In this document: in pieces, positions 1 through 64,000 of the stretch
Layout: each line of letters opens with the position of its first letter
Numbering within the stretch: the first letter of the stretch is position 1
DNA from: Flavisolibacter nicotianae
GTDB lineage: Bacteria > Bacteroidota > Bacteroidia > Chitinophagales > Chitinophagaceae
Assembly (NCBI RefSeq): GCF_003628535.1
Contig: NZ_RBCI01000005.1
Coordinates: forward strand, 1 to 64,000
DNA: 64,000 nt
Direction: 5' to 3'
The notes under the pieces: generated by a model
Told to the model about the DNA's origin: nothing
Database searches by the model: none
What the model saw: only the letters and a program-made list of their open reading frames with translations
Position numbers and translations under genes: made by a program

Positions 1-129
1 TTACGAGCAAAAGGAAAAACAGGAAAACAGGGACTGATTGCGGTATGCAATAAACTCCTGAAACAGGTCTTTGCCGTCATGAAAAACAACACTCTTTACC
101 AACCCAACTACTGCTCGGCAAAACCCTGA
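1..129 (+). CDS. IS110-family transposase, C-terminal fragment
   Basis: Reading frame 1 is open from the window edge to a TGA at 127-129 and gives 42 residues. The stretch NKLLKQVFAVMKNNTLY, preceded by a basic RAKGKTGK segment, matches the C-terminal end of Bacteroidota IS110-family (DEDD) transposases, which close with a conserved helix of the form VxNKLLxQxFAVxK. The catalytic N-terminal part lies outside the window. The gene runs toward the minus-strand cassette array, and its end abuts the half attC site of the peptidase E cassette. The family call rests on a short tail, so it is good but not certain. Confidence 0.72.
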   Translation, partial: LRAKGKTGKQGLIAVCNKLLKQVFAVMKNNTLYQPNYCSAKP

Positions 130-150
130 AAATTTATTTGGTTTTTCGCA
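1..150 (+). mobile_element. Right part of an IS110-family element, inserted in an attC site
   Basis: The transposase tail ends at 129 and the 5' half of an attC site, read on the minus strand, starts at 165. The missing second half of that attC and the abrupt start of transposase coding sequence suggest that the element sits inside the site. The exact boundary within about 130-155 cannot be fixed from one end, because IS110 elements have no or short terminal repeats. Members of the related IS1111-attC group are known to target integron attC sites, which fits this position. The boundary coordinate is an estimate. Confidence 0.55.
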
Positions 151-165
151 CAGTTCATGTTAGCT
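135..165 (-). repeat. Half attC site of the peptidase E cassette
   Basis: On the minus strand AGCTAAC (165-159) is an R''-type core and contains the TAA stop of the peptidase E gene. The ten bases ATCAGCTAAC (168-159) are the exact reverse complement of the ten bases that begin this cassette at 828-819. That identity between cassette start and own R'' site is what a circularised integron cassette requires. The following ATGAACTGTGCG would be the L'' arm. No complementary arm follows; instead the IS110 transposase end is met, so the site looks split. Confidence 0.65.
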
Positions 166-792
166 GATGTTTTCAATTGCAATGATCTCTCCGTCTCTTA
201 AGGCTTTAAACAATACTTTATTGTCTATGCAATACTGTATGGCTTTACCGGTATCTTCTGACTCAGGGTGGGCTGAATCATAATGCGGCAGAAACTCGTA
301 ATCAAAGAAACCAAGCCCTTCCCAGATAGTTTCTTGTATTCCTGGATACGGAAAGTCGGTAGGCGTATCTACTAAACGTGAAGTGCGGATGGATTTGGAC
401 AGCACACAGATGCCAGCACTGTAACCTGCATATAAAAAGTTGCTTTTCTGGGAGAGTTCTTTGATAATGACATCAAAGCCACTAAGGCGCATCGCCTGCC
501 GCAGCACAAAGGTGTTGCCACCACTGACCCAAACACCTCCCAACGTGTTAAGTTTACTCCGCAATGCCTCTTCTTGATGAAAATAGTCTTTCAGATCTAT
601 TACTTCTGCATCAAAGCCCAACTGGTTTAACCGCTGGATTTCTTCAGTTTGGGTGACCCGCTTCCTTGCAGGATCTGCTGCCGTAAAATCCCGTGCATTA
701 ATGATATGCCCGATTTTGCGGTTGACGGGTATCATTGACTGTAACTTATCAATACAATTGCCAAACTTGTAAGATGATAAATAGCATTTCAT
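160..792 (-). CDS. Peptidase E-like protein (family S51)
   Basis: This 210-residue protein has the class I glutamine-amidotransferase-like fold of family S51 peptidases, which cleave Asp-X dipeptides or act on related small peptides in the cytoplasm. Visible motifs are VWVSGGNT (88-95), the nucleophile elbow GYSAG (123-127, Ser125 as nucleophile) and FLPHYDSAHPES (167-178), where the catalytic His is expected. Its length is close to the usual 205-235. The ATG lies only 35 nt after the cassette start core and the TAA lies inside the next core, so the gene fills its integron-type cassette almost completely. There is no visible promoter inside the cassette. Substrate specificity cannot be told. 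Confidence 0.85.
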   Translation of the reverse strand: MKCYLSSYKFGNCIDKLQSMIPVNRKIGHIINARDFTAADPARKRVTQTEEIQRLNQLGFDAEVIDLKDYFHQEEALRSKLNTLGGVWVSGGNTFVLRQAMRLSGFDVIIKELSQKSNFLYAGYSAGICVLSKSIRTSRLVDTPTDFPYPGIQETIWEGLGFFDYEFLPHYDSAHPESEDTGKAIQYCIDNKVLFKALRDGEIIAIENIS

Positions 793-821
793 AGAATGAT
801 CGGCTTTAGAGGTGAAATATC

Positions 822-955
822 AGCTAACGTTGAGGGCTTTGCGTTCGTGTGGGCATTTATAGAACGTCAGCCTTGGATAAAGATATACAGCTCAATTGGA
901 AATATTTGTTCAGCCTATGTTGGTTAGCCCACATGACGCAAAACCAATGTTATGT
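822..955 (-). repeat. attC-like recombination site 2 (end of DUF4145 cassette)
   Basis: An imperfect inverted repeat of 134 nt. On the minus strand it opens with core ACATAAC (955-949) and closes with core GTTAGCT (828-822). The arms, for example TTTGCGTCATGTGGGC against its partner near 838-855, pair with a few mismatches and with extra unpaired bases on one side only, as in integron attC sites. GCCACATAAC (958-949) is the exact reverse complement of the first ten bases of the DUF4145 cassette (1646-1637). The DUF4145 TAA stop lies in the core. The length and layout fit the long attC class. Confidence 0.8.
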
Positions 956-1645
956 GGCGTTATTTCCTTTGTCTTTTAACTTCTTAAGTCGTTGTAGAAG
1001 ATTGTCATACTGGTATACGGCTTTCAATATTTCTTTCGCAAACTCTAATGAGACTTCAATTTCTTCTTTCCCAATTTCGCTAAAAGTCTGAGCTTCTATG
1101 TGCGCAGCATCATTCCCTAAAAGCCTTAGTTCATTCATTCCATTCAATAACTCCTGAGGTATTAATATTTTCCCGCCCAAGTCTTGAAGCTTTTTAAAAA
1201 GATTGTTTCCAGTAGCCCCACGTTCGATGCATATTTCTTCAAGTGTCTTTCTAATCATGATAGCGGAAGCAATGAAACAAGAGTTTGAATGACATTTAAT
1301 TGCTTCTTCAAATGCGTTCAAAACTTTTTCTGGAATATTTTCTTTGTCAAATGGTATCGTTTCACTCGGTGAAGTCAGTAAGATATTTCTATTGTCGTCC
1401 GAAATGAAGAACAAATGCCCTTGACATTTTTCATTAGGGCATTTTCTTATTCCTAAATAATTGACAGGGTATTCACCACTACTGCCTGCACGTCTCGTCC
1501 AAGTGTAGACATCTTGAAGTCCAACCTGTAAGAATGTGCCGTGGTGTCCACAGTGAGGACAACGTGTAGCAATATTTGTCGTTTTGTTACTTCCTATTTT
1601 GTCTAACGTTATTTTCATGATTGGTCTCCTTAAAATGCCACATAA
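828..1645 (-). mobile_element. Integron-type gene cassette carrying DUF4145
   Basis: The interval between two predicted crossover points (G^TT in cores at 1646/1645 and 828/827) measures 818 bp and contains a single minus-strand gene plus its own attC-like site at the 3' end. Gene orientation relative to the attC (stop codon next to R'') is the standard one. The gene starts 28 nt inside the cassette, leaving no room for a full promoter. These are seen in the sequence; mobility is inferred from the cassette architecture. Confidence 0.78.
950..1618 (-). CDS. DUF4145 domain protein with N-terminal zinc ribbon
   Basis: The 222-residue protein begins with a likely zinc ribbon (CPHC at 20-23, CPNEKC at 60-65) followed by a helical DUF4145 domain (about 105-205) with the typical LLGNDAAH element. 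DUF4145 domains occur in stand-alone proteins and in restriction or defence-associated proteins, but no enzymatic role is established. The ATG at 1618 was chosen over an in-frame upstream ATG at 1738 because it is preceded by a clear AGGAG site (unusual in this window) and because the upstream codons would run through the attC of the preceding cassette. The stop codon is inside the next attC core. Function is unknown; a defence role is only a guess from context. Confidence 0.82.
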   Translation of the reverse strand: MKITLDKIGSNKTTNIATRCPHCGHHGTFLQVGLQDVYTWTRRAGSSGEYPVNYLGIRKCPNEKCQGHLFFISDDNRNILLTSPSETIPFDKENIPEKVLNAFEEAIKCHSNSCFIASAIMIRKTLEEICIERGATGNNLFKKLQDLGGKILIPQELLNGMNELRLLGNDAAHIEAQTFSEIGKEEIEVSLEFAKEILKAVYQYDNLLQRLKKLKDKGNNAT

Positions 1646-1772
1646 CGAACAGCGCTTTGTAAAGGTGGGGAACTTGGAAAACTTCAGCTTCACTTTTGCA
1701 CTGGTGTTGATTATTGTTTTGCTGTTGAAAAGCAGCACGTCTGCCCCACTTCTACAAAGCGACCTGTTGGCT
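1640..1772 (-). repeat. attC-like recombination site 1 (end of HigBA cassette)
   Basis: A 133-nt imperfect inverted repeat. On the minus strand it opens with AGCCAAC (1772-1766) and closes with GTTATGT (1646-1640). The paired arms CGCTTTGTAGAAGTGGGG and CCCCACCTTTACAAAGCG match at 16 of 18 positions and are separated by about 78 nt. Two additional bases on one arm (GT after AACAG) are the kind of extrahelical bases that give attC sites their strand polarity. The reverse complement of its R'' end matches the start of the HigBA cassette at 12 of 13 bases. Confidence 0.8.
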
Positions 1773-1784
1773 GAAGTGCGGTCG

Positions 1785-2141
1785 TCAATAGCTCTGAATG
1801 AGAACGTCAGTTGGGATGCCCAGTGCCTGATGCAGCTGGCGGATCATCTCCAAAGTTAGCTTCCGCTTTTTGCTGAGAATTTCACTGGCCCTGCTTTTCA
1901 GGCCGACCACCTTGGCCAGGTCACTTTGGCTATAACCCAGTTGCTCCATGCGGAATTTGATGGCCTCAATTGGATCAGGATAGCCGATGAGATAATGTTC
2001 CTGCTCGTACTTGTCGATCAGAATGCCCAACACCTCCAGTTCGTCTCCTTCCGGTGTGCCGGGCTTTGCATCAAAAATCACTTCCAGACGGTTCATGGCG
2101 GCTTGGTAGTCTTTTTTTGTTTTTATGGGTTTAATGTCCAT
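1785..2141 (-). CDS. higA: HigA-type antitoxin, HTH regulator
   Basis: A 118-residue antitoxin of the HigA/COG5499 type. Residues about 60-112 form a Cro/CI-like helix-turn-helix (YSQSDLAKVVGLKSRASEIL), and the N-terminal half (DIKPIKTKKDYQAAMNRLE) is the usual toxin-contacting region. It follows the toxin gene with a 5-nt gap, the reversed order (toxin first) that is typical of HigBA. It should neutralise HigB and repress the operon, probably through the palindrome at 2470-2484. The stop codon lies 12 nt before the attC-like site. Family assignment is secure; autoregulation is inferred. Confidence 0.9.
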   Translation of the reverse strand: MDIKPIKTKKDYQAAMNRLEVIFDAKPGTPEGDELEVLGILIDKYEQEHYLIGYPDPIEAIKFRMEQLGYSQSDLAKVVGLKSRASEILSKKRKLTLEMIRQLHQALGIPTDVLIQSY

Positions 2142-2146
2142 TGTGT

Positions 2147-2440
2147 TTAGATTTTTGTTGCGTCAACCTTGTCATACTCGGCATGGGTGCCCACAAAACG
2201 GATCCACACCATCCCGTAAGAATAATTGATTTTCACGATTAGCCGGTAATGGTTGCCTTTGATATTGAACACGACCCGGTTGTCAGCTAAAAAAGAAGCA
2301 CTGGGATAATCCCCTTTAATGTCGTTGGGTCCTTTCCAGCCTGCATCTTCTGCTTCCTGGTACCAGGCTTTAAGCTGCTGTTCGCAGTCAGGATGTTTCT
2401 CCCAAAAGTCGGGCAGTGTCTTTTTGGCTATTACTCGCAA
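2147..2440 (-). CDS. higB: HigB-type toxin, ribosome-dependent mRNA endonuclease
   Basis: A 97-residue RelE-superfamily toxin that cleaves mRNA on translating ribosomes. The segments FWEKHPDCEQQLKAWY, SASFLADNRVVFNIKG, YRLIVKINY and the C-terminal RFVGTHAEYDKVDA are the family signature. I place the start at a TTG at 2440, giving an MRVIAKKTL N-terminus like that of most HigB proteins. An ATG at 2476 is in frame, but it lies inside the operator-like palindrome and upstream of the likely -7 box, so it would not be transcribed from that promoter. It is followed by higA after 5 nt. Confidence in the family is high, in the start moderate. Confidence 0.9.
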   Translation of the reverse strand: MRVIAKKTLPDFWEKHPDCEQQLKAWYQEAEDAGWKGPNDIKGDYPSASFLADNRVVFNIKGNHYRLIVKINYSYGMVWIRFVGTHAEYDKVDATKI

Positions 2441-2453
2441 ATCGTCTTTTTGC

Positions 2454-2484
2454 CAAAGATAAAGAAAAGTTCCCAAAATGGGAA
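2454..2484 (-). promoter_or_regulatory. higBA promoter and candidate HigA operator
   Basis: On the minus strand TATCTTTG (2461-2454) matches the Bacteroidota -7 consensus TAnnTTTG and lies 13 nt before the TTG start, implying a very short leader. Just upstream is the perfect inverted repeat TTCCC-N5-GGGAA (2470-2484). A repressor bound there would block the promoter. No convincing -33 TTG was found at the expected distance. Operator function is inferred from position. Confidence 0.6.
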
Positions 2485-2517
2485 ATTCATTTAGAACGGA
2501 GTCTCTTTGAGCATTTC

Positions 2518-2524
2518 AGCCAAC
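2518..2524 (-). other. First cassette core site (array start)
   Basis: GTTGGCT on the minus strand marks the start of the HigBA cassette. The ~100 nt between this core and the kdsA stop (2628) show no attC-like arm partner for the sequence preceding the core. They contain two copies of GTTTCGTT (2591-2598 and 2613-2620, plus strand). This segment could be an attI-like site, an eroded attC or plain chromosomal flank; the sequence does not decide. Confidence 0.55.
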
Positions 2525-2627
2525 AGTAGCATTAACGAATAATCCGAAACTAAACAATTTTCCTAATCAGTTGAGTTCCATCACTTGCCTGTTTCGTTTT
2601 ATTTTTTTAGCAGTTTCGTTTATCCAA

Positions 2628-3452
2628 CTAGCTTGCTACGGCTCTCCGCAATTTCACCAGTTTTGCCAGCAACTCCTCCAGTAAGTCCAACTTCAGCATA
2701 TTGGCCCCATCACTCAGTGCGCAGGAAGGGTCGGGGTGGGTTTCAATAAATAAACCGTCAGCCCCCGTTGCAATCGCTGCCGAAGCAATCGTACCAATCA
2801 TTTGCGGGTTGCCTCCCGTGACACCGGAAGTCTGGTTTGGCTGCTGCAGGCTGTGTGTGCAGTCCATTACCACGGGAACTCCTGTTTCCCGCATAATCGG
2901 TATGTTGCGATAATCCACCACCAGGTCCTGGTAGCCAAAGGTGGTGCCTCTTTCAGTCAGCATCACTTGATCGTTGCCCGTATTCCGGATCTTTTCCACG
3001 GCAAACTTCATCGAAGCGCCGCTAAGAAATTGCCCTTTCTTCACATTCACGATCTTGCCGGTTTCGCCGGCGGCAAGGAGCAGTTCGGTCTGGCGGCAAA
3101 GGAAGGCCGGTATTTGGAGGATATCCACAAAATTCGCGGCCATTGCCGCCTCCTGCTCGGAATGGATATCGGTCGTGCACGGAAGGGAAAAATGGCTGGC
3201 CACTTTTTGCAAAATTTCAAGACCTTTCTCGTCACCCACGCCGGTAAACGAGGTGGCGCTGGTGCGGTTGGCTTTCCGGTAGGAGGCCTTCAAAATATAC
3301 GGAATGTCGTAGGTTTTGCAGAGGGCTGAAACTTTTTCTGCGACTTCAAATACCAGTTCCTCGCTTTCGACCACGCAGGGGCCGGCGATCAGGAAAAACG
3401 CATTTTTATCGTACTGCTGCTTGCTGAATAAATTTTCCAAAAACGCTGTCAT
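2628..3452 (-). CDS. kdsA: 3-deoxy-8-phosphooctulonate synthase (KDO-8-P synthase)
   Basis: The 274-residue enzyme condenses phosphoenolpyruvate with arabinose 5-phosphate to KDO 8-phosphate, for the lipopolysaccharide inner core. Motifs include FFLIAGPCVVES (19-30), KASYRKANRTS (55-65), GVTGGNPQMIG and FIETHPDPSCALSDG. Cys26 in AGPC marks the metal-dependent class; the metal-independent class has Asn there. The ATG at 3452 was preferred to one at 3479 because it begins close to the usual N-terminus and lies just after a TATCTTCG -7-like box (3464-3457). The gene is the last chromosomal gene before the cassette array and appears monocistronic. Confidence 0.95.
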   Translation of the reverse strand: MTAFLENLFSKQQYDKNAFFLIAGPCVVESEELVFEVAEKVSALCKTYDIPYILKASYRKANRTSATSFTGVGDEKGLEILQKVASHFSLPCTTDIHSEQEAAMAANFVDILQIPAFLCRQTELLLAAGETGKIVNVKKGQFLSGASMKFAVEKIRNTGNDQVMLTERGTTFGYQDLVVDYRNIPIMRETGVPVVMDCTHSLQQPNQTSGVTGGNPQMIGTIASAAIATGADGLFIETHPDPSCALSDGANMLKLDLLEELLAKLVKLRRAVAS

Positions 3453-3594
3453 GCCGCGAAGATATTCCGATGCCGGCAATAAAGAATGCGATCCGTGCCC
3501 AACCGTTCGCTGCCTGCGCCCCGCCAGGGCGAATCAACCCTGAGGATATTTGGCCTTTTTGATTACGTTTGCACCCTTTTAAGCAACGCTTGTT

Positions 3595-4560
3595 ATGGTT
3601 AAAGAACGAATTCTTGTGATCGGTGCGTCGGGGCAGATCGGTGTGGAACTGACGCTAGCCCTTCGAAAAATTTACGGCGAAGCGAATGTGATCGCATCCG
3701 ATCTCCGCGAACAAAATCCCCTGCTCCAGGGCACGGGGCCCTATGTGAGCCTCGATGTGATGAATAAGGAAATGCTCCATGTGCAGGTGATCCGGCAGGG
3801 AGTGACACAGATCTACCTGCTGGCCGCAATCCTTTCTGCAACCGGGGAGAAAAACCCTGGGCTTGCCTGGCACCTGAACATGCAAGGCCTTTTAAATGTG
3901 CTCGACATCGCCCGGGAAGAAAAGCTGCACAGGGTGTACTGGCCCAGCAGCATTGCGGTGTTCGGACCAACATCACCCAAAAGGGATTGCCCGCAAAAAA
4001 CCATCATTGAACCCACGACCGTATACGGCATCAGCAAATATGCCGGGGAATTCTGGTGCAATTATTATTTCAACAAATTCGGTGTGGACGTGCGCAGCCT
4101 GCGCTACCCGGGTTTGATCTCGTATAAATCGGCGCCGGGTGGCGGCACCACGGATTACGCCGTCGAGATTTTTCACGAAGCCCTTGAAGAAAAACACTAC
4201 AACTGCTTTCTGGAAAAAGATACCTACCTGCCCATGATGTACATGCCGGACGCCATCCGCGCCACCATCGAGCTGATGGAAGCGCCAAGCGAAAACATCA
4301 AAGAGCGAACATCGTATAACCTATCCGCCATCTCGTTTTCTCCCGAAGAAATTGCGGCCGAGATCAAAAAACACATACCGGAGTTTGGTATCACCTATGC
4401 GCCCGACTACCGGCAAACCATTGCCAACAGTTGGCCGCAAAGCATCGACGATTCGGTAGCACGGCAGGACTGGGGCTGGAAACACGAATACGACCTTGCC
4501 GCCATGACCAAAGACATGCTGGCTAACCTGGCCGTTGAGAAAAAAATGGAAGCCAGTTAG
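3595..4560 (+). CDS. NAD-dependent L-threonine 3-dehydrogenase, SDR type
   Basis: A 321-residue extended short-chain dehydrogenase of the UDP-galactose-epimerase-like group. The Rossmann motif VIGASGQIG (8-16) and the catalytic YGISK (about 144-148) with its upstream Ser pair are present, and the length matches SDR-type threonine dehydrogenases, which oxidise threonine to 2-amino-3-ketobutyrate. PGGGTTDYAVEIFHEAL and the C-terminal DYRQTIANSWPQSIDD are typical of this subgroup. TACGTTTG (3564-3571) is a likely -7 box. A strong terminator follows. A 2-amino-3-ketobutyrate CoA ligase gene, the usual partner, is not in the window. Epimerase activity on another substrate is a less likely alternative. 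Confidence 0.85.
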   Translation: MVKERILVIGASGQIGVELTLALRKIYGEANVIASDLREQNPLLQGTGPYVSLDVMNKEMLHVQVIRQGVTQIYLLAAILSATGEKNPGLAWHLNMQGLLNVLDIAREEKLHRVYWPSSIAVFGPTSPKRDCPQKTIIEPTTVYGISKYAGEFWCNYYFNKFGVDVRSLRYPGLISYKSAPGGGTTDYAVEIFHEALEEKHYNCFLEKDTYLPMMYMPDAIRATIELMEAPSENIKERTSYNLSAISFSPEEIAAEIKKHIPEFGITYAPDYRQTIANSWPQSIDDSVARQDWGWKHEYDLAAMTKDMLANLAVEKKMEAS

Positions 4561-4580
4561 CATTGCATTCCCACAAATAA

Positions 4581-4612
4581 AAAAGGCACCTGTGAGAACA
4601 GGTGCCTTTTTT
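4581..4612. terminator. Rho-independent terminator, probably bidirectional
   Basis: A perfect 13-bp stem (4581-4593 with 4598-4610) closes a GAGA tetraloop and is followed by a T run. An A run precedes it, so it can also work on the minus strand. It lies 20 nt after the threonine dehydrogenase stop; the convergent hexosaminidase gene ends at 4777. Confidence 0.9.
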
Positions 4613-4725
4613 ATTGAAAGCCGTTTCCGTCTTAGACCTATCCGCTGGCAACATCTATTGCTGCATCTGTACGACGGGAAAAGTAGAATGTTCGACTGCG
4701 TAAGACATCAATTGGAGAGAACCTG

Positions 4726-4760
4726 CGGTTTGACGTCTGACGTTTCCCGTTTCACAGCAG
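4726..4760. repeat. ACGT/CGTTTCAC-type intergenic repeat patch
   Basis: The spacer between the convergent genes carries reiterated short words: GACGTCTGACGTTTCCCG and CGTTTCAC. Related words recur in spacers at 13071-13098, 13340-13356 and 46931-47050. No coding or structural role is evident. Confidence 0.45.
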
Positions 4761-4776
4761 CGTAAGTGGGATTGTA

Positions 4777-6447
4777 CTACATGATACTTTTCTTTTTGAT
4801 CTCCGCTGCTTTCGGCTTGTTGAAATAATTCACCTTCCACAGGTCGTAACGCTGGTATTGCGTGGCCATCCGTTTTTGAAAATCTTCCCAGTTCCGGACT
4901 TCTTTGGGACTCCACAGCACTTCGGCAAGAGCGCTCATGCGGGGGAAAACCATGTATTCCACTTTGGCAGGGAAGCCAACATACTCCGTCCACAGGTTGG
5001 CCTGCGATCCCAGGACATATTTGCCTTCTTCTGCCGTCAATTCTTTCGGCACCGGCTCGTAGTTGTAAACGGCATCCAGCGGGTTGAAACCGCCAATGGT
5101 CAGCGAGTCGTCGTTTTTCACCTGTGCATGATCGAAGTAAACCGGGTTGCCGGGAGTCATGATCACATTGTGTTTTTGTTTCGCTGCTTCGATGCCGCCT
5201 TTCTCACCGCGCCAGCTCATAACCACTGCGTTCGGCGCCAGCCCGCCCTCGAGGATCTCGTCCCAGCCAATGAGGGTTCTGCCTTTGCTGTTTAAATATT
5301 TCTCCATGCGGGTGATGAAATAGGTTTGCAGTTCGTGCTCGTTTTTCAGGCCTTCCTGTTTGATCCTGGCCTGGCACAGCGGGCATTTTTGCCAGTTGGA
5401 TTTCGGCGCTTCGTCTCCGCCGACGTGGATGTATTTCGACGGGAAAAGTGCCAGCACTTCATCCATCACGTTCTGCAAAAACAGGAAGGTGCTGTCTTTA
5501 CCGGCGCAGAAAATGTCTTCAAATACGCCCCAGGTTTCCTGTACTTTTTTACCCCGTTTTTGCTTGCTGGCTTCCGAGGGATTTTTTCCCATATCGGTTT
5601 CCTTGTCCGGGAAGCAGCTTAGCCAGGGATAGGCGGCAATGGCGGCCGAGGAGTGCCCCGGCATTTCGATTTCCGGAACCACCGTGATATGCCTGTCCGC
5701 TGCGTATTGCACAACGTCCTTCACTTCGTTCTGCGTGTAAAAGCCACCGTAGCGCTGGTTGTCGTTGCCGGTACCGGGATGGTGACCAATGATCGTTCCG
5801 TCGCGCCAGGCTCCGACAGAAGTCAGTCGCGGGTATTTTTTGATCTCGATGCGCCATCCCTGGTCTTCGGTAAGGTGCCAGTGGAAATAGTTCATCTTGT
5901 GCAGGGCAAGGAAATCAATGTAGCGCTTTACGTACGAAGCGGGGAAGAAATGCCGGCCCACGTCGAGGTGCATGCCGCGGTAGGCAAAGCGGGGATAGTC
6001 GTTGATGGTGACAAATGGAATGGAAAAGCTTTTTGCCTGGGTTTTGACCGGCGGCAGCAACTGGATCAGAGTCTGGATGCCGGAGAACGTGCCGGCATAC
6101 GTGTCGCCTTCGATCGTCACGCCGTTTTTCCCAACTGTCAAGGCATAGGCATCTTTTTCCGGTGCCTGGATGAATTTGCGGGTCGTGAGGCGGATGTAAT
6201 TTTTTGTTTCCTGCCTGTCGACATCGAGCCTGAAACCGTAGGCCTGTTGCAGGTAGTCGTTGAACACCCTGGCCGTTTTACGGTCTTCTTCATCCCTGGC
6301 GGCAATGACGGTTTTTTTGGTGAGCATGAATTGTCCTTTCCCAATCTCCATGCTCACCGGCTGTGGAATGATATTGAGGGTTGCTGTTTTTTGCTGTGCA
6401 AAAGCCACTTGCGTAAGAGCGGCGAAAATGAAAATCACTTGTTTCAT
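4777..6447 (-). CDS. Beta-N-acetylhexosaminidase, GH20
   Basis: A 556-residue exported glycosidase. A signal peptide (about 1-17, ending VAFAQ) is followed by the GH20 accessory domain (about 23-150) and the (beta/alpha)8 catalytic domain (about 152-500). The catalytic Asp-Glu pair is D345-E346 in HVGGDEAPKSNW; MHLDVGRHFF and FHWHLTEDQGWR are family landmarks. It should release terminal GlcNAc or GalNAc from glycans or chitin oligomers by substrate-assisted catalysis in the periplasm or outside. It follows the CocE/NonD gene by 5 nt, so the two form an operon. The specific glycan substrate is unknown. Confidence 0.95.
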   Translation of the reverse strand: MKQVIFIFAALTQVAFAQQKTATLNIIPQPVSMEIGKGQFMLTKKTVIAARDEEDRKTARVFNDYLQQAYGFRLDVDRQETKNYIRLTTRKFIQAPEKDAYALTVGKNGVTIEGDTYAGTFSGIQTLIQLLPPVKTQAKSFSIPFVTINDYPRFAYRGMHLDVGRHFFPASYVKRYIDFLALHKMNYFHWHLTEDQGWRIEIKKYPRLTSVGAWRDGTIIGHHPGTGNDNQRYGGFYTQNEVKDVVQYAADRHITVVPEIEMPGHSSAAIAAYPWLSCFPDKETDMGKNPSEASKQKRGKKVQETWGVFEDIFCAGKDSTFLFLQNVMDEVLALFPSKYIHVGGDEAPKSNWQKCPLCQARIKQEGLKNEHELQTYFITRMEKYLNSKGRTLIGWDEILEGGLAPNAVVMSWRGEKGGIEAAKQKHNVIMTPGNPVYFDHAQVKNDDSLTIGGFNPLDAVYNYEPVPKELTAEEGKYVLGSQANLWTEYVGFPAKVEYMVFPRMSALAEVLWSPKEVRNWEDFQKRMATQYQRYDLWKVNYFNKPKAAEIKKKSIM

Positions 6448-6452
6448 ATCGA

Positions 6453-8342
6453 TTATTTCAAAACGGGTAAAACAATGCAGGAAGGATACTGGCTGCTGTG
6501 GTAAATTTTAATATCGGCTTTTTGAAAATCCGCGGCCGATGCTTCGTAGATGTTGACGAATTTTTGCGGGTTGCGGTCGACCAGCGGGAACCAGGAGCTT
6601 TGTACCTGCACCATGATCCGGTGGCCTTTTTTAAACGTATGTGCCACATCGGGCAGGTAAAATTTCACTTCCTCCACCTTGCCCGGCGTGAAGGGAGAGG
6701 GGCTTTCAAAACTCTTCCGGAATTTTCCCCGCATGATCTCGCCACGTACCAGCATATGGTAACCGCTCATGGGGTAGGTCCCATTCGCCATTCCCGAAGA
6801 TTTGTCTTCACCATATTTAAAATCGTCCGGAAAAACATCAACCAGCTTCACGACAAAATCGGCATCGGTTGTAGACAGGGCGGCAAACAAATCGGCATAG
6901 AGCGGACCGGCAAGGGTAACATCGTTGTCCAGCACCGGTGTTTGAAAAACCAGCACATCGGGGCGGCGGGAGGCGAACCGCTGGTCGTCGGTCATGTATT
7001 CGCGGGTGCGGCCCATGTGCACGTCTTCCGTGTAAGGCACGGGCTTCGCCGGATCGCTGGTGTATTGCGTGTACGCATTGCCTGCGCCTGGTTTGTTCCA
7101 GTTGAGAGCACCATTGGCCTGCAGGTAAAGGTTTTGCGCGGCAGAACCGGCAGGCGGCCATTGCGGCAATTGGTGCCAGTTGTTTTCACCCGTAAAGAAC
7201 ACGGTGGCTTCGGCGATCTTTTTTGCATCGCCTTTGTCTTTGAGGTTGGCGTTGAAAAAAGGTACTTCCACGTTGTTTTGGTACCATTCGGATGTTTTAC
7301 TGCCGAAACGGACATTGCCCAAAATGCTGCCGTCGCCACGGCCGCCCCACTGCCCGTGAAACCAGGGACCCATGACGATCCGGTTGTTGTTTTTTGCTTT
7401 TGAATCGATGGCTTTATAAAGGTTCCAGGCACCAAAAAGATCTTCCGCATCAAAAAGGCCGCCGACCACCAGTGTGCTGGTCGATGCCGGGATGTTTTCA
7501 ACGAAATTGCGGGTGTTGCGGGCTCGCCACCATTCATCGTATGTCGGATGGGAATAGAGGTCTTTCCAGAACCGGATACTGTCGCCGGCCAGGCGTGCAA
7601 AGTCATGCAGTGTGCCGGTGCGCAGATAAAAATCATAATTGTCGGCACCGGGAATGGGATAGCCGTCGGCGCTCCTGGTGGTAGGTGTTCGGCGTGGCTT
7701 TCCAAAACCCGAATAAAAAGCAAAAGCGTCCATCAGCATAAAAGCACCGTTGTGATGGAAGTCGTCGCCCTGGAACCAGTCGGTAACCGGTGCCTGCGGG
7801 CTTACGGCCTTGAGGGCGGGATGCCCGCTCAGGGCAGCCATCGTTGAATAAAAACCGGGATAGGAAATGCCAAAGACGCCGACACGGTTGTTGTTGCCGG
7901 GTACATTTTTTACCAGCCAGTCGATGGCATCGTAGGTGTCGCTGGCCTCGTCGAAATCAGTGCCCTTTTTAGCGGGATTGAACGGACGAACGTCTTCGAA
8001 CTCGCCTTCGCTCATGTAGCGGCCGCGAACGTCCTGCACCACCATGATATAGTTTTCCCGGAGGTACAGCCGGTAGTAGGTGTTCCAGAACGCATCGGGG
8101 AAATTGGTTTCGCCATAAGGAGCCGCAGAGTAGGGCGTCCGGCGCATCAGGATCGGGTGCTTTTCCGTTGTGTCTTTCGGAATGTAGATGGCGGTGAATA
8201 ATTTTTTACCGTCCCGCATCGGGATCATGCGTTCCCATTTGTAGTAGTTGTCGCGAACCCAGGCGCTGTCCAGGGTGTTGGTTTGTGCAAACGAAGTGAA
8301 AAAACTCAGTGAAAAAAGAAAGAGAAGTATTCGAGGTTTCAT
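6453..8342 (-). CDS. CocE/NonD family hydrolase (X-Pro dipeptidyl-peptidase S15 type)
   Basis: A 629-residue exported alpha/beta hydrolase. The signal peptide (1-19, MKPRILLFLFSLSFFTSFAQ) supports the ATG at 8342; an upstream in-frame ATG at 8435 would bury it. The nucleophile is Ser160 in GISYPGF, and MGPWFHGQWGG near the end of the catalytic domain contains the likely His. The C-terminal jelly-roll domain (about 400-629) is typical of this family, which includes alpha-amino-acid ester hydrolases, glutaryl-7-ACA acylases and cocaine esterase. It lies 5 nt upstream of the hexosaminidase gene. The natural substrate (ester, amide or X-Pro peptide) cannot be predicted. Confidence 0.9.
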   Translation of the reverse strand: MKPRILLFLFSLSFFTSFAQTNTLDSAWVRDNYYKWERMIPMRDGKKLFTAIYIPKDTTEKHPILMRRTPYSAAPYGETNFPDAFWNTYYRLYLRENYIMVVQDVRGRYMSEGEFEDVRPFNPAKKGTDFDEASDTYDAIDWLVKNVPGNNNRVGVFGISYPGFYSTMAALSGHPALKAVSPQAPVTDWFQGDDFHHNGAFMLMDAFAFYSGFGKPRRTPTTRSADGYPIPGADNYDFYLRTGTLHDFARLAGDSIRFWKDLYSHPTYDEWWRARNTRNFVENIPASTSTLVVGGLFDAEDLFGAWNLYKAIDSKAKNNNRIVMGPWFHGQWGGRGDGSILGNVRFGSKTSEWYQNNVEVPFFNANLKDKGDAKKIAEATVFFTGENNWHQLPQWPPAGSAAQNLYLQANGALNWNKPGAGNAYTQYTSDPAKPVPYTEDVHMGRTREYMTDDQRFASRRPDVLVFQTPVLDNDVTLAGPLYADLFAALSTTDADFVVKLVDVFPDDFKYGEDKSSGMANGTYPMSGYHMLVRGEIMRGKFRKSFESPSPFTPGKVEEVKFYLPDVAHTFKKGHRIMVQVQSSWFPLVDRNPQKFVNIYEASAADFQKADIKIYHSSQYPSCIVLPVLK

Positions 8343-8740
8343 GGGGGTGAAGTTAAGCGGAATGAAATTAGGAACGATGGCTACCGCAATTGGAAAAAGG
8401 TTCATTGACAGGATCGATCTGACCCGTCGACTCAATTCGGTTCATACAAAAGATAGCAAAATCGGCGCCTGCCGGAAATGGGATATCCTGCATTGCTTCG
8501 GCGCAGATTCGTTGGTGAATATTTGGGCCGGGAAAGGTCTGCCCGGTTCTGGCGGAAGTGGATTCTTCTTTGCTGTCTTTACCCCACGGAAATCGAATTC
8601 CCGGCGCGATTGTATCAGGCCGGAGGGACATTCGTTATTGTTAACAAAAAATTCATGTAAAAGAAAACCGGCACGGTTCGGCTTTTTCGCCGGTTTTTTA
8701 TCGTTTCCACAAGGAAAATACCCGGTTGGTTAACAATTTT
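8343..8740. other. Gene-free spacer
   Basis: This stretch between the divergent hydrolase and arginine operons contains no convincing gene on either strand. Open frames here lack family signals and codon regularity. It holds one hairpin (8664-8699) and presumably the hydrolase promoter, for which only a weak TATCTTTT box on the minus strand was seen. Confidence 0.5.
8664..8699 (+). terminator. Hairpin with T run
   Basis: A 9-bp stem AAAACCGGC / GCCGGTTTT (8664-8672 with 8689-8697), 16-nt loop, then T residues. No plus-strand gene precedes it, so it may insulate the arginine promoter from antisense or read-through transcription. Confidence 0.5.
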
Positions 8741-8774
8741 TTTTGCCCTTATTCTGTCAAACCTTATACATTTG
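8741..8774 (+). promoter_or_regulatory. Promoter of the arginine operon
   Basis: TTTTG (8741-8745) and TACATTTG (8767-8774) are separated by 21 nt and match the Bacteroidota sigma-70 consensus TTTG/TTG-N19-21-TAnnTTTG. Transcription should start near 8780, leaving a leader of about 230 nt before the GTG at 9008. Confidence 0.75.
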
Positions 8775-8779
8775 TACCT

Positions 8780-9007
8780 TATTTGTCAGCGGTGAATATT
8801 ACCTCTCATACAAAACATTACATCTTTCACTCGTTTCATAGCACGGCTATGTTATCGGTATGTTTTGACTTATTCCGCTATCTTTCGAGACGACCCATTG
8901 TCTGATAGGACGAGCCCTTTACCATGGCCCCTATCAGTGAACACTCCCCGTAGAATTCTTGGTATAGGATTGGTAACCCAAACACTCAGATCAACTCTTT
9001 TACAATA
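8780..9007 (+). promoter_or_regulatory. Structured 5' leader of the arginine operon (candidate cis-regulatory RNA)
   Basis: The leader contains several perfect complementary segments. CAAAACAT (8811-8818) pairs with ATGTTTTG (8860-8867) and encloses the hairpin CATAGC-ACG-GCTATG (8837-8851). CTGATAGG (8902-8909) pairs with CCTATCAG (8930-8937), with GCC/GGC (8914-8916, 8926-8928) inside the loop. No open frame of note is present. The pairing is seen; a regulatory role, such as an arginine-responsive attenuator or a protein-binding leader, is inferred. It resembles no riboswitch class I can name. Confidence 0.5.
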
Positions 9008-9724
9008 GTGGACAATCAGAATATTATCATTAGGGTTGCGACACCCGACGATAAAGCGTTTGCAAAGACGATTACCGATGAGATGGAAGCGTCGGCCAAA
9101 GCCCGCGGAACCGGTATCGCCAAGCGTACCCCCGAATACGTCGCCCAGAAGATCGACGAAGGAAAAGCGGTCATTGCCGTCACGACTGGCGGCGAATGGG
9201 TTGGCTTTTGCTATATCGAAACATGGGAAGGCGAGTACGTTGCCAATTCCGGATTGATCGTTGCGCCGGCTTTCCGCAAAAGCGGTGTGGCCAAGTCGAT
9301 CAAACAGCGCATCTTCCAGTTGAGCCGTGAAAAATATCCCGAGGCGAAAATCTTTGGGTTAACTACCGGCCTGGCTGTCATGAAGATCAACAGTGACCTG
9401 GGTTACGAACCGGTAACCTATTCCGAGCTGACACAGGACGAGAAGTTCTGGGCAGGCTGCAAAAGCTGCGTCAACTACGACATCCTGATGAGCAAGGAGC
9501 GCAAAAACTGTTTGTGCACGGCCATGCTTTTCGATCCCAAGGACCACTACGAGCCGCAGGAAACCAAGCAGCACTTTGAAGAAAAAAGTCCTGCATACGA
9601 TCGACTGATGAAGATCAAACAATCCAAATTTTTGAAGCGTTTGAAGGGCACCGAAAAACCCAAACAGGAAGATCGCACGTTTAACCGCAAGCTGAAAATG
9701 GTTTTGTTTAACGTCCTTCACTAA
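9008..9724 (+). CDS. GNAT N-acyltransferase, first enzyme of the arginine operon (ArgA-type role)
   Basis: A 238-residue GNAT protein starting with GTG. The acyl-CoA binding motif is FRKSGVAKSIKQRI (89-102). The C-terminal part carries four cysteines (C151, C154, C168, C170) in a C-X2-C-X13-C-X-C pattern that could bind a metal, followed by a basic tail. Position at the head of the arginine genes suggests that it acylates glutamate. Given the Val90 in ArgF', the acyl donor may be succinyl-CoA rather than acetyl-CoA; this is inference. It is followed by argG after 17 nt. Similarity to classical ArgA is limited to the GNAT fold. Confidence 0.8.
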   Translation: MDNQNIIIRVATPDDKAFAKTITDEMEASAKARGTGIAKRTPEYVAQKIDEGKAVIAVTTGGEWVGFCYIETWEGEYVANSGLIVAPAFRKSGVAKSIKQRIFQLSREKYPEAKIFGLTTGLAVMKINSDLGYEPVTYSELTQDEKFWAGCKSCVNYDILMSKERKNCLCTAMLFDPKDHYEPQETKQHFEEKSPAYDRLMKIKQSKFLKRLKGTEKPKQEDRTFNRKLKMVLFNVLH

Positions 9725-9741
9725 TCAAGCCAATAGAAAGA

Positions 9742-10941
9742 ATGAAAAAAGTTGTTTTAGGATTCAGCGGTGGGTTGGATACATCCTACTGCGTTAAGTA
9801 TTTGAGTGAAGAGAAAGGATACGAGGTTCACAGCATCATTGTCAACACCGGCGGCTTTACCGGCGAGGAGTTGAAAAGCATCGAGGCGCACGCCTACAAA
9901 CTGGGTGTGAAAACGCACACAACGATCGATGCGGTAAAAAGTTACTACGACCGGGTCATCAAATACCTCATTTTTGGAAACGTCCTGAAAAATAACACCT
10001 ACCCGTTAAGCGTCAGTGCCGAGCGCCTGGTACAGGCCCTGCACATTGCCGAACACGCAAAAGCGTTGAACGCCGATGCCGTAGCACACGGCAGCACGGG
10101 GGCGGGTAACGACCAGGTACGCTTCGATATGATCTTTCACATCATGGTTCCCGGCGTGGAGATCATTACGCCGATCCGTGACCTCCGCCTGAGCCGTGAA
10201 GAGGAAATTGCCTACCTGCAGCAGAAAGGGGTGGACATGAATTTTGCCAAAGCCATGTACTCCATCAACAAAGGGTTGTGGGGAACAAGCGTCGGCGGAC
10301 GGGAAACACTCAACAGCAAAGGGCTACTCCCGGAAGAAGCCTGGCCGACACAGGTGACCAAAACAGGCAGTGAAGAAATAAAGTTGACCTTTGAAAAAGG
10401 TGAACTGAAAGCCGTCAATGGCAAGACCTTTGACCACCCGGCAGACGCCATTCAACATTTAAGTTCCATTGCCGGTCCATACGGCATCGGCAGGGACATC
10501 CATGTTGGCGACACCATCATCGGCATTAAAGGCCGCGTGGGTTTTGAAGCCGCTGCGCCGATGGTCATCATCAAAGCGCACCATGCGCTGGAAAAACACG
10601 TTCTTACCAAGTGGCAGCTTTCCTGGAAAGACCAGTTGGCGCAATTCTACGGCAACTGGCTGCACGAAGGACAGATCCTCGATCCTGTTATGCGCGACAT
10701 GGAAGCGTTTTTCCAAAACTCGCAGGCCAATGTAACCGGCGACGTGTTTGTCCAACTGCATCCTCACTACTTCCAGGTGATCGGCATTGAATCGGGCTTC
10801 GATTTAATGAGCAGCAAGTTTGGTAAGTACGGCGAGATGAACACGGGCTGGACCGGCGACGATGTGCGCGGTTTCAGCAAGATTTTCGGCAATCAAACCT
10901 CCATTTATCACCAGGTAGCAGAAGCAGCGGGCAAATCATGA
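9742..10941 (+). CDS. argG: Argininosuccinate synthase
   Basis: The 399-residue ligase joins citrulline and aspartate at the cost of ATP cleaved to AMP. The N-terminal PP-loop is LGFSGGLDTSYC (6-17). HGSTGAGNDQVRF and the mid-protein GTSVGGRETLNSKG are family landmarks. The length is normal for the short type. Its stop codon overlaps the ATG of the cupin gene (ATGA), which indicates translational coupling. The enzyme follows the deacylation step in the pathway even though its gene is second in the operon. Confidence 0.96.
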   Translation: MKKVVLGFSGGLDTSYCVKYLSEEKGYEVHSIIVNTGGFTGEELKSIEAHAYKLGVKTHTTIDAVKSYYDRVIKYLIFGNVLKNNTYPLSVSAERLVQALHIAEHAKALNADAVAHGSTGAGNDQVRFDMIFHIMVPGVEIITPIRDLRLSREEEIAYLQQKGVDMNFAKAMYSINKGLWGTSVGGRETLNSKGLLPEEAWPTQVTKTGSEEIKLTFEKGELKAVNGKTFDHPADAIQHLSSIAGPYGIGRDIHVGDTIIGIKGRVGFEAAAPMVIIKAHHALEKHVLTKWQLSWKDQLAQFYGNWLHEGQILDPVMRDMEAFFQNSQANVTGDVFVQLHPHYFQVIGIESGFDLMSSKFGKYGEMNTGWTGDDVRGFSKIFGNQTSIYHQVAEAAGKS

Positions 10942-11282
10942 AACCGGTTTCCAAATATCACGCATTGAAACAGTATCAGTGGGGCAATGGTTGTGATGGT
11001 TGGAATTTGGTGGACGATCCTTCGCTGTCTGTCAAGCAGGAACACATGCCCGCCGGCACGGCGGAGACGCTGCATTATCATACGCAGGCACAACAATTCT
11101 TTTTTATTTTAAAAGGCAGGGCTCATTTCGAGATCGGGGAAGAAACGATCGTCGTGGAGCAGGGCCAGGGCCTGCACATTGCGGCCGGCCAAAGGCATCG
11201 TATCCTGAATCAAACCCTGGAAGGGCTGGAGTTTCTTCTGTGCTCACAGCCTTCAACACAAAATGACAGGGTAAATTTGTAG
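10938..11282 (+). CDS. Cupin-domain protein
   Basis: A 114-residue single-domain cupin. The metal-binding motifs are visible as ETLHYHTQAQQFFFILKG (His-X-His, about 43-60) and GLHIAAGQRHRI (about 79-90). It overlaps argG by four bases and precedes argC by 2 nt. Small cupins in biosynthetic operons may bind a pathway metabolite or catalyse an epimerisation, but nothing in the sequence tells which. No DNA-binding domain is present, so it is not a regulator of the AraC or HTH-cupin type. Confidence 0.85.
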   Translation: MKPVSKYHALKQYQWGNGCDGWNLVDDPSLSVKQEHMPAGTAETLHYHTQAQQFFFILKGRAHFEIGEETIVVEQGQGLHIAAGQRHRILNQTLEGLEFLLCSQPSTQNDRVNL

Positions 11283-11284
11283 TC

Positions 11285-12262
11285 ATGAAAAAAATCAAGG
11301 TTGGCATCGTTGGCGGGGCAGGTTATACGGGTGGCGAATTGATCCGTTTACTCATTCACCATCCGGATGTAGCTGTTTCGTTTATTCATAGTCGGAGCAA
11401 TGCCGGTAACGTGGTTTCAAATGTTCACCAGGATTTAATTGGTGAAACGGAGCTGCAGTTTACCGGCGAATTGTCGCAGGAGATTGATGTCCTTTTTTTG
11501 TGTGTCGGGCACGGTGAAGCAAAGAAATTCCTTGCAGAAAATCAGGTTGATGAGAAGATAAAGGTGATCGATCTTTCACAGGATTTTCGATTGTCGCAAA
11601 GTTCGCAACATGCAGCGCGGCGCTTTGTTTATGGCCTGCCGGAACTCAACCGCGAGCAGATCAAAACCGCTTCCAACATCGCCAACCCGGGTTGTTTCGC
11701 CACCGGCATTCAACTGGGTTTGTTGCCCCTGGCAAAAGTGGGCTTGCTGGATGAGGTACACACCACCGGCATTACAGGCTCCACGGGAGCCGGACAAGGC
11801 CTTTCTCCTACGTCGCATTTCAGTTGGCGGGCCAACAATATCCAGGCCTACAAAACGCTTTCGCACCAGCACCTCAAGGAAATAGGCCAGTCGTTGCAAA
11901 AGGTAGGGGCGAAGGCTGCAGACATTCATTTCATTCCCTGGCGCGGCGATTTTTCAAGGGGAATCTTCGTGAGTTCCACCCTGACCTGCGAGTGGAAGCT
12001 GGAGGAACTGGTTGACCTGTACACCGAATTTTACGCAGGACATCCGTTTACCTTCCTGAGCCAAAAAGAGATTTATTTAAAGCAGGTGGTGAACACCAAT
12101 AAATGTGTGATCCAGCTTGAAAAAGTGGGGACCAAACTGGTCGTGCACACGGCTATCGATAATTTGTTGAAAGGTGCGTCGGGGCAAGCGGTGCAGAACA
12201 TGAACCTGCTGTTTGGACTGGAAGAAAAAGCCGGTCTTCATTTAAAATCAATTGCATTTTAA
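11285..12262 (+). CDS. argC: N-acyl-gamma-glutamyl-phosphate reductase
   Basis: The 325-residue enzyme reduces N-acyl-glutamyl phosphate to the semialdehyde with NADPH. The Rossmann motif GIVGGAGYTGGELIRLL (8-24) and catalytic Cys137 in ANPGCFATG are present. STGAGQGLSPTSHF is the usual dimer and active-site region. It lies between the cupin gene and proC with 2- and 4-nt gaps. By analogy to ArgF', the acyl group may be succinyl. Confidence 0.95.
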   Translation: MKKIKVGIVGGAGYTGGELIRLLIHHPDVAVSFIHSRSNAGNVVSNVHQDLIGETELQFTGELSQEIDVLFLCVGHGEAKKFLAENQVDEKIKVIDLSQDFRLSQSSQHAARRFVYGLPELNREQIKTASNIANPGCFATGIQLGLLPLAKVGLLDEVHTTGITGSTGAGQGLSPTSHFSWRANNIQAYKTLSHQHLKEIGQSLQKVGAKAADIHFIPWRGDFSRGIFVSSTLTCEWKLEELVDLYTEFYAGHPFTFLSQKEIYLKQVVNTNKCVIQLEKVGTKLVVHTAIDNLLKGASGQAVQNMNLLFGLEEKAGLHLKSIAF

Positions 12263-12266
12263 TACG

Positions 12267-13070
12267 ATGAAAGCAACGATTATCGGTGGTGGCAATATCG
12301 GGATGGCGCTGGCAGAAGGCCTGTTGCAGGCCGGCCGCTGCAAGGCCGGGGATATTACCATCACCAAACGTTCCGCAGCGTCCGCAGACAGCCTCAAAGC
12401 GCGGGGGTTTTCCGTCAGCTTCAACAATGCAGAAGCCGTGCAGGGTGCCGACGCGATCTTTATCTGTGTGTTACCGCAGCAACTGGATATTGCACTTTCG
12501 CAACTGGCCAGCAGCATTGACCTGGAAAAACAATTGGTGGTGTCGGTAGTGACCGGGGCCCATACACAGGTTTTCCGCGACAAACTGGGCGACCGCCTTC
12601 GCATTGTGCGGGCCATGCCCAATACGGCCATGAAAGTGCGGGCCAGCATGACCTGCCTGTCGGCGGTGAACGCAACACAGGACGATAAAAATATGGTGCA
12701 GGCGATCTTCGACACCGTTGGCCAGTGCATCTGGATTCCCGAAGACATGATGAGTGCGGCTACAGCGCTCTGCGCCTGCGGCATTGCGTTTTTCCTGCGC
12801 ACCATCCGTGCGGCTTCGCAAGGCGGCGTGGAAATTGGTTTTCATGCGCATGATGCGCTGCGGATTGCGTCGCAAACCGCTTTTGGCGCTGCCAAACTGC
12901 TCATCGAAAACCGAACGCATCCCGAAGAAGAGATCGACAAGGTCACTTCGCCCAAGGGCTGCACCATTGCCGGATTGAACGAGATGGAACACCAAGGCCT
13001 GAGTTCTGCCTTTATCAAGGGAATTAAGCTCTCATCGAACATTGCAAACAATCTGTATAAGCAGGAGTAG
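12267..13070 (+). CDS. proC: Pyrroline-5-carboxylate reductase
   Basis: The 267-residue enzyme makes proline from pyrroline-5-carboxylate with NAD(P)H. The N-terminal IIGGGNIGMALAEGLL (4-19) binds the nucleotide, and the C-terminal HPEEEIDKVTSPKGCTIAGL matches the conserved PxxxxxxVTSPGGTT-type signature with Lys-Gly-Cys in place of Gly-Gly-Thr. The ATG at 12267 was chosen because an in-frame ATG at 12252 lies inside argC. Presence of a proline gene in the arginine cluster is known from several Bacteroidota and may balance flux from glutamate semialdehydes. Confidence 0.93.
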   Translation: MKATIIGGGNIGMALAEGLLQAGRCKAGDITITKRSAASADSLKARGFSVSFNNAEAVQGADAIFICVLPQQLDIALSQLASSIDLEKQLVVSVVTGAHTQVFRDKLGDRLRIVRAMPNTAMKVRASMTCLSAVNATQDDKNMVQAIFDTVGQCIWIPEDMMSAATALCACGIAFFLRTIRAASQGGVEIGFHAHDALRIASQTAFGAAKLLIENRTHPEEEIDKVTSPKGCTIAGLNEMEHQGLSSAFIKGIKLSSNIANNLYKQE

Positions 13071-13098
13071 TCAGTCGTAAGTGATCAGTCGTAAGTAA
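13071..13098 (+). repeat. Two tandem 14-bp repeats
   Basis: TCAGTCGTAAGTGA is followed directly by TCAGTCGTAAGTAA (13 of 14 bases identical), starting right behind the proC stop. It belongs to the ACGT/CGTAAGT-word patches found in other spacers of this window. Confidence 0.7.
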
Positions 13099-13119
13099 AA
13101 AGTTTTAAGGAAGAAAGCC

Positions 13120-13284
13120 ATGCAGAACAAAAAAGATTTTAAAGGTTGGTTACTGGCGTATCAATCTACTTTTGAAAAAGCGTATTCCTTATTCTTATCA
13201 AATGATTTGCACTATCTCAATCCAACTGACTACAACCATTTGTATAGACGAATCAATGAAGGCAAAGCCATCTGGTATCATTGA
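13120..13284 (+). CDS. 54-residue hypothetical protein in the arginine operon
   Basis: An ATG preceded by AAGGAAG starts an uninterrupted 54-codon frame that ends at TGA 13282-13284. The product begins MQNKKDFKGWLLAYQSTFEKAY and continues with an aromatic-rich segment ending AIWYH; it has no signal peptide or membrane helix. I recognise no family. The frame lies between proC and argD, where the otherwise tight operon opens to about 290 nt. It could be a real small gene or a remnant of an inserted element. Confidence 0.45.
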   Translation: MQNKKDFKGWLLAYQSTFEKAYSLFLSNDLHYLNPTDYNHLYRRINEGKAIWYH

Positions 13285-13360
13285 TACGAAAAGTAAAAAT
13301 GCCAGCTGTTAAGTGAGAAAAATAAACCTTATTACTAAAAACGTACAACGTACAACCTAT

Positions 13361-14530
13361 ATGAAATTATTTGACGTTTATCCCATCAACAATATCAACA
13401 TCGTCCGGGCACAGGGCAACACGGTTTGGGACGAGAAAGGAACGCCTTATCTCGACCTCTATGGCGGTCATGCGGTGATCTCCATCGGCCATACCAACCC
13501 GCATTGGGTCAAGCGAATCGAGGACCAGTTGCACAACATTGCTTTCTATTCCAACTCGGTGGAAATCCCCATTCAAAAAGAACTGGCGGAGAAACTGGGC
13601 AAGGTGAGTGGCAAAGACGACTACCAGTTGTTCCTCTGCAACAGCGGTGCGGAAGCCAATGAAAATGCGTTGAAACTGGCTTCATTTCATACGGGACGAA
13701 AAAAAGTGGTGGCGTTCAAAAAAGCCTTTCACGGACGGACCTCGCTGGCGGTGGCTGCTACCGATAACAAAACCATCGTGGCACCAGTGAACGAAACCGA
13801 TAACATTGTCTTTCTTCCTTTCAACGACGAAGCGGCACTGACAGACTATTTTGCAACGTCGGGAAACGGCGTTGCTGCAGTGATCATTGAAGCGGTGCAG
13901 GGCGTTGGCGGCATTACGGTTGCCAGCAGCAGTTTTTTGCAGACCATCCGAACGCTTTGCGATCAGTATGGTGCTGTTTTCATTGCCGATGAAGTGCAGT
14001 GCGGTTATGGACGCAGCGGAAAGTTTTTCGCGGCCGACCAGGCCGGCGTGAATGCTGATGTGTACACCATGGCAAAAGGCATGGGTAATGGCTTCCCGAT
14101 CGGCGGTATTTTGATTGCGCCGCACATTCAACCCAAACACGGTATGTTGGGTACTACCTTTGGCGGCAATCACCTGGCCTGCGCGGCAGCACTGGGCGTT
14201 TTGGAAGTCATCGAACAGGAAAACCTGATGCAGATGGCGGGCGAAAACGGCCGTTACCTGATGGACGAACTCAAAAAGATCGAAGACCTGCAAAATGTGC
14301 GGGGTTTCGGATTGATGATCGGATTTGACGTGCCGGAAAAGATCAAAGACCTCCGCAAAAACCTGCTGGCGAAGCAGCACATTTTTACCGGTGAGGCCAA
14401 ACCGAATGTCATTCGTTTGTTGCCTGCGCTGAATATTACAAGAGAAGCAATCGATACGTTTTTGCAAGCCGTGAAGGACGAGATCCGTGCCTTGAAAGAA
14501 AGTCCGGCCGCCGTTACTTTGGCACAGTAG
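13361..14530 (+). CDS. argD: N-acyl-ornithine aminotransferase
   Basis: A 389-residue class III PLP-dependent aminotransferase converting the N-acyl-glutamate semialdehyde to N-acyl-ornithine. Lys239 in TMAKGMGNGFPIGG is the Schiff-base residue; NSGAEANENALKLA (95-108) binds the cofactor phosphate and DEVQCGYGRSG (210-220) contains the PLP Asp. I start at the ATG 13361, because the upstream GTG at 13313 would add 16 residues encoded by a repeat-rich spacer. Acyl specificity is inferred from ArgF'. Confidence 0.94.
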   Translation: MKLFDVYPINNINIVRAQGNTVWDEKGTPYLDLYGGHAVISIGHTNPHWVKRIEDQLHNIAFYSNSVEIPIQKELAEKLGKVSGKDDYQLFLCNSGAEANENALKLASFHTGRKKVVAFKKAFHGRTSLAVAATDNKTIVAPVNETDNIVFLPFNDEAALTDYFATSGNGVAAVIIEAVQGVGGITVASSSFLQTIRTLCDQYGAVFIADEVQCGYGRSGKFFAADQAGVNADVYTMAKGMGNGFPIGGILIAPHIQPKHGMLGTTFGGNHLACAAALGVLEVIEQENLMQMAGENGRYLMDELKKIEDLQNVRGFGLMIGFDVPEKIKDLRKNLLAKQHIFTGEAKPNVIRLLPALNITREAIDTFLQAVKDEIRALKESPAAVTLAQ

Positions 14531-14613
14531 GATAACCGGACGCCGACCTGTGCGATGCAACAAAAGCGGATCAAAGCAATAGAGTTAAGTACCTAAAAAA
14601 CGATACAATTAAA

Positions 14614-15570
14614 TTGAAGCAGTTTATTTCCGTTCACGATGTGGCCAACATCAATGCCCTGGCAAAAAAGGCGTTGGCCTATAAAGCGGCCCCGTTTAAA
14701 GACAAAAATCTTGGTGCCAACAAACGCATCGGCTGCCTGTTCTTAAACCCCAGCATGCGCACCCGCCTGAGCACGCAGATCGCGGCGCAAAACCTCGGTA
14801 TGGAAGCCATTGTTTTCAATGTGGGCTCGGAAGGATGGTCCTTGGAATTTGAAGAAGGCGCGATCATGAACGGAACAACGGTGGAGCATGTGAAAGATGC
14901 CGCGCCGGTCATGGGAAACTATTTCGATATTCTGGCCATTCGCACCTTCCCTTCCTTGAAAAACAGGGAAGAGGATTACAGCGAACAAACCATCAAACAA
15001 TTTATCAAGTACGCCGGCATCCCGGTGGTGAGCCTCGAAAGCGCCACGCTGCACCCACTGCAAAGCCTGACGGATGTGATCACGATAAAAGAAACCTTCT
15101 GGGAAACCCGCAAGCCGAAAATTGTGCTGACCTGGGCGCCGCACGTCAAGCCGCTGCCGCAGTGCGTGGCCAACAGTTTTTCGCAATGGATCACGGCCTG
15201 GGGCGAAGCGGATTTCGTGGTGACCCATCCCGAAGGGTACGAATTGGACGAACAGTTTACAACAGGTGCAACGATCACCCATAACCAGGACGAGGCTCTG
15301 AAAGACGCCGATTTCGTTTACGTAAAAAACTGGAGCTCCTACAAAGATTATGGCCAGGTCCTCAGTAAAGACACAAGCTGGATGCTGACGAACGCAAAGC
15401 TGGCATTGACCAACAAGGCGAAAGTGATGCACTGCCTGCCGGTGCGCCGAAACGTGGAGTTGAGCGACGCAATTCTCGACGGTCCAAACAGCCTTGTCAC
15501 GCAGGAAGCGTCGAACCGCGTGTGGGCGGCGCAGGCGGTGTTGTCGGAAATTCTTGCCCCCGTCCCCTAA
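14614..15570 (+). CDS. argF': N-succinyl- (or N-acetyl-) ornithine carbamoyltransferase
   Basis: The 318-residue enzyme carbamoylates N-acyl-ornithine to N-acyl-citrulline. Carbamoyl-phosphate binding is shown by NPSMRTRLSTQ (45-55); HPLQSLTDV and HCLPVRRNV complete the active site. At the position that sets acyl preference (Glu92 in the Xanthomonas acetylornithine enzyme, Pro90 in the Bacteroides fragilis succinylornithine enzyme) this protein has Val90 in NGTTVEH. Published exchanges of that Glu for Pro, Ser, Ala or Val switch the Xanthomonas enzyme to succinylornithine. TTG is the start codon. The last codons and stop lie inside the left repeat of the DUF559 element, so its C-terminus was probably altered by insertion. 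Confidence 0.93.
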   Translation: MKQFISVHDVANINALAKKALAYKAAPFKDKNLGANKRIGCLFLNPSMRTRLSTQIAAQNLGMEAIVFNVGSEGWSLEFEEGAIMNGTTVEHVKDAAPVMGNYFDILAIRTFPSLKNREEDYSEQTIKQFIKYAGIPVVSLESATLHPLQSLTDVITIKETFWETRKPKIVLTWAPHVKPLPQCVANSFSQWITAWGEADFVVTHPEGYELDEQFTTGATITHNQDEALKDADFVYVKNWSSYKDYGQVLSKDTSWMLTNAKLALTNKAKVMHCLPVRRNVELSDAILDGPNSLVTQEASNRVWAAQAVLSEILAPVP

Positions 15571-15576
15571 AGGGGA
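15554..15576 (+). repeat. Left inverted repeat of the DUF559 element
   Basis: TTGCCCCCGTCCCC, followed by TAAAGGGGA, is matched in inverted orientation at 15993-16015 with 21 of 23 bases identical. Each copy contains the 12-bp palindrome CCCCTAAAGGGG (15564-15575), so each end can itself fold. The argF' stop TAA is part of the palindrome. Confidence 0.85.
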
Positions 15577-15623
15577 GTCTTGCCAGATTTTCCTGGTGCA
15601 ACCTACTTATCTAACTTGAGCTT

Positions 15624-16793
15624 ATGGAAAATATGTTTTATGGTGCCAGTCCACTTATTTTTCACAGGGCAGAAGACCTTAGGAAAAATATGACCTCGGC
15701 TGAACGGATCATTTGGAAACATGTTCACATCAACGAGTGGAAGCTGAAGTTTAGAAGGCAACATCCAATATCGCATTACGTTGTTGATTTTTATTGTCAT
15801 CAACTGAAATTGGTGGTCGAGATTGACGGTGGAATTCATGAAGAAGAGGATGTAAAGCGAAAAGATGAAGAAAGGGAGAAAGCATTAAGATCTTTGGGCC
15901 TTCGTGTGATACGATTTAAAAACGAAGAAGTTTATAAAAACAGCAAGTCTGTGTTGGAAAAGATTAATTCGGTTATTAGTGAGTTGCAGAGTTCCCCTTT
16001 AGGGGATAGGGGCAAATTGTTCGTGATAAAAATTGGCGGCAACATCATCGACGACGAGGAAAAGCTGGCTTCCTTCCTAACCGACTTTGCTCGCATTGAT
16101 GCGCCTAAAATACTTGTCCACGGCGGTGGCAAGCTGGCTACAAAAATGGCAGCGCAGCTCAACATACCGCAGCAGATGGTAGAAGGACGGCGAATAACCG
16201 ATTCCGAAACGCTCAAGATCGTCACCATGGTTTATGCCGGGTTGATCAATAAAAACATCGTAGCCCAGCTACAAGCTGCCGGCTGTAATGCGATTGGCCT
16301 TTCCGGGGCTGATGGCAACGCCATCCTGGCGCATAAACGCTTTGTGGGGGACCGTGATTATGGTTATGCAGGCGACATCGATGCAGTCAATGGCAACCTG
16401 TTGCAGGCCCTGCTGCAACAGGGACTTTCTCCCGTACTCGCACCGATCACCCACGACCAAAAAGGCCAGTTGTTAAACACCAACGCCGATACCATTGCAC
16501 AGGAGACCGCCAAAACCTTAAGCAGTCTTTACGAGGTTCATTTGGTTTATTCTTTTGAGAAAAGTGGTGTATTACTGAATGCCGAGGACGAAGCCACGGT
16601 GATTCCTGTTATCAATCCAGAAAAATATCGCAACCTGAAGGAAAAGGGCCTTGTCTTTGCAGGTATGATCCCGAAGCTCGACAATGCCTTCTCTGCCGTC
16701 CAGAGCGGCGTGCGGAAAGTGCTGATTGGGAAAGCCGAAAATATAAACGAACTAATTTCAGGAAATGCCGGAACAAGCATTGTCAGTGATTAA
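15624..16793 (+). CDS. argB: DUF559 endonuclease-like domain fused in frame to N-acyl-glutamate kinase (ArgB)
   Basis: One open frame of 389 residues. Residues 1-122 form a complete DUF559 domain (related to very-short-patch-repair endonucleases) with HYVVDFYCHQLKLVVEIDG, containing the Asp and Glu-X-Asp expected of the nuclease centre. Residues 123-131 are encoded by the right inverted repeat (SSPLGDRGK). From 132 follows a normal ArgB with KIGGN, VHGGGKLATKMA, and GLSGADGN, which phosphorylates N-acyl-glutamate. TTG at 16017 could start a free 258-residue ArgB, the normal length. So either a fusion protein is made or two products from one frame. argE starts 29 nt before this stop. Confidence 0.9.
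   Translation: MENMFYGASPLIFHRAEDLRKNMTSAERIIWKHVHINEWKLKFRRQHPISHYVVDFYCHQLKLVVEIDGGIHEEEDVKRKDEEREKALRSLGLRVIRFKNEEVYKNSKSVLEKINSVISELQSSPLGDRGKLFVIKIGGNIIDDEEKLASFLTDFARIDAPKILVHGGGKLATKMAAQLNIPQQMVEGRRITDSETLKIVTMVYAGLINKNIVAQLQAAGCNAIGLSGADGNAILAHKRFVGDRDYGYAGDIDAVNGNLLQALLQQGLSPVLAPITHDQKGQLLNTNADTIAQETAKTLSSLYEVHLVYSFEKSGVLLNAEDEATVIPVINPEKYRNLKEKGLVFAGMIPKLDNAFSAVQSGVRKVLIGKAENINELISGNAGTSIVSD
15993..16015 (+). repeat. Right inverted repeat of the DUF559 element
   Basis: The inverted copy of 15554-15576, with the same CCCCTTTAGGGG palindrome (15994-16005). It is translated in frame as the linker between the DUF559 domain and ArgB and ends two bases before the alternative TTG start of argB. 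Confidence 0.85.
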
Positions 16794-17859
16794 AAGCCAG
16801 GAGCCTCTCCACCAGGAAGCAGTAAACGTACTGTCGGAACTGGTCAGGCTGCCTTCGTTCAGCAAGGATGAATGGCAAACGGCAAGTTATCTCACCAAGT
16901 TTTTGTTCGACAAAGGAGTGGAGGTAACACGGGTTGGCAACAATGTGCTGGCCCTGAACAAACACTTCGATGCGGCAAAGCCCACCATTCTTTTAAACTC
17001 CCACCACGATACGGTCAAGCCCAATTCGGCCTATACCAGAGATCCGTTTAGTCCACAGATTGAAGACGGCAAATTGTACGGGCTGGGTAGCAACGATGCC
17101 GGCGGTTGTCTCGTTTCCCTGTTGATGACATTCCTGCATTTTTTTCCCGAAGAAAACATGCCGTACAATCTTGCTTATGCGGCAACGGCCGAAGAGGAAA
17201 TTTCGGGTGTCAACGGGATCCAAAACGCATTGCAATACTTACCCAAAATTGATTGTGCGATCGTTGGCGAACCGACACTGTTGCAAATGGCAGTGGCCGA
17301 ACGAGGCTTGCTTGTGTTAGATGCAAAGGCGATCGGCAAAGCCGGTCATGCTGCCCGGAACGAAGGTGTAAATGCCATCTACAAAGCGATGATGGACATC
17401 GAATGGTTTTACTGCTACCAGTTTGAAAAGGTTTCGGAGCTGCTGGGACCCGTGAAGATGACCGTGACGTCTATTGAAACCGACAACAAGGCACACAACG
17501 TGGTGCCCGCCGAATGCCGGTTTCTAGTCGATGTGCGGGTGAATGAACTGTATTCCCCGGAAGAAGTGATCGGGTTGATTCAGGAAAACGTGCAGAGCGA
17601 AGTGAAAGCCCGCAGCACGCGGCTGCGGTCGTCCATGATTGCACTCGACCACCCGCTGGTAAAAGCAGGCCTGGCCATGGGTAAAACCTATTATGGCTCA
17701 CCAACCAGTTCGGACAAAGCGCTAATGCCTTTCCCCGCTCTGAAGATGGGACCCGGCGACTCCGCACGAAGCCACACAGCCGATGAATTTATTTATGTTG
17801 ATGAAATCCGTCAAGGCATCAGCGACTATATACAACTGTTAAATCAACTCCTCCGATGA
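16765..17859 (+). CDS. argE: M20-family N-acyl-citrulline/ornithine deacylase
   Basis: A 364-residue zinc peptidase of the ArgE/DapE group. Metal ligands are visible in LLNSHHDTVKP (His), GLGSNDAGG (Asp) and TAEEEISG (Glu pair), with the dimerisation domain around 180-285. With an ArgF' acting on acylated ornithine, the substrate should be N-acyl-citrulline, released to citrulline for ArgG. The ATG lies inside the end of argB (29-nt overlap) and its stop overlaps argH (ATGA), so translation is likely coupled. Whether it removes succinyl or acetyl is not visible. Confidence 0.9.
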   Translation: MPEQALSVIKSQEPLHQEAVNVLSELVRLPSFSKDEWQTASYLTKFLFDKGVEVTRVGNNVLALNKHFDAAKPTILLNSHHDTVKPNSAYTRDPFSPQIEDGKLYGLGSNDAGGCLVSLLMTFLHFFPEENMPYNLAYAATAEEEISGVNGIQNALQYLPKIDCAIVGEPTLLQMAVAERGLLVLDAKAIGKAGHAARNEGVNAIYKAMMDIEWFYCYQFEKVSELLGPVKMTVTSIETDNKAHNVVPAECRFLVDVRVNELYSPEEVIGLIQENVQSEVKARSTRLRSSMIALDHPLVKAGLAMGKTYYGSPTSSDKALMPFPALKMGPGDSARSHTADEFIYVDEIRQGISDYIQLLNQLLR

Positions 17860-19160
17860 AGCTCTGGCAGAAAGAAAGCACGTCCACTTCCGAACTGATC
17901 GAAAAATTTACCGTTGGCCGCGACAAAGAATTTGACCTTCTCCTGGCCAAATACGATGTGCAGGGTTCCATAGCGCATGTAACCATGCTGGGCGAAGTGG
18001 GATTGATGACAAAAGAAGAATCGGATACGGCCGTCGCCGCCTTGCAGGACATTGCAAAAGAAATCGACAAGGGACAGTTTTCGATTGCGGAAAACGTGGA
18101 GGATGTGCATTCCCAGGTTGAATTCCTGCTGACGGAGCGCATTGGTGACATTGGAAAAAAAATTCACAGTGGCCGGAGCCGCAACGACCAGGTGGCCGTC
18201 GACATCAAGCTCTACCTGCGGGCAGAAGCGCTTGCGATAAAAGACGAAGTCAAAGCGTTGTTTGACCTGCTGATCGGGCAAAGCGAAAAATACAAATCCG
18301 TGCTGCTGCCGGGCTACACGCATTTGCAGATTGCCATGCCATCCTCGTTTGGCTTATGGTTTGGCGCCTACGCGGAAAGCCTGGTCGATGACCTGGAAAT
18401 GCTGGCGGCTGCTTACCAGGTTGCCAACAAAAACCCTTTGGGCAGCGGCGCCGGTTATGGATCCTCCTTCCCGCTCAACCGGACACGTACAACCGAAATC
18501 CTGGGCTTTGCTTCACCGAATTACAATTCGGTCTATGCACAAATGACCCGTGGAAAAACCGAGAAAGTCGTGGCCATGGGAATCAGTTGCGTAGCCGCCA
18601 CGCTCAGCAAGCTTGCCATGGATTGCTGCCTGTACATGAACCAGAACTTCGGCTTTATTTCGTTTCCATCCGAACTCACGACCGGGAGCAGCATCATGCC
18701 GCACAAAAAAAACCCGGACGTGTTTGAACTGATCCGCGCCAAATGCAACCGCATTCAGGCAACACCGAACGAGCTCACGCTGCTGCTCAACAACCTGCCT
18801 TCGGGCTATCACCGCGATCTGCAGTTGACCAAGGAAATCCTGTTCCCGGCGATCGAAGAACTGAAGGCCTGCCTCCAGCTTTGCCGCCTGATGCTTTCCA
18901 ATATTGAGGTGAAAGACAACATCCTGCAGGACGAGAAGTACAAATACCTTTTTACCGTGGAGGCAGTCAATGAACTGGTGAACCAGGGCATTCCTTTTCG
19001 CGAAGCCTATAAGCAGGTCGGGGAGCAGGTAGAGGAAGGCACATTCCGTTTCGATTTGAGCAAACCCTTGGCGCATACCCACGAAGGCAGTATCAGTCGT
19101 CTCTGCAACGAGGGAATACAGGCTTTGATGGAAGGTGTTCTCCGTAAATTCAATGCATAA
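17856..19160 (+). CDS. argH: Argininosuccinate lyase
   Basis: The 434-residue fumarase-superfamily enzyme splits argininosuccinate into arginine and fumarate. The signature GSSIMPHKKNPD (about 281-292) and HSGRSRNDQV (about 107-116) are present, the catalytic Ser being in the first. The start overlaps the argE stop by four bases. The length is shorter than the usual 455-465 but all core motifs are kept. Confidence 0.95.
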   Translation: MKLWQKESTSTSELIEKFTVGRDKEFDLLLAKYDVQGSIAHVTMLGEVGLMTKEESDTAVAALQDIAKEIDKGQFSIAENVEDVHSQVEFLLTERIGDIGKKIHSGRSRNDQVAVDIKLYLRAEALAIKDEVKALFDLLIGQSEKYKSVLLPGYTHLQIAMPSSFGLWFGAYAESLVDDLEMLAAAYQVANKNPLGSGAGYGSSFPLNRTRTTEILGFASPNYNSVYAQMTRGKTEKVVAMGISCVAATLSKLAMDCCLYMNQNFGFISFPSELTTGSSIMPHKKNPDVFELIRAKCNRIQATPNELTLLLNNLPSGYHRDLQLTKEILFPAIEELKACLQLCRLMLSNIEVKDNILQDEKYKYLFTVEAVNELVNQGIPFREAYKQVGEQVEEGTFRFDLSKPLAHTHEGSISRLCNEGIQALMEGVLRKFNA

Positions 19161-19172
19161 AGAATCGCTGTT

Positions 19173-19871
19173 TTGCAGTATATCCTTGTTATCATCTTTC
19201 TTTTTGCCGGAGTAGTCGAAAGCATCCGTCACCGTAAACTGACGGTTGCCGGTGCCATTGCCGGAGGGGTTCTCGGTTTTGGTATTTTTATCGGTGCGGG
19301 TTGGACGGGCCTCGGCATGCTGGGCTTGTTTTTCCTGCTGGGCACCTTGGCCACATCCTGGAAGCGAAAGCAAAAAGCCGGTATCGGCATGATGCAGGAA
19401 CAGGGTGGGCAGCGCAACGCGGGGCAGGTATTGGCCAACGGCGGCATGGCCGGGCTTCTCGGCTATTGCACGCTTTTCTTTCCGCAACAAAAAGACCTTT
19501 TTGCTTTCCTGGTTGCAGGCTGTTTTTCGTCGGCAATGGCCGATACCCTTTCGTCCGAATTGGGCACTCTTTACGGCAAAAAATTTTTCAATATCCTGAC
19601 CCTGAAAAAAGATCAGCGGGGACTGGACGGCGTGGTTAGCCTCGAAGGTACCGGTCTTGGAATCTTGGGCAGTGTGATCATCGCCGTTGTTTACAGCCTT
19701 GGCTTTGGCTGGAGCAACCATTTTTTTTGGATCGTGTTGGCCGGAACGATCGGCAATCTTGCGGACTCCGTGCTCGGCGCTGCGCTGGAACGGAAAGGGC
19801 TGATCGGCAACGACGCGGTCAATGCGTTCAACACGCTGATCGCAGCATTGCTTGCTTTTCTTTTTTGGTGA
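19173..19871 (+). CDS. DUF92 family membrane protein
   Basis: A 232-residue integral membrane protein with about six hydrophobic segments and a TTG start. It belongs to DUF92, a family that includes the plant and cyanobacterial phytyl-phosphate kinases (VTE6), which phosphorylate isoprenoid monophosphates. MADTLSSELGTLYGKK and IGNLADSVLGAALER are the conserved Asp-rich loops. It is 12 nt downstream of argH and probably cotranscribed. The substrate in Bacteroidota is not established; a link to arginine is not evident. Confidence 0.85.
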   Translation: MQYILVIIFLFAGVVESIRHRKLTVAGAIAGGVLGFGIFIGAGWTGLGMLGLFFLLGTLATSWKRKQKAGIGMMQEQGGQRNAGQVLANGGMAGLLGYCTLFFPQQKDLFAFLVAGCFSSAMADTLSSELGTLYGKKFFNILTLKKDQRGLDGVVSLEGTGLGILGSVIIAVVYSLGFGWSNHFFWIVLAGTIGNLADSVLGAALERKGLIGNDAVNAFNTLIAALLAFLFW

Positions 19872-19875
19872 ATTG

Positions 19876-20004
19876 TTAAGCCGGGCTGTTAATCAACACA
19901 TACAAGGTTAAGGCAAGCAGCGAAAGGAAAAGACAAACAAGAAAAAGCTGGCGAACATAGAATCGTAACCGGGTAGGCAGCGGATTTTTGATGGTTAGTT
20001 TCAT
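19876..20004 (-). CDS. Small single-span membrane protein
   Basis: A 42-residue protein starting MKLTIKNPLPTRLRF, with one membrane helix (about 17-36) and ending LYVLINSPA. A 46-residue protein at 34604-34744 has the same layout and ends FYVLVNSLA, which suggests a small paralogous family and supports the call. It runs convergent to the DUF92 gene with a 4-nt gap. An upstream ATG at 20076 is possible but would give a long polar extension. Function unknown. Confidence 0.5.
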   Translation of the reverse strand: MKLTIKNPLPTRLRFYVRQLFLVCLFLSLLALTLYVLINSPA

Positions 20005-20150
20005 CGTTGGATTTTTTGGATCTGGCTTTACAAAATACATTCCCCTTTTGTCGCATGCAACAGGAAGCAGGGACATTTTTTCGAAAATGAGGGAAATTAC
20101 TTAGCCCCGGCTGTGATTCCGGTTGTCTATCTTCGTCCTTTTCTCCGGAC

Positions 20151-21479
20151 ATGCGCAAAGAAGCTTTTCAAACCATCCGCCTGGCGTTTCCGATCATCGT
20201 TGGCGAACTGGCGCAAATGTCGCTGCACATCATCGATTCGGCCATGGTGGGTGCCATCAGTTACAAGCAACTGGCCGCAACGGCTCTCGTCATCAACGGC
20301 ATCAACATTCCATTTATTTTCGGGATCGGCATGACCATTGCCGTTTCGCAAATGGTGTCGATGGCCAATGGCAAAAACGATCCGAAAGCTGTTTCTCATT
20401 ACCTGTTTAACGGCTTTGTATTGTGTGCGGCGACGGCTGTCTTCATTTCTCTTTTGCTGGTCCTCGGCCGCAATTTCCTGCACGACCTGGGACAGGATCC
20501 GGAAGTGGTGGCCCTGGCCATTCCGTTTTTAAAACTGATTGGTCTTTCCATAATTCCCATGCTGCTGTTCATGACCCTGAAACAGTTTGCCGACGGGCTG
20601 GAATACACCCGTACGGCCATGGTGCTTTCGCTGCTGGCACTGCCCGTCAATGTTTTTCTCAACTGGCTGCTGATCTATGGCAACTGGGGCTTTCCGCGGC
20701 TGGAATTGCTGGGGGCGGGTTGGGCCACGCTCATTACCCGTATCCTGCTGTTTTTTTCCATCCTGCTGCTGGTTTTAAAGCACCGCAACTTTCGGCGTTA
20801 TATCGCAGTTCGCAAAACAGAGTGGGTGTTACGGAAAAAAACATTGCGTGACTTGCTTGGCATTGGTGTGCCGAGCAGCCTGCAGATCGGCATGGAAGCC
20901 GGTGCCTTTGCAGTAACCGGCATCTTGATTGGCACACTTGGTGCCGTGGCACAGGCGGCCCACCAGATTGCCCTGAGCTGTGCCTCCTTCACCTTCATGG
21001 TTTCGATGGGACTTTCGCAGGCAGGCTCCATCCGCACAAGCAATGCATTTGGACGGTCGGACTGGCCCCGGATCAACGTTATTGGAAAAACAACACTGCT
21101 CTCGGCGGTTTTGTACGGCGTGTTTTGCGCCGTTGCCTTTGTCCTTTTCCGCAAGGCACTTCCGGAGGTGTTTACAAAAAACAGTGAGGTGCAGGCAATG
21201 GCGGCCGTGCTTTTACTCATGGCCGGCATTTTCCAGATCTCCGACAGTACACAGGCTATCGGCGCCGGGCTGTTGCGGGGAATCAAAGATGTAAAAACGC
21301 CAACGGTCCTTATCGGGATCGCCTACTGGGTGGTGGGGATTCCGGCGGGCTATTATTTTGCCCATTTTTTAAAGATGGGTGCCACCGGTATGTGGCTTGG
21401 CCTCATCCTCGGGCTGACCTTTGCTTCCCTTTTCCTGCAGACCCGTTTTTTCAAAATGGTGAAGCGACAGGAGCGTTAG
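20151..21479 (+). CDS. MATE family efflux transporter
   Basis: A 442-residue protein with twelve predicted membrane helices in two repeats, the usual size of NorM/DinF-type exporters that use a sodium or proton gradient to extrude cationic compounds. The N-terminal FPIIVGELAQMSLHIIDSAM is the family start, and the second repeat begins near GVPSSLQIGMEAGAF. It overlaps the convergent GNAT gene by 29 nt at the 3' ends. Substrate is unknown. Confidence 0.92.
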   Translation: MRKEAFQTIRLAFPIIVGELAQMSLHIIDSAMVGAISYKQLAATALVINGINIPFIFGIGMTIAVSQMVSMANGKNDPKAVSHYLFNGFVLCAATAVFISLLLVLGRNFLHDLGQDPEVVALAIPFLKLIGLSIIPMLLFMTLKQFADGLEYTRTAMVLSLLALPVNVFLNWLLIYGNWGFPRLELLGAGWATLITRILLFFSILLLVLKHRNFRRYIAVRKTEWVLRKKTLRDLLGIGVPSSLQIGMEAGAFAVTGILIGTLGAVAQAAHQIALSCASFTFMVSMGLSQAGSIRTSNAFGRSDWPRINVIGKTTLLSAVLYGVFCAVAFVLFRKALPEVFTKNSEVQAMAAVLLLMAGIFQISDSTQAIGAGLLRGIKDVKTPTVLIGIAYWVVGIPAGYYFAHFLKMGATGMWLGLILGLTFASLFLQTRFFKMVKRQER

Positions 21480-21951
21480 GCCGCAAAGAACCTTCCTGCC
21501 ATTTTGCATGGCTCATCTCGAATTTGATTTCTCCCTTGCCGTGGGTGCCCGCTTCCTTCCAGCCCTGTTTGCGGTAAAAACTTTCGGCCCTCGTGCCGGG
21601 TGCGGTGCTCAACCAAACGGTATCGGTTGTTTGGCTGAAATACCAGTCGAGCATGGTGTCGTGCAGGGTTTTGCCTATACCCCTTTTTTCCCATTGCGGA
21701 TGAATGAACAGGGCCCAGATATTGCGGTCCTGCAGGTCGGCGATGGCAAAACCGACGAGACGGCCGTCTGCTTCGCAAATCCAGCCTTTTCCACGGCGGG
21801 TGATATAGTCAAGGCAGTCTTCGTCCGTTACCAGCAAAGGGTTGGAGAGGACATTTTCCTTTACTGCGTTCCGAACGATCTGCATGCCAGCAATATCGGC
21901 TGGTACTGCTTCGCGGTAGTGCCATGTGGGAATAATAAGTGTCGTGGTCAT
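21451..21951 (-). CDS. GNAT family N-acetyltransferase
   Basis: A 166-residue GNAT protein. Motif A is HPQWEKRGIGKTLHDTM (about 89-105), with the acetyl-CoA pyrophosphate loop KRGIGK; the strand before it (IWALFIHP) is typical. The C-terminal SFYRKQGWKEAG is the substrate-side loop. The start ATG at 21951 gives a normal N-terminus. The 3' end overlaps the MATE gene on the other strand. Substrate unknown. Confidence 0.88.
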   Translation of the reverse strand: MTTTLIIPTWHYREAVPADIAGMQIVRNAVKENVLSNPLLVTDEDCLDYITRRGKGWICEADGRLVGFAIADLQDRNIWALFIHPQWEKRGIGKTLHDTMLDWYFSQTTDTVWLSTAPGTRAESFYRKQGWKEAGTHGKGEIKFEMSHAKWQEGSLRPNAPVASPF

Positions 21952-22102
21952 GTCGGGTTTGCGAATGAATCATTAAAAATGACGAATGCGTAGTAGAGAC
22001 GTTTCTCACTTGCCATTCATCACCCAATACTCAACGCCTCCGGCAAAAATGCAAAAAGGCAGCGGGTTTGAAAAGGCCTTCTTTTCTTTGCAGTCAAATT
22101 AA

Positions 22103-22522
22103 ATGACGATGAATCAACAACTGGTACAGTTGACCCTCGTAGTGAACGACTACGATGACGCCATCGCTTATTACACGGAGGTACTGGGATTTGACCTCGT
22201 GGAAGACACGGCGATGAATGAAACCAAGAGGTGGGTGGTAGTAAAGCCAAAAGGCAAGGGCGGCTGTTCATTGCTGCTGGCCAGGGCCGCCAACGAAGAA
22301 CAGGGAAAGGCCGTCGGCAACCAGACAGGCGGCCGGGTTTTTTTGTTTTTGCATACCGACAATTTTTTCAGGGATTACAAAACCTTGGTGGAAAAAGGCG
22401 TGGAGTTTGTCCGCGATCCGTCCGAAGAGTCCTACGGCACGGTGGCCGTCTTTAAAGACCTGTACGGCAACCTATGGGATTTTATCCAGCCGAAAAAGGC
22501 AAAAAGCAAAACCAATAACTAG
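22103..22522 (+). CDS. VOC family protein (glyoxalase/bleomycin-resistance fold)
   Basis: A 139-residue vicinal-oxygen-chelate protein with two beta-alpha-beta-beta-beta units. The first strand QLTLVVNDYDDAIAYYTEVLGF and the closing VAVFKDLYGNLWDFIQP are typical, with Glu/His positions for metal binding partly kept. The start may also be the ATG two codons downstream (22109). It could be a dioxygenase-like enzyme, an isomerase or a drug-binding protein; nothing decides. Confidence 0.88.
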   Translation: MTMNQQLVQLTLVVNDYDDAIAYYTEVLGFDLVEDTAMNETKRWVVVKPKGKGGCSLLLARAANEEQGKAVGNQTGGRVFLFLHTDNFFRDYKTLVEKGVEFVRDPSEESYGTVAVFKDLYGNLWDFIQPKKAKSKTNN

Positions 22523-22641
22523 GGAATTGTCCAAAGACGAAAATCGTTTTTGCCTTTTTCCTTTTGAATTTTGACTTTGCATTGCAACCCTTCCCGAAAA
22601 AACGCATCTTACCTTCTTATTCCTTTACCAAATCCTTTTGC

Positions 22642-23850
22642 ATGAGCAACCATCCTCTTTTGCTGAAAGCTTTTCTCGACAAGATCAAAACGCTTTCTTT
22701 CTGGAGCCGCCTGTTTCACTGGGGCGATGTACGAAAAGACCTGGTAGATGCCGCCGCCGCACTGGCTTCGCTGCAAAACGACCTCGCCGCATCCGAGCAA
22801 AAACTGGCTGCAGCCAACCTGCAGGTGTCGGTTTTCCAGGAAGGTCGCCGCAACGGGGAAGCGCAGCTCCAGTCCATGCAGGCCGAACTGAGCACGCTGC
22901 GGGAACGCATCCTGAATGCACAGCACGAACTGCAGGCAACGAGAGAAGACAATATCCGCTTGAAAAAAGAGGACGAGTTTCGCCAGCAGAAATACTCCGA
23001 GGAAATTGTGTCGCTGCAGGAGATCCGGCAGCAATTGCTCGACGAAAGGGCGAAGGAGGTGGAAGAGCGGCACCAGGAAGAGCTGGACCGACTTTCGGCG
23101 CTAAAAGAAACCTGGGCTGCCCACCAAACCGATGTGCAGGGTAAGATGAAGGTCATTTGCCAGAAGCATACGCTGAACTATGTGGACAAGGCACCGTTCC
23201 GCGGGGAACCGGACAATGCTCTGCTGATTTGCGATGAATACGTGGTGTTCGATGCCAAGAGCCCGGCCGGTGAAGACCTGAAGAATTTCCCGCTTTACCT
23301 GAAGGCGCAGGCCGAAGCTGCCAAAAAATACGCAAAGCAGGAAGGCGTAAAGAAAGACGTTTTCCTGGTAGTGCCAACGAATACGCTCCCCGTTGTGAGC
23401 CAGTTCGTGTACAACATGGCCGATTACGATGTGTACGTCGTGTCGGTGGATGTGCTGGAGCCGCTGATCCTTTCGCTGTGCCGGATCGAAGACTATGAAT
23501 TTGCGGAACAATTAAGCCCCGAAGAGCGGGACAATATCTGCCGCATCATCGGCAAGTTTGCGCACCTGTCGAAGCGACGAATCCAGATCGATTCGTTTTT
23601 TGCCCGCCAGTTTATTGAGCTGGCCTACAAATGCGAGAACAGTCTGCCGGCCGACATCCACGAAAAAGTGCTGGAGTTTGAAAAATCCGAAAAGCTCAAT
23701 CCGCCGCAGGAAAAACGGTCGAAGTCCATCAGCACAAAAGAACTCGAATCGGAACACAGCAAGATCGAAACCGAAGTGAGTGCCAAAGGAATTGTCTTGC
23801 CAAACGACACAATTCCCGGATTACTGAATGGATTGACGTTGTACAAATAA
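22642..23850 (+). CDS. Coiled-coil protein with RmuC-like C-terminal domain
   Basis: A 402-residue cytoplasmic protein. A long coiled coil spans about 30-165 (heptads rich in Leu, Glu, Gln). The C-terminal globular part contains DEYVVFDAKSP, a possible PD-(D/E)xK-type core, followed by KKDVFLVVPTNTLPVVSQF. This layout resembles RmuC, a DNA-recombination-limiting protein with coiled coil plus nuclease-like domain, but overall resemblance is distant. I start at the ATG 22642; the ATG at 22564 would add a tail without conserved character. A terminator follows. Treat the RmuC link as tentative. Confidence 0.65.
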   Translation: MSNHPLLLKAFLDKIKTLSFWSRLFHWGDVRKDLVDAAAALASLQNDLAASEQKLAAANLQVSVFQEGRRNGEAQLQSMQAELSTLRERILNAQHELQATREDNIRLKKEDEFRQQKYSEEIVSLQEIRQQLLDERAKEVEERHQEELDRLSALKETWAAHQTDVQGKMKVICQKHTLNYVDKAPFRGEPDNALLICDEYVVFDAKSPAGEDLKNFPLYLKAQAEAAKKYAKQEGVKKDVFLVVPTNTLPVVSQFVYNMADYDVYVVSVDVLEPLILSLCRIEDYEFAEQLSPEERDNICRIIGKFAHLSKRRIQIDSFFARQFIELAYKCENSLPADIHEKVLEFEKSEKLNPPQEKRSKSISTKELESEHSKIETEVSAKGIVLPNDTIPGLLNGLTLYK

Positions 23851-23943
23851 GATCGTTCTTCTTCCTCTGCCTTTCTCCTTTTCCCCGTGCGTCTCCCGCA
23901 GCGAAATCTGCTGCCTGAAAAAGTCTTTTTGCGGGGATGCATC

Positions 23944-23978
23944 GGCAGACGAGTATGCGAACCTGTCTGCCATTTTTT
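23944..23978 (+). terminator. Rho-independent terminator
   Basis: GGCAGAC (23944-23950) pairs with GTCTGCC (23965-23971) across a 14-nt loop, followed by ATTTTTT. It ends the transcript of the coiled-coil gene. Confidence 0.7.
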
Positions 23979-24026
23979 ACAATAAGATTGTGTTGCTGAT
24001 AAAATTTCTGTAAAGCCAGAGGCGGC

Positions 24027-24034
24027 TATCTTTG
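24027..24034 (+). promoter_or_regulatory. -7 box of punA
   Basis: TATCTTTG matches TAnnTTTG and ends 5 nt before the punA ATG, so the mRNA would be leaderless or nearly so. The -33 element is poor. Confidence 0.5.
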
Positions 24035-24039
24035 CCGCG

Positions 24040-24858
24040 ATGAATACGTACGACAAACTGGTAGAGGCTTCGCAGTTTCTGCAGCCGTTCAATGCCGCAG
24101 GTGCAAACATTGGTGTGGTATTGGGCAGCGGCCTGGGAAATTTTGTCCAGGAAATTGCGATCACCAAGGAAATTCCTTACGAAGAGATTCCGCACTTCCC
24201 TGTTTCGACGGTGGAAGGCCATCACGGCAAACTGATTTTCGGCACCATCGCCGGCAAGCCGGTGATCGCCATGGCGGGCCGCTTTCACTTCTACGAAGGC
24301 TATGCGCCGGAGGACGTCGTTTTCCCGATCCGCGTCATGAAATTTCTTGGCGTACAAACCCTGCTCGTGTCGAATGCTGCCGGTGGCGTGGGAGAAGGCA
24401 TGCAGGTAGGCGACCTGATGATCATCACTGATCATATTTCCTTCGCCATTAAAAATCCCCTGTTGGGCGCCAACGACAACCGTCTCGGTCCGCGCTTTGC
24501 CGACATGAGCGAACCCTATAAAAAAGACCTCATTCAAAAAGCAAAAGACATCGCTCAGCGGCTCGGAATTCGCCTGAAAGAAGGCGTGTATTTTGGTGTG
24601 ACCGGTCCGACCTTTGAGACAAGGGCTGAATACAAAATGATCCGCCTTCTTGGTGCTCACGCCGTTGGCATGAGCACGGTGCAGGAGGTGATCGCCGCCT
24701 CGCATGCCGGCATGAACGTCTTTGCTATGAGCGTGATCACCGATGTGGGTATCCGTGAGGAAGAAAACATCATCACCCACGACGAGGTGTTGCAGGCGGC
24801 CAAAGAAGCCGAACCGAAATTTTCTGCCGTTTTCCGCGAAATGATCGCCGCGCTTTAA
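24040..24858 (+). CDS. punA: Purine-nucleoside phosphorylase
   Basis: The 272-residue trimeric-type phosphorylase cleaves inosine and guanosine with phosphate to base and ribose 1-phosphate. Motifs include LGSGLGNFV, HGKLIFG, MAGRFHFYEGY, SNAAGGV, GPTFETRAE (base binding Glu) and GMSTVQEV. The length is normal. It is followed after 9 nt by the putative porin gene, so the two may be cotranscribed, although no functional tie is known. Confidence 0.95.
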   Translation: MNTYDKLVEASQFLQPFNAAGANIGVVLGSGLGNFVQEIAITKEIPYEEIPHFPVSTVEGHHGKLIFGTIAGKPVIAMAGRFHFYEGYAPEDVVFPIRVMKFLGVQTLLVSNAAGGVGEGMQVGDLMIITDHISFAIKNPLLGANDNRLGPRFADMSEPYKKDLIQKAKDIAQRLGIRLKEGVYFGVTGPTFETRAEYKMIRLLGAHAVGMSTVQEVIAASHAGMNVFAMSVITDVGIREEENIITHDEVLQAAKEAEPKFSAVFREMIAAL

Positions 24859-24867
24859 ACACTTGTT

Positions 24868-26943
24868 TTGAAAGGCACAATCCGTTATAGCTTTTTTGTA
24901 TGGCTGTTGCTGGTATCAGGAACGCTCCTTGCACAGCGTCCGGCCATTCGCCTGCCCGGCGGTCTGCCCACGGGTGGCTTTCCCCGTTCGGGCAATACCG
25001 GTAACCGGAGCAGCGGCGACTCGTCGCAACGCGAAGGAGTGGAGCATCGCGATTACAGCGATGACAGCCTCGTTGTAAAAGTCTATCGTTTCAATACGGT
25101 GCGGCCGACCACCTTTGATACGTCGATCCGCGACTATTCCCTGCGGTTCCCGATCCCGGCCACGCATTATTACCTGGGCAACGACGGTTCGGCCACCAAA
25201 TCTTTGTTGTTCGTCATGCCATCCACCACCGGCTGGGACCCAGGTTTCCATTCGCACGACGTGTACAAATTCAAACTCGAGAATGCCCGCTTTTACAACA
25301 CGCCGCGGCCCTATACGGAATTAGGCTATATGCTGGCTACGGGCACGGAGCAGATGATTGAAGTGTTGCACACGCAAAACGTCAAACCAAACTGGAATGT
25401 CAGCTTCCAGTACCGCCTGCTCACCGCACCGGGCATTTTCCGCAACCAGCGAAACAACCATAGCAATATCCAGTTGGGATCGTGGTACCAGTCGACCAAC
25501 CGGCGGTACAACAACTATTTTGTGTTTTTGCAAAACAGCATCAATGCCGGCGAAAGCGGTGGCCTTCGCACCGACAAAGACTACCTCGACGATCCGACCT
25601 ATGCACGTCGCTTCACCATTCCGACCTTTCTTGGCGGAAGCCCGTCCCTGCGTGGCGGTGCATTCAACAACAGTTTTGTAACGGGCCGGCGGGAAAGAGA
25701 GAATCATTTCTACCTGCGCCAGCAGTACGATTTCGGACGAAAAGATTCGCTGGTGACCGATTCGACCGTCATCCCGCTTTTTTACCCGCGGGTCCGGTTT
25801 GAACACAGTTTCCGTTTTGCCACTTACAATTATTCGTATAAGGACGAACCGTCGTCGTCATCAGAAAATGCACCCGACTCGACCTACTACGACAGTTTGT
25901 ACCGCATCAGGCTCACGCCAAACGACACCCTGAACCCGGTGGACTCTGTTTTTATCCAGGATCGCTGGCGGGAGATCAGTAATGACTTTTCCATTTACCA
26001 GTTTCCCGATGCCAACAACTTGCAGCAGTTTATCAAACTCGGGGCGGAACTGCAGTTGCTGAAAGGCTATTTTGCCAAAGGCGTGAAGTCCTACACCAAC
26101 GTGATCGGCCACGGCGAGTACCGCAACCGCACCCGCAACCAGAAATGGGATATCAATGCCTTTGGGCGCCTGTACCTCGCCGGTCTCAATTTTGGCGATT
26201 ACCATGCCTACGTCAGCCTGCAACGGTTGCTGAGCCAGCAACTGGGTTCCTTGCAACTTGGCTTTGAAAACATCAACCGGTCGCCTTCGTTTATCTATAA
26301 CCAGCAAAGCTCGTTTTACCTCGACACGGCAAAGAATTTTTCGAAAGAAAATACCCTGCACTTTTTTGGCTCGTATTACCTGCCCAAGCTGGATGTGCAA
26401 CTGCGCGGCGATTATTATGTCGTGAGCAATTTCCTTTACCTGAATGGCTACCGCAGCCTTCAGCAGGAGAATGCCCTGTTCAACGTGTTGCGGGTGAGCG
26501 GACTAAAAACATTCCGCATCGGCCGCCACTGGAACCTTTATTCCGAATTGTATGTGCAGCAAAAGGCCGGCGGTGCCGAGGTCAACCTGCCGCTGCTTTA
26601 CACCCGCAACCAGCTGGCATTTGAAGGGCGGTTCTTTCGCAATCTGAACCTGTCGACCGGGCTCGAGATCCGGTACAACACGCCATACAAAATGGACATG
26701 TATTCGCCGGTGCTGGGGCAGTTCTTTTATCAGGATTCAACAACCATTTCCAACCGGCCGGAGATCCATGCCTTCCTGCACATGCGGGTGCGTACGTTCA
26801 AGGCATTCATACGCCTGGAAAACCTGAACACCGCCAACCTGAACGGCGGTTTCGCCTTCGACAGGCACAACCTGGCAGCAATTGGCTATCCGACACCAGG
26901 GATGGTTTTCCGTTTCGGCATCTATTGGGTATTTGTTAATTAA
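24868..26943 (+). CDS. Putative porin (outer-membrane beta-barrel)
   Basis: A 691-residue exported protein with a TTG start and a signal peptide ending SGTLLAQ. The N-terminal tail (about 24-60) is rich in Gly, Ser and Pro; the rest shows alternating aromatic and polar strands of a large beta-barrel and ends in the phenylalanine-rich strand MVFRFGIYWVFVN, as expected for BAM recognition. It belongs to the Bacteroidota putative porin family. Substrate unknown. It lies downstream of punA with 9 nt between them. Confidence 0.85.
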   Translation: MKGTIRYSFFVWLLLVSGTLLAQRPAIRLPGGLPTGGFPRSGNTGNRSSGDSSQREGVEHRDYSDDSLVVKVYRFNTVRPTTFDTSIRDYSLRFPIPATHYYLGNDGSATKSLLFVMPSTTGWDPGFHSHDVYKFKLENARFYNTPRPYTELGYMLATGTEQMIEVLHTQNVKPNWNVSFQYRLLTAPGIFRNQRNNHSNIQLGSWYQSTNRRYNNYFVFLQNSINAGESGGLRTDKDYLDDPTYARRFTIPTFLGGSPSLRGGAFNNSFVTGRRERENHFYLRQQYDFGRKDSLVTDSTVIPLFYPRVRFEHSFRFATYNYSYKDEPSSSSENAPDSTYYDSLYRIRLTPNDTLNPVDSVFIQDRWREISNDFSIYQFPDANNLQQFIKLGAELQLLKGYFAKGVKSYTNVIGHGEYRNRTRNQKWDINAFGRLYLAGLNFGDYHAYVSLQRLLSQQLGSLQLGFENINRSPSFIYNQQSSFYLDTAKNFSKENTLHFFGSYYLPKLDVQLRGDYYVVSNFLYLNGYRSLQQENALFNVLRVSGLKTFRIGRHWNLYSELYVQQKAGGAEVNLPLLYTRNQLAFEGRFFRNLNLSTGLEIRYNTPYKMDMYSPVLGQFFYQDSTTISNRPEIHAFLHMRVRTFKAFIRLENLNTANLNGGFAFDRHNLAAIGYPTPGMVFRFGIYWVFVN

Positions 26944-26965
26944 CGTAGCACAGGCCGCACTAGTT

Positions 26966-26995
26966 TTTGCTTTCGTTCGTATGTCTCTATATTTG
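26966..26995 (+). promoter_or_regulatory. Promoter of the HYC/HMA operon
   Basis: TTTG (26966-26969) and TATATTTG (26988-26995) are 18 nt apart. The start codon at 27003 lies at the expected transcription start, so the message is predicted to be leaderless. Confidence 0.7.
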
Positions 26996-27002
26996 TTTTG
27001 AA

Positions 27003-27389
27003 ATGAAAAAGCTGTTTGCTTCCATATTGTTGCCAATCTACTTTGTGGTCAGCACAGGTTTTGTCATTTCCTTTCATTATTGCATGGACGAATTGAAATC
27101 GTTCCAGCTGGGTGATGTCTCCCGCCACCGTTGCAGTGAATGCGGCATGCCGATCAAAGACAGCAAAGGCTGCTGCAAGGATGAAGTAAAGGTGGTGAAG
27201 ATGCACGTGGACCAGGTGCTGGCCAAACTGGCCGGCGTGGATTTTTCTCTTCCGCACCTGCCTGTCACGACGTCCATATTTCTACTCATCCCTCCGGTCG
27301 GTGAACCACTGAACGCTGAGCCTGTCGCCCATGGGCCACCATTAAGTGAACAGGATACCTACCTGCAGAACCGTGTTTTTAGAATTTAG
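27003..27389 (+). CDS. HYC_CC_PP family protein
   Basis: A 128-residue Bacteroidota-specific protein with an N-terminal membrane or signal segment (about 4-22), then the diagnostic FHYCMDEL, the CSECGMP and GCC pairs, and a proline pair (IPPVG) near the C-terminal hydrophobic part. The name comes from these motifs. The cysteine and His residues suggest metal binding in the envelope. It heads an operon with two exported heavy-metal-associated proteins. The ATG at 27003 is supported by the promoter. The molecular role is not known. Confidence 0.85.
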   Translation: MKKLFASILLPIYFVVSTGFVISFHYCMDELKSFQLGDVSRHRCSECGMPIKDSKGCCKDEVKVVKMHVDQVLAKLAGVDFSLPHLPVTTSIFLLIPPVGEPLNAEPVAHGPPLSEQDTYLQNRVFRI

Positions 27390-27473
27390 ACGAAGCCCGT
27401 TTTGATCGATGCCTGGCAAACTCCTGTTTGCTATTTTCCCATTCGTTTATTTCCCATTCTAAAAACAAACAAA

Positions 27474-27935
27474 ATGAAAATCCTGAATAGTTTCTTCTTC
27501 TTCCTTTTTATCCTGATCGCTACAGTTGCTTCTGCCCAGACAAAATCTGCAAGCTTTAAAGTTGCCGGTGAATGTGGTATGTGCAAAAAGAAAATCGAGA
27601 AAGCTGCAAAATCTGCCGGCGCTTCTTATGCCGTTTGGAATACCGACACCAAAATGCTAACGGTGAAATATGCCGGCACGGCCAACAAAACAAAAATCGA
27701 GGAAGCCATTGCCGGTGCCGGTTACGATACCCCGGATGTAAAAGCAACCGAGGACGCTTACAATAAACTCGATGAGTGCTGCCAGTACGAACGTGCAACC
27801 ACTACCGCAAAAAGCTGCTGCGACAGCGAAGCCTGCACCAAGTCGGCATGCATGAAGGACGGCAAATGCGCCAAGGATGCGGCCTGCTGCAAAGAAGCCG
27901 GTTGCGATCAGAAAGAATGCTGCAAAAAAGCCTAA
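27474..27935 (+). CDS. Exported heavy-metal-associated (HMA) protein with cysteine-rich tail
   Basis: A 153-residue protein: signal peptide (1-22, ending VASAQ), an HMA domain (about 26-92) with metal motif GECGMCKKKIEKA, then a tail of about 55 residues with twelve cysteines, many in CC pairs (DECC, SCCDSEAC, AACCKEAGC, ECCKKA) alternating with Lys and Ala. The tail looks like a metallothionein-type metal sink attached to a chaperone domain. In the periplasm it may sequester copper, mercury or another thiophilic metal. It lies between the HYC_CC_PP gene and a second HMA gene. Metal identity is unknown. Confidence 0.88.
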   Translation: MKILNSFFFFLFILIATVASAQTKSASFKVAGECGMCKKKIEKAAKSAGASYAVWNTDTKMLTVKYAGTANKTKIEEAIAGAGYDTPDVKATEDAYNKLDECCQYERATTTAKSCCDSEACTKSACMKDGKCAKDAACCKEAGCDQKECCKKA

Positions 27936-27953
27936 ACTCAAAAACACGGTCAA

Positions 27954-28496
27954 ATGAAAAAAATCATTTTCAGTTTGCTGATGGTTTGGGGAATCGCGGC
28001 AAACGCTCAATTCAGTAAAGCCTCTCTGCAGGCCAGCGGGCTTACCTGCTCGATGTGCTCGAAGGCTGTCAAAAATGCCCTGGAAAAAGTTTCCTTCGTT
28101 GAAAAGGTACAGGTAGACATCAAGAACCAGCAATACAACCTTTCGTTCAGGCCGAATACAACTGTCGATTTTGATGCCCTGGGCAAGGCAGTGGAAGATG
28201 CCGGTTTTTCCGTGGCGTCACTAAAGGTAACAGCCGCCGTGAACAGCGTGCAGGTAAAAAAGGACGAACACGTGCAAATCGGTGGTTCCAACTTCCATTT
28301 TCTCAACAGCAGCGGGCAAACGTTGAACGGTGATGTGACATTTTCGTTGGTGGACAAGGGTTTTGTTTCTGCCAAAGCGTTTAAAAACTACGCTGCGCTG
28401 AGCAAGATGACTTGTGTGCAAACCGGTCGTATGGCGAAGTGCTGCGCAAAAGAGGCCGGTGCGGAGTCGTCACGCATTTACCACGTCGTTATTTAA
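27954..28496 (+). CDS. Exported HMA-domain protein
   Basis: A 180-residue protein with signal peptide (1-18, ending ANAQ) and an HMA domain (about 22-88) bearing GLTCSMCSKAVKNAL. The second half (about 95-180) lacks a recognised fold and holds further cysteines (TCVQTG, KCCAKEAG). It follows the previous HMA gene by 18 nt. A role in periplasmic metal transfer to the downstream outer-membrane protein or to a P-type ATPase elsewhere is plausible but inferred. Confidence 0.86.
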   Translation: MKKIIFSLLMVWGIAANAQFSKASLQASGLTCSMCSKAVKNALEKVSFVEKVQVDIKNQQYNLSFRPNTTVDFDALGKAVEDAGFSVASLKVTAAVNSVQVKKDEHVQIGGSNFHFLNSSGQTLNGDVTFSLVDKGFVSAKAFKNYAALSKMTCVQTGRMAKCCAKEAGAESSRIYHVVI

Positions 28497-28573
28497 TTTC
28501 ATCGCCGGGGCAAGGAGAAGTGAAAGGGGTGTCTCCCGTTTCCACTTTTTTTTCCCCGGCTTTTTCTTTTCCA

Positions 28574-29422
28574 ATGAAACAGATCCTTGTTGTCGGTTTC
28601 CTGCTGCTTGGCGGGACCGCGTTTTCACAGGAGCTTTACCCGTATAGTGAACCGGCTTCCAACATGCCGGCCCATTCCATTTCGCTCAAGAACACAGCGG
28701 TTTTTCACGGCGATATACATACCGCCAGAACCCTGCAACGCTACATGCCGGAAGTGATGTTTGGCCTCAGCAAGAAATGGATGCTCCATGCCGGCGTCAA
28801 TGTATCGAACATGCACCAGCAGTCGTTGGTGTGGGAAGGAGCAAGGCTTTATGGTAAGTACCGTTTTTACTCGAACGACGAGGTGCACCGGCATTTTCGC
28901 ATGGCGGTTTTTGGTGCTGCCACCTACAGCCGCAATCACCTCGACCACAACGAAATCAACCTGGCAATGGGAGAGCAGAGCGGTGTGCAGGGCGGGCTGA
29001 TCGCCACACAGCTGTGGAACAAGTTTGCCCTTTCGGCCACAGCAGGCTGGAATGAAGTGCTCGACGACTTGCGAAGTGACAAGATCTACCGCGACCGCTA
29101 TGCGTTCCAGGCGGTTAACTATTCGCTATCGGCCGGCTACTTGCTTCTGCCGTTCGAGTACAAAGATTACAACCAGACGAATGTCAATCTTTACGTGGAG
29201 CTTTTGGGTGGTCGGAACATCAACTTTCCGCTGGAAAAATATTATGTCGATCTCGCACCGTCCGTCCAGGCTATTTTCAACAGTACTGCCAAACTCAATG
29301 TTGGCTATCGGTTCCAACTGGGAAGCGATATTTACCGTTTGACCAAAAACAGTTTCATGATCAGTTTCGAATACATCTTCCTGGATGCGTTGAAAAAGAA
29401 AGCGCCGTCAGCGGAGCGGTAA
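28574..29422 (+). CDS. Outer-membrane protein of the metal operon
   Basis: A 282-residue exported protein with signal peptide (1-18, ending TAFSQ). The mature part shows alternating beta-strand pattern typical of 12-14-strand barrels and contains NMPAHSISLKNTAVF and the closing SFEYIFLDALKK. An ATG at 28574 fits the signal peptide; upstream in-frame codons lie in the preceding HMA gene. It is the last gene of the operon and overlaps the convergent PF13557 gene by 15 nt. Function probably relates to metal export or sensing of envelope metal stress, inferred only from neighbours. Confidence 0.75.
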   Translation: MKQILVVGFLLLGGTAFSQELYPYSEPASNMPAHSISLKNTAVFHGDIHTARTLQRYMPEVMFGLSKKWMLHAGVNVSNMHQQSLVWEGARLYGKYRFYSNDEVHRHFRMAVFGAATYSRNHLDHNEINLAMGEQSGVQGGLIATQLWNKFALSATAGWNEVLDDLRSDKIYRDRYAFQAVNYSLSAGYLLLPFEYKDYNQTNVNLYVELLGGRNINFPLEKYYVDLAPSVQAIFNSTAKLNVGYRFQLGSDIYRLTKNSFMISFEYIFLDALKKKAPSAER

Positions 29423-30166
29423 GCGGAACGAGAAGCCCAGCGCCACATAGTTTTTTAACGGTGAATCGCCAAGGCCAAAGCCCCCCGACAGGTCGATCTT
29501 TGTTTCGGTAGACGGATGGTAAGCAATGCCGCCATCGATGTTGTGCTCCCATTCGTAGGTGTGTGCGCCGAAAGCTTCAATGTAGGCATACCACCGGTTA
29601 CCGATATTGAAGCCGGGTGCAAACGTGTAAAAAAAAGCCGAAGCGCCTTCGAGATCTCTCTCCACACCCAGGTTGTAGCCCAGGGCGACCGTTTCAGACA
29701 AGGTGTTTTGCAAGGTTAGTCTTGTGGTATAGATCATGGTGGCAGTGCGGTAATCTTTGCTTGCCAGGAAGGGCAGACCGACATGGGCAATTACCGAAGT
29801 CTTGGGGCGAAGTCCTTTTTCTTCAAACAGCCGCACTTTGGTGCCGACTTCAACCGGTTCTAATTTCATCTGGCCTTTTTTGCCGGAAGCCTGTTGCGCC
29901 ATCTCGGTGTAAGGGCTCAGTTCCAACCGCAATTCGAGGCGTTGGTTCAACCCGTATTTGGCCAATACCGTTGGGTGCACCCATTGCCGGATGCCCCCTT
30001 TGTAATTCATGGCGTTAAAACCAATCTCGCTTTGCAGGTAGCGGAGCGGCACGATAAACGGCGACTCCGTCTGGTCGGGCCGGTCGGTTTCAATTCGCTC
30101 CGTCTGCTGTGCAGAAACAAGAATACCGGGAAGGAGGAAGGTAAAAACAAGAAGGGGCTGTTTCAT
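29408..30166 (-). CDS. Outer-membrane transporter-like protein (PF13557 type)
   Basis: A 252-residue exported barrel protein. After the signal peptide (1-19, ending VSAQQ) comes ETDRPDQTESPFIVP, the signature of the Phenol_MetA_deg/transporter family, and the chain ends with the strand YVALGFSFRLPLR. These proteins are outer-membrane channels of unknown substrate. A strong promoter and a 16-bp palindrome lie directly upstream (30191-30243), so expression is probably repressed by a dimeric, possibly metal-dependent, regulator. It faces the HMA operon end to end. Confidence 0.8.
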   Translation of the reverse strand: MKQPLLVFTFLLPGILVSAQQTERIETDRPDQTESPFIVPLRYLQSEIGFNAMNYKGGIRQWVHPTVLAKYGLNQRLELRLELSPYTEMAQQASGKKGQMKLEPVEVGTKVRLFEEKGLRPKTSVIAHVGLPFLASKDYRTATMIYTTRLTLQNTLSETVALGYNLGVERDLEGASAFFYTFAPGFNIGNRWYAYIEAFGAHTYEWEHNIDGGIAYHPSTETKIDLSGGFGLGDSPLKNYVALGFSFRLPLR

Positions 30167-30190
30167 AAATTAGGTTGACTTCAATAAATA

Positions 30191-30243
30191 TTTAGACAAG
30201 TCTAAAATTTAGTCAAAGATAAAACAGCATCGGTCTCCGGCAA
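30191..30243 (-). promoter_or_regulatory. Promoter with palindromic operator (DtxR/MntR-like)
   Basis: On the minus strand TTG (30243-30241), 19 nt, TATCTTTG (30221-30214) form an almost ideal Bacteroidota promoter. The perfect palindrome TTTAGAC-AA-GTCTAAA (30191-30206) covers the expected transcription start. Its arms resemble sites of DtxR/MntR-type metalloregulators. The regulator gene is not in the window, so the identity is inferred. Confidence 0.7.
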
Positions 30244-30246
30244 TAA

Positions 30247-31443
30247 TTATTGTTCAAACAAGCCAAACGTGCCGCCCACCCAGGTTTTGTCCTTGTTGTA
30301 GCGGACGCCGATCATTTTGCCTTTGCTCAGGCGGCACAGGTTGTTGACGGCGATGGGCCGATCGGCACCACGAGGCCAGAAGTAAAATAGACGGATCTCG
30401 CATTTCGCCGGCTCGTCCGGCGTTTCGATGACGGCTGCATAGGGAACTTTTTTCTGGAGGATCCAGTTTTCCGGGTCTTTTATTTGGGCAATCGCTTCTT
30501 GTGTCACGTCGATAATGACGCCCTGGCCGGCAAAAGAAAAGAGCGGCTTGACCACGTAATTTTCAAGGTCGTCGGGTAAGGGATCTGCCTGGCTCAAAAA
30601 CCGCGTGGCGGGAACGTTCGGATGGTCGATAAACGGCAGGGTGTATTTGCTCAGGCGGTAAAACCAGTTAGGGTGCGGCACCCAGGTAACATCGAAATCC
30701 TGGAACAGGATTTTGCCTTTTTCCTGCACCTCGGGCGATTGCTGTTGCAGGTCGTCGAAGATGAGGCGGTTGTAGATGCGTTCGATGCGGGTCTTTTTTC
30801 CATCCCGCAGGTAATAGAGATTTCGCCCTTCGGGGATCAGGTCTGTCAGGCAAACGGTTTTTACGCCGGTAAGATCTTCCGTTGCCCAAAAGTCAACCCG
30901 GGTTTTTTGTTTTTCCGGGAAGATCTCCAGCAACACAACGGCAGCCGGATCGCTGTCGCCGATCAAAATTTCTTTCAGTAACTGAATGTATTTTTCGCGG
31001 TTGTAGCCATTGAGAAAGATGCTAAACCCTTCGGGCCAGGGAAAATGGTTGTGTTGAATTTCCGGTTGGAGGATTTGCCAGGCAAAAAGCGTGGGAAAAC
31101 CCTGCATTTCGATGAGTTGGGGTTCAAGCCCACCGGTTTCGTCAAAACAAACCCCAAAATCAAATGCAATGAATTGGGGCTGGTGTTCTTCGCCGGGAAC
31201 AGCCAAATCGGGCGGGATCGCTTTGCTGCTTTGCCGGAAATAATCAGACGTGTTTACCCTGTCGATAATGCTTTCGCAGGCCGATACCATTTTTTGCACA
31301 AACTCCTTCGGCACAAAGACCGGTGTTTCCGCGATGCGAAAATCAAGGTGACCGGGGTAGAGGTTTTCCAGGTCGGTGAGGTAAGCCTTGTATTTGTCCT
31401 CGGTAAACTGCCGGTTGTATTGCTGCCGTAAGGAAGGGATCAT
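30247..31443 (-). CDS. ATP-grasp-like protein of unknown function
   Basis: A 398-residue cytoplasmic protein. The segment YVVKPLFSFAGQGVIID (about 288-304) matches the lysine-and-glycine loop of ATP-grasp ligases, NWILQKKVPY the ADP-contacting strand, and CEIRLFYFW with a later Asn/Asp-containing VRYNKDKTWVGG the metal site. The N-terminal half (PQFIAFDFGVCFDETG) may bind substrate. Such enzymes join a carboxylate to an amine or thiol, but neither is predictable. The gene stands alone; its stop is 4 nt from the -33 box of the next gene. Confidence 0.6.
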   Translation of the reverse strand: MIPSLRQQYNRQFTEDKYKAYLTDLENLYPGHLDFRIAETPVFVPKEFVQKMVSACESIIDRVNTSDYFRQSSKAIPPDLAVPGEEHQPQFIAFDFGVCFDETGGLEPQLIEMQGFPTLFAWQILQPEIQHNHFPWPEGFSIFLNGYNREKYIQLLKEILIGDSDPAAVVLLEIFPEKQKTRVDFWATEDLTGVKTVCLTDLIPEGRNLYYLRDGKKTRIERIYNRLIFDDLQQQSPEVQEKGKILFQDFDVTWVPHPNWFYRLSKYTLPFIDHPNVPATRFLSQADPLPDDLENYVVKPLFSFAGQGVIIDVTQEAIAQIKDPENWILQKKVPYAAVIETPDEPAKCEIRLFYFWPRGADRPIAVNNLCRLSKGKMIGVRYNKDKTWVGGTFGLFEQ

Positions 31444-31731
31444 CGGTTTTTACGGGTCAAGTTAAGCAATTAACCGTTTTGGTTTTGGACAGGCGGATCG
31501 ATGTATTTGGACAGGGAAAAAAGCAGTCGTTGCCGGCTGTTGTTTCGTAACGATGCTGCGTCGGCAAGGAAATTTCCTATTGCATCGATGCGCAGCCGTG
31601 GCACTTTCAATTGAGACAGGGCAGTCTTCTTTTGGCAACAGGCTCAAGTTCCTTCAGCGCGCCGGAGCAATGTGAGCCGGTCGCGTGGTATGTTATTTGT
31701 GCCCGTGAATACGACAAGAAAATGCAATCTC
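31444..31731. other. Spacer between divergent genes
   Basis: This 288-nt interval separates the divergent ATP-grasp and MBL genes. No gene, repeat or convincing -33/-7 pair was seen; promoters for both must lie here. Confidence 0.4.
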
Positions 31732-32715
31732 ATGGACAAAAGAATCGTAGACCGCAGGGAAATCTCAGCGACGGAAGAGCGCCATATCATCAACAATATA
31801 TTTGCCATCGCACCCGGCGTCTGGCGAATGAAGGATGTATTTGTCAATGTGTATATAATCGAAAGCCAGGAACAGCCCGGCTGGGTTTTGGTAGACACGG
31901 GGATGAAATCGTCCTATGCCAAGATCAAGAATTTCATCGCTGAGGCGATGGAACCGGGTTCAGTTCCACAGGCCATTATCCTCACGCATGGCCACTTCGA
32001 CCACAGGGGGGCGCTGCAACAGCTTTCCACAGAATGGCGGGTGCCCGTCTACTGCCACCACATGGAACTGCCATACCTCACGGCCAAGGCTTCCTATCCG
32101 CCACCCGACCCAACCGTTGGCGGCGGTATGATGGCATCCATGGCCTTTGTTTATCCAAGTGGTCCCATTGATGTGCAGGAATACCTGCGGGAACTTCCCG
32201 AAGACGGTACAGTTCCACACCTTCCCGACTGGCGTTGGATCCACACGCCGGGACATACGCCGGGCCATATCAGCCTGTTCCGGGAAAAGGATGGTGTGCT
32301 GGTGGCCGGCGATGCCGTGGTAACCACAAAGCAGGAATCTATTTTTTCGGTGATGTCGCAAAAGCGGGTGCTCAGCGGTCCGCCAAAATATTTTACACCC
32401 GACTGGGGCGCCGCGGCAAGGACGGTAAAAACGCTGGCAGCGCTCGAGCCCAACATCATTGCATCCGGTCACGGCAGTGCCATGTATGGCGACGAAGCAA
32501 GAAAGGCATTGCACAAAATGGCCCGTGAGTTCTGGCACATGGGGATGCCGGATAAGGGAAGGTATGTACGGGAGCCAGCGTTGTTCAACGACGAGGGGCC
32601 AACCTATGTTCCGCCGAAAATTCCCAATTATTTTTTCCTAAAAATACTGGCCGTAACGGCACTCGCCGTAGCAGGCTATGTCGTTTACCGGCGAAGCCGG
32701 AAACGTTGGCTGTAA
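31732..32715 (+). CDS. MBL-fold metallo-hydrolase with C-terminal membrane anchor
   Basis: A 327-residue metallo-beta-lactamase-fold hydrolase. Zinc ligands are seen in THGHFDHRG (HxHxDH), HTPGHTPGH, AGDAV and SGHGSAM. A hydrophobic helix (about 299-317, FLKILAVTALAVAGYVVY) followed by RRSRKR anchors the C-terminus in the inner membrane with the domain on the opposite side from the basic tail. The ATG at 31732 avoids a non-conserved 20-residue extension. Members hydrolyse thioesters, lactones or phosphodiesters; the substrate is not evident. A terminator follows. Confidence 0.85.
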   Translation: MDKRIVDRREISATEERHIINNIFAIAPGVWRMKDVFVNVYIIESQEQPGWVLVDTGMKSSYAKIKNFIAEAMEPGSVPQAIILTHGHFDHRGALQQLSTEWRVPVYCHHMELPYLTAKASYPPPDPTVGGGMMASMAFVYPSGPIDVQEYLRELPEDGTVPHLPDWRWIHTPGHTPGHISLFREKDGVLVAGDAVVTTKQESIFSVMSQKRVLSGPPKYFTPDWGAAARTVKTLAALEPNIIASGHGSAMYGDEARKALHKMAREFWHMGMPDKGRYVREPALFNDEGPTYVPPKIPNYFFLKILAVTALAVAGYVVYRRSRKRWL

Positions 32716-32742
32716 AGAAGAAACATCATTTTGCCGGAAAAC

Positions 32743-32773
32743 AAAAACAGCTCCTTTGTCCGGGGCTGTTTTT
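32743..32773. terminator. Bidirectional terminator
   Basis: A 12-bp stem (32743-32754 with 32762-32773, one G-U pair) with a 7-nt loop, flanked by A and T runs on the two sides, lies between the convergent MBL and pdxJ genes. It touches the pdxJ stop codon. Confidence 0.85.
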
Positions 32774-33497
32774 ATTCGGCAAGCTGGCGTTTGTAAAGTT
32801 GAATGGCGTTTTCAAAACCCAGATAAATGGCATCACAGATGAGCGCATGACCAATGCTCACTTCATCAAGCCAGGGAATGTTTTGTTTGAAATATTTGAG
32901 GTTGTGCAAATCGAGGTCGTGACCGGCATTGAGTCCAAGCCCGGCTTCTTTTGCTTTTTTAGCGGCATCGACATACTTCACGATCACGCTGCCGCGGTTT
33001 CCGGTTGCGTATTGCCGTGCGTAGGACTCGGTATAAAGCTCTACGCGGTCGGTACCGGTTAACGCGGCGCCTTCGACCATTTTCGGGTCGGGATCAACAA
33101 AGATCGAAACGCGGATACCGGCCTGCTTAAACACCGAAATCATTTCTTTCAAATAGCTCTTGTGCCTGATCGTGTCCCAACCATGATCGGAGGTGATTTG
33201 TCCCAGCTCGTCGGGAACAAGTGTAACCTGGTGGGGCTTCACCTCCAGCACCAGGTCTACAAACGATTGTTCCCTTGAATTGCCTTCAATATTGAATTCG
33301 GTGGTAATTACTTTTTTGAGTGCCCGCACGTCGCTGTATCGGATATGCCGTTCATCGGGGCGGGGGTGGACCGTGATTCCGTCGGCACCGAAACGTTGTG
33401 CGTCAACGGCAGCTTTTACCACATCGGGATTGTTGCCGCCGCGACTGTTGCGCAGCGTCGCCAGTTTGTTGATATTGACAGAGAGCTTTGTTGGCAT
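32772..33497 (-). CDS. pdxJ: Pyridoxine 5'-phosphate synthase
   Basis: The 241-residue TIM-barrel enzyme condenses 1-deoxyxylulose 5-phosphate with 3-amino-2-oxopropyl phosphate to pyridoxine 5'-phosphate. Motifs are LSVNINKLATLRNSRGG (about 5-21), HPRPDERHI, FNIEGN, LVPD, GLGLNAGHDLDLHN and EVSIGHALI. The start ATG is 33497, right behind a strong promoter; an in-frame ATG at 33542 lies upstream of the -7 box. It shares the end terminator with the MBL gene. Confidence 0.96.
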   Translation of the reverse strand: MPTKLSVNINKLATLRNSRGGNNPDVVKAAVDAQRFGADGITVHPRPDERHIRYSDVRALKKVITTEFNIEGNSREQSFVDLVLEVKPHQVTLVPDELGQITSDHGWDTIRHKSYLKEMISVFKQAGIRVSIFVDPDPKMVEGAALTGTDRVELYTESYARQYATGNRGSVIVKYVDAAKKAKEAGLGLNAGHDLDLHNLKYFKQNIPWLDEVSIGHALICDAIYLGFENAIQLYKRQLAE

Positions 33498-33502
33498 TGA
33501 AG

Positions 33503-33535
33503 CAAAGATAATTTTCGGTGGTGGGAAAATACAAA
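33503..33535 (-). promoter_or_regulatory. pdxJ promoter
   Basis: On the minus strand TTTG (33535-33532), 21 nt, TATCTTTG (33510-33503), 5 nt before the ATG. The -33 element overlaps the T run of the preceding gene's terminator. Confidence 0.75.
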
Positions 33536-33561
33536 AAAACAAATCCCCTGCAAGAGGGGAT
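33531..33561 (-). terminator. Rho-independent terminator of the lipoprotein gene
   Basis: On the minus strand ATCCCCT-CTTGC-AGGGGAT (33561-33543) is followed by TTGTTTTTTTG. It ends the transcript of the gene at 33671-34363. Confidence 0.75.
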
Positions 33562-33670
33562 CTGGTTGTGTTGTTGGATCAGGCGCTGACAGTGCGCTAC
33601 GGGGTTTTTCACAGGGGACGTATAGTAGGGGTAAGGATTATGGGTAAAAAAGGATGGTGGTTGTCTTTGC

Positions 33671-34363
33671 TTAGTCGTGTTCCACTTCTGCTTCGCCGTG
33701 ATGGCTGTTCAGGTTATTGAGTACAAGGTTATATAGATCGGTGTTTGATGTTGCGGAGAGAACGATGGTGTTATTCGTCAGTGAAGCTGCCGTAAATGCC
33801 GATTCCGGGATTCCTTTTGTGAGTTGGGAAAGGTCGATGCTATTGAGGGCCGAATATTTTTCTCCCTGTGCAACCGTGATGTTGTGTTTTTCCGCCTTCA
33901 GTTCCACGTTGCTGGCGACAATGAATTTCACAGGGTGGGAGACAGATCCGGCTGTCAGCGTGCCGTCCAGTTCCAATGCAGGCGAGTTGCCGCTCGGAAC
34001 GAGGAAAGCCTTGAACTCGACTTCGTTATACGTGCCGGCCGGGATCGTGATGTTTCCGAGGAAAGAAGTGGCGGAAAAAAGGTCAACCTGCTGCGCTGCT
34101 CGTTGCTTGAATTCCACTTCACCGCTGTTGCTTTCGGCTTCAAATTTTAATTCGTTTGCCGATGCCGTGCCGGCCGTCCAGTTGATCGACGTCGCTGCAA
34201 TGCGACCCGTTGCATCGGTTTTACCAACGAGAGCCGTACGGTTGATGGTGCGGAGCTGGTAGCCCACGGTTCCGGCATTTTCGGCATTCGTCGATTCTTT
34301 TTTGCAGCTGGTGAAAAGGGTGGCAGCAACGAGTACTGTGAGGAGTGGTGTGTGCATTTTCAT
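33671..34363 (-). CDS. Lipoprotein, DUF4382-like
   Basis: A 230-residue lipoprotein: the signal ends in the lipobox LFTSC (Cys at about 20) followed by KKEST. The mature part is beta-rich with the pattern NITIPAGTYNEVEFKA and ALELDGTLTAGSVSHPVKFI, which resembles DUF4382-type proteins. The C-terminus is acidic and His-rich (HHGEAEVEHD). It is likely lipid-anchored in the outer membrane or on the surface. It is monocistronic with its own terminator. Function unknown; the domain link is tentative. Confidence 0.7.
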   Translation of the reverse strand: MKMHTPLLTVLVAATLFTSCKKESTNAENAGTVGYQLRTINRTALVGKTDATGRIAATSINWTAGTASANELKFEAESNSGEVEFKQRAAQQVDLFSATSFLGNITIPAGTYNEVEFKAFLVPSGNSPALELDGTLTAGSVSHPVKFIVASNVELKAEKHNITVAQGEKYSALNSIDLSQLTKGIPESAFTAASLTNNTIVLSATSNTDLYNLVLNNLNSHHGEAEVEHD

Positions 34364-34512
34364 AAGTCTATTTTTGAGTGTTGCAAATAGGTCAACAGCC
34401 GTTGAAAAAATGTAACCATCGGTCGCTTTTTTTTAAAGACGAAATGCCAAACTTGCAACGAGGTTTTAGGAATGGCATGTATGAATCGTTTTGAATTGGA
34501 CTCGTTACTGTC

Positions 34513-34547
34513 CTGTAAAAGAAGAAAGCTTCCCGAAGGAAGCTTTC
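34513..34547 (-). terminator. Terminator with UUCG loop
   Basis: On the minus strand a 10-bp perfect stem (34547-34538 with 34533-34524) closes a TTCG loop and is followed by a T-rich stretch (TTCTTTT). It lies downstream of the 46-residue membrane protein gene. Confidence 0.75.
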
Positions 34548-34603
34548 AATGCGTTGCAGTACAACACCACACACCATTCTCTACGCAACTGCAACAATAT
34601 TTT

Positions 34604-34744
34604 TTAGGCGAGACTGTTTACCAGCACGTAAAAACTGACACCCCAGAATGCCAGGAATAAAAGGATCATCATAACGGTTGACAGGAAATGAAATTTTTCC
34701 TGCGTACTCTCTCTCTTCACCAGTCTTTCCAACGCTTGTTTCAT
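34604..34744 (-). CDS. Small single-span membrane protein (46 residues)
   Basis: ATG at 34744 to TAA at 34604 encodes MKQALERLVKRESTQEKF followed by one membrane helix (about 20-40) and the end FYVLVNSLA. The basic N-terminus and helix suggest an inner-membrane protein with its N-terminus in the cytoplasm. A 42-residue protein at 19876-20004 shares the layout and the YVLxNSxA end. It is followed by a good terminator, which supports real expression. Function unknown. Confidence 0.6.
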   Translation of the reverse strand: MKQALERLVKRESTQEKFHFLSTVMMILLFLAFWGVSFYVLVNSLA

Positions 34745-34918
34745 ACAATGTTCATTTGATTCGTTTATTCATATAGGAAATTGGTGCCAATTTTTAAAAC
34801 AGGGGGAATTTGCTGAAACAGCTCTTCTGTATTTGCTTTGGTTGTGGAAGTGCAGCCACACCGGAATGTAGAACAACCACGGCTATGTTAAATTGCAGGG
34901 TGTATAACGGCGGAATCC

Positions 34919-34944
34919 TGTAACCCGGCCCTGGGTTACATTTG
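34919..34944 (+). promoter_or_regulatory. Palindrome overlapping a -7 box
   Basis: TGTAACCC and GGGTTACA form a perfect 8-bp inverted repeat (34919-34926, 34933-34940). Its right arm overlaps TACATTTG (34937-34944), a -7 box 4 nt before the DUF4268 ATG. It may be an operator; no regulator is nearby. Confidence 0.45.
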
Positions 34945-34948
34945 CGAC

Positions 34949-35410
34949 ATGTATTCGAAGCAGGAAGCCGCCCAACTGCGCCAGGCGTTTTGGACAACAT
35001 TCGGACAGTACATGTCGCCGGTAGTTTCGGCAGAAGGAGAGAAGATCAATTGGGTCAATTACAAAACCGGAGAGAAGAATATTCAATTCCGCATGGCAGC
35101 CGATAACAAGAAGGCGACAATATCGATCGATCTTACACACAAGGACAGGGACATTCAGCAATTGTATTTTGAACAATTCGGCGAGCTGAAAAAATTTCTT
35201 CGCGACGCTACCGGCGAGGAATGGACCTGGCAGTTGCATGCATTGGATGAATTTGGCAAAAACATTTCGCGGATCTTTGTCGAAAAAGGCGGTGTTTCGA
35301 TATTTCAAAAAAGCGACTGGCCGGAACTCATTTCTTTTTTTAAGCAGCGCATCATCGCCCTGGACGAATTCTGGTCGCAGGTAAAGTACAGCTTTGAAGG
35401 TTTACGCTAA
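34949..35410 (+). CDS. DUF4268 domain protein
   Basis: A 153-residue cytoplasmic protein made of one DUF4268 domain, recognised by RQAFWTTFGQYMSP near the N-terminus, INWVNYKTGEKNIQFRM and the closing FFKQRIIALDEFWSQVK. In other proteins DUF4268 follows a nuclease-like domain, but here it stands alone. The gene is likely leaderless. No function is established. Confidence 0.85.
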   Translation: MYSKQEAAQLRQAFWTTFGQYMSPVVSAEGEKINWVNYKTGEKNIQFRMAADNKKATISIDLTHKDRDIQQLYFEQFGELKKFLRDATGEEWTWQLHALDEFGKNISRIFVEKGGVSIFQKSDWPELISFFKQRIIALDEFWSQVKYSFEGLR

Positions 35411-35475
35411 GAATTAACAAGCCCTTGCTTTGCCGTTAGTCTTTGCACTTTATTTTTAGGAAACATTTACTTCTT

Positions 35476-35982
35476 ATGAAAAATTGCTTTCTTCTGTTGT
35501 TTTTACTGCCGCTGTTTTCGCTGGCTCAAGACTGTAAGCTGAAAAAATCCGTCGACCCGTTTACGCATGAGACCAAGCTCTCTACCGGCTTTCAGAATTT
35601 TACCAATAACGGCCTGACGGTTTCCATTTCGGCTGATGCAACAGCCAAAGAGATCGACTTTTTTATCTGGATTAAAGGCGACAACAAATGCTTTGACGCT
35701 GAGTCGGTGGCCAACGTCACGTTTGAAGGTGAACGTTCAAAAACCATTTTGCGCAATGCCGGATCGATGAACTGCGATGGCGCTTTTCATTTTGTATTTA
35801 AAAACAGCGCGTCTACGCCAACCTGGCTTACCCGGATGGCAACGAAAAAGCTGGCCACTATTAAACTGGTTGGTACGGACAAAAAAGAAATGGTGATCGC
35901 ATTTTCCGACGAGCAAAAAGTGCTGTTTCAATCCATGGCGGCCTGCATGACCACGGAAGGAAAAACGCTGCTGGTGCAATAA
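35476..35982 (+). CDS. Exported hypothetical protein
   Basis: A 168-residue protein with signal peptide (1-18, ending FSLAQ) and a mature beta-rich part containing four cysteines (DCKLKK, NKCFDAES, MNCDGAF, AACMTTEG) that may form disulfides. The ATG at 35476 fits the signal peptide. It has no recognised family. A strong terminator follows. Confidence 0.7.
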   Translation: MKNCFLLLFLLPLFSLAQDCKLKKSVDPFTHETKLSTGFQNFTNNGLTVSISADATAKEIDFFIWIKGDNKCFDAESVANVTFEGERSKTILRNAGSMNCDGAFHFVFKNSASTPTWLTRMATKKLATIKLVGTDKKEMVIAFSDEQKVLFQSMAACMTTEGKTLLVQ

Positions 35983-36005
35983 TCTTTCCGCAGTAACCTT
36001 ATAAG

Positions 36006-36037
36006 AAAAGTCTTCACGAGCTGAAGACTTTTTTCTT
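36006..36037 (+). terminator. Rho-independent terminator
   Basis: An 11-bp stem AAAAGTCTTCA / TGAAGACTTTT (36006-36016 with 36022-36032), 5-nt loop, followed by TTTCTT. Confidence 0.85.
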
Positions 36038-36077
36038 GCCCGGAACGATTGGTGGAAAATCCACCGGTATAGCTCTT

Positions 36078-36107
36078 TTTGCCTTTCCCCACATCTTGTT
36101 ATCTTTC
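36078..36107 (+). promoter_or_regulatory. Promoter of the penicillin-acylase-family gene
   Basis: TTTG (36078-36081), 18 nt, TATCTTTC (36100-36107; last base differs from consensus), 11 nt before the ATG. Confidence 0.55.
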
Positions 36108-36118
36108 GCCCCTATTCC

Positions 36119-38575
36119 ATGCTTATGCGAATTGTTGCTTTTCTGATCAGCACTGTCATTACCGGAACGTTGATTTTCGCCTTGAACAAGCGCTGGGGAA
36201 CCGTTCCTGCCCTGGGCCGCTTTTTGAGCCCGCAATGCGGATTCTGGCAGGCAGGCGAAGCATCCGGCGAAGCGCTTGACGAAGATTTCCAGTTTGCCGA
36301 ATTGAAAGGCAAGGTGTCTGTTTACCTCGACGAAAGGCTGGTGCCGCATGTTTTTGCAGATAAGGATGATGATGCTTATTTCGTGCAGGGATTTTTGCAC
36401 GCCAAATACCGTCTCTGGCAAATGGATTTTCAAACCCGCTACGCCGCCGGCCGGCTGAGCGAAGTGCTGAGTGATCCGAGGCTGGTGAATGTGGACCGGC
36501 TGCAGCGCAGAATGGGCATGGTGTACGCCGCCGAGATCATGGTGAAGGAAATGGAAAAAGACCCGACCACCAAGGCCATGCTGGATGCCTATACGGCCGG
36601 CGTGAACCGGTATATTCAAACCGTTACGGAAGCGAGCCTGCCTTTCGAATTCAAATTACTGGGTTATAAACCCGAACCCTGGAGCAACCTGAAAATAGCA
36701 CTGTTTATTAAACTGATGTCTGCCGACCTGGCCGGTCTTTCGTATGCCAAAGACCTGCAGTTTACCAACATGAAATCGGTTTTTTCCCTGCAGGATATGG
36801 ACCTATTGTTTCCGCAGATTTCCGATTCTTCCAAACCCATCATCCCTGCAGGAACAGCGTTTGCACCACCGGCCGTGCAACCGGTGCCGCCGGCCAATCT
36901 TGACTCGCTGTACTATGGCAACGATACAACGGTTAACCCGGTGCAGGTGCCCAAGCCTGTCGACATCAAGGGCAGCAACAACTGGGCGGTAAGTGGGAGC
37001 AAAACAGCGAGCGGATCGCCGATCCTTTGCAACGACCCACACCTGCGACTTTCCCTTCCTTCCATTTGGTACGAAATGCAAATTCACACTCCCACGATGA
37101 ATGCCTACGGAGCGACCTTTCCCAGCATCCCCGGTGTTGTGATTGGCTTTAACGATAACGTGGCCTTTGGCTTCACCAACGCCGGCCGGGACGTGATCGA
37201 TTATTACCGGATCAGGTTCAGGGATGAGAGCCGCCGCGAATACTGGTACAATGGGCAATGGAAGGCTTGTCAAATGCGGGTGGAAGAAATTAAAAAGCGT
37301 GACGGTTCTACCGTAACGGACACGATTGCCTATACCGTATTCGGTCCCGTGCTTTACGATAAAACATTTACCAACGGCGATTCGACGATCACCACGGCAC
37401 TGGCCATGCGATGGACGGCACACGATCCGTCCAACGAAGCGCTGACCTGGTACAAACTCGACCGCGCAAAAGATTACGCCGATTACGAAGAGGCGATCAA
37501 ATTTTTTTCCGCACCGGGGCAAAACATGTTGTTTGCTTCCAAAAGCGGCGATATCGCCATCCGCCAGCAGGGCCGTTTCCCGCTGCGCTGGAAAGGACAG
37601 GGCGTTTACGTAATGCCCGGCGAAGACAGCACGTTCAACTGGCAGGGATGGATACCCCAGGAAGAAAATCCGCATGTTCTCAACCCGGCCCAGGGCTTTC
37701 TTCAAAGTGCCAATCAACGACCTGTGGATTCGACCTACCCGTATTTCATTCCCGGCGATTATTTTACGCCGCGTGGTGTTTCGGCCTACAATCACCTGGA
37801 CACCATGCAACGGGTAACGCCGCAGGACATGATGAAGCTGCAATACGACGTCTATAGTTCAATGGCCGCCGATGCCGTGCCCTTCCTGTTGAAACACGTG
37901 GAAGAGAACTACCTGAACAGCGATGAACTTCGTTACATCCGTGATCTCAAAAACTGGGATTTCCGGGTCACGACAACCACCAGGGGAGCGACGATCTACC
38001 AGGCCTGGTTCGACAGCCTGGAGAAAGTGATCTGGTCCGATGAATTCGCCCAGGTGAAGAAAACCGTTGCTTACCCGGTTGAGCAAACGTTTTTTGAAAT
38101 TCTTGCCAGGGACAGTGCCTTTCATTTTATTGACAACATCAATACGCCACAGGTGGAAACACTGAACCAACAGGTTACCACGGCTTTTAAAATGGCGGCC
38201 GAAGCGCTGGCAAAAGAAGAGGCGCAAAACGGGTTGGTATGGTGGAAACACAAAGGCAGCATGATTCAGCACCTGTTGCGGGATGCCGTTCCTGCCCTGG
38301 GCCGCTTGAATGTTGAGGCGCCCGGTTGGGGCAACGTACTCAACGCTTTTGGCAAAACGTCGGGACCAAGCTGGCGCATGATCGTTCACCTGACTCCCGA
38401 GACCGAAGCCTATGGCATTTACCCGGCAGGGCAAAGCGGCAACCCCGGTAGCAAATTCTACGACAACTTTATCGACGACTGGGTGGCCGGCAAATATTAC
38501 CGCCTTTGGGTGATGAAGGAATCGGAGGCGGCAGACAAACGGATCATCGGCAAACTCACATTTACAAAAGCATAA
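36119..38575 (+). CDS. Penicillin acylase family protein (Ntn hydrolase)
   Basis: An 818-residue precursor with an N-terminal membrane or signal segment (about 4-21). The alpha-chain part (about 60-260) contains YFVQGFLHAKYRLWQMDF; the beta chain should start after self-cleavage at Ser286 in GSNNWAV, the N-terminal nucleophile. NDPHL and the Asn/Arg positions further down are typical. The family cleaves amide bonds of penicillins, acyl-homoserine lactones or other acylated compounds. It sits 3 nt upstream of a small membrane protein gene. The ATG at 36125 is an equally possible start. Substrate is unknown. Confidence 0.9.
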   Translation: MLMRIVAFLISTVITGTLIFALNKRWGTVPALGRFLSPQCGFWQAGEASGEALDEDFQFAELKGKVSVYLDERLVPHVFADKDDDAYFVQGFLHAKYRLWQMDFQTRYAAGRLSEVLSDPRLVNVDRLQRRMGMVYAAEIMVKEMEKDPTTKAMLDAYTAGVNRYIQTVTEASLPFEFKLLGYKPEPWSNLKIALFIKLMSADLAGLSYAKDLQFTNMKSVFSLQDMDLLFPQISDSSKPIIPAGTAFAPPAVQPVPPANLDSLYYGNDTTVNPVQVPKPVDIKGSNNWAVSGSKTASGSPILCNDPHLRLSLPSIWYEMQIHTPTMNAYGATFPSIPGVVIGFNDNVAFGFTNAGRDVIDYYRIRFRDESRREYWYNGQWKACQMRVEEIKKRDGSTVTDTIAYTVFGPVLYDKTFTNGDSTITTALAMRWTAHDPSNEALTWYKLDRAKDYADYEEAIKFFSAPGQNMLFASKSGDIAIRQQGRFPLRWKGQGVYVMPGEDSTFNWQGWIPQEENPHVLNPAQGFLQSANQRPVDSTYPYFIPGDYFTPRGVSAYNHLDTMQRVTPQDMMKLQYDVYSSMAADAVPFLLKHVEENYLNSDELRYIRDLKNWDFRVTTTTRGATIYQAWFDSLEKVIWSDEFAQVKKTVAYPVEQTFFEILARDSAFHFIDNINTPQVETLNQQVTTAFKMAAEALAKEEAQNGLVWWKHKGSMIQHLLRDAVPALGRLNVEAPGWGNVLNAFGKTSGPSWRMIVHLTPETEAYGIYPAGQSGNPGSKFYDNFIDDWVAGKYYRLWVMKESEAADKRIIGKLTFTKA

Positions 38576-38578
38576 GCT

Positions 38579-38938
38579 ATGCGTTTTCTTCTTGCAACCC
38601 TGTTAACAGCTACGCTGAGTTTTATTGCAGGTCTTTATTTGCCCTGGTGGAGCATTGCCCTCGTGGCTTTTTTGGTGGCCCTGCTCATCAAGCAAACGAT
38701 CGGGTGGGCATACCTGGCTGCCTTTACGGCTATTTTTATTTTGTGGGGCGGACTGGCAAGCCTGATCCATGTTCGCAACCAGGGCATTCTGTCGCGGAAA
38801 GTTGCACAGATCTTTCCGCTGAACGGAAACGCCTTTTACCTGATCCTGGTAACGGCCATGATTGGGGCACTGGTTGCAGGATTTGCCGCCATGAGCGGAA
38901 GCTCGTTGCGTCCGGCTGATGAAAAGCTGTTGAAATAA
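38579..38938 (+). CDS. Four-helix membrane protein
   Basis: A 119-residue protein of four membrane helices (about 2-18, 21-38, 43-63, 86-106), separated by short loops, with the charged loop HVRNQGILSRKVAQIF between the third and fourth. It follows the acylase gene by 3 nt and is probably cotranscribed. I recognise no named family. Confidence 0.75.
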   Translation: MRFLLATLLTATLSFIAGLYLPWWSIALVAFLVALLIKQTIGWAYLAAFTAIFILWGGLASLIHVRNQGILSRKVAQIFPLNGNAFYLILVTAMIGALVAGFAAMSGSSLRPADEKLLK

Positions 38939-38993
38939 GGCGTTATTCCAGCAATGGTTTTTTCGACCACGACACGAAGCGTACATTCGTTCT

Positions 38994-41510
38994 ATGCCAG
39001 TTTTATTGAAGCGGCTGATTCCTGCTGCTTTTCTTTTTTTGTTCTCCATTTCGTTGTATGCGGCGACGGTCACCGGCAACATTCGCGACAGTAAAGGCAC
39101 GTTGTTGCCCTTTGCTTCGGTTACGGTAAAGGAAGTGTCGAAAGGCGCCATTGCCAACAGCCGAGGCTTTTACGCGTTAAACCTCGAAGCGGGTCAATAC
39201 ACCCTCGTTTGTCATCATGTGGGTTATCGCACGGTAGAAAAAAGCATTCGTGTTGGGGAAGAGGATATGCAGGTTGATTTTGAACTGTCCGTGCAGGAAC
39301 TGTCGATGCCGGAGGTTGTCATCCGGCGTGGTGAAGATCCGGCCATTGCCATCATGCGGCAAACGATCAAAAAGCGGAACGACTACAACCGGCAGGTCGA
39401 CTCATTTACCGTTGACGTTTACATCAAAGGTTTGGTCCGTTCCCGCGCTGTGCCGGACCGTTTACTGGGACAAAAAGTCGATAAGACTGAAATGCAGAAG
39501 CAGGGCATGGACTCCGCCGGCAAAGGCATTGTTTTTCTTTCCGAATCGTTGACAAAAGTGGCGTACAAGCAGCCTGGCAAGATCCGGATGGAAGTTGTTT
39601 CGTCGCGGCAGAGTGGGGGCGGCTTTGGATTCAGCGTTCCGTTCTTCGTGAATTTTTACACCAATAATGTTGATCTTTTTAATGGCGGTGTTTCACAGCG
39701 CGGATTTGTGTCGCCCCTGGCGGATGCCGCGTTCCATTATTACCGCTTTCGCTACGAAGGCAATTTTTTCGAAGACGGCCGGATGATCGACCGGATCAGG
39801 GTGACGCCGCGGCGTAAAAACGAACCGCTTTTTGAAGGGTTTCTGCAGATCGTCGACGAGGAATGGCGAATCCACAGCCTGGACCTGAACGCTACCAAAC
39901 AATACGGGCTCGATCTGCTCGATACCGTGCGGATCATGCAGGTACATGCGCCGGTAACAGCCGGCATATGGCGGACGCAGAACCAGGTGGTTTCGTTTGC
40001 GGCAAACCTGTTTGGATTTGCAATGGCGGGTGATTTCCTGAATGTCTACAGCAATTACAATCTTGCCCCTGTCTTCGGTAAAACCTTTGCCAGTCGCATT
40101 TTGCTGAAGTATGATTCGGCGTTCAACAAGATGGATAGCAACGATTGGGCACGGCTTCGGCCGGTACCGCTGGAACTGGACGAAAAAAAGGACTTCCGGT
40201 TAAAAGACAGTCTCCAGGTTGCGGACCAGGATGCTGTGTACATGGAAGCAAATTTTGATTCGCTGCGCAAAGCCCAGAAGCCGTTCCGGCCATGGCAATT
40301 CGTAAAAAACGGCTATAGCCGGAACATTTACCGCACATCCACGTGGAAAACCTACACCATCGAACCGTTGCTGACAGGACTTCAATACAACACGGTAGAA
40401 GGTTTGTCGCTTTCCCTGCAGCAATCGTTCACCATTCGTCCAAAGCAGGGAAAAAATACTGTTGCAATCGGGTGGAACACACGGTATGGATTGACGAATT
40501 CGCACCTGAATTCGTTTGGCAGTGTCGCGTTCCGCGCAAAAGAAGAAACGGGTGTAAACCGGAGTCTTGCTTTCAGTGGAGGAAAGCGATTGCTGCAATT
40601 CAACAGGGATGAGCCGGTGGATGAATTGACCAACAGTGTTTCCACTTTGTTTTATCACAGGAATTACCTCAAAGTCTACGAAGCCTGGTTTGGGAAAGCA
40701 GATTACAACACGGCGTTTGAAAACGGCCTGCGGCTGCACCTGATTGCGAATTACGAACACCGCATCCCGGTAGAGAATACAACCGACTTCTCTTTTTTTT
40801 ACAGGGAGCGGGTCTTCACGCCCAATCATCCTTATGAACTTGCGGCTATTCCGTTTATACCGCATTCGGCGATGGTGGCTTCCATTGTCCTGGCTTACCA
40901 GCCCGGCCAGTATTACATGGCCCTGCCCAACCGAAAGATTCCGATTACGTCCCGCTACCCGACTTTTGAACTGGGCTATGTCAGGGGATTTCCCCGTGTT
41001 TTCAACAGCACGGCCGATTTCGACCGGTGGACGTTCGCCGTTTTCGACGATGCAAACCTGAAGCTATGGGGAACATTTAAATACCGCGTCAGTGTGGGAG
41101 GGTTCCTGAACAAGCGGCGGGTTGGTATTCCTGACTTTGTGCATTTCAACGGCAACCAGACGATCGTCAACTTCAATTACCTGAATAGTTTCCAGTTGGC
41201 GCCTTACTACCGGTACAGCAATACCGAACGCTTTTATACGCTACTGCATGCAGAGCATCATTTCAATGGTTTTTTGACAAACAAGATCCCGGTGTTCAAC
41301 AAACTCAAATGGAATCTTGTAGCCGGAACAAATACGTTTTATGCCAACCGTGAGTTTTATTACGTGGAATTGTTTGCGGGCCTGGAAAATATCTTTAAGA
41401 TCTTCCGTGTTGACCTGGTGACGGCAACACAGGCGGAACCCGGTAATCGGTTTGGTGTGCGGGTAGGTCTGGGCGGCGTTATTGGAAACAGCATCAAAAG
41501 AAAGAGATGA
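38994..41510 (+). CDS. DUF5686 outer-membrane protein with carboxypeptidase-regulatory-like domain
   Basis: An 838-residue exported protein: signal peptide (1-23), a CarboxypepD_reg-like beta-sandwich (about 25-105; GNIRDSKGTLLPFASVTVKE), then the DUF5686 region and a C-terminal barrel ending FGVRVGLGGVIGNSIKRKR. The first domain resembles the N-terminal extension of SusC-type receptors, but no TonB plug is present. These proteins are common in Bacteroidota outer membranes; their function is unknown. It lies 55 nt after the four-helix membrane protein gene. Confidence 0.88.
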   Translation: MPVLLKRLIPAAFLFLFSISLYAATVTGNIRDSKGTLLPFASVTVKEVSKGAIANSRGFYALNLEAGQYTLVCHHVGYRTVEKSIRVGEEDMQVDFELSVQELSMPEVVIRRGEDPAIAIMRQTIKKRNDYNRQVDSFTVDVYIKGLVRSRAVPDRLLGQKVDKTEMQKQGMDSAGKGIVFLSESLTKVAYKQPGKIRMEVVSSRQSGGGFGFSVPFFVNFYTNNVDLFNGGVSQRGFVSPLADAAFHYYRFRYEGNFFEDGRMIDRIRVTPRRKNEPLFEGFLQIVDEEWRIHSLDLNATKQYGLDLLDTVRIMQVHAPVTAGIWRTQNQVVSFAANLFGFAMAGDFLNVYSNYNLAPVFGKTFASRILLKYDSAFNKMDSNDWARLRPVPLELDEKKDFRLKDSLQVADQDAVYMEANFDSLRKAQKPFRPWQFVKNGYSRNIYRTSTWKTYTIEPLLTGLQYNTVEGLSLSLQQSFTIRPKQGKNTVAIGWNTRYGLTNSHLNSFGSVAFRAKEETGVNRSLAFSGGKRLLQFNRDEPVDELTNSVSTLFYHRNYLKVYEAWFGKADYNTAFENGLRLHLIANYEHRIPVENTTDFSFFYRERVFTPNHPYELAAIPFIPHSAMVASIVLAYQPGQYYMALPNRKIPITSRYPTFELGYVRGFPRVFNSTADFDRWTFAVFDDANLKLWGTFKYRVSVGGFLNKRRVGIPDFVHFNGNQTIVNFNYLNSFQLAPYYRYSNTERFYTLLHAEHHFNGFLTNKIPVFNKLKWNLVAGTNTFYANREFYYVELFAGLENIFKIFRVDLVTATQAEPGNRFGVRVGLGGVIGNSIKRKR

Positions 41511-41577
41511 TCGCAAAAGATAAATCCCGATTCCTTACTTTTGCTGCACCTAGTTAACCAATTGTAAAGAAAATCTT

Positions 41578-41919
41578 ATGGCATTCAGCACAACCATTCA
41601 GCCTACCGCGAAACCCGTAACCGTTCCTGCCAATCACCCGTCTTCTTCTATTTCTGATGCGCTTTTGAGCATGGTGCTTTTGTCCATGTACGGTGCACAG
41701 ATGAGCAAAAAGACCGTACGCAAACTCAAGCGCAAATTTTTCATGACCTCCCTGAAGCTGAAGCTGAAGTCGTTTTTCTCCCCGCGTACAACCAGCGACC
41801 GCACTTTGCTTTATATCATCCTGGGCGTGGCATTGTTGGCCCTGTTGCTGATCGATCCGATCCTCGTCATTGCGCTGGCTGTCGTGATCCTGATCCTGAT
41901 CCTTGCTGGTGTAATCTAG
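41578..41919 (+). CDS. Small membrane protein with basic middle segment
   Basis: A 113-residue protein: a polar N-terminus rich in Thr and Pro, a Lys/Arg-rich middle (KKTVRKLKRKFFMTSLKLKLK, about 43-62 shown in part) and a C-terminal hydrophobic hairpin of two helices (about 79-92 and 96-113, rich in Leu, Ile and Val). TACTTTTG (41536-41543) is a possible -7 box. No family is recognised. Membrane association is clear, function unknown. Confidence 0.65.
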   Translation: MAFSTTIQPTAKPVTVPANHPSSSISDALLSMVLLSMYGAQMSKKTVRKLKRKFFMTSLKLKLKSFFSPRTTSDRTLLYIILGVALLALLLIDPILVIALAVVILILILAGVI

Positions 41920-41940
41920 GCTGACGAAAATCAGTTTTTC
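41920..41940 (+). terminator. Weak terminator
   Basis: CTGA-CGAAAA-TCAG followed by TTTTTC; the stem is only 4 bp. Confidence 0.3.
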
Positions 41941-42029
41941 TTCACACTTCCACAGCGTGGCGGTGGTTATCTTTGCGCCGTTTCAAGAAATTTTGTTCAC
42001 CAGGCATGTGTCCTTAAAATTTCCAGATA

Positions 42030-43079
42030 ATGGCCGTATTGCACAATCGTATTTCCCAAAAGGAATTAAAACAGCGTTTGCTCGAAGAGAAAGAGCCCCG
42101 CACCACCATTTCGTTTTACCACTATTTTCCGGTGGCCGATCCGCAGCAGTTCAGGGATGAATTGTACCGGAACCTGGAACAGTTGTCTGTTTTTGGCCGC
42201 ATTTACGTAGCCCACGAAGGCATCAATGCGCAAATCTCCGTGCCGTCGTCCCGTTTCGAAGCGTTGAAGGCATTCCTCTATTCCATCGCACCGCTCAATG
42301 GCATCCGGTTAAACGTTGCCGTTGACGACGACGGCAAATCATTCTGGGTGCTGAAGGTGAAAGTGCGGGAAAAGATCGTGGCCGACGGGATCACCGATCC
42401 TGGTTTTGATATGCAAAACCGCGGCAAATATGTCAACGCGGAGCAGTTCAACGTGTTAACCGATGATCCCGATACGATCGTAGTGGACATGCGAAACCAC
42501 TACGAATTTGAAGTGGGTCATTTTGAACAGGCCATCGAAGTTCCTTCCGATACCTTTAAGGAGCAGTTACCCATGGCAGCCGACATGCTTAAGGAAGCCA
42601 AAGACAAGAACATCATCATGTATTGCACCGGTGGTATCCGCTGCGAAAAGGCCAGCGCCTACATGCTGCACAAAGGGTTTAAAAATGTTTTCCACCTCGA
42701 AGGCGGCATCATCAACTACGCCAACCAGATCAAAGAGAAAGGCCTGCCTTCAAAATTTCACGGCAAAAATTTTGTCTTCGACAACCGCCTCGGCGAACGC
42801 ATCACTGAAGAAATTATCGCCCGGTGTCACCAGTGTGGAAAGCCGGCCGATACGCATGTGAACTGCGCCAACGAAGGTTGCCACCTGCTTTTTATCCAGT
42901 GCGAGGAATGCCGGCAAAAATGGGAGGGTTGTTGCAGCAAAGACTGCCAGGATTTTATTCAATTGCCCGAAGAAGAGCAGAAAGAGCTGCGCAAGGGCAT
43001 CGACAAAGGCCGGAACGTTTTTAACAAATCAAGGGCAAGGCTGCGGCCGAAACTGACCGATCTGCAAAGAGAAGAGTAG
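42030..43079 (+). CDS. trhO: tRNA uridine(34) hydroxylase, rhodanese-type
   Basis: The 349-residue enzyme introduces oxygen at C5 of wobble uridine in some tRNAs (prephenate-independent route to 5-hydroxyuridine). The N-terminal acylphosphatase-like domain (about 25-120) contains [17 protein letters not shown]; the rhodanese domain (about 145-235) has active-site Cys199 in [12 protein letters not shown]; the C-terminal cysteine cluster ([26 protein letters not shown]) probably binds zinc. TATCTTTG at 41968-41975 may be its -7 box. The length fits the Bacteroidota type. Confidence 0.94.
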
Positions 43080-43116
43080 TAGGGAGAGTGGCGACTCCTT
43101 ATCTTAGCGAAGATTT

Positions 43117-43635
43117 GTGAGACGACTGTTCGCCATACTGACGCTGTGTTGCCTGCTTTTCCTGATGGCAGGCTATCACCTGCTTTATCATTACCGTATT
43201 ACAGAAGCAAAACTGGAAATGCGCCAGGCACTTCTTCGGGCCAATATTGAAGGCGTGTCGACATTGTCTTTCTCCCGCGCCGAACTGGCGTCGCTCGAAT
43301 GGGAAGATGCCAACGAGTTTCGTTACCAGGGCGAAATGTATGACGTTTTGAACGTGGAGAAAAAAGGCGATTCTGTGCTGATCCGGTGCTTGTCGGATGA
43401 AAAAGAATCGGCTTTGCTAAAAGCATATACCGACACCCAAAAACAATCGTCGGGGAGTCCTTCCACGATACTCCTGAAAGTCCTTGGTTCCCCGTATTTG
43501 CCTTCCACAACTGCCACGATTTTTTCTTTCGAAAGCAGGCTGCAAAAGAACTCCACGCCTTTCCTTTTTTACCTGCCGCAAACCGATGGCACGATTGTAA
43601 CGCCGCCACCGCAGGTTGCTTCGTTCCAGCATTAG
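43117..43635 (+). CDS. Membrane-anchored hypothetical protein
   Basis: A 172-residue protein with a GTG start and one N-terminal hydrophobic segment (about 4-24, including HLLYHY at its end), then a mixed polar domain and a Pro-rich C-terminus. DEKESALLKAYTDTQ and similar segments show no known motif. It precedes the TonB receptor gene by 36 nt in the same direction and could be cotranscribed with it. Small proteins in this position next to heme/siderophore receptors occur in related genomes, but function is unknown. Confidence 0.65.
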   Translation: MRRLFAILTLCCLLFLMAGYHLLYHYRITEAKLEMRQALLRANIEGVSTLSFSRAELASLEWEDANEFRYQGEMYDVLNVEKKGDSVLIRCLSDEKESALLKAYTDTQKQSSGSPSTILLKVLGSPYLPSTTATIFSFESRLQKNSTPFLFYLPQTDGTIVTPPPQVASFQH

Positions 43636-43671
43636 AAAAAGGCAATCATTTTTTTACCAATTCATTTTCGC

Positions 43672-46035
43672 ATGAAGCAAATTGTATTCGTGTCTGCTTT
43701 CGTGGCAGCATGTCTCTCTATACAGGCACAGGCAATCATTAAAGGCCGCGTCATTGATGCGGCCACCAACAGTCCGTTGGCAGGAGCGACCATTCTTTAC
43801 GCCGGTACGAAAGCTGAAACCATGGCCAACGGCGCTTTTACGCTCGACTGCGGCAAAGGGTCAAGCGTGACGGCCAGCTATGTGGGCTATGCCAGCAAAC
43901 AGGTTTCGTTGAAAAACTGTTACGACGATGTCCTGATCGCCCTTGAACCCTCTACGGGCAACCTCGAAAAGGTCGAGATCACCGCTACTTCCAACCAAAA
44001 CAAAAGCCTGCTGTACCAGCCGCAATCCGTTACCAAGATCGGGGCCACCGAGATCAGGCGGGGGACAGGCTTGTTTTTGGATGATGCCATCAACAGCAAC
44101 GTTCCGGGTGTAACCATGCAGCGCCGCACGGTCTCCGCCGGGCAACAATTCAACATCCGCGGCTACGGCAACGGTGTGAGAGGCACCAATGGTCCGCAGT
44201 CAAATTTCGACGGGCAGGGTTACAAAGTGTATCTCAACGGCATCCCGGTAACGGATGCCGAAGGGATCACGCTGATGGACGATATTGATTTCGGCTCCAT
44301 CGGAAATGTGGAAGTGGTGAAAGGCCCGGCCGGCACGCTGTACGGTCCGGCCATTGCCGGGGTGGTTAGCCTTCGCACCGTTCGCCCGGCACCGGGCAAA
44401 ACGTCCATAGGCCAGGAAACAACGATTGGCCGCTATGGCTTGCTGCGTTCGACCACGTCTTTCCAGATGGGAGGCGAACGATCATCTCTCCTGGTGAATT
44501 ACGGCTACCAGGAATCGGATGGCTTTATGGCACATACGGCATCGGAAAAACGCTTTATGAATGCGGCCGGCGATATCCAGGTCAACGATAAACAGACGAT
44601 CAATTTTTATGCAGGCCATGCCAACAGTTACGATGAAAGGGGGGGAGAACTGACCATTGCACAATACAGCAGCGGCGACTACAGCGGCAACCCGGCCTAC
44701 ATTAAAAATGGTGCCCATTCGCACGTCGCTTCTTTCCGTGGCGGGGTGGGGCATACTTACCGGTTCAACAATAACGTTTCCAACACGACAACCTTGTTTG
44801 GAACGGCACAGGCGACCGATGTCAGTTCGGCTGGCGGCTGGACCGATAAGAACCCGGTAAACTACGGTTTACGTTCCACCTTAGAAACCCGTTTTTCAGT
44901 TGGTTCTTCATCCACGCTGAGCGGCATTACCGGCGTGGAAACACAAACGCAGTATGCCGAAACACTGGGTTATCCCATGGGACCCAATCCGGCCGACCCG
45001 AACGGGCAAAACATCATCAACGGCATCCGCAGCAACCAGTATACCCGCAGCGGCGTGCTGGCTTATTTTACCGAATGGACGTTGGCCCTTCCGCATGACC
45101 TGTCTGTTACCGCCGGACTTGGCAACAGCGTGATGAAGATTGAACTGAACGACCGGGTTTACGCGGCTAACAAACCAACCTATTTTTTCAGGAAGTACGA
45201 CAACATGCTGTCGCCGCATTTTGCCGTCAACAAGGTTTTCAGTAAAGAACTTTCGCTCTATGCCGCGTACAGCAAAGGGTATAAAGCACCAGTCAGCTCG
45301 TATTTCTTTATTCCCTATGCAACCAGCAACAACGCCGCCGTACCGGGAACGGGGATCGTCAACACCGGACTGGTACCCGAAAAAGGAACCCAATATGAAG
45401 TCGGTTCGAAAGGCTCGCTGCTGAACGATAAACTGAATTATCAACTGGCCGTCTTCCAGGCCCTTTTTGAAAGCAAAATGTCGGCTGTTGCTGTTTCCAA
45501 TGGCGCTGTTACCTTGTATAGCTACATCGTGAACGCCGGTCGCCAAAATAACAGGGGCGTAGAAGTCTCCGTGGGTTATACAGTGCTGGACAACAGCACA
45601 GGCTTTTTCCGTACCATCCGCCCGTTTGGCAACCTGACCTATTCCGATTTCAAATACGAGAACTACGTGTTTCTTGGCAAGGATTATAACGGCAACAGGG
45701 TAGCCGGTATTCCAAAGTTTACCACGAACCTGGGTGTTGACCTGGGCTTGGCCTACGGACTTTACGCCAATGCAGTGTACACCTACAAAGACCCTGTATA
45801 CATCACACTCGACCAGGCGAACCGGACCAGCAGCTACAATATCCTCAATGCTAAACTGGGTATCCGCAGAAGCCTTTCGCAGCATTTCGACCTGGATGCA
45901 TTTGTTGGTGCCACCAACCTGACCGGGGTGCAGTACTACAACATGGTTTTTGTAAACCAGTTGCCAGATGCCTACCTGCCTGCACCACGTGATGCATTTT
46001 ATTTTGGTGGACTGAACCTGAAATACAATTTTTAA
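43672..46035 (+). CDS. TonB-dependent receptor of the heme/iron uptake operon
   Basis: A 787-residue outer-membrane receptor. Order: signal peptide (1-20, ending IQAQ), CarboxypepD_reg-like domain (about 22-95), TonB plug (about 105-230; FNIRGYGNGVRGTN) and a 22-strand barrel ending AFYFGGLNLKYNF. It is upstream of HmuTUV-type ABC genes by 43 nt, so it should bring heme or a ferric siderophore across the outer membrane for import. No Fur-like box was recognised upstream. Ligand identity is inferred from neighbours. Confidence 0.92.
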   Translation: MKQIVFVSAFVAACLSIQAQAIIKGRVIDAATNSPLAGATILYAGTKAETMANGAFTLDCGKGSSVTASYVGYASKQVSLKNCYDDVLIALEPSTGNLEKVEITATSNQNKSLLYQPQSVTKIGATEIRRGTGLFLDDAINSNVPGVTMQRRTVSAGQQFNIRGYGNGVRGTNGPQSNFDGQGYKVYLNGIPVTDAEGITLMDDIDFGSIGNVEVVKGPAGTLYGPAIAGVVSLRTVRPAPGKTSIGQETTIGRYGLLRSTTSFQMGGERSSLLVNYGYQESDGFMAHTASEKRFMNAAGDIQVNDKQTINFYAGHANSYDERGGELTIAQYSSGDYSGNPAYIKNGAHSHVASFRGGVGHTYRFNNNVSNTTTLFGTAQATDVSSAGGWTDKNPVNYGLRSTLETRFSVGSSSTLSGITGVETQTQYAETLGYPMGPNPADPNGQNIINGIRSNQYTRSGVLAYFTEWTLALPHDLSVTAGLGNSVMKIELNDRVYAANKPTYFFRKYDNMLSPHFAVNKVFSKELSLYAAYSKGYKAPVSSYFFIPYATSNNAAVPGTGIVNTGLVPEKGTQYEVGSKGSLLNDKLNYQLAVFQALFESKMSAVAVSNGAVTLYSYIVNAGRQNNRGVEVSVGYTVLDNSTGFFRTIRPFGNLTYSDFKYENYVFLGKDYNGNRVAGIPKFTTNLGVDLGLAYGLYANAVYTYKDPVYITLDQANRTSSYNILNAKLGIRRSLSQHFDLDAFVGATNLTGVQYYNMVFVNQLPDAYLPAPRDAFYFGGLNLKYNF

Positions 46036-46078
46036 TTTTCAACGGGAAGCGACCGAAAGGTTGCTTCCATTCTACATT

Positions 46079-46930
46079 ATGAAAAAACTTTTTCTGTTAT
46101 TAACGGTAGCCGCCTTGCTGGCAGGCTGTCGCTTTGGGAACAAATCGAACACCGGCGGGAAAGACCGGATTGTCTGTGTGTCCAAACAGCTAACCGAACT
46201 GCTGTTCGCACTGCACCAGGGTGATAAAATAGTTGGCGTTGACCTGAGCAGCACCTACCCGGTGGAAGCAACACAACGAACAACCGTCGGCTATCATCGC
46301 CTGCTGAATGCAGAAGGAATTATTTCGCTGGACCCGTCCGTCGTCGTTCACCAGGGCGATGTGGCGCCGCCAAACGTGATGCCGCAATTGAAACAGGTGG
46401 GTATACCGGTGAAGGTTTATCCGGCAGCCAATTCCATCGACAGTACCAAAATTCTTCTTCGCCTGTTGGCCAAAGAGTTCGGGCAGGATACGACAGCGGA
46501 CCGCCTGATTGGCCAGCTTGACCGCGACCTGGCTAAAGCCGATTCGGTAGTGAAAACCTATCCGACCAAACCACGGGTGCTGATCCTGCATTTCGGCCGC
46601 CAGCGAGACCAGTATTTTGTAATGGGAACCAGGGGCACGGCAAACGAAATGATCAAACTGGCCGGTGGTGTGAATGCCGCCGATACATCGTCGTTTCGCA
46701 ACTTGAGTCCCGAAGCAATTTTAAAAACGCAACCCGATGTGATCCTCGCAACCGATTTTGGCTACGACCGTTTGGGCAGCAAGGAGAAATTTGCAGACCT
46801 TCCCGGCATCGCTTTAACGCCTGCCTACAAAAATGGAAAGATCTACCGCGTGGAAGAACACGATCTTGTTTATTTTGGTCCACGCAGCGGGGAAGTGATC
46901 CAAAAATTTGCGCAAATCATCCACCAGTAA
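46079..46930 (+). CDS. hmuT: Heme/iron ABC transporter substrate-binding lipoprotein
   Basis: A 283-residue lipoprotein; lipobox LLAGC (Cys about 16). The protein has the helical-backbone two-lobe fold of class III binding proteins: RIVCVSKQLTELLFALHQGDKIVGVD, then VVVHQGDVAPPN, and the C-lobe RVLILHFG. It resembles HmuT. It binds heme or an iron complex in the periplasm and docks to the permease. The ATG at 46079 fits the signal peptide. The permease follows after a 120-nt repeat-rich spacer. Cobalamin binding is an alternative. Confidence 0.85.
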   Translation: MKKLFLLLTVAALLAGCRFGNKSNTGGKDRIVCVSKQLTELLFALHQGDKIVGVDLSSTYPVEATQRTTVGYHRLLNAEGIISLDPSVVVHQGDVAPPNVMPQLKQVGIPVKVYPAANSIDSTKILLRLLAKEFGQDTTADRLIGQLDRDLAKADSVVKTYPTKPRVLILHFGRQRDQYFVMGTRGTANEMIKLAGGVNAADTSSFRNLSPEAILKTQPDVILATDFGYDRLGSKEKFADLPGIALTPAYKNGKIYRVEEHDLVYFGPRSGEVIQKFAQIIHQ

Positions 46931-47050
46931 GGGTGGGACGTAAGACGTCAAACGGTAAACGTGAAAAAGGGAATTCCTTTGTGTCGTTTACCACTGACAA
47001 TTTTAGTTTCTGCGTTTCACGTTTCACTTTTTCACGTCTCACGTTTTCTG
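46931..47050. repeat. ACGT-word repeat patch in the hmu operon
   Basis: The spacer between hmuT and hmuU is built from short words: ACGTAAGACGTCAAACGG, GGTAAACGTGAAAAA, CGTTTACC, CGTTTCACGTTTCAC, TTTTTCACGTCTCACG. GGTAAACG and CGTTTACC form one inverted pair, GTGAAAAA and TTTTTCAC another. An imperfect long hairpin is possible, and the patch sits inside an operon. Confidence 0.6.
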
Positions 47051-48121
47051 ATGTCTATTTTTCAAAAAATACACTACCGCACTCTTTACATCGTCCTTGG
47101 GCTGGTGCTGCTTTTTTGTTTGCTTCTATCCGCTGGTGTGGGAGCGGTATACCTGTCATTTGGAGAGATCGTGGACTTTATCCGGCACAAAGCAGGCTAC
47201 GACGCTGCTGCGGTCAATCCAATTCATGAAGGGTTGTTTTTCCAGATCCGTTTGCCGCGAACGGTTTTGTGCGTGCTGGTAGGCGCCGCGCTTTCGGTTT
47301 CCGGTGCCATGATGCAATCGCTTTTTCGCAACCCGATCGTGGAACCGGGGTTGATTGGCACTTCGGCCGGTTCGGCGCTTGGAGCTGCACTGATCATCGT
47401 GTTGGGCAAGGCAAGTCTTTTCGACAGCATCAGTTTTTTGGGCGATCTGCTGATGCCGTTTTGTGCTTTTCTCGGCGGGCTGGTGGCTACACTGCTGGTC
47501 TATTCTTTTTCAGCGTCGCTGAACAAAGTCAATATCTCTATCATGATCCTGGCCGGCATCGCTGTCAATGCCATTGCCAATGGCGCCACGGGTTTCCTCG
47601 CCTACATGGCCCGTGATCCGCAGGCACGCAGCATTACATTCTGGAACCTGGGCTCTTTGTCCGGCGCTAACTGGAAAATTGTTTTGATCGTCGCCGTTTC
47701 AACGTTCACCGGTTTGTTTCTAGCCCTGCGTTTTGCCAAGCCGTTAAACGCCCTGCAACTTGGCGAGTCGGAGGCCGGTTACCTGGGCGTGAATACAAAA
47801 CGGATGAAGATCAGTGTCATACTGGTCAATACCTTATTGGTTTCGGTGGCAACATCCATGGTTGGAATCATCGCATTTGTCGGTTTGATTGTTCCGCATT
47901 TTTTGCGCCTGATGAAGGGTTCCGACAACCGCTACCTGATGATCGGTTCTGCCTTGCTGGGCGCCATAGTACTGATCGTGGCCGATCTTGTTTGCCGCGT
48001 GATCATTGCACCGGCCGAAATGCCGATCGGCATCGTTACGGCGTTTGTCGGCGCACCGGTTTTTTTGTGGTTGTTGACGAGAGCCAGGAGATCCGCTTCA
48101 AAAGGAGGTTTTTATGGTTAG
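47051..48121 (+). CDS. hmuU: Heme/iron ABC transporter permease
   Basis: A 356-residue FecCD/BtuC-type permease with about ten membrane helices. LRLPRTVLCVLVGAALSVSGAMMQ-like sequence (RLPRTVLCVLVGAALS) and the cytoplasmic coupling-helix region GIIAFVGLIVPHFLRL are typical. It dimerises and carries heme or iron complexes across the inner membrane. I start at ATG 47051; upstream in-frame codons lie in the repeat patch. Its stop overlaps the start of hmuV by 8 nt. Confidence 0.92.
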   Translation: MSIFQKIHYRTLYIVLGLVLLFCLLLSAGVGAVYLSFGEIVDFIRHKAGYDAAAVNPIHEGLFFQIRLPRTVLCVLVGAALSVSGAMMQSLFRNPIVEPGLIGTSAGSALGAALIIVLGKASLFDSISFLGDLLMPFCAFLGGLVATLLVYSFSASLNKVNISIMILAGIAVNAIANGATGFLAYMARDPQARSITFWNLGSLSGANWKIVLIVAVSTFTGLFLALRFAKPLNALQLGESEAGYLGVNTKRMKISVILVNTLLVSVATSMVGIIAFVGLIVPHFLRLMKGSDNRYLMIGSALLGAIVLIVADLVCRVIIAPAEMPIGIVTAFVGAPVFLWLLTRARRSASKGGFYG

Positions 48122-48890
48122 GGGCGAAGGAATTTCATTTCGTGTAGGCAAGCAGGTTTTGCTCCGGCCGACTGACGTAGGATTTGCAAAAGGCAAATTT
48201 CATGTCATTATGGGCGCCAACGGTGCCGGCAAGTCCACGCTCCTCAAGCTTTTGTCGGGCGACCAGGAGCCCTCGGCCGGGAACGTTTTTTTAGCTGAAA
48301 AAAATCTCTCTTCTTACAGCAAAACAGAACTGGCGGTAAAAAGGGCCGTGCTTTCGCAGCATTATCATCTTGCCTTTCCCATCACTGTTAACGAAGTGGT
48401 GCTGATGGGCCGGTACCCGTTTTACGGAATCAATCCATCTGCAAACGATATCGCGATTTGCCGAAAAGCCATGGCGATGATGGAGGTGGAAAAATTCAGC
48501 GAGCGGGATTACACGACTCTCTCCGGCGGCGAAGCGCAAAAAGTGCAAATGAGCCGTGTGCTGTCGCAGATCTGGAACGAAGAAGGAAGCGATAACAAAC
48601 TACTGTTTTTAGACGAGCCGGTATCGCACCTCGATGTGAAATACCAATACCAGTTGATGCGAATTGCAAAGGCATTTTGCGGGCAGCAAACAACGGTCAT
48701 TGCCGTTTTGCACGACATCAACCTGGCCATTGCGTTTGCCGACAGGATCCTGTTTATGAAAGAAGGAGAGATCCGGCATGTGTTGGATGATGTTGCGCTG
48801 GTCACGCCGGCGATCATTGACGAAATCTTTGGCGTTTCATCAGCCATTATACACGATGAAAGGCATGCGAGGCCGATTGTTGTTTTTTAA
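48114..48890 (+). CDS. hmuV: Heme ABC transporter ATP-binding protein
   Basis: A 258-residue ATPase of the HmuV type. Walker A is GANGAGKST (about 34-42), the ABC signature LSGGEAQKVQMSR, Walker B LLFLDEPVSHLD and the switch His in AVLHDINLA. The insertion QIWNEEGSDNK before Walker B is typical of HmuV rather than BtuD or FecE, which supports heme. It overlaps hmuU by 8 nt and the convergent small gene by 4 nt. Confidence 0.92.
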   Translation: MVRGEGISFRVGKQVLLRPTDVGFAKGKFHVIMGANGAGKSTLLKLLSGDQEPSAGNVFLAEKNLSSYSKTELAVKRAVLSQHYHLAFPITVNEVVLMGRYPFYGINPSANDIAICRKAMAMMEVEKFSERDYTTLSGGEAQKVQMSRVLSQIWNEEGSDNKLLFLDEPVSHLDVKYQYQLMRIAKAFCGQQTTVIAVLHDINLAIAFADRILFMKEGEIRHVLDDVALVTPAIIDEIFGVSSAIIHDERHARPIVVF

Positions 48891-49150
48891 TCGGACAAAC
48901 CCATAGCGGCTGCTTCGTTGATCTGGAAGTAGGTTTCGTTGCTTGCGGCACCCAGCTTTTCGCGGAGATAAAGTTCCAGGTTCTCGATCGAGTCGGCTTC
49001 CCATACACAGGTGGCCTTGTCCAGGGTTTGGTTGGGAAAAATGTTGAGCACCCGTTTGACGCCGGCTTCCGGAAGATTGGGAAGGTTTTTTTGCGCCGAG
49101 GCCCAAAAATCTTCGGGGTGGTGAATGGTATGGTTGGCAACAATGAACAT
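48887..49150 (-). CDS. Small ferredoxin-fold-like protein (DUF4242-like)
   Basis: An 87-residue cytoplasmic protein: MFIVANHTIHHPEDFW at the start and KATCVWEADSIENLELYL in the middle resemble DUF4242/SCO4226-like small proteins with a ferredoxin-like fold, some of which bind nickel. The ATG at 49150 matches the family N-terminus and a promoter 16 nt upstream; the in-frame extension to 49327 is not conserved in character. It is convergent to hmuV. Family membership is likely but not certain. Confidence 0.65.
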   Translation of the reverse strand: MFIVANHTIHHPEDFWASAQKNLPNLPEAGVKRVLNIFPNQTLDKATCVWEADSIENLELYLREKLGAASNETYFQINEAAAMGLSD

Positions 49151-49165
49151 GTGTGAAATTTTCAA

Positions 49166-49196
49166 CCAATGTATAAAGCGTTCTGCGTTTTTGCAA
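49166..49196 (-). promoter_or_regulatory. Promoter of the DUF4242-like gene
   Basis: On the minus strand TTG (49196-49194), 20 nt, TACATTGG (49173-49166; one mismatch to TAnnTTTG). Confidence 0.45.
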
Positions 49197-49398
49197 GCAT
49201 CGCGAAAGGGCATGCAACGGAATTGTGCATTGCCATCCCTTTCATTTAACTGTCGAAGATCAGTTTCTCCTCTTGTCAATGCAATGGTGAACGGCGTTTG
49301 GGCCAAATTGCTCTCAAGCCAAAACAATCGTTTGCAGACCAGCGACTACCAACTGAAATCCATTATCTGTAATCCGTTGCCCGTCATCAAACAACGCC

Positions 49399-50625
49399 TC
49401 ACTCGTACCGCAAGGCTTCGATGGGATTCAGGCGGGAGGCTTTGAGTGCAGGATAATAGCCGAAAAACACACCGGTAATGGCACAGACACCGAAGGCCAG
49501 GAGCACGGACGATTCTGTCACCAGGGTAGGCCACGAAAGAAGCACCGTTACAAGACGAGCAGCGGTAACGCCCAGCGCAACGCCGATCATGCCACCAGTG
49601 ATGCTGATCATGATCGCTTCCGTTAGAAATTGAAAAAGGATATCCCGTCCCCGTGCGCCAATGGACATGCGCAGGCCAATTTCTTTGATCCGCTCCGTGA
49701 CAGAAACATACATGATGTTCATGATCCCAATGCCGCCCACCAGCAACGAAATGCCTGCTATGGCCGCGAGCAACACGGTCAGCAATTCGCTGGTCGAACT
49801 GATGGTACTGATCATTTCCGCCTGCGTACGGACCATGAAATCGTCTTCGTCCCTGCTTTGCAGTTTGTGTGCTTTTCGCAAGGCCGTGGTGATTTCATCG
49901 GTGGCAGGCGCCGAGCTGTTTTCATCTGTTGCCGACGCGTAAATAGTCTGGATATAATCAATGGCGAGGATGCGTTTTTGAACCGTCGTATAAGGAGCGA
50001 GGATGATGTCGTCCTGGTCTTGTCCAAACGAGTTGGATCCTTTTTCGGCTAGCACGCCGATGACCTTCAGCGGGATGTTGCGAAAACGAATCATTCGCCC
50101 CAATGGTTCGTCGCCTGCAGGAAAAAGGTTCTTCACAACGGTTCGACCCAGCAGGCAAATTTTGTCGGCGGTCTTGACATGAGTTTCCGAAAACACAATT
50201 CCTTTTTGCAGCTTCCAGTCACGGATGGCAAGGTAGGAGGGCGCCACACCCTGCAGGCTTGTGGGCCAGTTATTGGACGCGTTGATTGCCTGCCCGTTGG
50301 CCGTAACTGCCGGTGAGACGGCCGTGATGTGCGTAACCGATTTTTGAATGGCCTGTATGTCGGTGATTTTAAGTGTTTGCAAGCCCGCCGCGCCGACCAT
50401 GGCACCTCCGCCGGCAGTTTGCCGGCTGTACGGCCGTATTGTGATCATGTTGGATCCCATGCCCGAAAGCTGGCTGCGGATACTTTGCTTGGAGCCCTGG
50501 CCAATGGCGACCATGGTAATCACAGCCGCCACCCCGATGATAATGCCCAACATCGTAATCAATGCCCGCAATTTGTTGCGAAGCAATGCCCTCCAGGCCA
50601 GGCGCAAAAGGTTGGCAATTGTCAT
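49399..50625 (-). CDS. MacB-type ABC transporter permease
   Basis: A 408-residue inner-membrane protein: an N-terminal helix (about 17-37) in RLAWRALLRNKLRALITMLGI, a periplasmic MacB_PCD domain (about 45-250) and three C-terminal helices with the FtsX domain, ending RLNPIEALRYE. With the ATPase it drives efflux of peptides, macrolides or lipid-linked compounds through an adaptor and TolC. ATP-binding and permease parts are separate genes, unlike E. coli MacB. It overlaps the ATPase gene by four bases. Confidence 0.92.
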   Translation of the reverse strand: MTIANLLRLAWRALLRNKLRALITMLGIIIGVAAVITMVAIGQGSKQSIRSQLSGMGSNMITIRPYSRQTAGGGAMVGAAGLQTLKITDIQAIQKSVTHITAVSPAVTANGQAINASNNWPTSLQGVAPSYLAIRDWKLQKGIVFSETHVKTADKICLLGRTVVKNLFPAGDEPLGRMIRFRNIPLKVIGVLAEKGSNSFGQDQDDIILAPYTTVQKRILAIDYIQTIYASATDENSSAPATDEITTALRKAHKLQSRDEDDFMVRTQAEMISTISSTSELLTVLLAAIAGISLLVGGIGIMNIMYVSVTERIKEIGLRMSIGARGRDILFQFLTEAIMISITGGMIGVALGVTAARLVTVLLSWPTLVTESSVLLAFGVCAITGVFFGYYPALKASRLNPIEALRYE

Positions 50626-51383
50626 GCGGTGGCGTTTTGATACTCGCCGTTTACAGGCAGGGAAGCAAGGGCTTCCGTTGCCAAACGGACGGTCTTGTTT
50701 TTTTCATCTTTGATAATGCTTCCATCCCGGAGAACAATGGTCCGGCTGGTGAAGGAGGCAATATCCGGTTCGTGGGTGACGCAAAGGATCGTGACACCCT
50801 GTTTGTTCAGGTCCTGCAGCAGCGCCATGATGCCATAGGATGTGCGGGTGTCGAGGTTGCCGGTGGGTTCATCAGCCAGGATCATCACCGGGTTGTTGAT
50901 GAGGGCCCGTGCAATCGCGACCCGCTGCTGCTGGCCACCGGAAAGCTGGTTGGATAGATGGTGACTTCGGTCTTTCAGGTCAACAGCCCGCAGTACGTTC
51001 AAGGCCCGTTCATGCCTTTCCTTTGCCGGCACGTCGGCGTTGTAAAGCAGGGGCAGTTCCACATTTTCGAGTGCCGTTGTGCGGGCCAGCAGGTTATACG
51101 ACTGGAACACGAAACCGATCTTGCGGTTGCGCAGCCTTGCCAGTTCGTTCCGCGAAAGATTTTTCACCGGAACACCGTCCAGCAGGTAGTCGCCACCGGT
51201 TGGCTGGTCCAGACAACCCAGGATGTTCAGCAATGTTGATTTACCGGAACCACTGGCGCCCATGATGGAGACAAATTCACCCGGCGTCACCGAAAAGCTA
51301 ACACCCCGTAAAGCCCGTACCGTTTCCGCGCCGGTTTTAAACTCCCGTTTCAGGTTTTGTATTTCCACGATCATTGTTGCCAT
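50622..51383 (-). CDS. ABC transporter ATP-binding protein (MacB/LolD type)
   Basis: A 253-residue ATPase: Walker [10 protein letters not shown] (about 42-50), signature [13 protein letters not shown], Walker [14 protein letters not shown] and switch His in CVTHEPDIA. It belongs to the MacB/LolD group that works with FtsX-type permeases by a mechanotransmission mechanism. It is the third gene of the exporter operon, 44 nt after the adaptor gene. A start at the fourth residue (MIVEIQ) is also possible. Confidence 0.93.
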
Positions 51384-51427
51384 GCTGCAGGAATTTTGGG
51401 TTTGACCAACCGCTCATTCTTTTGCGC

Positions 51428-52660
51428 TCAACGTGGCTGGGCGCCGGCACCGGGTCGCTGGTTGGTTCGCCCCGGTCTTGTTGGCATAAACGGGCTTTTC
51501 GCCGTGGCCGAGGATTTTTTCTTTACTTCCTCGTAGCCCAGCACCACTTCATCGCCCGGGTTTAAGCCGGCGACAACCTGGACTTGCGTTTCGTCATCCA
51601 ATCCCGTAAGAATGGCCTGGCGAATGAGCCGGTTGTTTTTTTTGAGCCAGACAAAATCCGTTTTGCTTGCGAAGCTGTCGTTTTGCGGAAAAAGTGTCTT
51701 CCTGGTGTTTGGGTTTTGTTCGACAATATATTTTTTGGCCAGCACAGAATCGGGGCGAAAGGCTTTTGCCTGCGCCGGCAGCAGGAGAACGTTGTTTAGT
51801 TCTTTGGTGTAAACGGTTATGCTGGCCGTCATCCCGGGTTTGAGCTTTAAATCCGGGTTGGGAGCTTCGATGATCGTGACGTAAGAAACGACGTTCGCCG
51901 ATACGTAAGAGCGAAGGCGGATTTCTTTTACGGTACCGCTAAAGGTGTCTGTTGGAAAGGCGTCAACCGTAAAAAAGGCCCGTTGTCCTTTTCGCACACC
52001 ACCGATATCGGCTTCGTCGATCGAAGCCTGTACCTGCATTTTGGTAAGGTCTTTTGCTATGCTGAAAAGTGTCGGTGTGCTAAGGCTTGCGGCTACCGTT
52101 TGGCCTTCACTCACGCTCCTGGAAAGTACGGTGCCCTGGATAGGCGAATAAATGTTGGTATAGGAAAGATTTTTCAGTGCCGAACGCAATTGCGCTTCGA
52201 TACTGCTGACTGCTTGCGTGGCACTGCGGAATTGGTACAGTGCGGCTTCCTGCTCGGCCTTGCTGATGGCACCAACCTGGTATAAATGGTTTTGCCGTTC
52301 GTAGTTGCTTTTTTGGTAAACGACACTGGCTTTCGCCGACTGCAGGTTCGCCGTTATCTGCGCCACCTGGGCATTCAGCAGGGACTTGTCCAACTGTGCC
52401 AGCAGTTGGCCTTTTTTCACAGGCGAATTGAAATCGACATACACCTTCTGGATAATGCCGGAAACCTGTGTTCCCACCGCCACCGTATCCACGGGCTGCA
52501 CCGTGCCGGTTGCCGTCACGGAATTGGTGACGTTGCCGTAGTAGGGATGCTCCGTCGTTAGTGCCAGTTCTTCTTTTTCCGGCCTGAATTTCCACCACCA
52601 GGCACCCAGTGCTATGACAGCAATGATAAAAATCCAGATGATCCATTTCCGTGTTTTCAT
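51428..52660 (-). CDS. Periplasmic adaptor (membrane-fusion) protein, MacA-like
   Basis: A 410-residue protein with an N-terminal membrane anchor (about 7-23), a lipoyl-like domain split by a coiled-coil hairpin (about 95-170), a beta-barrel domain and a Pro-rich C-terminus. VDTVAVGTQVSGIIQKVYVDFNSPV is the first lipoyl half and IYSPIQGTVLSRSVSEGQTV the second. It connects the ABC permease to the TolC channel. TolC gene upstream by 15 nt, ATPase downstream. Confidence 0.92.
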   Translation of the reverse strand: MKTRKWIIWIFIIAVIALGAWWWKFRPEKEELALTTEHPYYGNVTNSVTATGTVQPVDTVAVGTQVSGIIQKVYVDFNSPVKKGQLLAQLDKSLLNAQVAQITANLQSAKASVVYQKSNYERQNHLYQVGAISKAEQEAALYQFRSATQAVSSIEAQLRSALKNLSYTNIYSPIQGTVLSRSVSEGQTVAASLSTPTLFSIAKDLTKMQVQASIDEADIGGVRKGQRAFFTVDAFPTDTFSGTVKEIRLRSYVSANVVSYVTIIEAPNPDLKLKPGMTASITVYTKELNNVLLLPAQAKAFRPDSVLAKKYIVEQNPNTRKTLFPQNDSFASKTDFVWLKKNNRLIRQAILTGLDDETQVQVVAGLNPGDEVVLGYEEVKKKSSATAKSPFMPTRPGRTNQRPGAGAQPR

Positions 52661-52675
52661 GCTTGTTGTTTTACG

Positions 52676-54010
52676 TCAGAAGTTGATCGGCACTCCCGTA
52701 TAGAACTGGTAGATCTTGTTGTACAGGATGGCCGTGTATTTTGCCTGGTTGAAGGTCTGTACCGATTGTATGTAGTTGTTTCGCTGCAGCAGCACTTCCA
52801 CCATGTTGATTGCGCCATACCGGAGTTGTTCCTGCGTGATCCGGTAAATTTCTTCCGTTGCTTTTAACTGCTCTTTTGCCGTCCGGTATTGCGCCTGCGC
52901 ATTTTGCAGGTTGAGATAGGCCTGTTCGACCTGTTGCGTCAATGTGATCCGCGTATTTTCCAAAGCCAGTTTGGCCTGTTCGATGGCGATATCGGCTTTG
53001 GCCAGGTTGGTTTTGTTTTGCCTGCGACTGAATAGGGGAATGCTTGCACCGATGCTGAATGTTTCGTAAAGATTTTTATTCAACTGCGAAAAATACTTGA
53101 ACGACTGGAAATTTGAATACCCCGAAAACAAGCCTGCGCCCAGGTCAATGGCCGGCAGGCGACCCGCCTTTGCCAGATCGCGGTTCACCTGCGCCAGCGT
53201 CAGTCCCACTTCCTGGTTTTTTACTTCTGCCCGTGTATCAAGGGCCGCTTGTTGGGCCAGTGGCAGCGCAAGAATTGCTTCTTCCGGTTCAACCTGTGCC
53301 GGTGTTGCAATTTGCATTTCATAGGATGTGGGGAGTTGGAGAACCTGCTTCAGCGATAACAGGCTTAACCGGTAGGTGTTTTCCGCTTTGACAAGGTTGT
53401 AGCGGTCTGCAGCGATTTGCGATTCGAATTGAAGAAACTCTTTTCTTGAAATGCTGCCGGCATCATAACGCTCTTTTCCCTGTTTCAACTGGGTTTCCGA
53501 TGTGGTTAGCAGCTCTTTAAAAACGGTGGTGTTTTCCTGTGCAAGGAGTACATCTAAAAAAGCCTGTGTTAGGCTGATGGTGATCTCGTTGGTGAGTTCT
53601 TCCACCGAGAGACGGGCCGATTGCACCAGCAGTTGGTTTGCTTTGATCGTGTTGTGAAGAAGACCACCATTGTAAAGAACAAAAGCTGAGTTGACACCGT
53701 AATTGCTGGAAAAACTTCCCTGTGCCTGCGTGCCGTTGATTGTAGTAGCGCTTTTTTGCCGCCGAACCCACGATTGCGAAAGAGAACCGGAAACACTGGG
53801 AAGGCGGTTGTTTTCCGCCTGGAGAAGGTCTTGCATGGCCAGGCTCGCCGCAAGCCGCCCGGTTTTAACCTGGAGATTGTTTTGCCGGGCATAGAGGATA
53901 CACTCCTGCAGCGTCCATGCGTGCGGCGGCTCTGCGAGATTGCCGCTTTGGGAATGCGTGGCACTGCCAGCGAGGAACAGGCAAATGCTCAAAAGAAAGA
54001 CCTTTTTCAT
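52676..54010 (-). CDS. TolC family outer-membrane channel
   Basis: A 444-residue exported protein with signal peptide (about 1-20) and two OEP repeats, each with long helices (TLQECILYARQNNLQVKT; LALENTRITLTQQVEQAYLNLQ). It forms the trimeric duct of the exporter. First gene of the four-gene operon tolC-adaptor-ATPase-permease. No regulator gene is adjacent; an inverted repeat lies upstream at 54068-54083. Confidence 0.92.
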   Translation of the reverse strand: MKKVFLLSICLFLAGSATHSQSGNLAEPPHAWTLQECILYARQNNLQVKTGRLAASLAMQDLLQAENNRLPSVSGSLSQSWVRRQKSATTINGTQAQGSFSSNYGVNSAFVLYNGGLLHNTIKANQLLVQSARLSVEELTNEITISLTQAFLDVLLAQENTTVFKELLTTSETQLKQGKERYDAGSISRKEFLQFESQIAADRYNLVKAENTYRLSLLSLKQVLQLPTSYEMQIATPAQVEPEEAILALPLAQQAALDTRAEVKNQEVGLTLAQVNRDLAKAGRLPAIDLGAGLFSGYSNFQSFKYFSQLNKNLYETFSIGASIPLFSRRQNKTNLAKADIAIEQAKLALENTRITLTQQVEQAYLNLQNAQAQYRTAKEQLKATEEIYRITQEQLRYGAINMVEVLLQRNNYIQSVQTFNQAKYTAILYNKIYQFYTGVPINF

Positions 54011-54067
54011 TGCATGCGCAGGTCCTGTGACCTTCTTTTAAAGTTCGGTCGTGCCACAGGCGCAAAA

Positions 54068-54083
54068 GCTGACACCGGTCAGC
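54068..54083 (-). promoter_or_regulatory. Inverted repeat, possible operator of the exporter operon
   Basis: GCTGAC-ACCG-GTCAGC, 58 nt before the TolC start. TetR-type repressors often bind sites of this length, but none is encoded nearby; function is a guess. Confidence 0.3.
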
Positions 54084-54247
54084 AAATCACATGATCCGTA
54101 TCGAGCAATGCCGGCGTGATTTTACCAACGATCTGTTGCCGGAAACAGGGCTTGCAAGGAAGGGAGAGTTATGGAGAAATGGCGTGAAGCGGAAACGGTT
54201 TTTTAGGTCGCCGCAACGGGGCTGCTTCCCTTGAGTGAAAGAAGTTT

Positions 54248-54292
54248 AAAGACAGCACCTTCTCCAATAGCGTATTAAAAAGTGCTGTCTTT
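54248..54292 (-). terminator. Terminator-like hairpin after purC
   Basis: An 11-bp stem AAAGACAGCAC / GTGCTGTCTTT (54248-54258 with 54282-54292) with a 23-nt loop lies 37 nt behind the purC stop on the minus strand. The T run is short. Confidence 0.5.
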
Positions 54293-54329
54293 GCTGTCGA
54301 AAGATGACCGGATCAAGAGTGTCGGTATT

Positions 54330-55268
54330 TTAGTGTGAATGTGGGTGCAGGTTATCCAGCGCTTCTACAATTCTTCCATACACTTCTTCTTCGTCAAGCG
54401 TCATCGGTTCAAAACGCTGGCCGGTGATCTTTTCGTATAGTTCGATGTATTTGTTCGAAATGGTTTCCACCCATTCGTCGCTCATCTCCGGAACCGTTTG
54501 TCCCTGCTTGCCCATGAATTCATTTTGGATCAGCCATTCACGGACGAATTCCTTGCTCAGTTGCTTTTGCTTTTCGCCGCGCTGCTGCCGTTCGCCGAAT
54601 CCATCGGCATAGAAATAACGCGATGAATCGGGTGTATGAATTTCATCCATCAAAACGATCCGGCCGTTCCGTTTGCCGAATTCGTATTTGGTATCGGCAA
54701 GGATCAGTCCCTGCTTCAAAGCCATTTCGCGGCCGCGTTCAAAAAGCGCCAACGCATACTGTTTGATCTCCTTCCATTCGTCTTCCGTAGCCAGTGACTG
54801 GCGCAGGATCTCTTCTTCCGAAATGTCTTCGTCGTGTCCTGCTTCGGCCTTGGTGGACGGCGTGATGAGCGGCTGCGGGAACGGATCCGACTCCTTCAAT
54901 CCATCGGGCATGAGCACACCGCAAAGAATGCGCTGGCCGCTTTCGTACGTACGCCATGCATGGCCGCACAAATTGCCGCGTACCACCACTTCGATCTTGA
55001 ACGGCTGGCATTTGTGGCCGATGGACGAATTGGGTGTGGGAGAGGAGATGAGCCAGTTGGGGCAAAGATCTTTCGTTGCTTCGAGCATATACGCTGCGAT
55101 GCTGTTCAGCACCTGTCCTTTGTAGGGAATGGTGCGGGGAAGGATCACATCGAACGCCGAAATGCGATCCGAAGCGATCATCACCAGTAACGTATTGTCG
55201 ATGGTGTACACGTCGCGAACCTTACCCTGATAAAAATTTGTCTGGTTGGGAAAATCAAACCTTGCCAT
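54330..55268 (-). CDS. purC: Phosphoribosylaminoimidazolesuccinocarboxamide synthase (SAICAR synthase)
   Basis: The 312-residue enzyme joins CAIR and aspartate with ATP in purine synthesis. Motifs: QGKVRDVYTID (about 13-23), MIASDRISAFDVILPRTIPYKGQVLN (in part), VVRGNLCGHAWRTY, LADTKYEFGKRNG and DEIHTPDSSRYF. The length is that of the long, Bacteroidota and yeast-like type. It ends in a His-rich tail (NLHPHSH). It is monocistronic. Confidence 0.96.
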   Translation of the reverse strand: MARFDFPNQTNFYQGKVRDVYTIDNTLLVMIASDRISAFDVILPRTIPYKGQVLNSIAAYMLEATKDLCPNWLISSPTPNSSIGHKCQPFKIEVVVRGNLCGHAWRTYESGQRILCGVLMPDGLKESDPFPQPLITPSTKAEAGHDEDISEEEILRQSLATEDEWKEIKQYALALFERGREMALKQGLILADTKYEFGKRNGRIVLMDEIHTPDSSRYFYADGFGERQQRGEKQKQLSKEFVREWLIQNEFMGKQGQTVPEMSDEWVETISNKYIELYEKITGQRFEPMTLDEEEVYGRIVEALDNLHPHSH

Positions 55269-55450
55269 GTGTCGAAAATAAGACCATTGAAAATGGGGTG
55301 AACAAGAAAGTGAAACAAAGTTTCAACAAGTTCTTCAATCCCGTCGAAAATAATTTCAAGTGAACCGCCGTAATCTGTAATTTTCCGCGTGAGAAAGCTT
55401 GCCGCTGGACGTCGGTCCGCTGGCATGTATCCAAAGCTAAAAAAAACAAT

Positions 55451-58156
55451 ATGAGAAAAGGTCTGCGTTTGCTTGCTGCAGTATTGGCAGCATTTGTTTG
55501 CTCCCTTTCTGCCTGGGCACAAAACATCAGGGTTGCCGGGCAGGTCACATCGTCGCCTTCAGGCGAAAATGTGGGAGGGGTTTCGGTCCGGGTGAAGAAT
55601 ATGTCAATCGGCACTTCAACTGACTCGACCGGCCACTTCCAGGTAGCCGTTCCTTCCCTTCCGATCCGGCTGGTATTTTCATCCATAGGGTACGAAACTC
55701 AGGAAGTTGTCGTATCCTCTGCCGCTACTCCCATCACAGTAAGTTTTGTTCCTTCCAATATTATCGGGCAGGAGGTTGTGGTTTCGGCTTCGCGACTGCC
55801 ACAACGGATTTTGGAAGCACCGGTTACCATTGAACGTGTGAGCGCAGCCACCATCCGCACGGCACCGGTTTCAAACTATTACGATATCGTTACAAACCTC
55901 AAAGGTGTTGATGCCGTGCTTTCTTCACTGACTTTCCGCACACCGACCACACGTGGTTTTTCCGGCAGCGGTAACCTTCGGTTCAACCAGATTGTTGACG
56001 GGATGGACAACCAGGCACCGGGATTAAATTTTTCCGTCGGCAGCGTGATCGGCTTAACCGAATTGGATGTGGAAAGCATGGAACTGCTTCCGGGTGCAAC
56101 GTCCGCCCTTTATGGTCCCGGCGGAATGAACGGAACCCTTCTCATTAACAGCAAAAGTCCTTTCCGCTATCCCGGTCTTTCCCTCCAGGTGAAAACCGGT
56201 GCCATGCATTTCGACGACAAAGACCGCGATGTATCGGCCTATCATAACTATTCGTTGCGCTGGGCGCAAAAGGTGTCGGAAAAATTCGCCTACAAGATCG
56301 GGGGCGAATACATCCGCGCCAACGACTGGCTTGCCCGCGACTACCGCAACTACAAACGCTTCGGCACCACCGGCGAAATCACAGCCGGTACCCTGGCAAC
56401 CGATCCCAATTATGACGGCGTAAACGTGTATGGCGATGAAACTTCAATCGACCTGCGCACCCGTGTGTTGAACAACATTGCGGTTGCGGTGCCTTTCCTG
56501 GCCGGCTACATCAACACATTGCCGGGAAGCATTCCGGTTTCCCGTACAGGTTATACCGAAAACGAAGTCGTTGATCCAAAGACCATCAATTTCAAGTTGA
56601 GCGGATCACTGAACTACAAGTTGGGCAAAGACATGGAAGCTATTTTTTCCGGTTATTGGGGAACGGGAAACACCGTGTACACCGGTAGCCAGCGCTATTC
56701 GTTAAAGGATTTGAAAGTGGGCCAGTACAAGCTGGAACTGAATGCCAAAAACTGGTTTGTTCGCGGCTATACAACACAGGAAAATGCCGGTGAGTCGCAC
56801 AACCTTACAATTACCACGCAGCTTTTCAACGAAGCCTGGAAGCCCAGCACGACCTGGTACCAGGAATACGCCTTTGCTTACCTGAACGCCAAGCAGGCAG
56901 GCCGTCCTGATCTTGAAGCGCACAACCTGGCGCGGGCCACCGCCGACCAGGGCCGCCCAGTGGCAGGTTCGCCGGAATTCAAGCGCATTTTCGATTCGGT
57001 TCGCAAAGTGCCCATCCCGCGTGGTGGCCTGTTTCTCGACCGCAGCGATCTGTGGATGGCTGAAGGACAGTACAATTTCAGCAATGTTATCAAGTTCGCC
57101 GAAGTTTTGGTGGGCGGTAACTGGAAGCAATATGTGCTGAACAGCGAGGGGACCCTCTTCGCCGATACCAAAGGATCGCCGATCAAGATCAATGAATTTG
57201 GTAGTTATATCCAGGTTGGCCGCGAGGTAATCAAAGACCGGCTGAAGCTGACCGCCTCGGGCCGTTACGACAAGAATGAGAATTTCAAGGGACGGTTTAC
57301 ACCACGCTTTACAGCGGTTGTCAAACCGGCGACAGACCAAAATATTCGCCTTTCTTACCAGACCGCTTACCGCTTCCCCAGCACCCAGCAGCAATGGATT
57401 GACCTGGATGTGGGTACGGGCCGTTTGCTTGGCGCTAACAGGGCCCTGTATGAAAAATATGACCTGATCAACAACCCGGGTTACACGTCGAATATATTTA
57501 CCAACCCGGCACAGGCAGAGCGTGTGCCTTACGTCGAAATAAAACCGGAAGCGGTGACGTCGTATGAATTCGGTTACAAAGGCCTGTTTGCAAAAAAGCT
57601 TTTGATCGATATTTATTATTATACCAGCAACTTCAAAGATTTCATCACACGCCGTGATGTGGTGCAGTTCCCTGGCGGCACGCCGGGTGCAACATTCAGT
57701 GGCTATTCGCTGGTCGCCAATTCACCCGAAAAAGTGGAAACGCACGGTGGCGGCGGCAGCATCGAATATGTGCTGCCCAAAAACTTCGTGGTTTCCGGAA
57801 GCCTGACGTCTGATGTGATCAAAAATGTGCCGGCAGGTTTCCGCGCCTTTTTCAATTCACCGAAATGGCGTTCGATGCTCACGTTGTCGAACACCGGTTT
57901 TGGTCCAAACAAAAAGTTCGGTGCCAATGTGAGCTGGCGCTGGCAGGATGGCTTTTTCTATGAGAATGATTTTACGCAGGGAGATCTGCCTGCTTTCCAC
58001 ACCCTGGATGCGGCCATCAACTACAAGTCGCCGAAGCTGAAGTCGATCATCAAACTGGGAGCCACCAACCTGTTGAACCAGTACTATCGCACAGCGGTCG
58101 GTAACCCAAGCATTGGCGGATTATACTACCTGAGCTTTGCTTACAATGTGCTTTAA
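55451..58156 (+). CDS. TonB-dependent receptor with carboxypeptidase-regulatory-like domain
   Basis: A 901-residue outer-membrane receptor: signal peptide (1-24, ending SAWAQ), CarboxypepD_reg-like domain (about 27-105), plug (about 115-235; DGMDNQAPGLNFSVG) and barrel ending GGLYYLSFAYNVL. It is followed by a fasciclin lipoprotein gene after 28 nt, a SusD-less pairing. No ABC genes are close, so the ligand cannot be inferred; a carbohydrate or peptide substrate is as likely as iron. Confidence 0.9.
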   Translation: MRKGLRLLAAVLAAFVCSLSAWAQNIRVAGQVTSSPSGENVGGVSVRVKNMSIGTSTDSTGHFQVAVPSLPIRLVFSSIGYETQEVVVSSAATPITVSFVPSNIIGQEVVVSASRLPQRILEAPVTIERVSAATIRTAPVSNYYDIVTNLKGVDAVLSSLTFRTPTTRGFSGSGNLRFNQIVDGMDNQAPGLNFSVGSVIGLTELDVESMELLPGATSALYGPGGMNGTLLINSKSPFRYPGLSLQVKTGAMHFDDKDRDVSAYHNYSLRWAQKVSEKFAYKIGGEYIRANDWLARDYRNYKRFGTTGEITAGTLATDPNYDGVNVYGDETSIDLRTRVLNNIAVAVPFLAGYINTLPGSIPVSRTGYTENEVVDPKTINFKLSGSLNYKLGKDMEAIFSGYWGTGNTVYTGSQRYSLKDLKVGQYKLELNAKNWFVRGYTTQENAGESHNLTITTQLFNEAWKPSTTWYQEYAFAYLNAKQAGRPDLEAHNLARATADQGRPVAGSPEFKRIFDSVRKVPIPRGGLFLDRSDLWMAEGQYNFSNVIKFAEVLVGGNWKQYVLNSEGTLFADTKGSPIKINEFGSYIQVGREVIKDRLKLTASGRYDKNENFKGRFTPRFTAVVKPATDQNIRLSYQTAYRFPSTQQQWIDLDVGTGRLLGANRALYEKYDLINNPGYTSNIFTNPAQAERVPYVEIKPEAVTSYEFGYKGLFAKKLLIDIYYYTSNFKDFITRRDVVQFPGGTPGATFSGYSLVANSPEKVETHGGGGSIEYVLPKNFVVSGSLTSDVIKNVPAGFRAFFNSPKWRSMLTLSNTGFGPNKKFGANVSWRWQDGFFYENDFTQGDLPAFHTLDAAINYKSPKLKSIIKLGATNLLNQYYRTAVGNPSIGGLYYLSFAYNVL

Positions 58157-58184
58157 TCAACATTTTCCCGGAAAAACAACAATC

Positions 58185-59450
58185 ATGAAATCGAACATCA
58201 ATAAATACATTTTTTTTCCACTGCTGGCAGGCGCCGCTCTTTTTGCTTCGTGCAACAAAGACGTTGAAGAAGCACAACCCGTTACTGTTACGCCTGGATC
58301 GGGCCAATCCATTGCTGCCGTTATTAACAGTGATGCCAGCTTTACCATTTTAAAAGCTGCGATTGCACGTGCCGCCACCAGTTCGGCAACACCGAGCCTG
58401 GGCGCCTTGCTGTCGGACTCCACAGCCGTGTACACCGTGTTTGCGCCGACCGATGCGGCCTTTCAGCAAAGCTTTGCATTGCTCGGCATTCCCCAGGCTG
58501 TTGGCATCAATGCCTTCAGTCCCGGACAACTGGACTCTATTCTACGTTACCACGTCGTTGGGGGACAAAAGTTGATGAGCAGTATGCTGCCATCGGCGTA
58601 TCCGAATCCAAACCTGCAATTGCCTACTTTGCTCGAACTGGCCAAACCGTCGGCGGCTATTCCTCCGGGTTTGCGCATGCCGGTCTTTCCCTCTAAAATC
58701 AACGGTGCCTGGGTAAACAACATTCCGCTCACCGGAGTGGATATACAGGCCTCGAATGGTGTTATACACAAGACCGGGCTTGTTGTTGCACCACCATCAA
58801 CTGTTTTATGGAGCCGGATTGCAACCGATCCGAACCTGACTTACCTGAAAGCGGCGATCGACAGGGCCGATACAGGTGTGCCGGCCGATTCAACATTGCG
58901 TGCAGCTTTCTTAAACCCTGCTGCAAATTTCACTCTCTTTGCACCGACCAACCTGGCCTTTCAACAACTGCTGACAGTACAAATCACACAGGCTTTGATG
59001 GCAATGAATGTTCCGCAGGCCCAGGCGCAGGCACAAGCGCAAGCACTGGCCTCTACACCAGCTGTTTTTGCAAACCCCGCACTGGCAACTGTGCTGACTC
59101 CCACATTGGTCAAAGGGCTGATTGCGTATCATTTGTTGGGCACTAACCCGGTTGTTTCTTCGACGAAAGTCATTGTGAACGGACTTCGTGTCTTTTCAGC
59201 GAATATTCCAACAACGGCGACAAACGTAAAGACCTACCTGAACGGTACAACGCAAACGTATTTGCATCCGGGAGTCATCATCCAGGCAATGTTAGGCGCC
59301 ACCGGCGTCACGGCTGCAACCGTAAAAGGCGTGGCCAACGCGACAGCGTCAAACGTCCAGATCAACCCAATGCCGGGAACCGGCACCAGCGATCAGCACT
59401 ATGTTAACGGTGTGCTACACGTGATCGACCAGGTGCTGCGTCCGCAATAA
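58185..59450 (+). CDS. Fasciclin-domain lipoprotein (two FAS1 domains)
   Basis: A 421-residue lipoprotein with lipobox ALFASC (Cys about 22). Two FAS1 domains: about 42-205 (FTILKAAIARAA, YTVFAPTDAAFQ) and about 212-420 (NLTYLKAAIDRA, FTLFAPTNLAFQ, closing HYVNGVLHVIDQVL). FAS1 domains mediate adhesion. A run of five Gln-Ala units occurs in the second domain (59016-59045). It lies 28 nt after the TonB receptor gene and probably works with it at the outer membrane. The ATG at 58185 fits the signal; an upstream one lies inside the receptor gene. Confidence 0.9.
   Translation: MKSNINKYIFFPLLAGAALFASCNKDVEEAQPVTVTPGSGQSIAAVINSDASFTILKAAIARAATSSATPSLGALLSDSTAVYTVFAPTDAAFQQSFALLGIPQAVGINAFSPGQLDSILRYHVVGGQKLMSSMLPSAYPNPNLQLPTLLELAKPSAAIPPGLRMPVFPSKINGAWVNNIPLTGVDIQASNGVIHKTGLVVAPPSTVLWSRIATDPNLTYLKAAIDRADTGVPADSTLRAAFLNPAANFTLFAPTNLAFQQLLTVQITQALMAMNVPQAQAQAQAQALASTPAVFANPALATVLTPTLVKGLIAYHLLGTNPVVSSTKVIVNGLRVFSANIPTTATNVKTYLNGTTQTYLHPGVIIQAMLGATGVTAATVKGVANATASNVQINPMPGTGTSDQHYVNGVLHVIDQVLRPQ
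59016..59045 (+). repeat. Gln-Ala codon repeat
   Basis: Five consecutive CAr-GCn units encode (Gln-Ala)5 in a loop of the second FAS1 domain. Third bases vary, so the repeat is old or selected at protein level. Confidence 0.7.
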
Positions 59451-59470
59451 AGAGTTTAGTTTTGTTTCGC

Positions 59471-59508
59471 ATAAAAAAAGCCATTCGGTATCGAATGGCT
59501 TTTTTTAT
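59471..59508. terminator. Bidirectional terminator
   Basis: A 17-bp perfect stem (59471-59487 with 59492-59508) with loop GTAT, with an A run on one side and a T run on the other, between the convergent fasciclin and ppx genes. Confidence 0.92.
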
Positions 59509-59520
59509 GTGTGATAACCG

Positions 59521-60411
59521 TTATTTCGTGCCGGTTTTCACCCGGTCATATAAGAGGTGAATTAAGCCATCTGCCAGACCAATCTTGGGAACAAAAATCT
59601 CGTCCGCATCGGCCCAATTCATCACGTTGATGTAAATAAGCAGGGCTGGAACAATCACGTCGGCGCGGTCTTCGCGAAGGTGATAAACCGATATCCGTTG
59701 TTGTACGGAAAGTGCACTGAATTCCTTGTAATAATTCCGCAGCAGTTCCAGCGAAAGCGGCTTTCCTTCTTTTCGTTTGGACAGCGAAAAAACTTTGTTG
59801 ATGTTGCCGCCCGAGCCGATGGCGGTAATGTGATGATAGCCGCGTAATTTTTCACGTATGAAGTTGCGCATTTCCGCCCAATATTCCTGGGTTACCTGGT
59901 TTTTGAGCAGGCGGATGGTCCCGATGTTGAACGAACGCTGGGTGACAAGTTTACCGTCGCTGAAAAACGTTAACTCCGTGCTGCCACCGCCGACATCGAT
60001 GTACAAATACGACTCGTAGGTGTTGAGGTTATCGGCAAAGTGATTCTCGTAAATGTAGGTCGCTTCCTCTTCCCCCGATATAACGCTGATGGAAATGCCC
60101 GTTTCGTCTTTCACCCGGCCAAGAATCTCGGCCGCATTCCCGGCATCCCGCATGGCGGAGGTCGCGGCGGTGATCAGGTGTTCCACTTCGTACACATCCA
60201 GGAGATTTTTATAGGCTTTGATGGTGGTTACAAATTTGTTGGCTTTTTCCTCCGAAATATTCCCGGTATCGAAAACATCGAAACCAAGACGCAGGGGTAC
60301 CCGCACCAGCGACAGTTTTACAAATTCGGGAACGCCTTTCGGTGTTTGAATGACATCGTTGATCAGGAGACGGGCGGCGTTACTACCGATATCAATGGCT
60401 GCTAACTTCAA
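59521..60411 (-). CDS. Exopolyphosphatase / Ppx-GppA family phosphatase
   Basis: A 296-residue protein of the ASKHA fold, the short Ppx/GppA type. The start MKLAAIDIGSNAARLLI is the phosphate-1 motif and YIDVGGGSTELTFF the phosphate-2 motif. It hydrolyses polyphosphate or pppGpp. It overlaps ppk1 by 20 nt and is the second gene of the polyphosphate operon, which suggests exopolyphosphatase. Confidence 0.93.
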   Translation of the reverse strand: MKLAAIDIGSNAARLLINDVIQTPKGVPEFVKLSLVRVPLRLGFDVFDTGNISEEKANKFVTTIKAYKNLLDVYEVEHLITAATSAMRDAGNAAEILGRVKDETGISISVISGEEEATYIYENHFADNLNTYESYLYIDVGGGSTELTFFSDGKLVTQRSFNIGTIRLLKNQVTQEYWAEMRNFIREKLRGYHHITAIGSGGNINKVFSLSKRKEGKPLSLELLRNYYKEFSALSVQQRISVYHLREDRADVIVPALLIYINVMNWADADEIFVPKIGLADGLIHLLYDRVKTGTK

Positions 60412-62485
60412 GGGGCTGTTCGATTTTGTTGCGTAAATAAAAATAGGTTTCGTACTGCGAACGGATGCGTGGTTCGTCGTCCTCCGGCGTTACATAATTA
60501 TTGGCGAGACTGTTATCCAGCACCCGTGCCTTTACATTGTCGTGTAGCTGAATGGTCAGTATATCTTTCAGTTCCTTTTGAATTACGGGGTCCAGGATCG
60601 GGCAGGAGGCTTCGACACGGTGATCCAGGTTTCGGATCATCCAGTCGGCCGACGAAATGAACATCCGTTCCTGTCCGCCATTCTGAAAGATCCAGACCCT
60701 AGCGTGCTCGAGGTATTCGTCCACAATGCTGAGTGCCTTGACCTGTTTGACATATTTTTCGTTTTGCGTCAGCATGCAAAAAATACCCCGGACAATCAGC
60801 TTGATCTCCACCCCCGATTTGGCGGCCGTATACAATTCGTCGATGATCTCGACATCGGAAAGAGAATTCATTTTGGCACAGATCGAAGCCGGTATTCCTT
60901 TTTGTGCATTCTTTATTTCCGTATGGATCATTTTAATGATCTCCTTGCGGGCAAAGAGAGGGGACGGGAGGAGGGTGGTGCAGGCTTTTAAAAAATGTGT
61001 GCCTGTTTTGTGGTGTTCTATATAGCTGAAGATCCTGTTGGCATCGGTCATGATGGCTTTGTTGGATGTCAGCAGGCAATGATCCGCGTATACTTTGGCC
61101 GTGTCCTCGTTCAGGTTGCCCGTGCTGATAAAGCCATACTGCACGATCGTATCGCCAACCCGCTTGCGGATGATGCAAAGTTTGGCGTGCACCTTCATGT
61201 TGGGAATTCCGGTCAGTACTTTCACGCCTTCTTCTTCCAGCGTTTTTTTCCAGGCCAGGTTGGCTTCTTCGTCAAAACGGGCTTTTAGTTCCAACATCAC
61301 CGTTACCTGTTTGCCGTTGCGAACGGCATTGATCAGCGCATTGACCACTTTCGACTGTTTGGCCATGCGGTAGGCCGTGATCTTAATGGTTGTTACATCC
61401 GGATCGATTGCCGCTTCCCGCAACAAGTCAATGACCGGGTTGAACGAATGATAAGGAAAGTGGAGCATCAGGTCCTGCTGCATCACCACGTCCGATACCC
61501 GTCGTTCTTCCAGCATCGGGTGATGGAAAGGCTTGCGCCGCGTTGCTGTTGCTTTGAAAACACCCCGCGGAAAATCCATGAACTCGCGGAAATTGTGAAT
61601 GCGTCCGCCGGGAATGATGTTGTCGCGTTTGGAAAGATTCAGTTTGCGGATCAAAAACTCCAACAGTCCCGGGTCCATTTCCTTGTCGTAAACAAAGCGT
61701 ACCGGTTTTCCTTTACGCCGGTTCTTCAGGCCTTTTTCAATTTTTTCCATCAACGAGGTCGACACGTCATTATCCAGGTCGATCTCGGCATCTTTCGTCA
61801 CCTTGAAAACACTTGCATGGTACTGGTCGTATCCGAAATAAACGAAGGTTTCCGGCAAATTGAAGCGGATGACATCCTCGAGTAAAATGATGTGTTGCTC
61901 TCCATCCGGAGAAGGGAGCAGCAGGAAACGGCTCATCACACGAGTCGGCACCTCGATGATGGAATACATGCGTTTGAGAGCACTTTCCTTCCGCCACATC
62001 ACCACGCCAAGGTAGATGGATTTGTCGCGGAGATAGGGGAGTTCCGGGATGGTTTCGATCATCAGCGGAATGATATTGGGGCTGACTTCTTCGTCGTAAT
62101 AATTGGTTACAAAATCCTGCTGCTCGGGGTTGAGGTCTTTTTCGGTAACCAGGAAAATCTTTTCTTCCCGCATTTCTTCCAGGATCAGTTCCCATATCCG
62201 GTTGAATTCGCTTTGCTGGTTCAGGACCGTCATCTGGATTTCTTCGAGGATTTGCTCGGGATGGGTTTCCAAATGCATCTTGGCTTTATTGCCGAACTGG
62301 ATCATGCGTTTAAGTGTTGCCACGCGAACCCGGAAAAATTCATCCAGGTTGTTGGAAAAAATGCCGAGAAAACGGATGCGTTCGCGGAGTGGAACGGTGG
62401 GGTCGGCGGCTTCCTGTAAAACACGTGCATTGAACGAGAGCCAACTGATGTCCCGTTGTATGCCCTTTATTTTTTGATTCGACAT
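60392..62485 (-). CDS. ppk1: Polyphosphate kinase 1
   Basis: The 697-residue enzyme reversibly makes inorganic polyphosphate from ATP. Domain order N, head, C1, C2; RDISWLSFNARVLQEA at the start, MKVHAKLCIIRKR (HxK motif with the likely phosphorylated His), FISTGNLNEDTA, and the C2 motif SSADWMIRNLDHRVE. Starts at 62500, 62497 or 62536 are also in frame; I prefer 62485 (MSNQKIKG) because most relatives begin shortly before RDISWL. It is cotranscribed with the ppx gene. Confidence 0.95.
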   Translation of the reverse strand: MSNQKIKGIQRDISWLSFNARVLQEAADPTVPLRERIRFLGIFSNNLDEFFRVRVATLKRMIQFGNKAKMHLETHPEQILEEIQMTVLNQQSEFNRIWELILEEMREEKIFLVTEKDLNPEQQDFVTNYYDEEVSPNIIPLMIETIPELPYLRDKSIYLGVVMWRKESALKRMYSIIEVPTRVMSRFLLLPSPDGEQHIILLEDVIRFNLPETFVYFGYDQYHASVFKVTKDAEIDLDNDVSTSLMEKIEKGLKNRRKGKPVRFVYDKEMDPGLLEFLIRKLNLSKRDNIIPGGRIHNFREFMDFPRGVFKATATRRKPFHHPMLEERRVSDVVMQQDLMLHFPYHSFNPVIDLLREAAIDPDVTTIKITAYRMAKQSKVVNALINAVRNGKQVTVMLELKARFDEEANLAWKKTLEEEGVKVLTGIPNMKVHAKLCIIRKRVGDTIVQYGFISTGNLNEDTAKVYADHCLLTSNKAIMTDANRIFSYIEHHKTGTHFLKACTTLLPSPLFARKEIIKMIHTEIKNAQKGIPASICAKMNSLSDVEIIDELYTAAKSGVEIKLIVRGIFCMLTQNEKYVKQVKALSIVDEYLEHARVWIFQNGGQERMFISSADWMIRNLDHRVEASCPILDPVIQKELKDILTIQLHDNVKARVLDNSLANNYVTPEDDEPRIRSQYETYFYLRNKIEQPLEVSSH

Positions 62486-62614
62486 ATGGTTATCCATCAT
62501 ATCAATAAATATACCTAAACCCACCTTATTCCGCAAGAAGCGTGTTCACGGTAAAGCGCAGTTGCACGCCGGGTGCCAGCACCAGCGCAATGAACCCGGT
62601 GTGCTATGGATGTC

Positions 62615-63124
62615 TTACCTGTTCCCATTTGCCGGCGGGCTTTGCATTTTTTCAATGATGGACGTCGTGGAAAATCCCTGTACAATGGGATTGATGATCA
62701 CTTTGCCGCCGCGTTCCAGCACTTCTTTTGCACCGGCAATATCTTCTACTTTGTAGTCACCGCCTTTCACCAGTACATCGGGTTGCAGGGCAACAATAAG
62801 GTCGCGGGGTGTTGGTTCGGAAAAAATAACGACGGCATCGACCACGCCAAGGGCAGAGAGAACGGTGGCTCTAGCCTGTTCGTCATTCACAGGCCGGCTT
62901 TCACCTTTCAGTTGCCTGACGGAAGAATCGGAGTTGAGAGCGACGACCAGCACATCGGCATGTTGTGCCGCTTCGGTCAGTGACGCAATGTGGCCGGCAT
63001 GAAGAATATCGAAGCAGCCGTTGGTGACAGCAATTGTCTTTCCCTGCCTGTGCCATTCTGCAGCTTTTTGTCGGAGGTCAGAGAGGGGCAATATCTTGGT
63101 CTGTAAGTTTTGTGCGGGTCTCAC
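62615..63124 (-). CDS. rfaE2: Heptose 1-phosphate adenylyltransferase (RfaE2/HldE C-terminal type)
   Basis: A 169-residue nucleotidyltransferase. TNGCFDILHAGH contains the HxGH motif; VALNSDSSVRQLKGESRPV and the ISSTS-like GFSTTSIIEKM are typical. It should transfer AMP to D-glycero-beta-D-manno-heptose 1-phosphate for lipopolysaccharide core synthesis. No upstream ATG fits: the ATG at 63265 would force a long overlap with the previous gene, so I take the GTG at 63124 (47-nt overlap); a TTG at 63091 is also possible. The kinase partner is not in the window. Confidence 0.88.
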   Translation of the reverse strand: MRPAQNLQTKILPLSDLRQKAAEWHRQGKTIAVTNGCFDILHAGHIASLTEAAQHADVLVVALNSDSSVRQLKGESRPVNDEQARATVLSALGVVDAVVIFSEPTPRDLIVALQPDVLVKGGDYKVEDIAGAKEVLERGGKVIINPIVQGFSTTSIIEKMQSPPANGNR

Positions 63125-64000
63125 TGGGTCGTTTGTTTTTGTTGTGGTAAGAAAACAGGGCGCTGAAAAGTATGCCGGCAACGACAATGATGACCGTTTG
63201 CACGGTCCAGAGCAGCCACCCAAGTGCATTGCCGATCGTTGCTTCATCCAGCCCATAGAGGCCAATCAATTTCGAGACGAGCAGCGGGTAGGCGCCGATA
63301 CCGCCCGGCGTAATGACCATTCCCACGCTGCCGATGGCCAGGGTAGTCAGGCCTCCGCCAATTCCAAGGTGTGCCGTTTCCTGTAGGGCATAAATGCCGA
63401 TGGTCGTACTACCCAGGTACATCAGCCAGATCAGTAGGGTGTGAAATAAAAACCAGCCTTTGTTTTTAATAAAGCGAATGCTTTGCAGGCCATGAAGAAT
63501 GCCTTTCACCACGGTCTTAATTTTTCCGACAGCATCGATGTGGCCAAAGCGTTTGAGAACGATATAAAAAACAAGCAGAAAGATGATAAAGCCGCCAACG
63601 TAGAGTGCCATTTTTGTACCAGACGTGTGGCCAGCTTTGTCGCGGAAAAAATCGCCGAACAACGAAGTAACGTAGTCGCCGATGATATGTCCCTGGAAAT
63701 AAAGTGCGGTAATAAAAGCAACAACCAGGCAAACAACATCAACGGCTCGTTCCATGACAATCGTTCCAACCAGCCGATCGGCCCGCACTTTTTCATACCG
63801 GGCAAGCAGCGTGCATTTTACCACTTCGCCCAAACGCGGCACACCGGCATTAACAAGGTAGCCGATCATAACGGCAGCAAATGTATTGAAGCGGCTCGGA
63901 TGGTATCCCAATGGCTCCATGAGGATGCGCCAGCGCATGGCCCTGCTGTAATGACTTAAGATGAGCATGCCGCAGACAGGAAGAATCAGCCAGAGGCGGG
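63078..64000 (-). CDS. Lysylphosphatidylglycerol-synthase-like transmembrane protein, 5' truncated by window edge
   Basis: The frame stays open to the window end, so the N-terminus is missing; about 307 residues are present with six or more membrane helices. SHYSRAMRWRILMEPLGY, GYLVNAGVPRLGEVVKCTLLARYEKV and the Gly-rich VGMVITPGGIGAYPLLVSKL are hallmarks of the UPF0104/LPG_synthase_TM family. Such proteins flip or carry lipids in the inner membrane; no synthetase domain is present. The overlapping rfaE2 gene suggests a link to envelope lipid synthesis. Confidence 0.88.
   Translation of the reverse strand, partial: RLWLILPVCGMLILSHYSRAMRWRILMEPLGYHPSRFNTFAAVMIGYLVNAGVPRLGEVVKCTLLARYEKVRADRLVGTIVMERAVDVVCLVVAFITALYFQGHIIGDYVTSLFGDFFRDKAGHTSGTKMALYVGGFIIFLLVFYIVLKRFGHIDAVGKIKTVVKGILHGLQSIRFIKNKGWFLFHTLLIWLMYLGSTTIGIYALQETAHLGIGGGLTTLAIGSVGMVITPGGIGAYPLLVSKLIGLYGLDEATIGNALGWLLWTVQTVIIVVAGILFSALFSYHNKNKRPSETRTKLTDQDIAPL

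Follow-up and report, generated by a model that had tools for sequence, protein, structure and literature searches.

The DNA analysed here, referred to as the window, is the whole stretch of 64,000 nucleotides at positions 1-64,000 of contig NZ_RBCI01000005.1 of Flavisolibacter nicotianae (GCF_003628535.1). It contains, on the minus strand, the first three cassettes of an array, carrying HigBA, DUF4145 and peptidase E, with the following features.

2628..3479, minus strand: kdsA (DAHP synthetase I family), the chromosomal flank outside the array, kept in 16 of 18 same-genus genomes
2525..2546, minus strand: edge of the array on the upstream side; a weak attI-like sequence lying some 100 bases beyond the stop codon of kdsA
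1647..2524, minus strand: cassette 1, with its own site at the end; HigB toxin (2147-2476) and HigA-type antitoxin (1785-2141)
1639..1773, minus strand: attC-like site of cassette 1; 130.6 bits, training site; close copy at C4:17772-17906
829..1646, minus strand: cassette 2, with its own site at the end; DUF4145 protein (950-1618)
821..956, minus strand: attC-like site of cassette 2; 95.9 bits, training site
156..828, minus strand: cassette 3; encodes peptidase E (160-792) and retains the R'' box of its own site, the remainder of which is interrupted
1..155, plus strand: end of a repeated IS-like element, adjoining the R'' box of cassette 3; reading frame 1-129

An earlier, sequence-only reading described three minus-strand cassettes and two inverted repeats, and all of them are present in the window. 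The cassette starts were refined to the GTTs at 2524, 1646 and 828, and the two complete sites lie 683 bases apart. Since the start of the window is a contig end, the assembly, which consists of 70 contigs and is estimated to be 100% complete, cuts the array. The peptidase E site is broken directly past its R'' box by the repeated element, which spans window positions 1 to about 155, and the same element end was found beside another R'' box at C29:2990-3181. We infer that this element is an insertion sequence, possibly of the IS1111-attC group, which it resembles in abutting the R'' box of two sites in this genome; only a C-terminal fragment of it is visible here. An Rfam search of window positions 1-4000 gave a single match, to potC, below threshold.

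That reading had taken the complementarity between the first bases of each cassette and its own R'' region as the sign of a former circle. When recomputed, the complementarity amounted to an unbroken run of 10, and also to 12 of 13 positions, in each of the three window cassettes. Across 48 neighbouring cassettes of this genome, the 8-nt agreement between start and own R'' sums to 260, and is more than chance, because 10,000 permutations of the same cassettes averaged 146.6 and never exceeded 182. Among internal cassettes of other organisms, the best start fell at the preceding site in 58 of 69. In a further set, 12 of 32 cassettes agreed at 7 or more of 8 positions (shuffled mean 1.6, maximum 5). 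An open reading frame on the sense strand leads 50 of 53 cassettes. The agreement between start and own R'' is the signature that suggests passage of the cassettes through a circular form.

A covariance model was trained on 12 sites with hand-set ends. In this model the two repeats reach the scores listed above, which are those of training sites, and the search for further copies yielded 66 sites in the same genome (E<=1e-4), most of them in same-strand runs. The proposed folding of single sites gave weak signals, with unremarkable z scores of -1.1 to -1.8 on both strands; the structural signal sits in covariation across sites. In the alignment, 94.1% of cells were paired, as compared with 68.5% after shuffling and 32.5-50.1% after sliding, and 462 two-sided changes were counted on 119 distinct sites in an alignment that was itself fitted to the structure. 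The sites appear to be foldable, imperfect inverted repeats with paired R and L boxes, as in attC. At the first boundaries, the base after GTT was a purine in all 37 cases, and the subsequent positions vary as compared with GTTRRRY. Together, the data support the proposal of integron-type cassettes with a circular past and non-standard GTT cores.

Evidence of mobility was found in two comparisons. The HigBA cassette is present twice in the genome; its 878-bp copy at C4:17021-17898 has GTT at both ends, and the homology of the copies runs from GTT core to GTT core. Furthermore, at seven other same-genus kdsA loci, one of them with only about 130 bases downstream, we found no site (E<=1) and no cassette protein (tblastn E<=1e-5). 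The condition set earlier for rejecting the cassette reading, that related genomes always keep the three genes together at this locus, therefore came out in favour of mobility.

The description of the cluster as integrase-less and of the CALIN type holds for the window, where no integrase of the array-linked kind was found, and does not hold for the genome, which encodes elsewhere three intact tyrosine integrases of a family that occurs mainly in Bacteroidota and heads such arrays. The search for intI recommended at the time gave no canonical IntI, with nothing in this genome above the TIGR02249 (IntI) cut-off. Family members are about 340-450 residues long, with a Xer-like core and usually an N-terminal domain bearing a W-x6-W motif, which was present in 75 of 80 family members and in 0 of 31 IntIs; some of the 5 members without it have arrays. 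The additional domain specific to IntI is missing from the array-linked integrases, judging from the spacing between two motifs, which is 58-62 residues in 27/27 family members and 100 in 31/31 IntIs, and from the 25 residues found in a family integrase where IntI4 (2a3v) has 65. The catalytic residues of tyrosine recombinases are in place: all 36 aligned members share Arg254, Lys279, His346, Arg349, His372 and Tyr381, with catalytic roles that we assign on the assumption that they follow those known for the family. The closest NCBIfam profile to the first member scanned was archaeal XerA. The N-terminal domain gave no convincing relative among solved structures (10 matches, best E 0.18) and, in 14 of 36 cases, only weak matches to DUF5710 (best E 1.8e-4); it may resemble the HARP domain. 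Two Bacteroidetes LexA motifs, taken from PMC8565304, were not enriched upstream of the integrases (2/80 and 3/80; shuffled means 0.7 and 3.7); SOS control of the integrase is common and not universal in integrons.

The linkage of this family to arrays was assessed at 80 integrase loci, where 113 of 120 site matches lay downstream on the strand of the integrase; on a Chryseobacterium plasmid the linkage was 7/7. No downstream site was found at 36 of the 80 loci, in 9 of which at least 1500 bases were available downstream. Among 117 genomes of the same family, 64 have sites: 36 of 40 with the N-terminal domain and 28 of 77 without it (Fisher p 1.4e-8), leaving 4 of 40 with the domain and no site match. 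No canonical IntI exceeded the cut-off in these 117 genomes, in a search that included positive controls. Among 80 viral loci with related cores, intended as a negative control, site matches occurred at 3, and one of these (L213, without the N-terminal domain) is an array.

A motif of the form TGCGTATATTTA..|GTT, usually lying between the integrase and its array, provides a candidate attI adjoining the integrase gene. It was kept at 37 of 45 first-cassette boundaries, at a distance of 92 to 1441 bases downstream of the integrase. In this genome, it was found for two of the three integrases, about 105 and 153 bases downstream, one of which is also in agreement with the first cassette's own R''; no such site was found for the integrase on C4. 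Scattered-cassette boundaries fell in the top 1% of GTTs in 8 of 18 cases with a fixed-spacing matrix and in 10 of 15 cases with a second matrix allowing flexible spacing; the latter result is post hoc, since the second matrix was made after the first outcome, leaving out three doubtful or repeated rows. By this second matrix, the window boundary at 2525..2546 ranks in the top 2.7% of GTTs, and its final 18 letters recur ahead of a scattered cassette at C24.

Taken together, these results suggest that the window very probably holds the proximal array end of an integron of a distinct type, whose integrase is patchless; the lack of the IntI domain in the linked integrase sets it apart from ordinary integrons. 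One other explanation is that the window array is an ordinary CALIN (two or more attC sites within 4 kb, no integrase nearby), whose cassettes belong to a classical IntI integron with an integrase that was lost or lies in an unassembled part. The window does resemble a CALIN in having two complete sites close together with no integrase beside them, and contig ends interrupt the array in an assembly of many contigs. However, the contig ends inside the array, the genome encodes array-linked patchless integrases, no match exceeded the IntI cut-off either here or in the 117 related genomes, and a class 1 integron stretch used as a yardstick was not matched by the site model; we regard this explanation as improbable.

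Just as improbable, in our view, is that XerC/XerD or another recombinase moves the cassettes, with the linked integrase as a passenger at the array head. The family shares its catalytic core and motif spacing with XerC/XerD/XerA and phage-type tyrosine recombinases, the left arm of the attI-like motif presumably resembles a dif-type arm, and the 28 genomes with sites and no detected N-terminal domain would be in accordance with such a role. Unlike those recombinases, however, the family is linked to cassette arrays, usually with the extra N-terminal motif, and it keeps its position and strand relative to arrays in many organisms, with the attI-like site in between. In a tree with IntI and Xer only, the family formed one side of a branch (support 92) and joined IntI against Xer (support 99). 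When phage and plasmid integrases were added, it fell among these (support 83), with the plasmid member L131 outside the family clade; in topology tests, a grouping with IntI (AU p 0.25) was not rejected, and the same held for a single family clade (p 0.65). A dispersed palindromic repeat family devoid of cassette function, which the many scattered single sites of a closed same-genus genome might recall, is the least credible explanation, given the agreement of start and own R'' across the gene, the leading sense-strand frames and the cassette copied with its GTT ends.

The system is best read as an apparently integron-like one in its working that falls outside the test defining IntI. In the distinct-integron reading, an integrase of this family would excise cassettes as circles and insert them at G|TT, the partners being the hairpin-forming attC-like site at the cassette end and the short attI-like site 3' of the integrase gene. 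A folded single strand would be the substrate, and the N-terminal domain may stand in for the IntI domain. The window array would have been seeded at a secondary attI-like site next to kdsA, the integrase responsible being encoded at another place in the genome. As in sedentary chromosomal integrons, the cassettes lie on the same strand, mostly with one ORF each, and the sites are hairpins with R and L arms, a GTT crossover core and the circle signature; an attI-like site adjoins the integrase, and one cassette was seen twice. In contrast to those integrons, the integrase is without the IntI-specific domain and usually carries the W-x6-W motif at its N-terminus, it shares its strand with the cassettes and has the attI-like site 3' of its gene, the core is GTTR and not strict GTTRRRY, and no SOS box was found.

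The IntI domain has been used to recognise integron integrases, according to PMC7784347 and PMC2426708. As stated in PMC9024848, IntegronFinder 2.0 found a complete Salinibacter ruber integron within Bacteroidetes, and the study preceding it had found Bacteroidetes integrases only, without cassettes; the review PMC8618304 counts Bacteroidota among integron carriers. In the literature searched, which comprised published papers with few subscription titles among them, no patchless integron integrase was described. It may be that a gene-capture system has been overlooked, because its recombinase is without the part taken to define integrons and usually has another extra domain. As a tentative extension, which we consider possible and still somewhat short of an even chance, this may be a second kind of integron that evolved separately from IntI, in which a Xer- or phage-type integrase with a small N-terminal domain, in place of the IntI domain, reads folded ends and seeds its own and scattered attI-like sites, and which would be a main capture platform of Bacteroidia, invisible to IntI-based surveys. 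The question of whether folded cassette ends are recombined only with the IntI domain, or can be by means of another domain, is open to test. With its sites present in 64 of 117 sampled genomes of a single family, such a platform would extend the range of integrons and contribute a further store of mobile cassettes, some of whose genes resemble phage-defence genes.

The genome (6.09 Mb, 70 contigs) carries in the window three cassettes, assigned by Pfam, and the imperfect inverted repeats with an R'' box (attC-like sites, hereafter sites) that close them.

Window (bases 1-64000 of contig C35), three minus-strand cassettes: HigB toxin and HigA-type antitoxin; DUF4145 protein; peptidase E
821-956 and 1639-1773: two imperfect inverted repeats between the three cassettes, from the sequence
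1-155: end of a repeated element (reading frame 1-129), which breaks up the third site directly past the R'' box
2524: GTT at the array's upstream boundary, about 100 bases beyond the kdsA stop codon

As the sequence-only reading had claimed, the cassette starts are complementary to their own R'': in all three, the first 10 bases are its unbroken reverse complement, with 12/13 agreement each. The repeated element was taken for an insertion sequence; its end also adjoins a different R'' box on contig C29 (stretch L039, 2990-3181), as if attC-like sites were its target.

Relatives of the window's two repeats were located elsewhere in the genome by BLAST. A covariance model of 12 trimmed sites, including both window sites, aligned and folded (17 pairs), gave 71 matches in the genome at E<=0.1 and 66 at E<=1e-4; further copies, for which the sequence-only reading had proposed a search, are numerous, most in same-strand runs (contigs C4, C22, C25-C29, the window's C35, and C46), with single sites besides. 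We delimited 53 cassettes between neighbouring sites (median 756 bp), with a leading ORF on the sense strand in 50 and not in the other three.

Agreement between a cassette's start and its own R'' is predicted if cassettes are cut out and inserted as circles at G|TT. In 48 anchorable neighbour pairs of this genome, including some low pairs that look mis-anchored, the 8 bases after GTT agreed with the reverse complement of the own R'' at a mean of 5.4 positions; agreement between R'' and the next cassette's start averaged 2.8/8 (46 pairs). The summed own-R'' agreement was 260, and the maximum of 10,000 permutations was 182. At other organisms' loci, the best-matching start lay at the preceding site for 58 of 69 internal cassettes (mean 6.5/7 matches).

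The array had been described as integrase-less. This holds for the window but not for the genome. The genome has no match above the cut-off of TIGR02249, the integron integrase model; three intact integrases of an array-linked family lie elsewhere in it. They and one fragment are the strongest sub-threshold matches.

C14, 816-2039: intact tyrosine recombinase
C4, 6776-8116: intact tyrosine recombinase
C2, 764226-765398: intact tyrosine recombinase
C4, 58937-59164: recombinase fragment

We call this family, which lacks the IntI-specific domain, patchless. From species genomes we collected 204 relatives of the three and retained the best 80: many from Chitinophagaceae, others by record title from Cytophagales, Sphingobacteriaceae, Saprospiraceae, Flavobacteriales, Ignavibacteria and a few more. 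The site model gave 120 matches at these 80 loci: 113 downstream on the integrase strand, 5 downstream but on the opposite one, and 2 upstream. The search covered 533 kb on the upstream side and 234 kb on the downstream side. A downstream site on the integrase strand was present at 44/80 loci, and at 38/47 with at least 1500 bases downstream; of the 36 loci lacking one, 27 have a downstream stretch shorter than 1500 bases. Many integrase contigs (L051-L130) stop within a few hundred bases 3' of the gene, as would follow from assemblies breaking at repeated sites. In a set of 117 same-family genomes, sites occur in 64 and the N-terminal domain of the integrase in 40, with both in 36, the domain only in 4 and sites only in 28 (Fisher p 1.4e-8).

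The individual folds of the window's two sites were unremarkable; the structural signal lies in covariation, measured across 120 sites (119 distinct) near related integrases. Standard pairs filled 94.1% of cells of the 17 pairs in an alignment fitted to the structure, as compared with 68.5% when partners were shuffled and 32.5-50.1% when they were slid by 1-3 columns, and 462 cells showed two-sided changes. Some sites are longer, about 195-200 bases as against about 135, and this second class matches the ends of the 135-base model (among others L026, 9649-9844; L031, 1607-1804; L104, 11206-11404).

A 31-kb stretch (L131) of the 66-kb Chryseobacterium plasmid NZ_CP041688.1 contains a patchless integrase and 7 site matches (E 5e-7 to 0.016), all downstream on the integrase strand; plasmids may therefore be another vehicle for the system. 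The 170-kb viral contig IMGVR_UViG_3300043411_001575 has 8 site matches at 45-8894 beside a patchless integrase of 298 residues that lacks the N-terminal domain. Start and own R'' agreed at 7/7 in 4 of its 7 neighbour pairs; the sites and the main ORFs, the latter presumably methyltransferase-like, are on opposite strands.

The first cassette's start was set by agreement with the first R'' at 45 loci. Excluding eight boundaries (six with at most 5/7 matches, L064 for distance, and plasmid L131, where the motif is absent at a 7/7 boundary), we found a common left arm at the 37 kept, roughly TGCGTATATTTA..|GTT. This attI-like motif lies 92 to 1441 bases 3' of the integrase, under 600 in 34/37. 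In the window's genome it occurs about 105 bases downstream of the C14 integrase, where the first cassette again shows complementarity between its start and its own R'', and about 153 bases downstream of the C2 integrase, and is absent downstream of the C4 integrase. The left arm (TGCGTATATT) resembles what we take to be the XerC arm of dif sites, both at first-cassette boundaries and at the upstream boundaries of three further loci (L282, L285, L298).

The HigBA cassette exists in two copies of 878 bp each, homologous from GTT to GTT. The mobility proposed for these cassettes agrees with the kdsA locus, as neither site nor cassette protein was found near 7 other same-genus kdsA genes, one with only about 130 bases downstream. 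Single sites are scattered in a closed same-genus genome. Of 32 sites taken from that genome and from parts of the window's genome with a single site (two further sites lacked an AAC anchor and were left out, as was a duplicate on the opposite strand; four or five of the 32 are part of an array that follows an integrase, L284), 12 had a start with at least 7/8 matches, as against a mean of 1.6 and a maximum of 5 in 30 R'' shuffles. AttI-like left arms lay beside 8/18 scattered starts by the first, fixed matrix and 10/15 by a post hoc matrix. The window's own upstream boundary is weak as an attI-like sequence (top 2.7%), but its last 18 letters recur directly ahead of a scattered cassette on C24; the window's array may have been seeded at a secondary attI-like site.

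IntI above the TIGR02249 cut-off was found in none of the 117 same-family genomes, a search whose built-in control genomes gave no match anywhere and to which controls were therefore added: plasmid intI1 scored 507 bits, and 105/395 phylum genomes exceeded the cut-off, just one of them (G150, same order) closer than phylum. None of 4 genomes bearing a patchless integrase had IntI over the cut-off, and the site model gave zero matches on a class 1 integron yardstick. In alignment with the solved IntI4 (2a3v), residues 181-245 correspond to 25 patchless residues. The Lys motif lies 58-62 residues from the His-Arg motif in 27/27 patchless members, as compared with 100 in 31/31 IntIs; in 24 XerC/XerD it is 60-70. 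Roy, Partridge and Hall (PMC7784347) name an extra domain as what distinguishes integron integrases and tie it to single-strand binding; a 2008 survey (PMC2426708) used this domain to pick integrases, and archaeal IntIs reportedly carry it (PMC9668308). A W-x6-W motif occurs within the first 140 residues of 75/80 patchless members (best 80 of 204 relatives) and in 0/31 IntIs and 0/24 Xer proteins, these latter two sets having been cut back to begin 40 residues ahead of the BLAST match. A search with the N-terminal part gave no convincing relative.

Pfam matches of 52 cassette proteins span 31 families, mostly one match each; among the matches listed (25 of the 31) are toxin-antitoxin, immunity, caspase, cyclase, hydrolase and transposase families. 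PADLOC matches include PD-Lambda-2 (HigBA), PD-T7-4 (DUF4145), caspase and Pycsar-type cyclase. These assignments are likenesses to such functions.

No comparable system was found in the literature searched, preprints lying outside the search. Taken together, the cassette system has the anatomy of an integron and most likely works like one, and its linked integrase falls outside the IntI family by that family's defining test; we file the system with the integrons, as an apparently undescribed variant.
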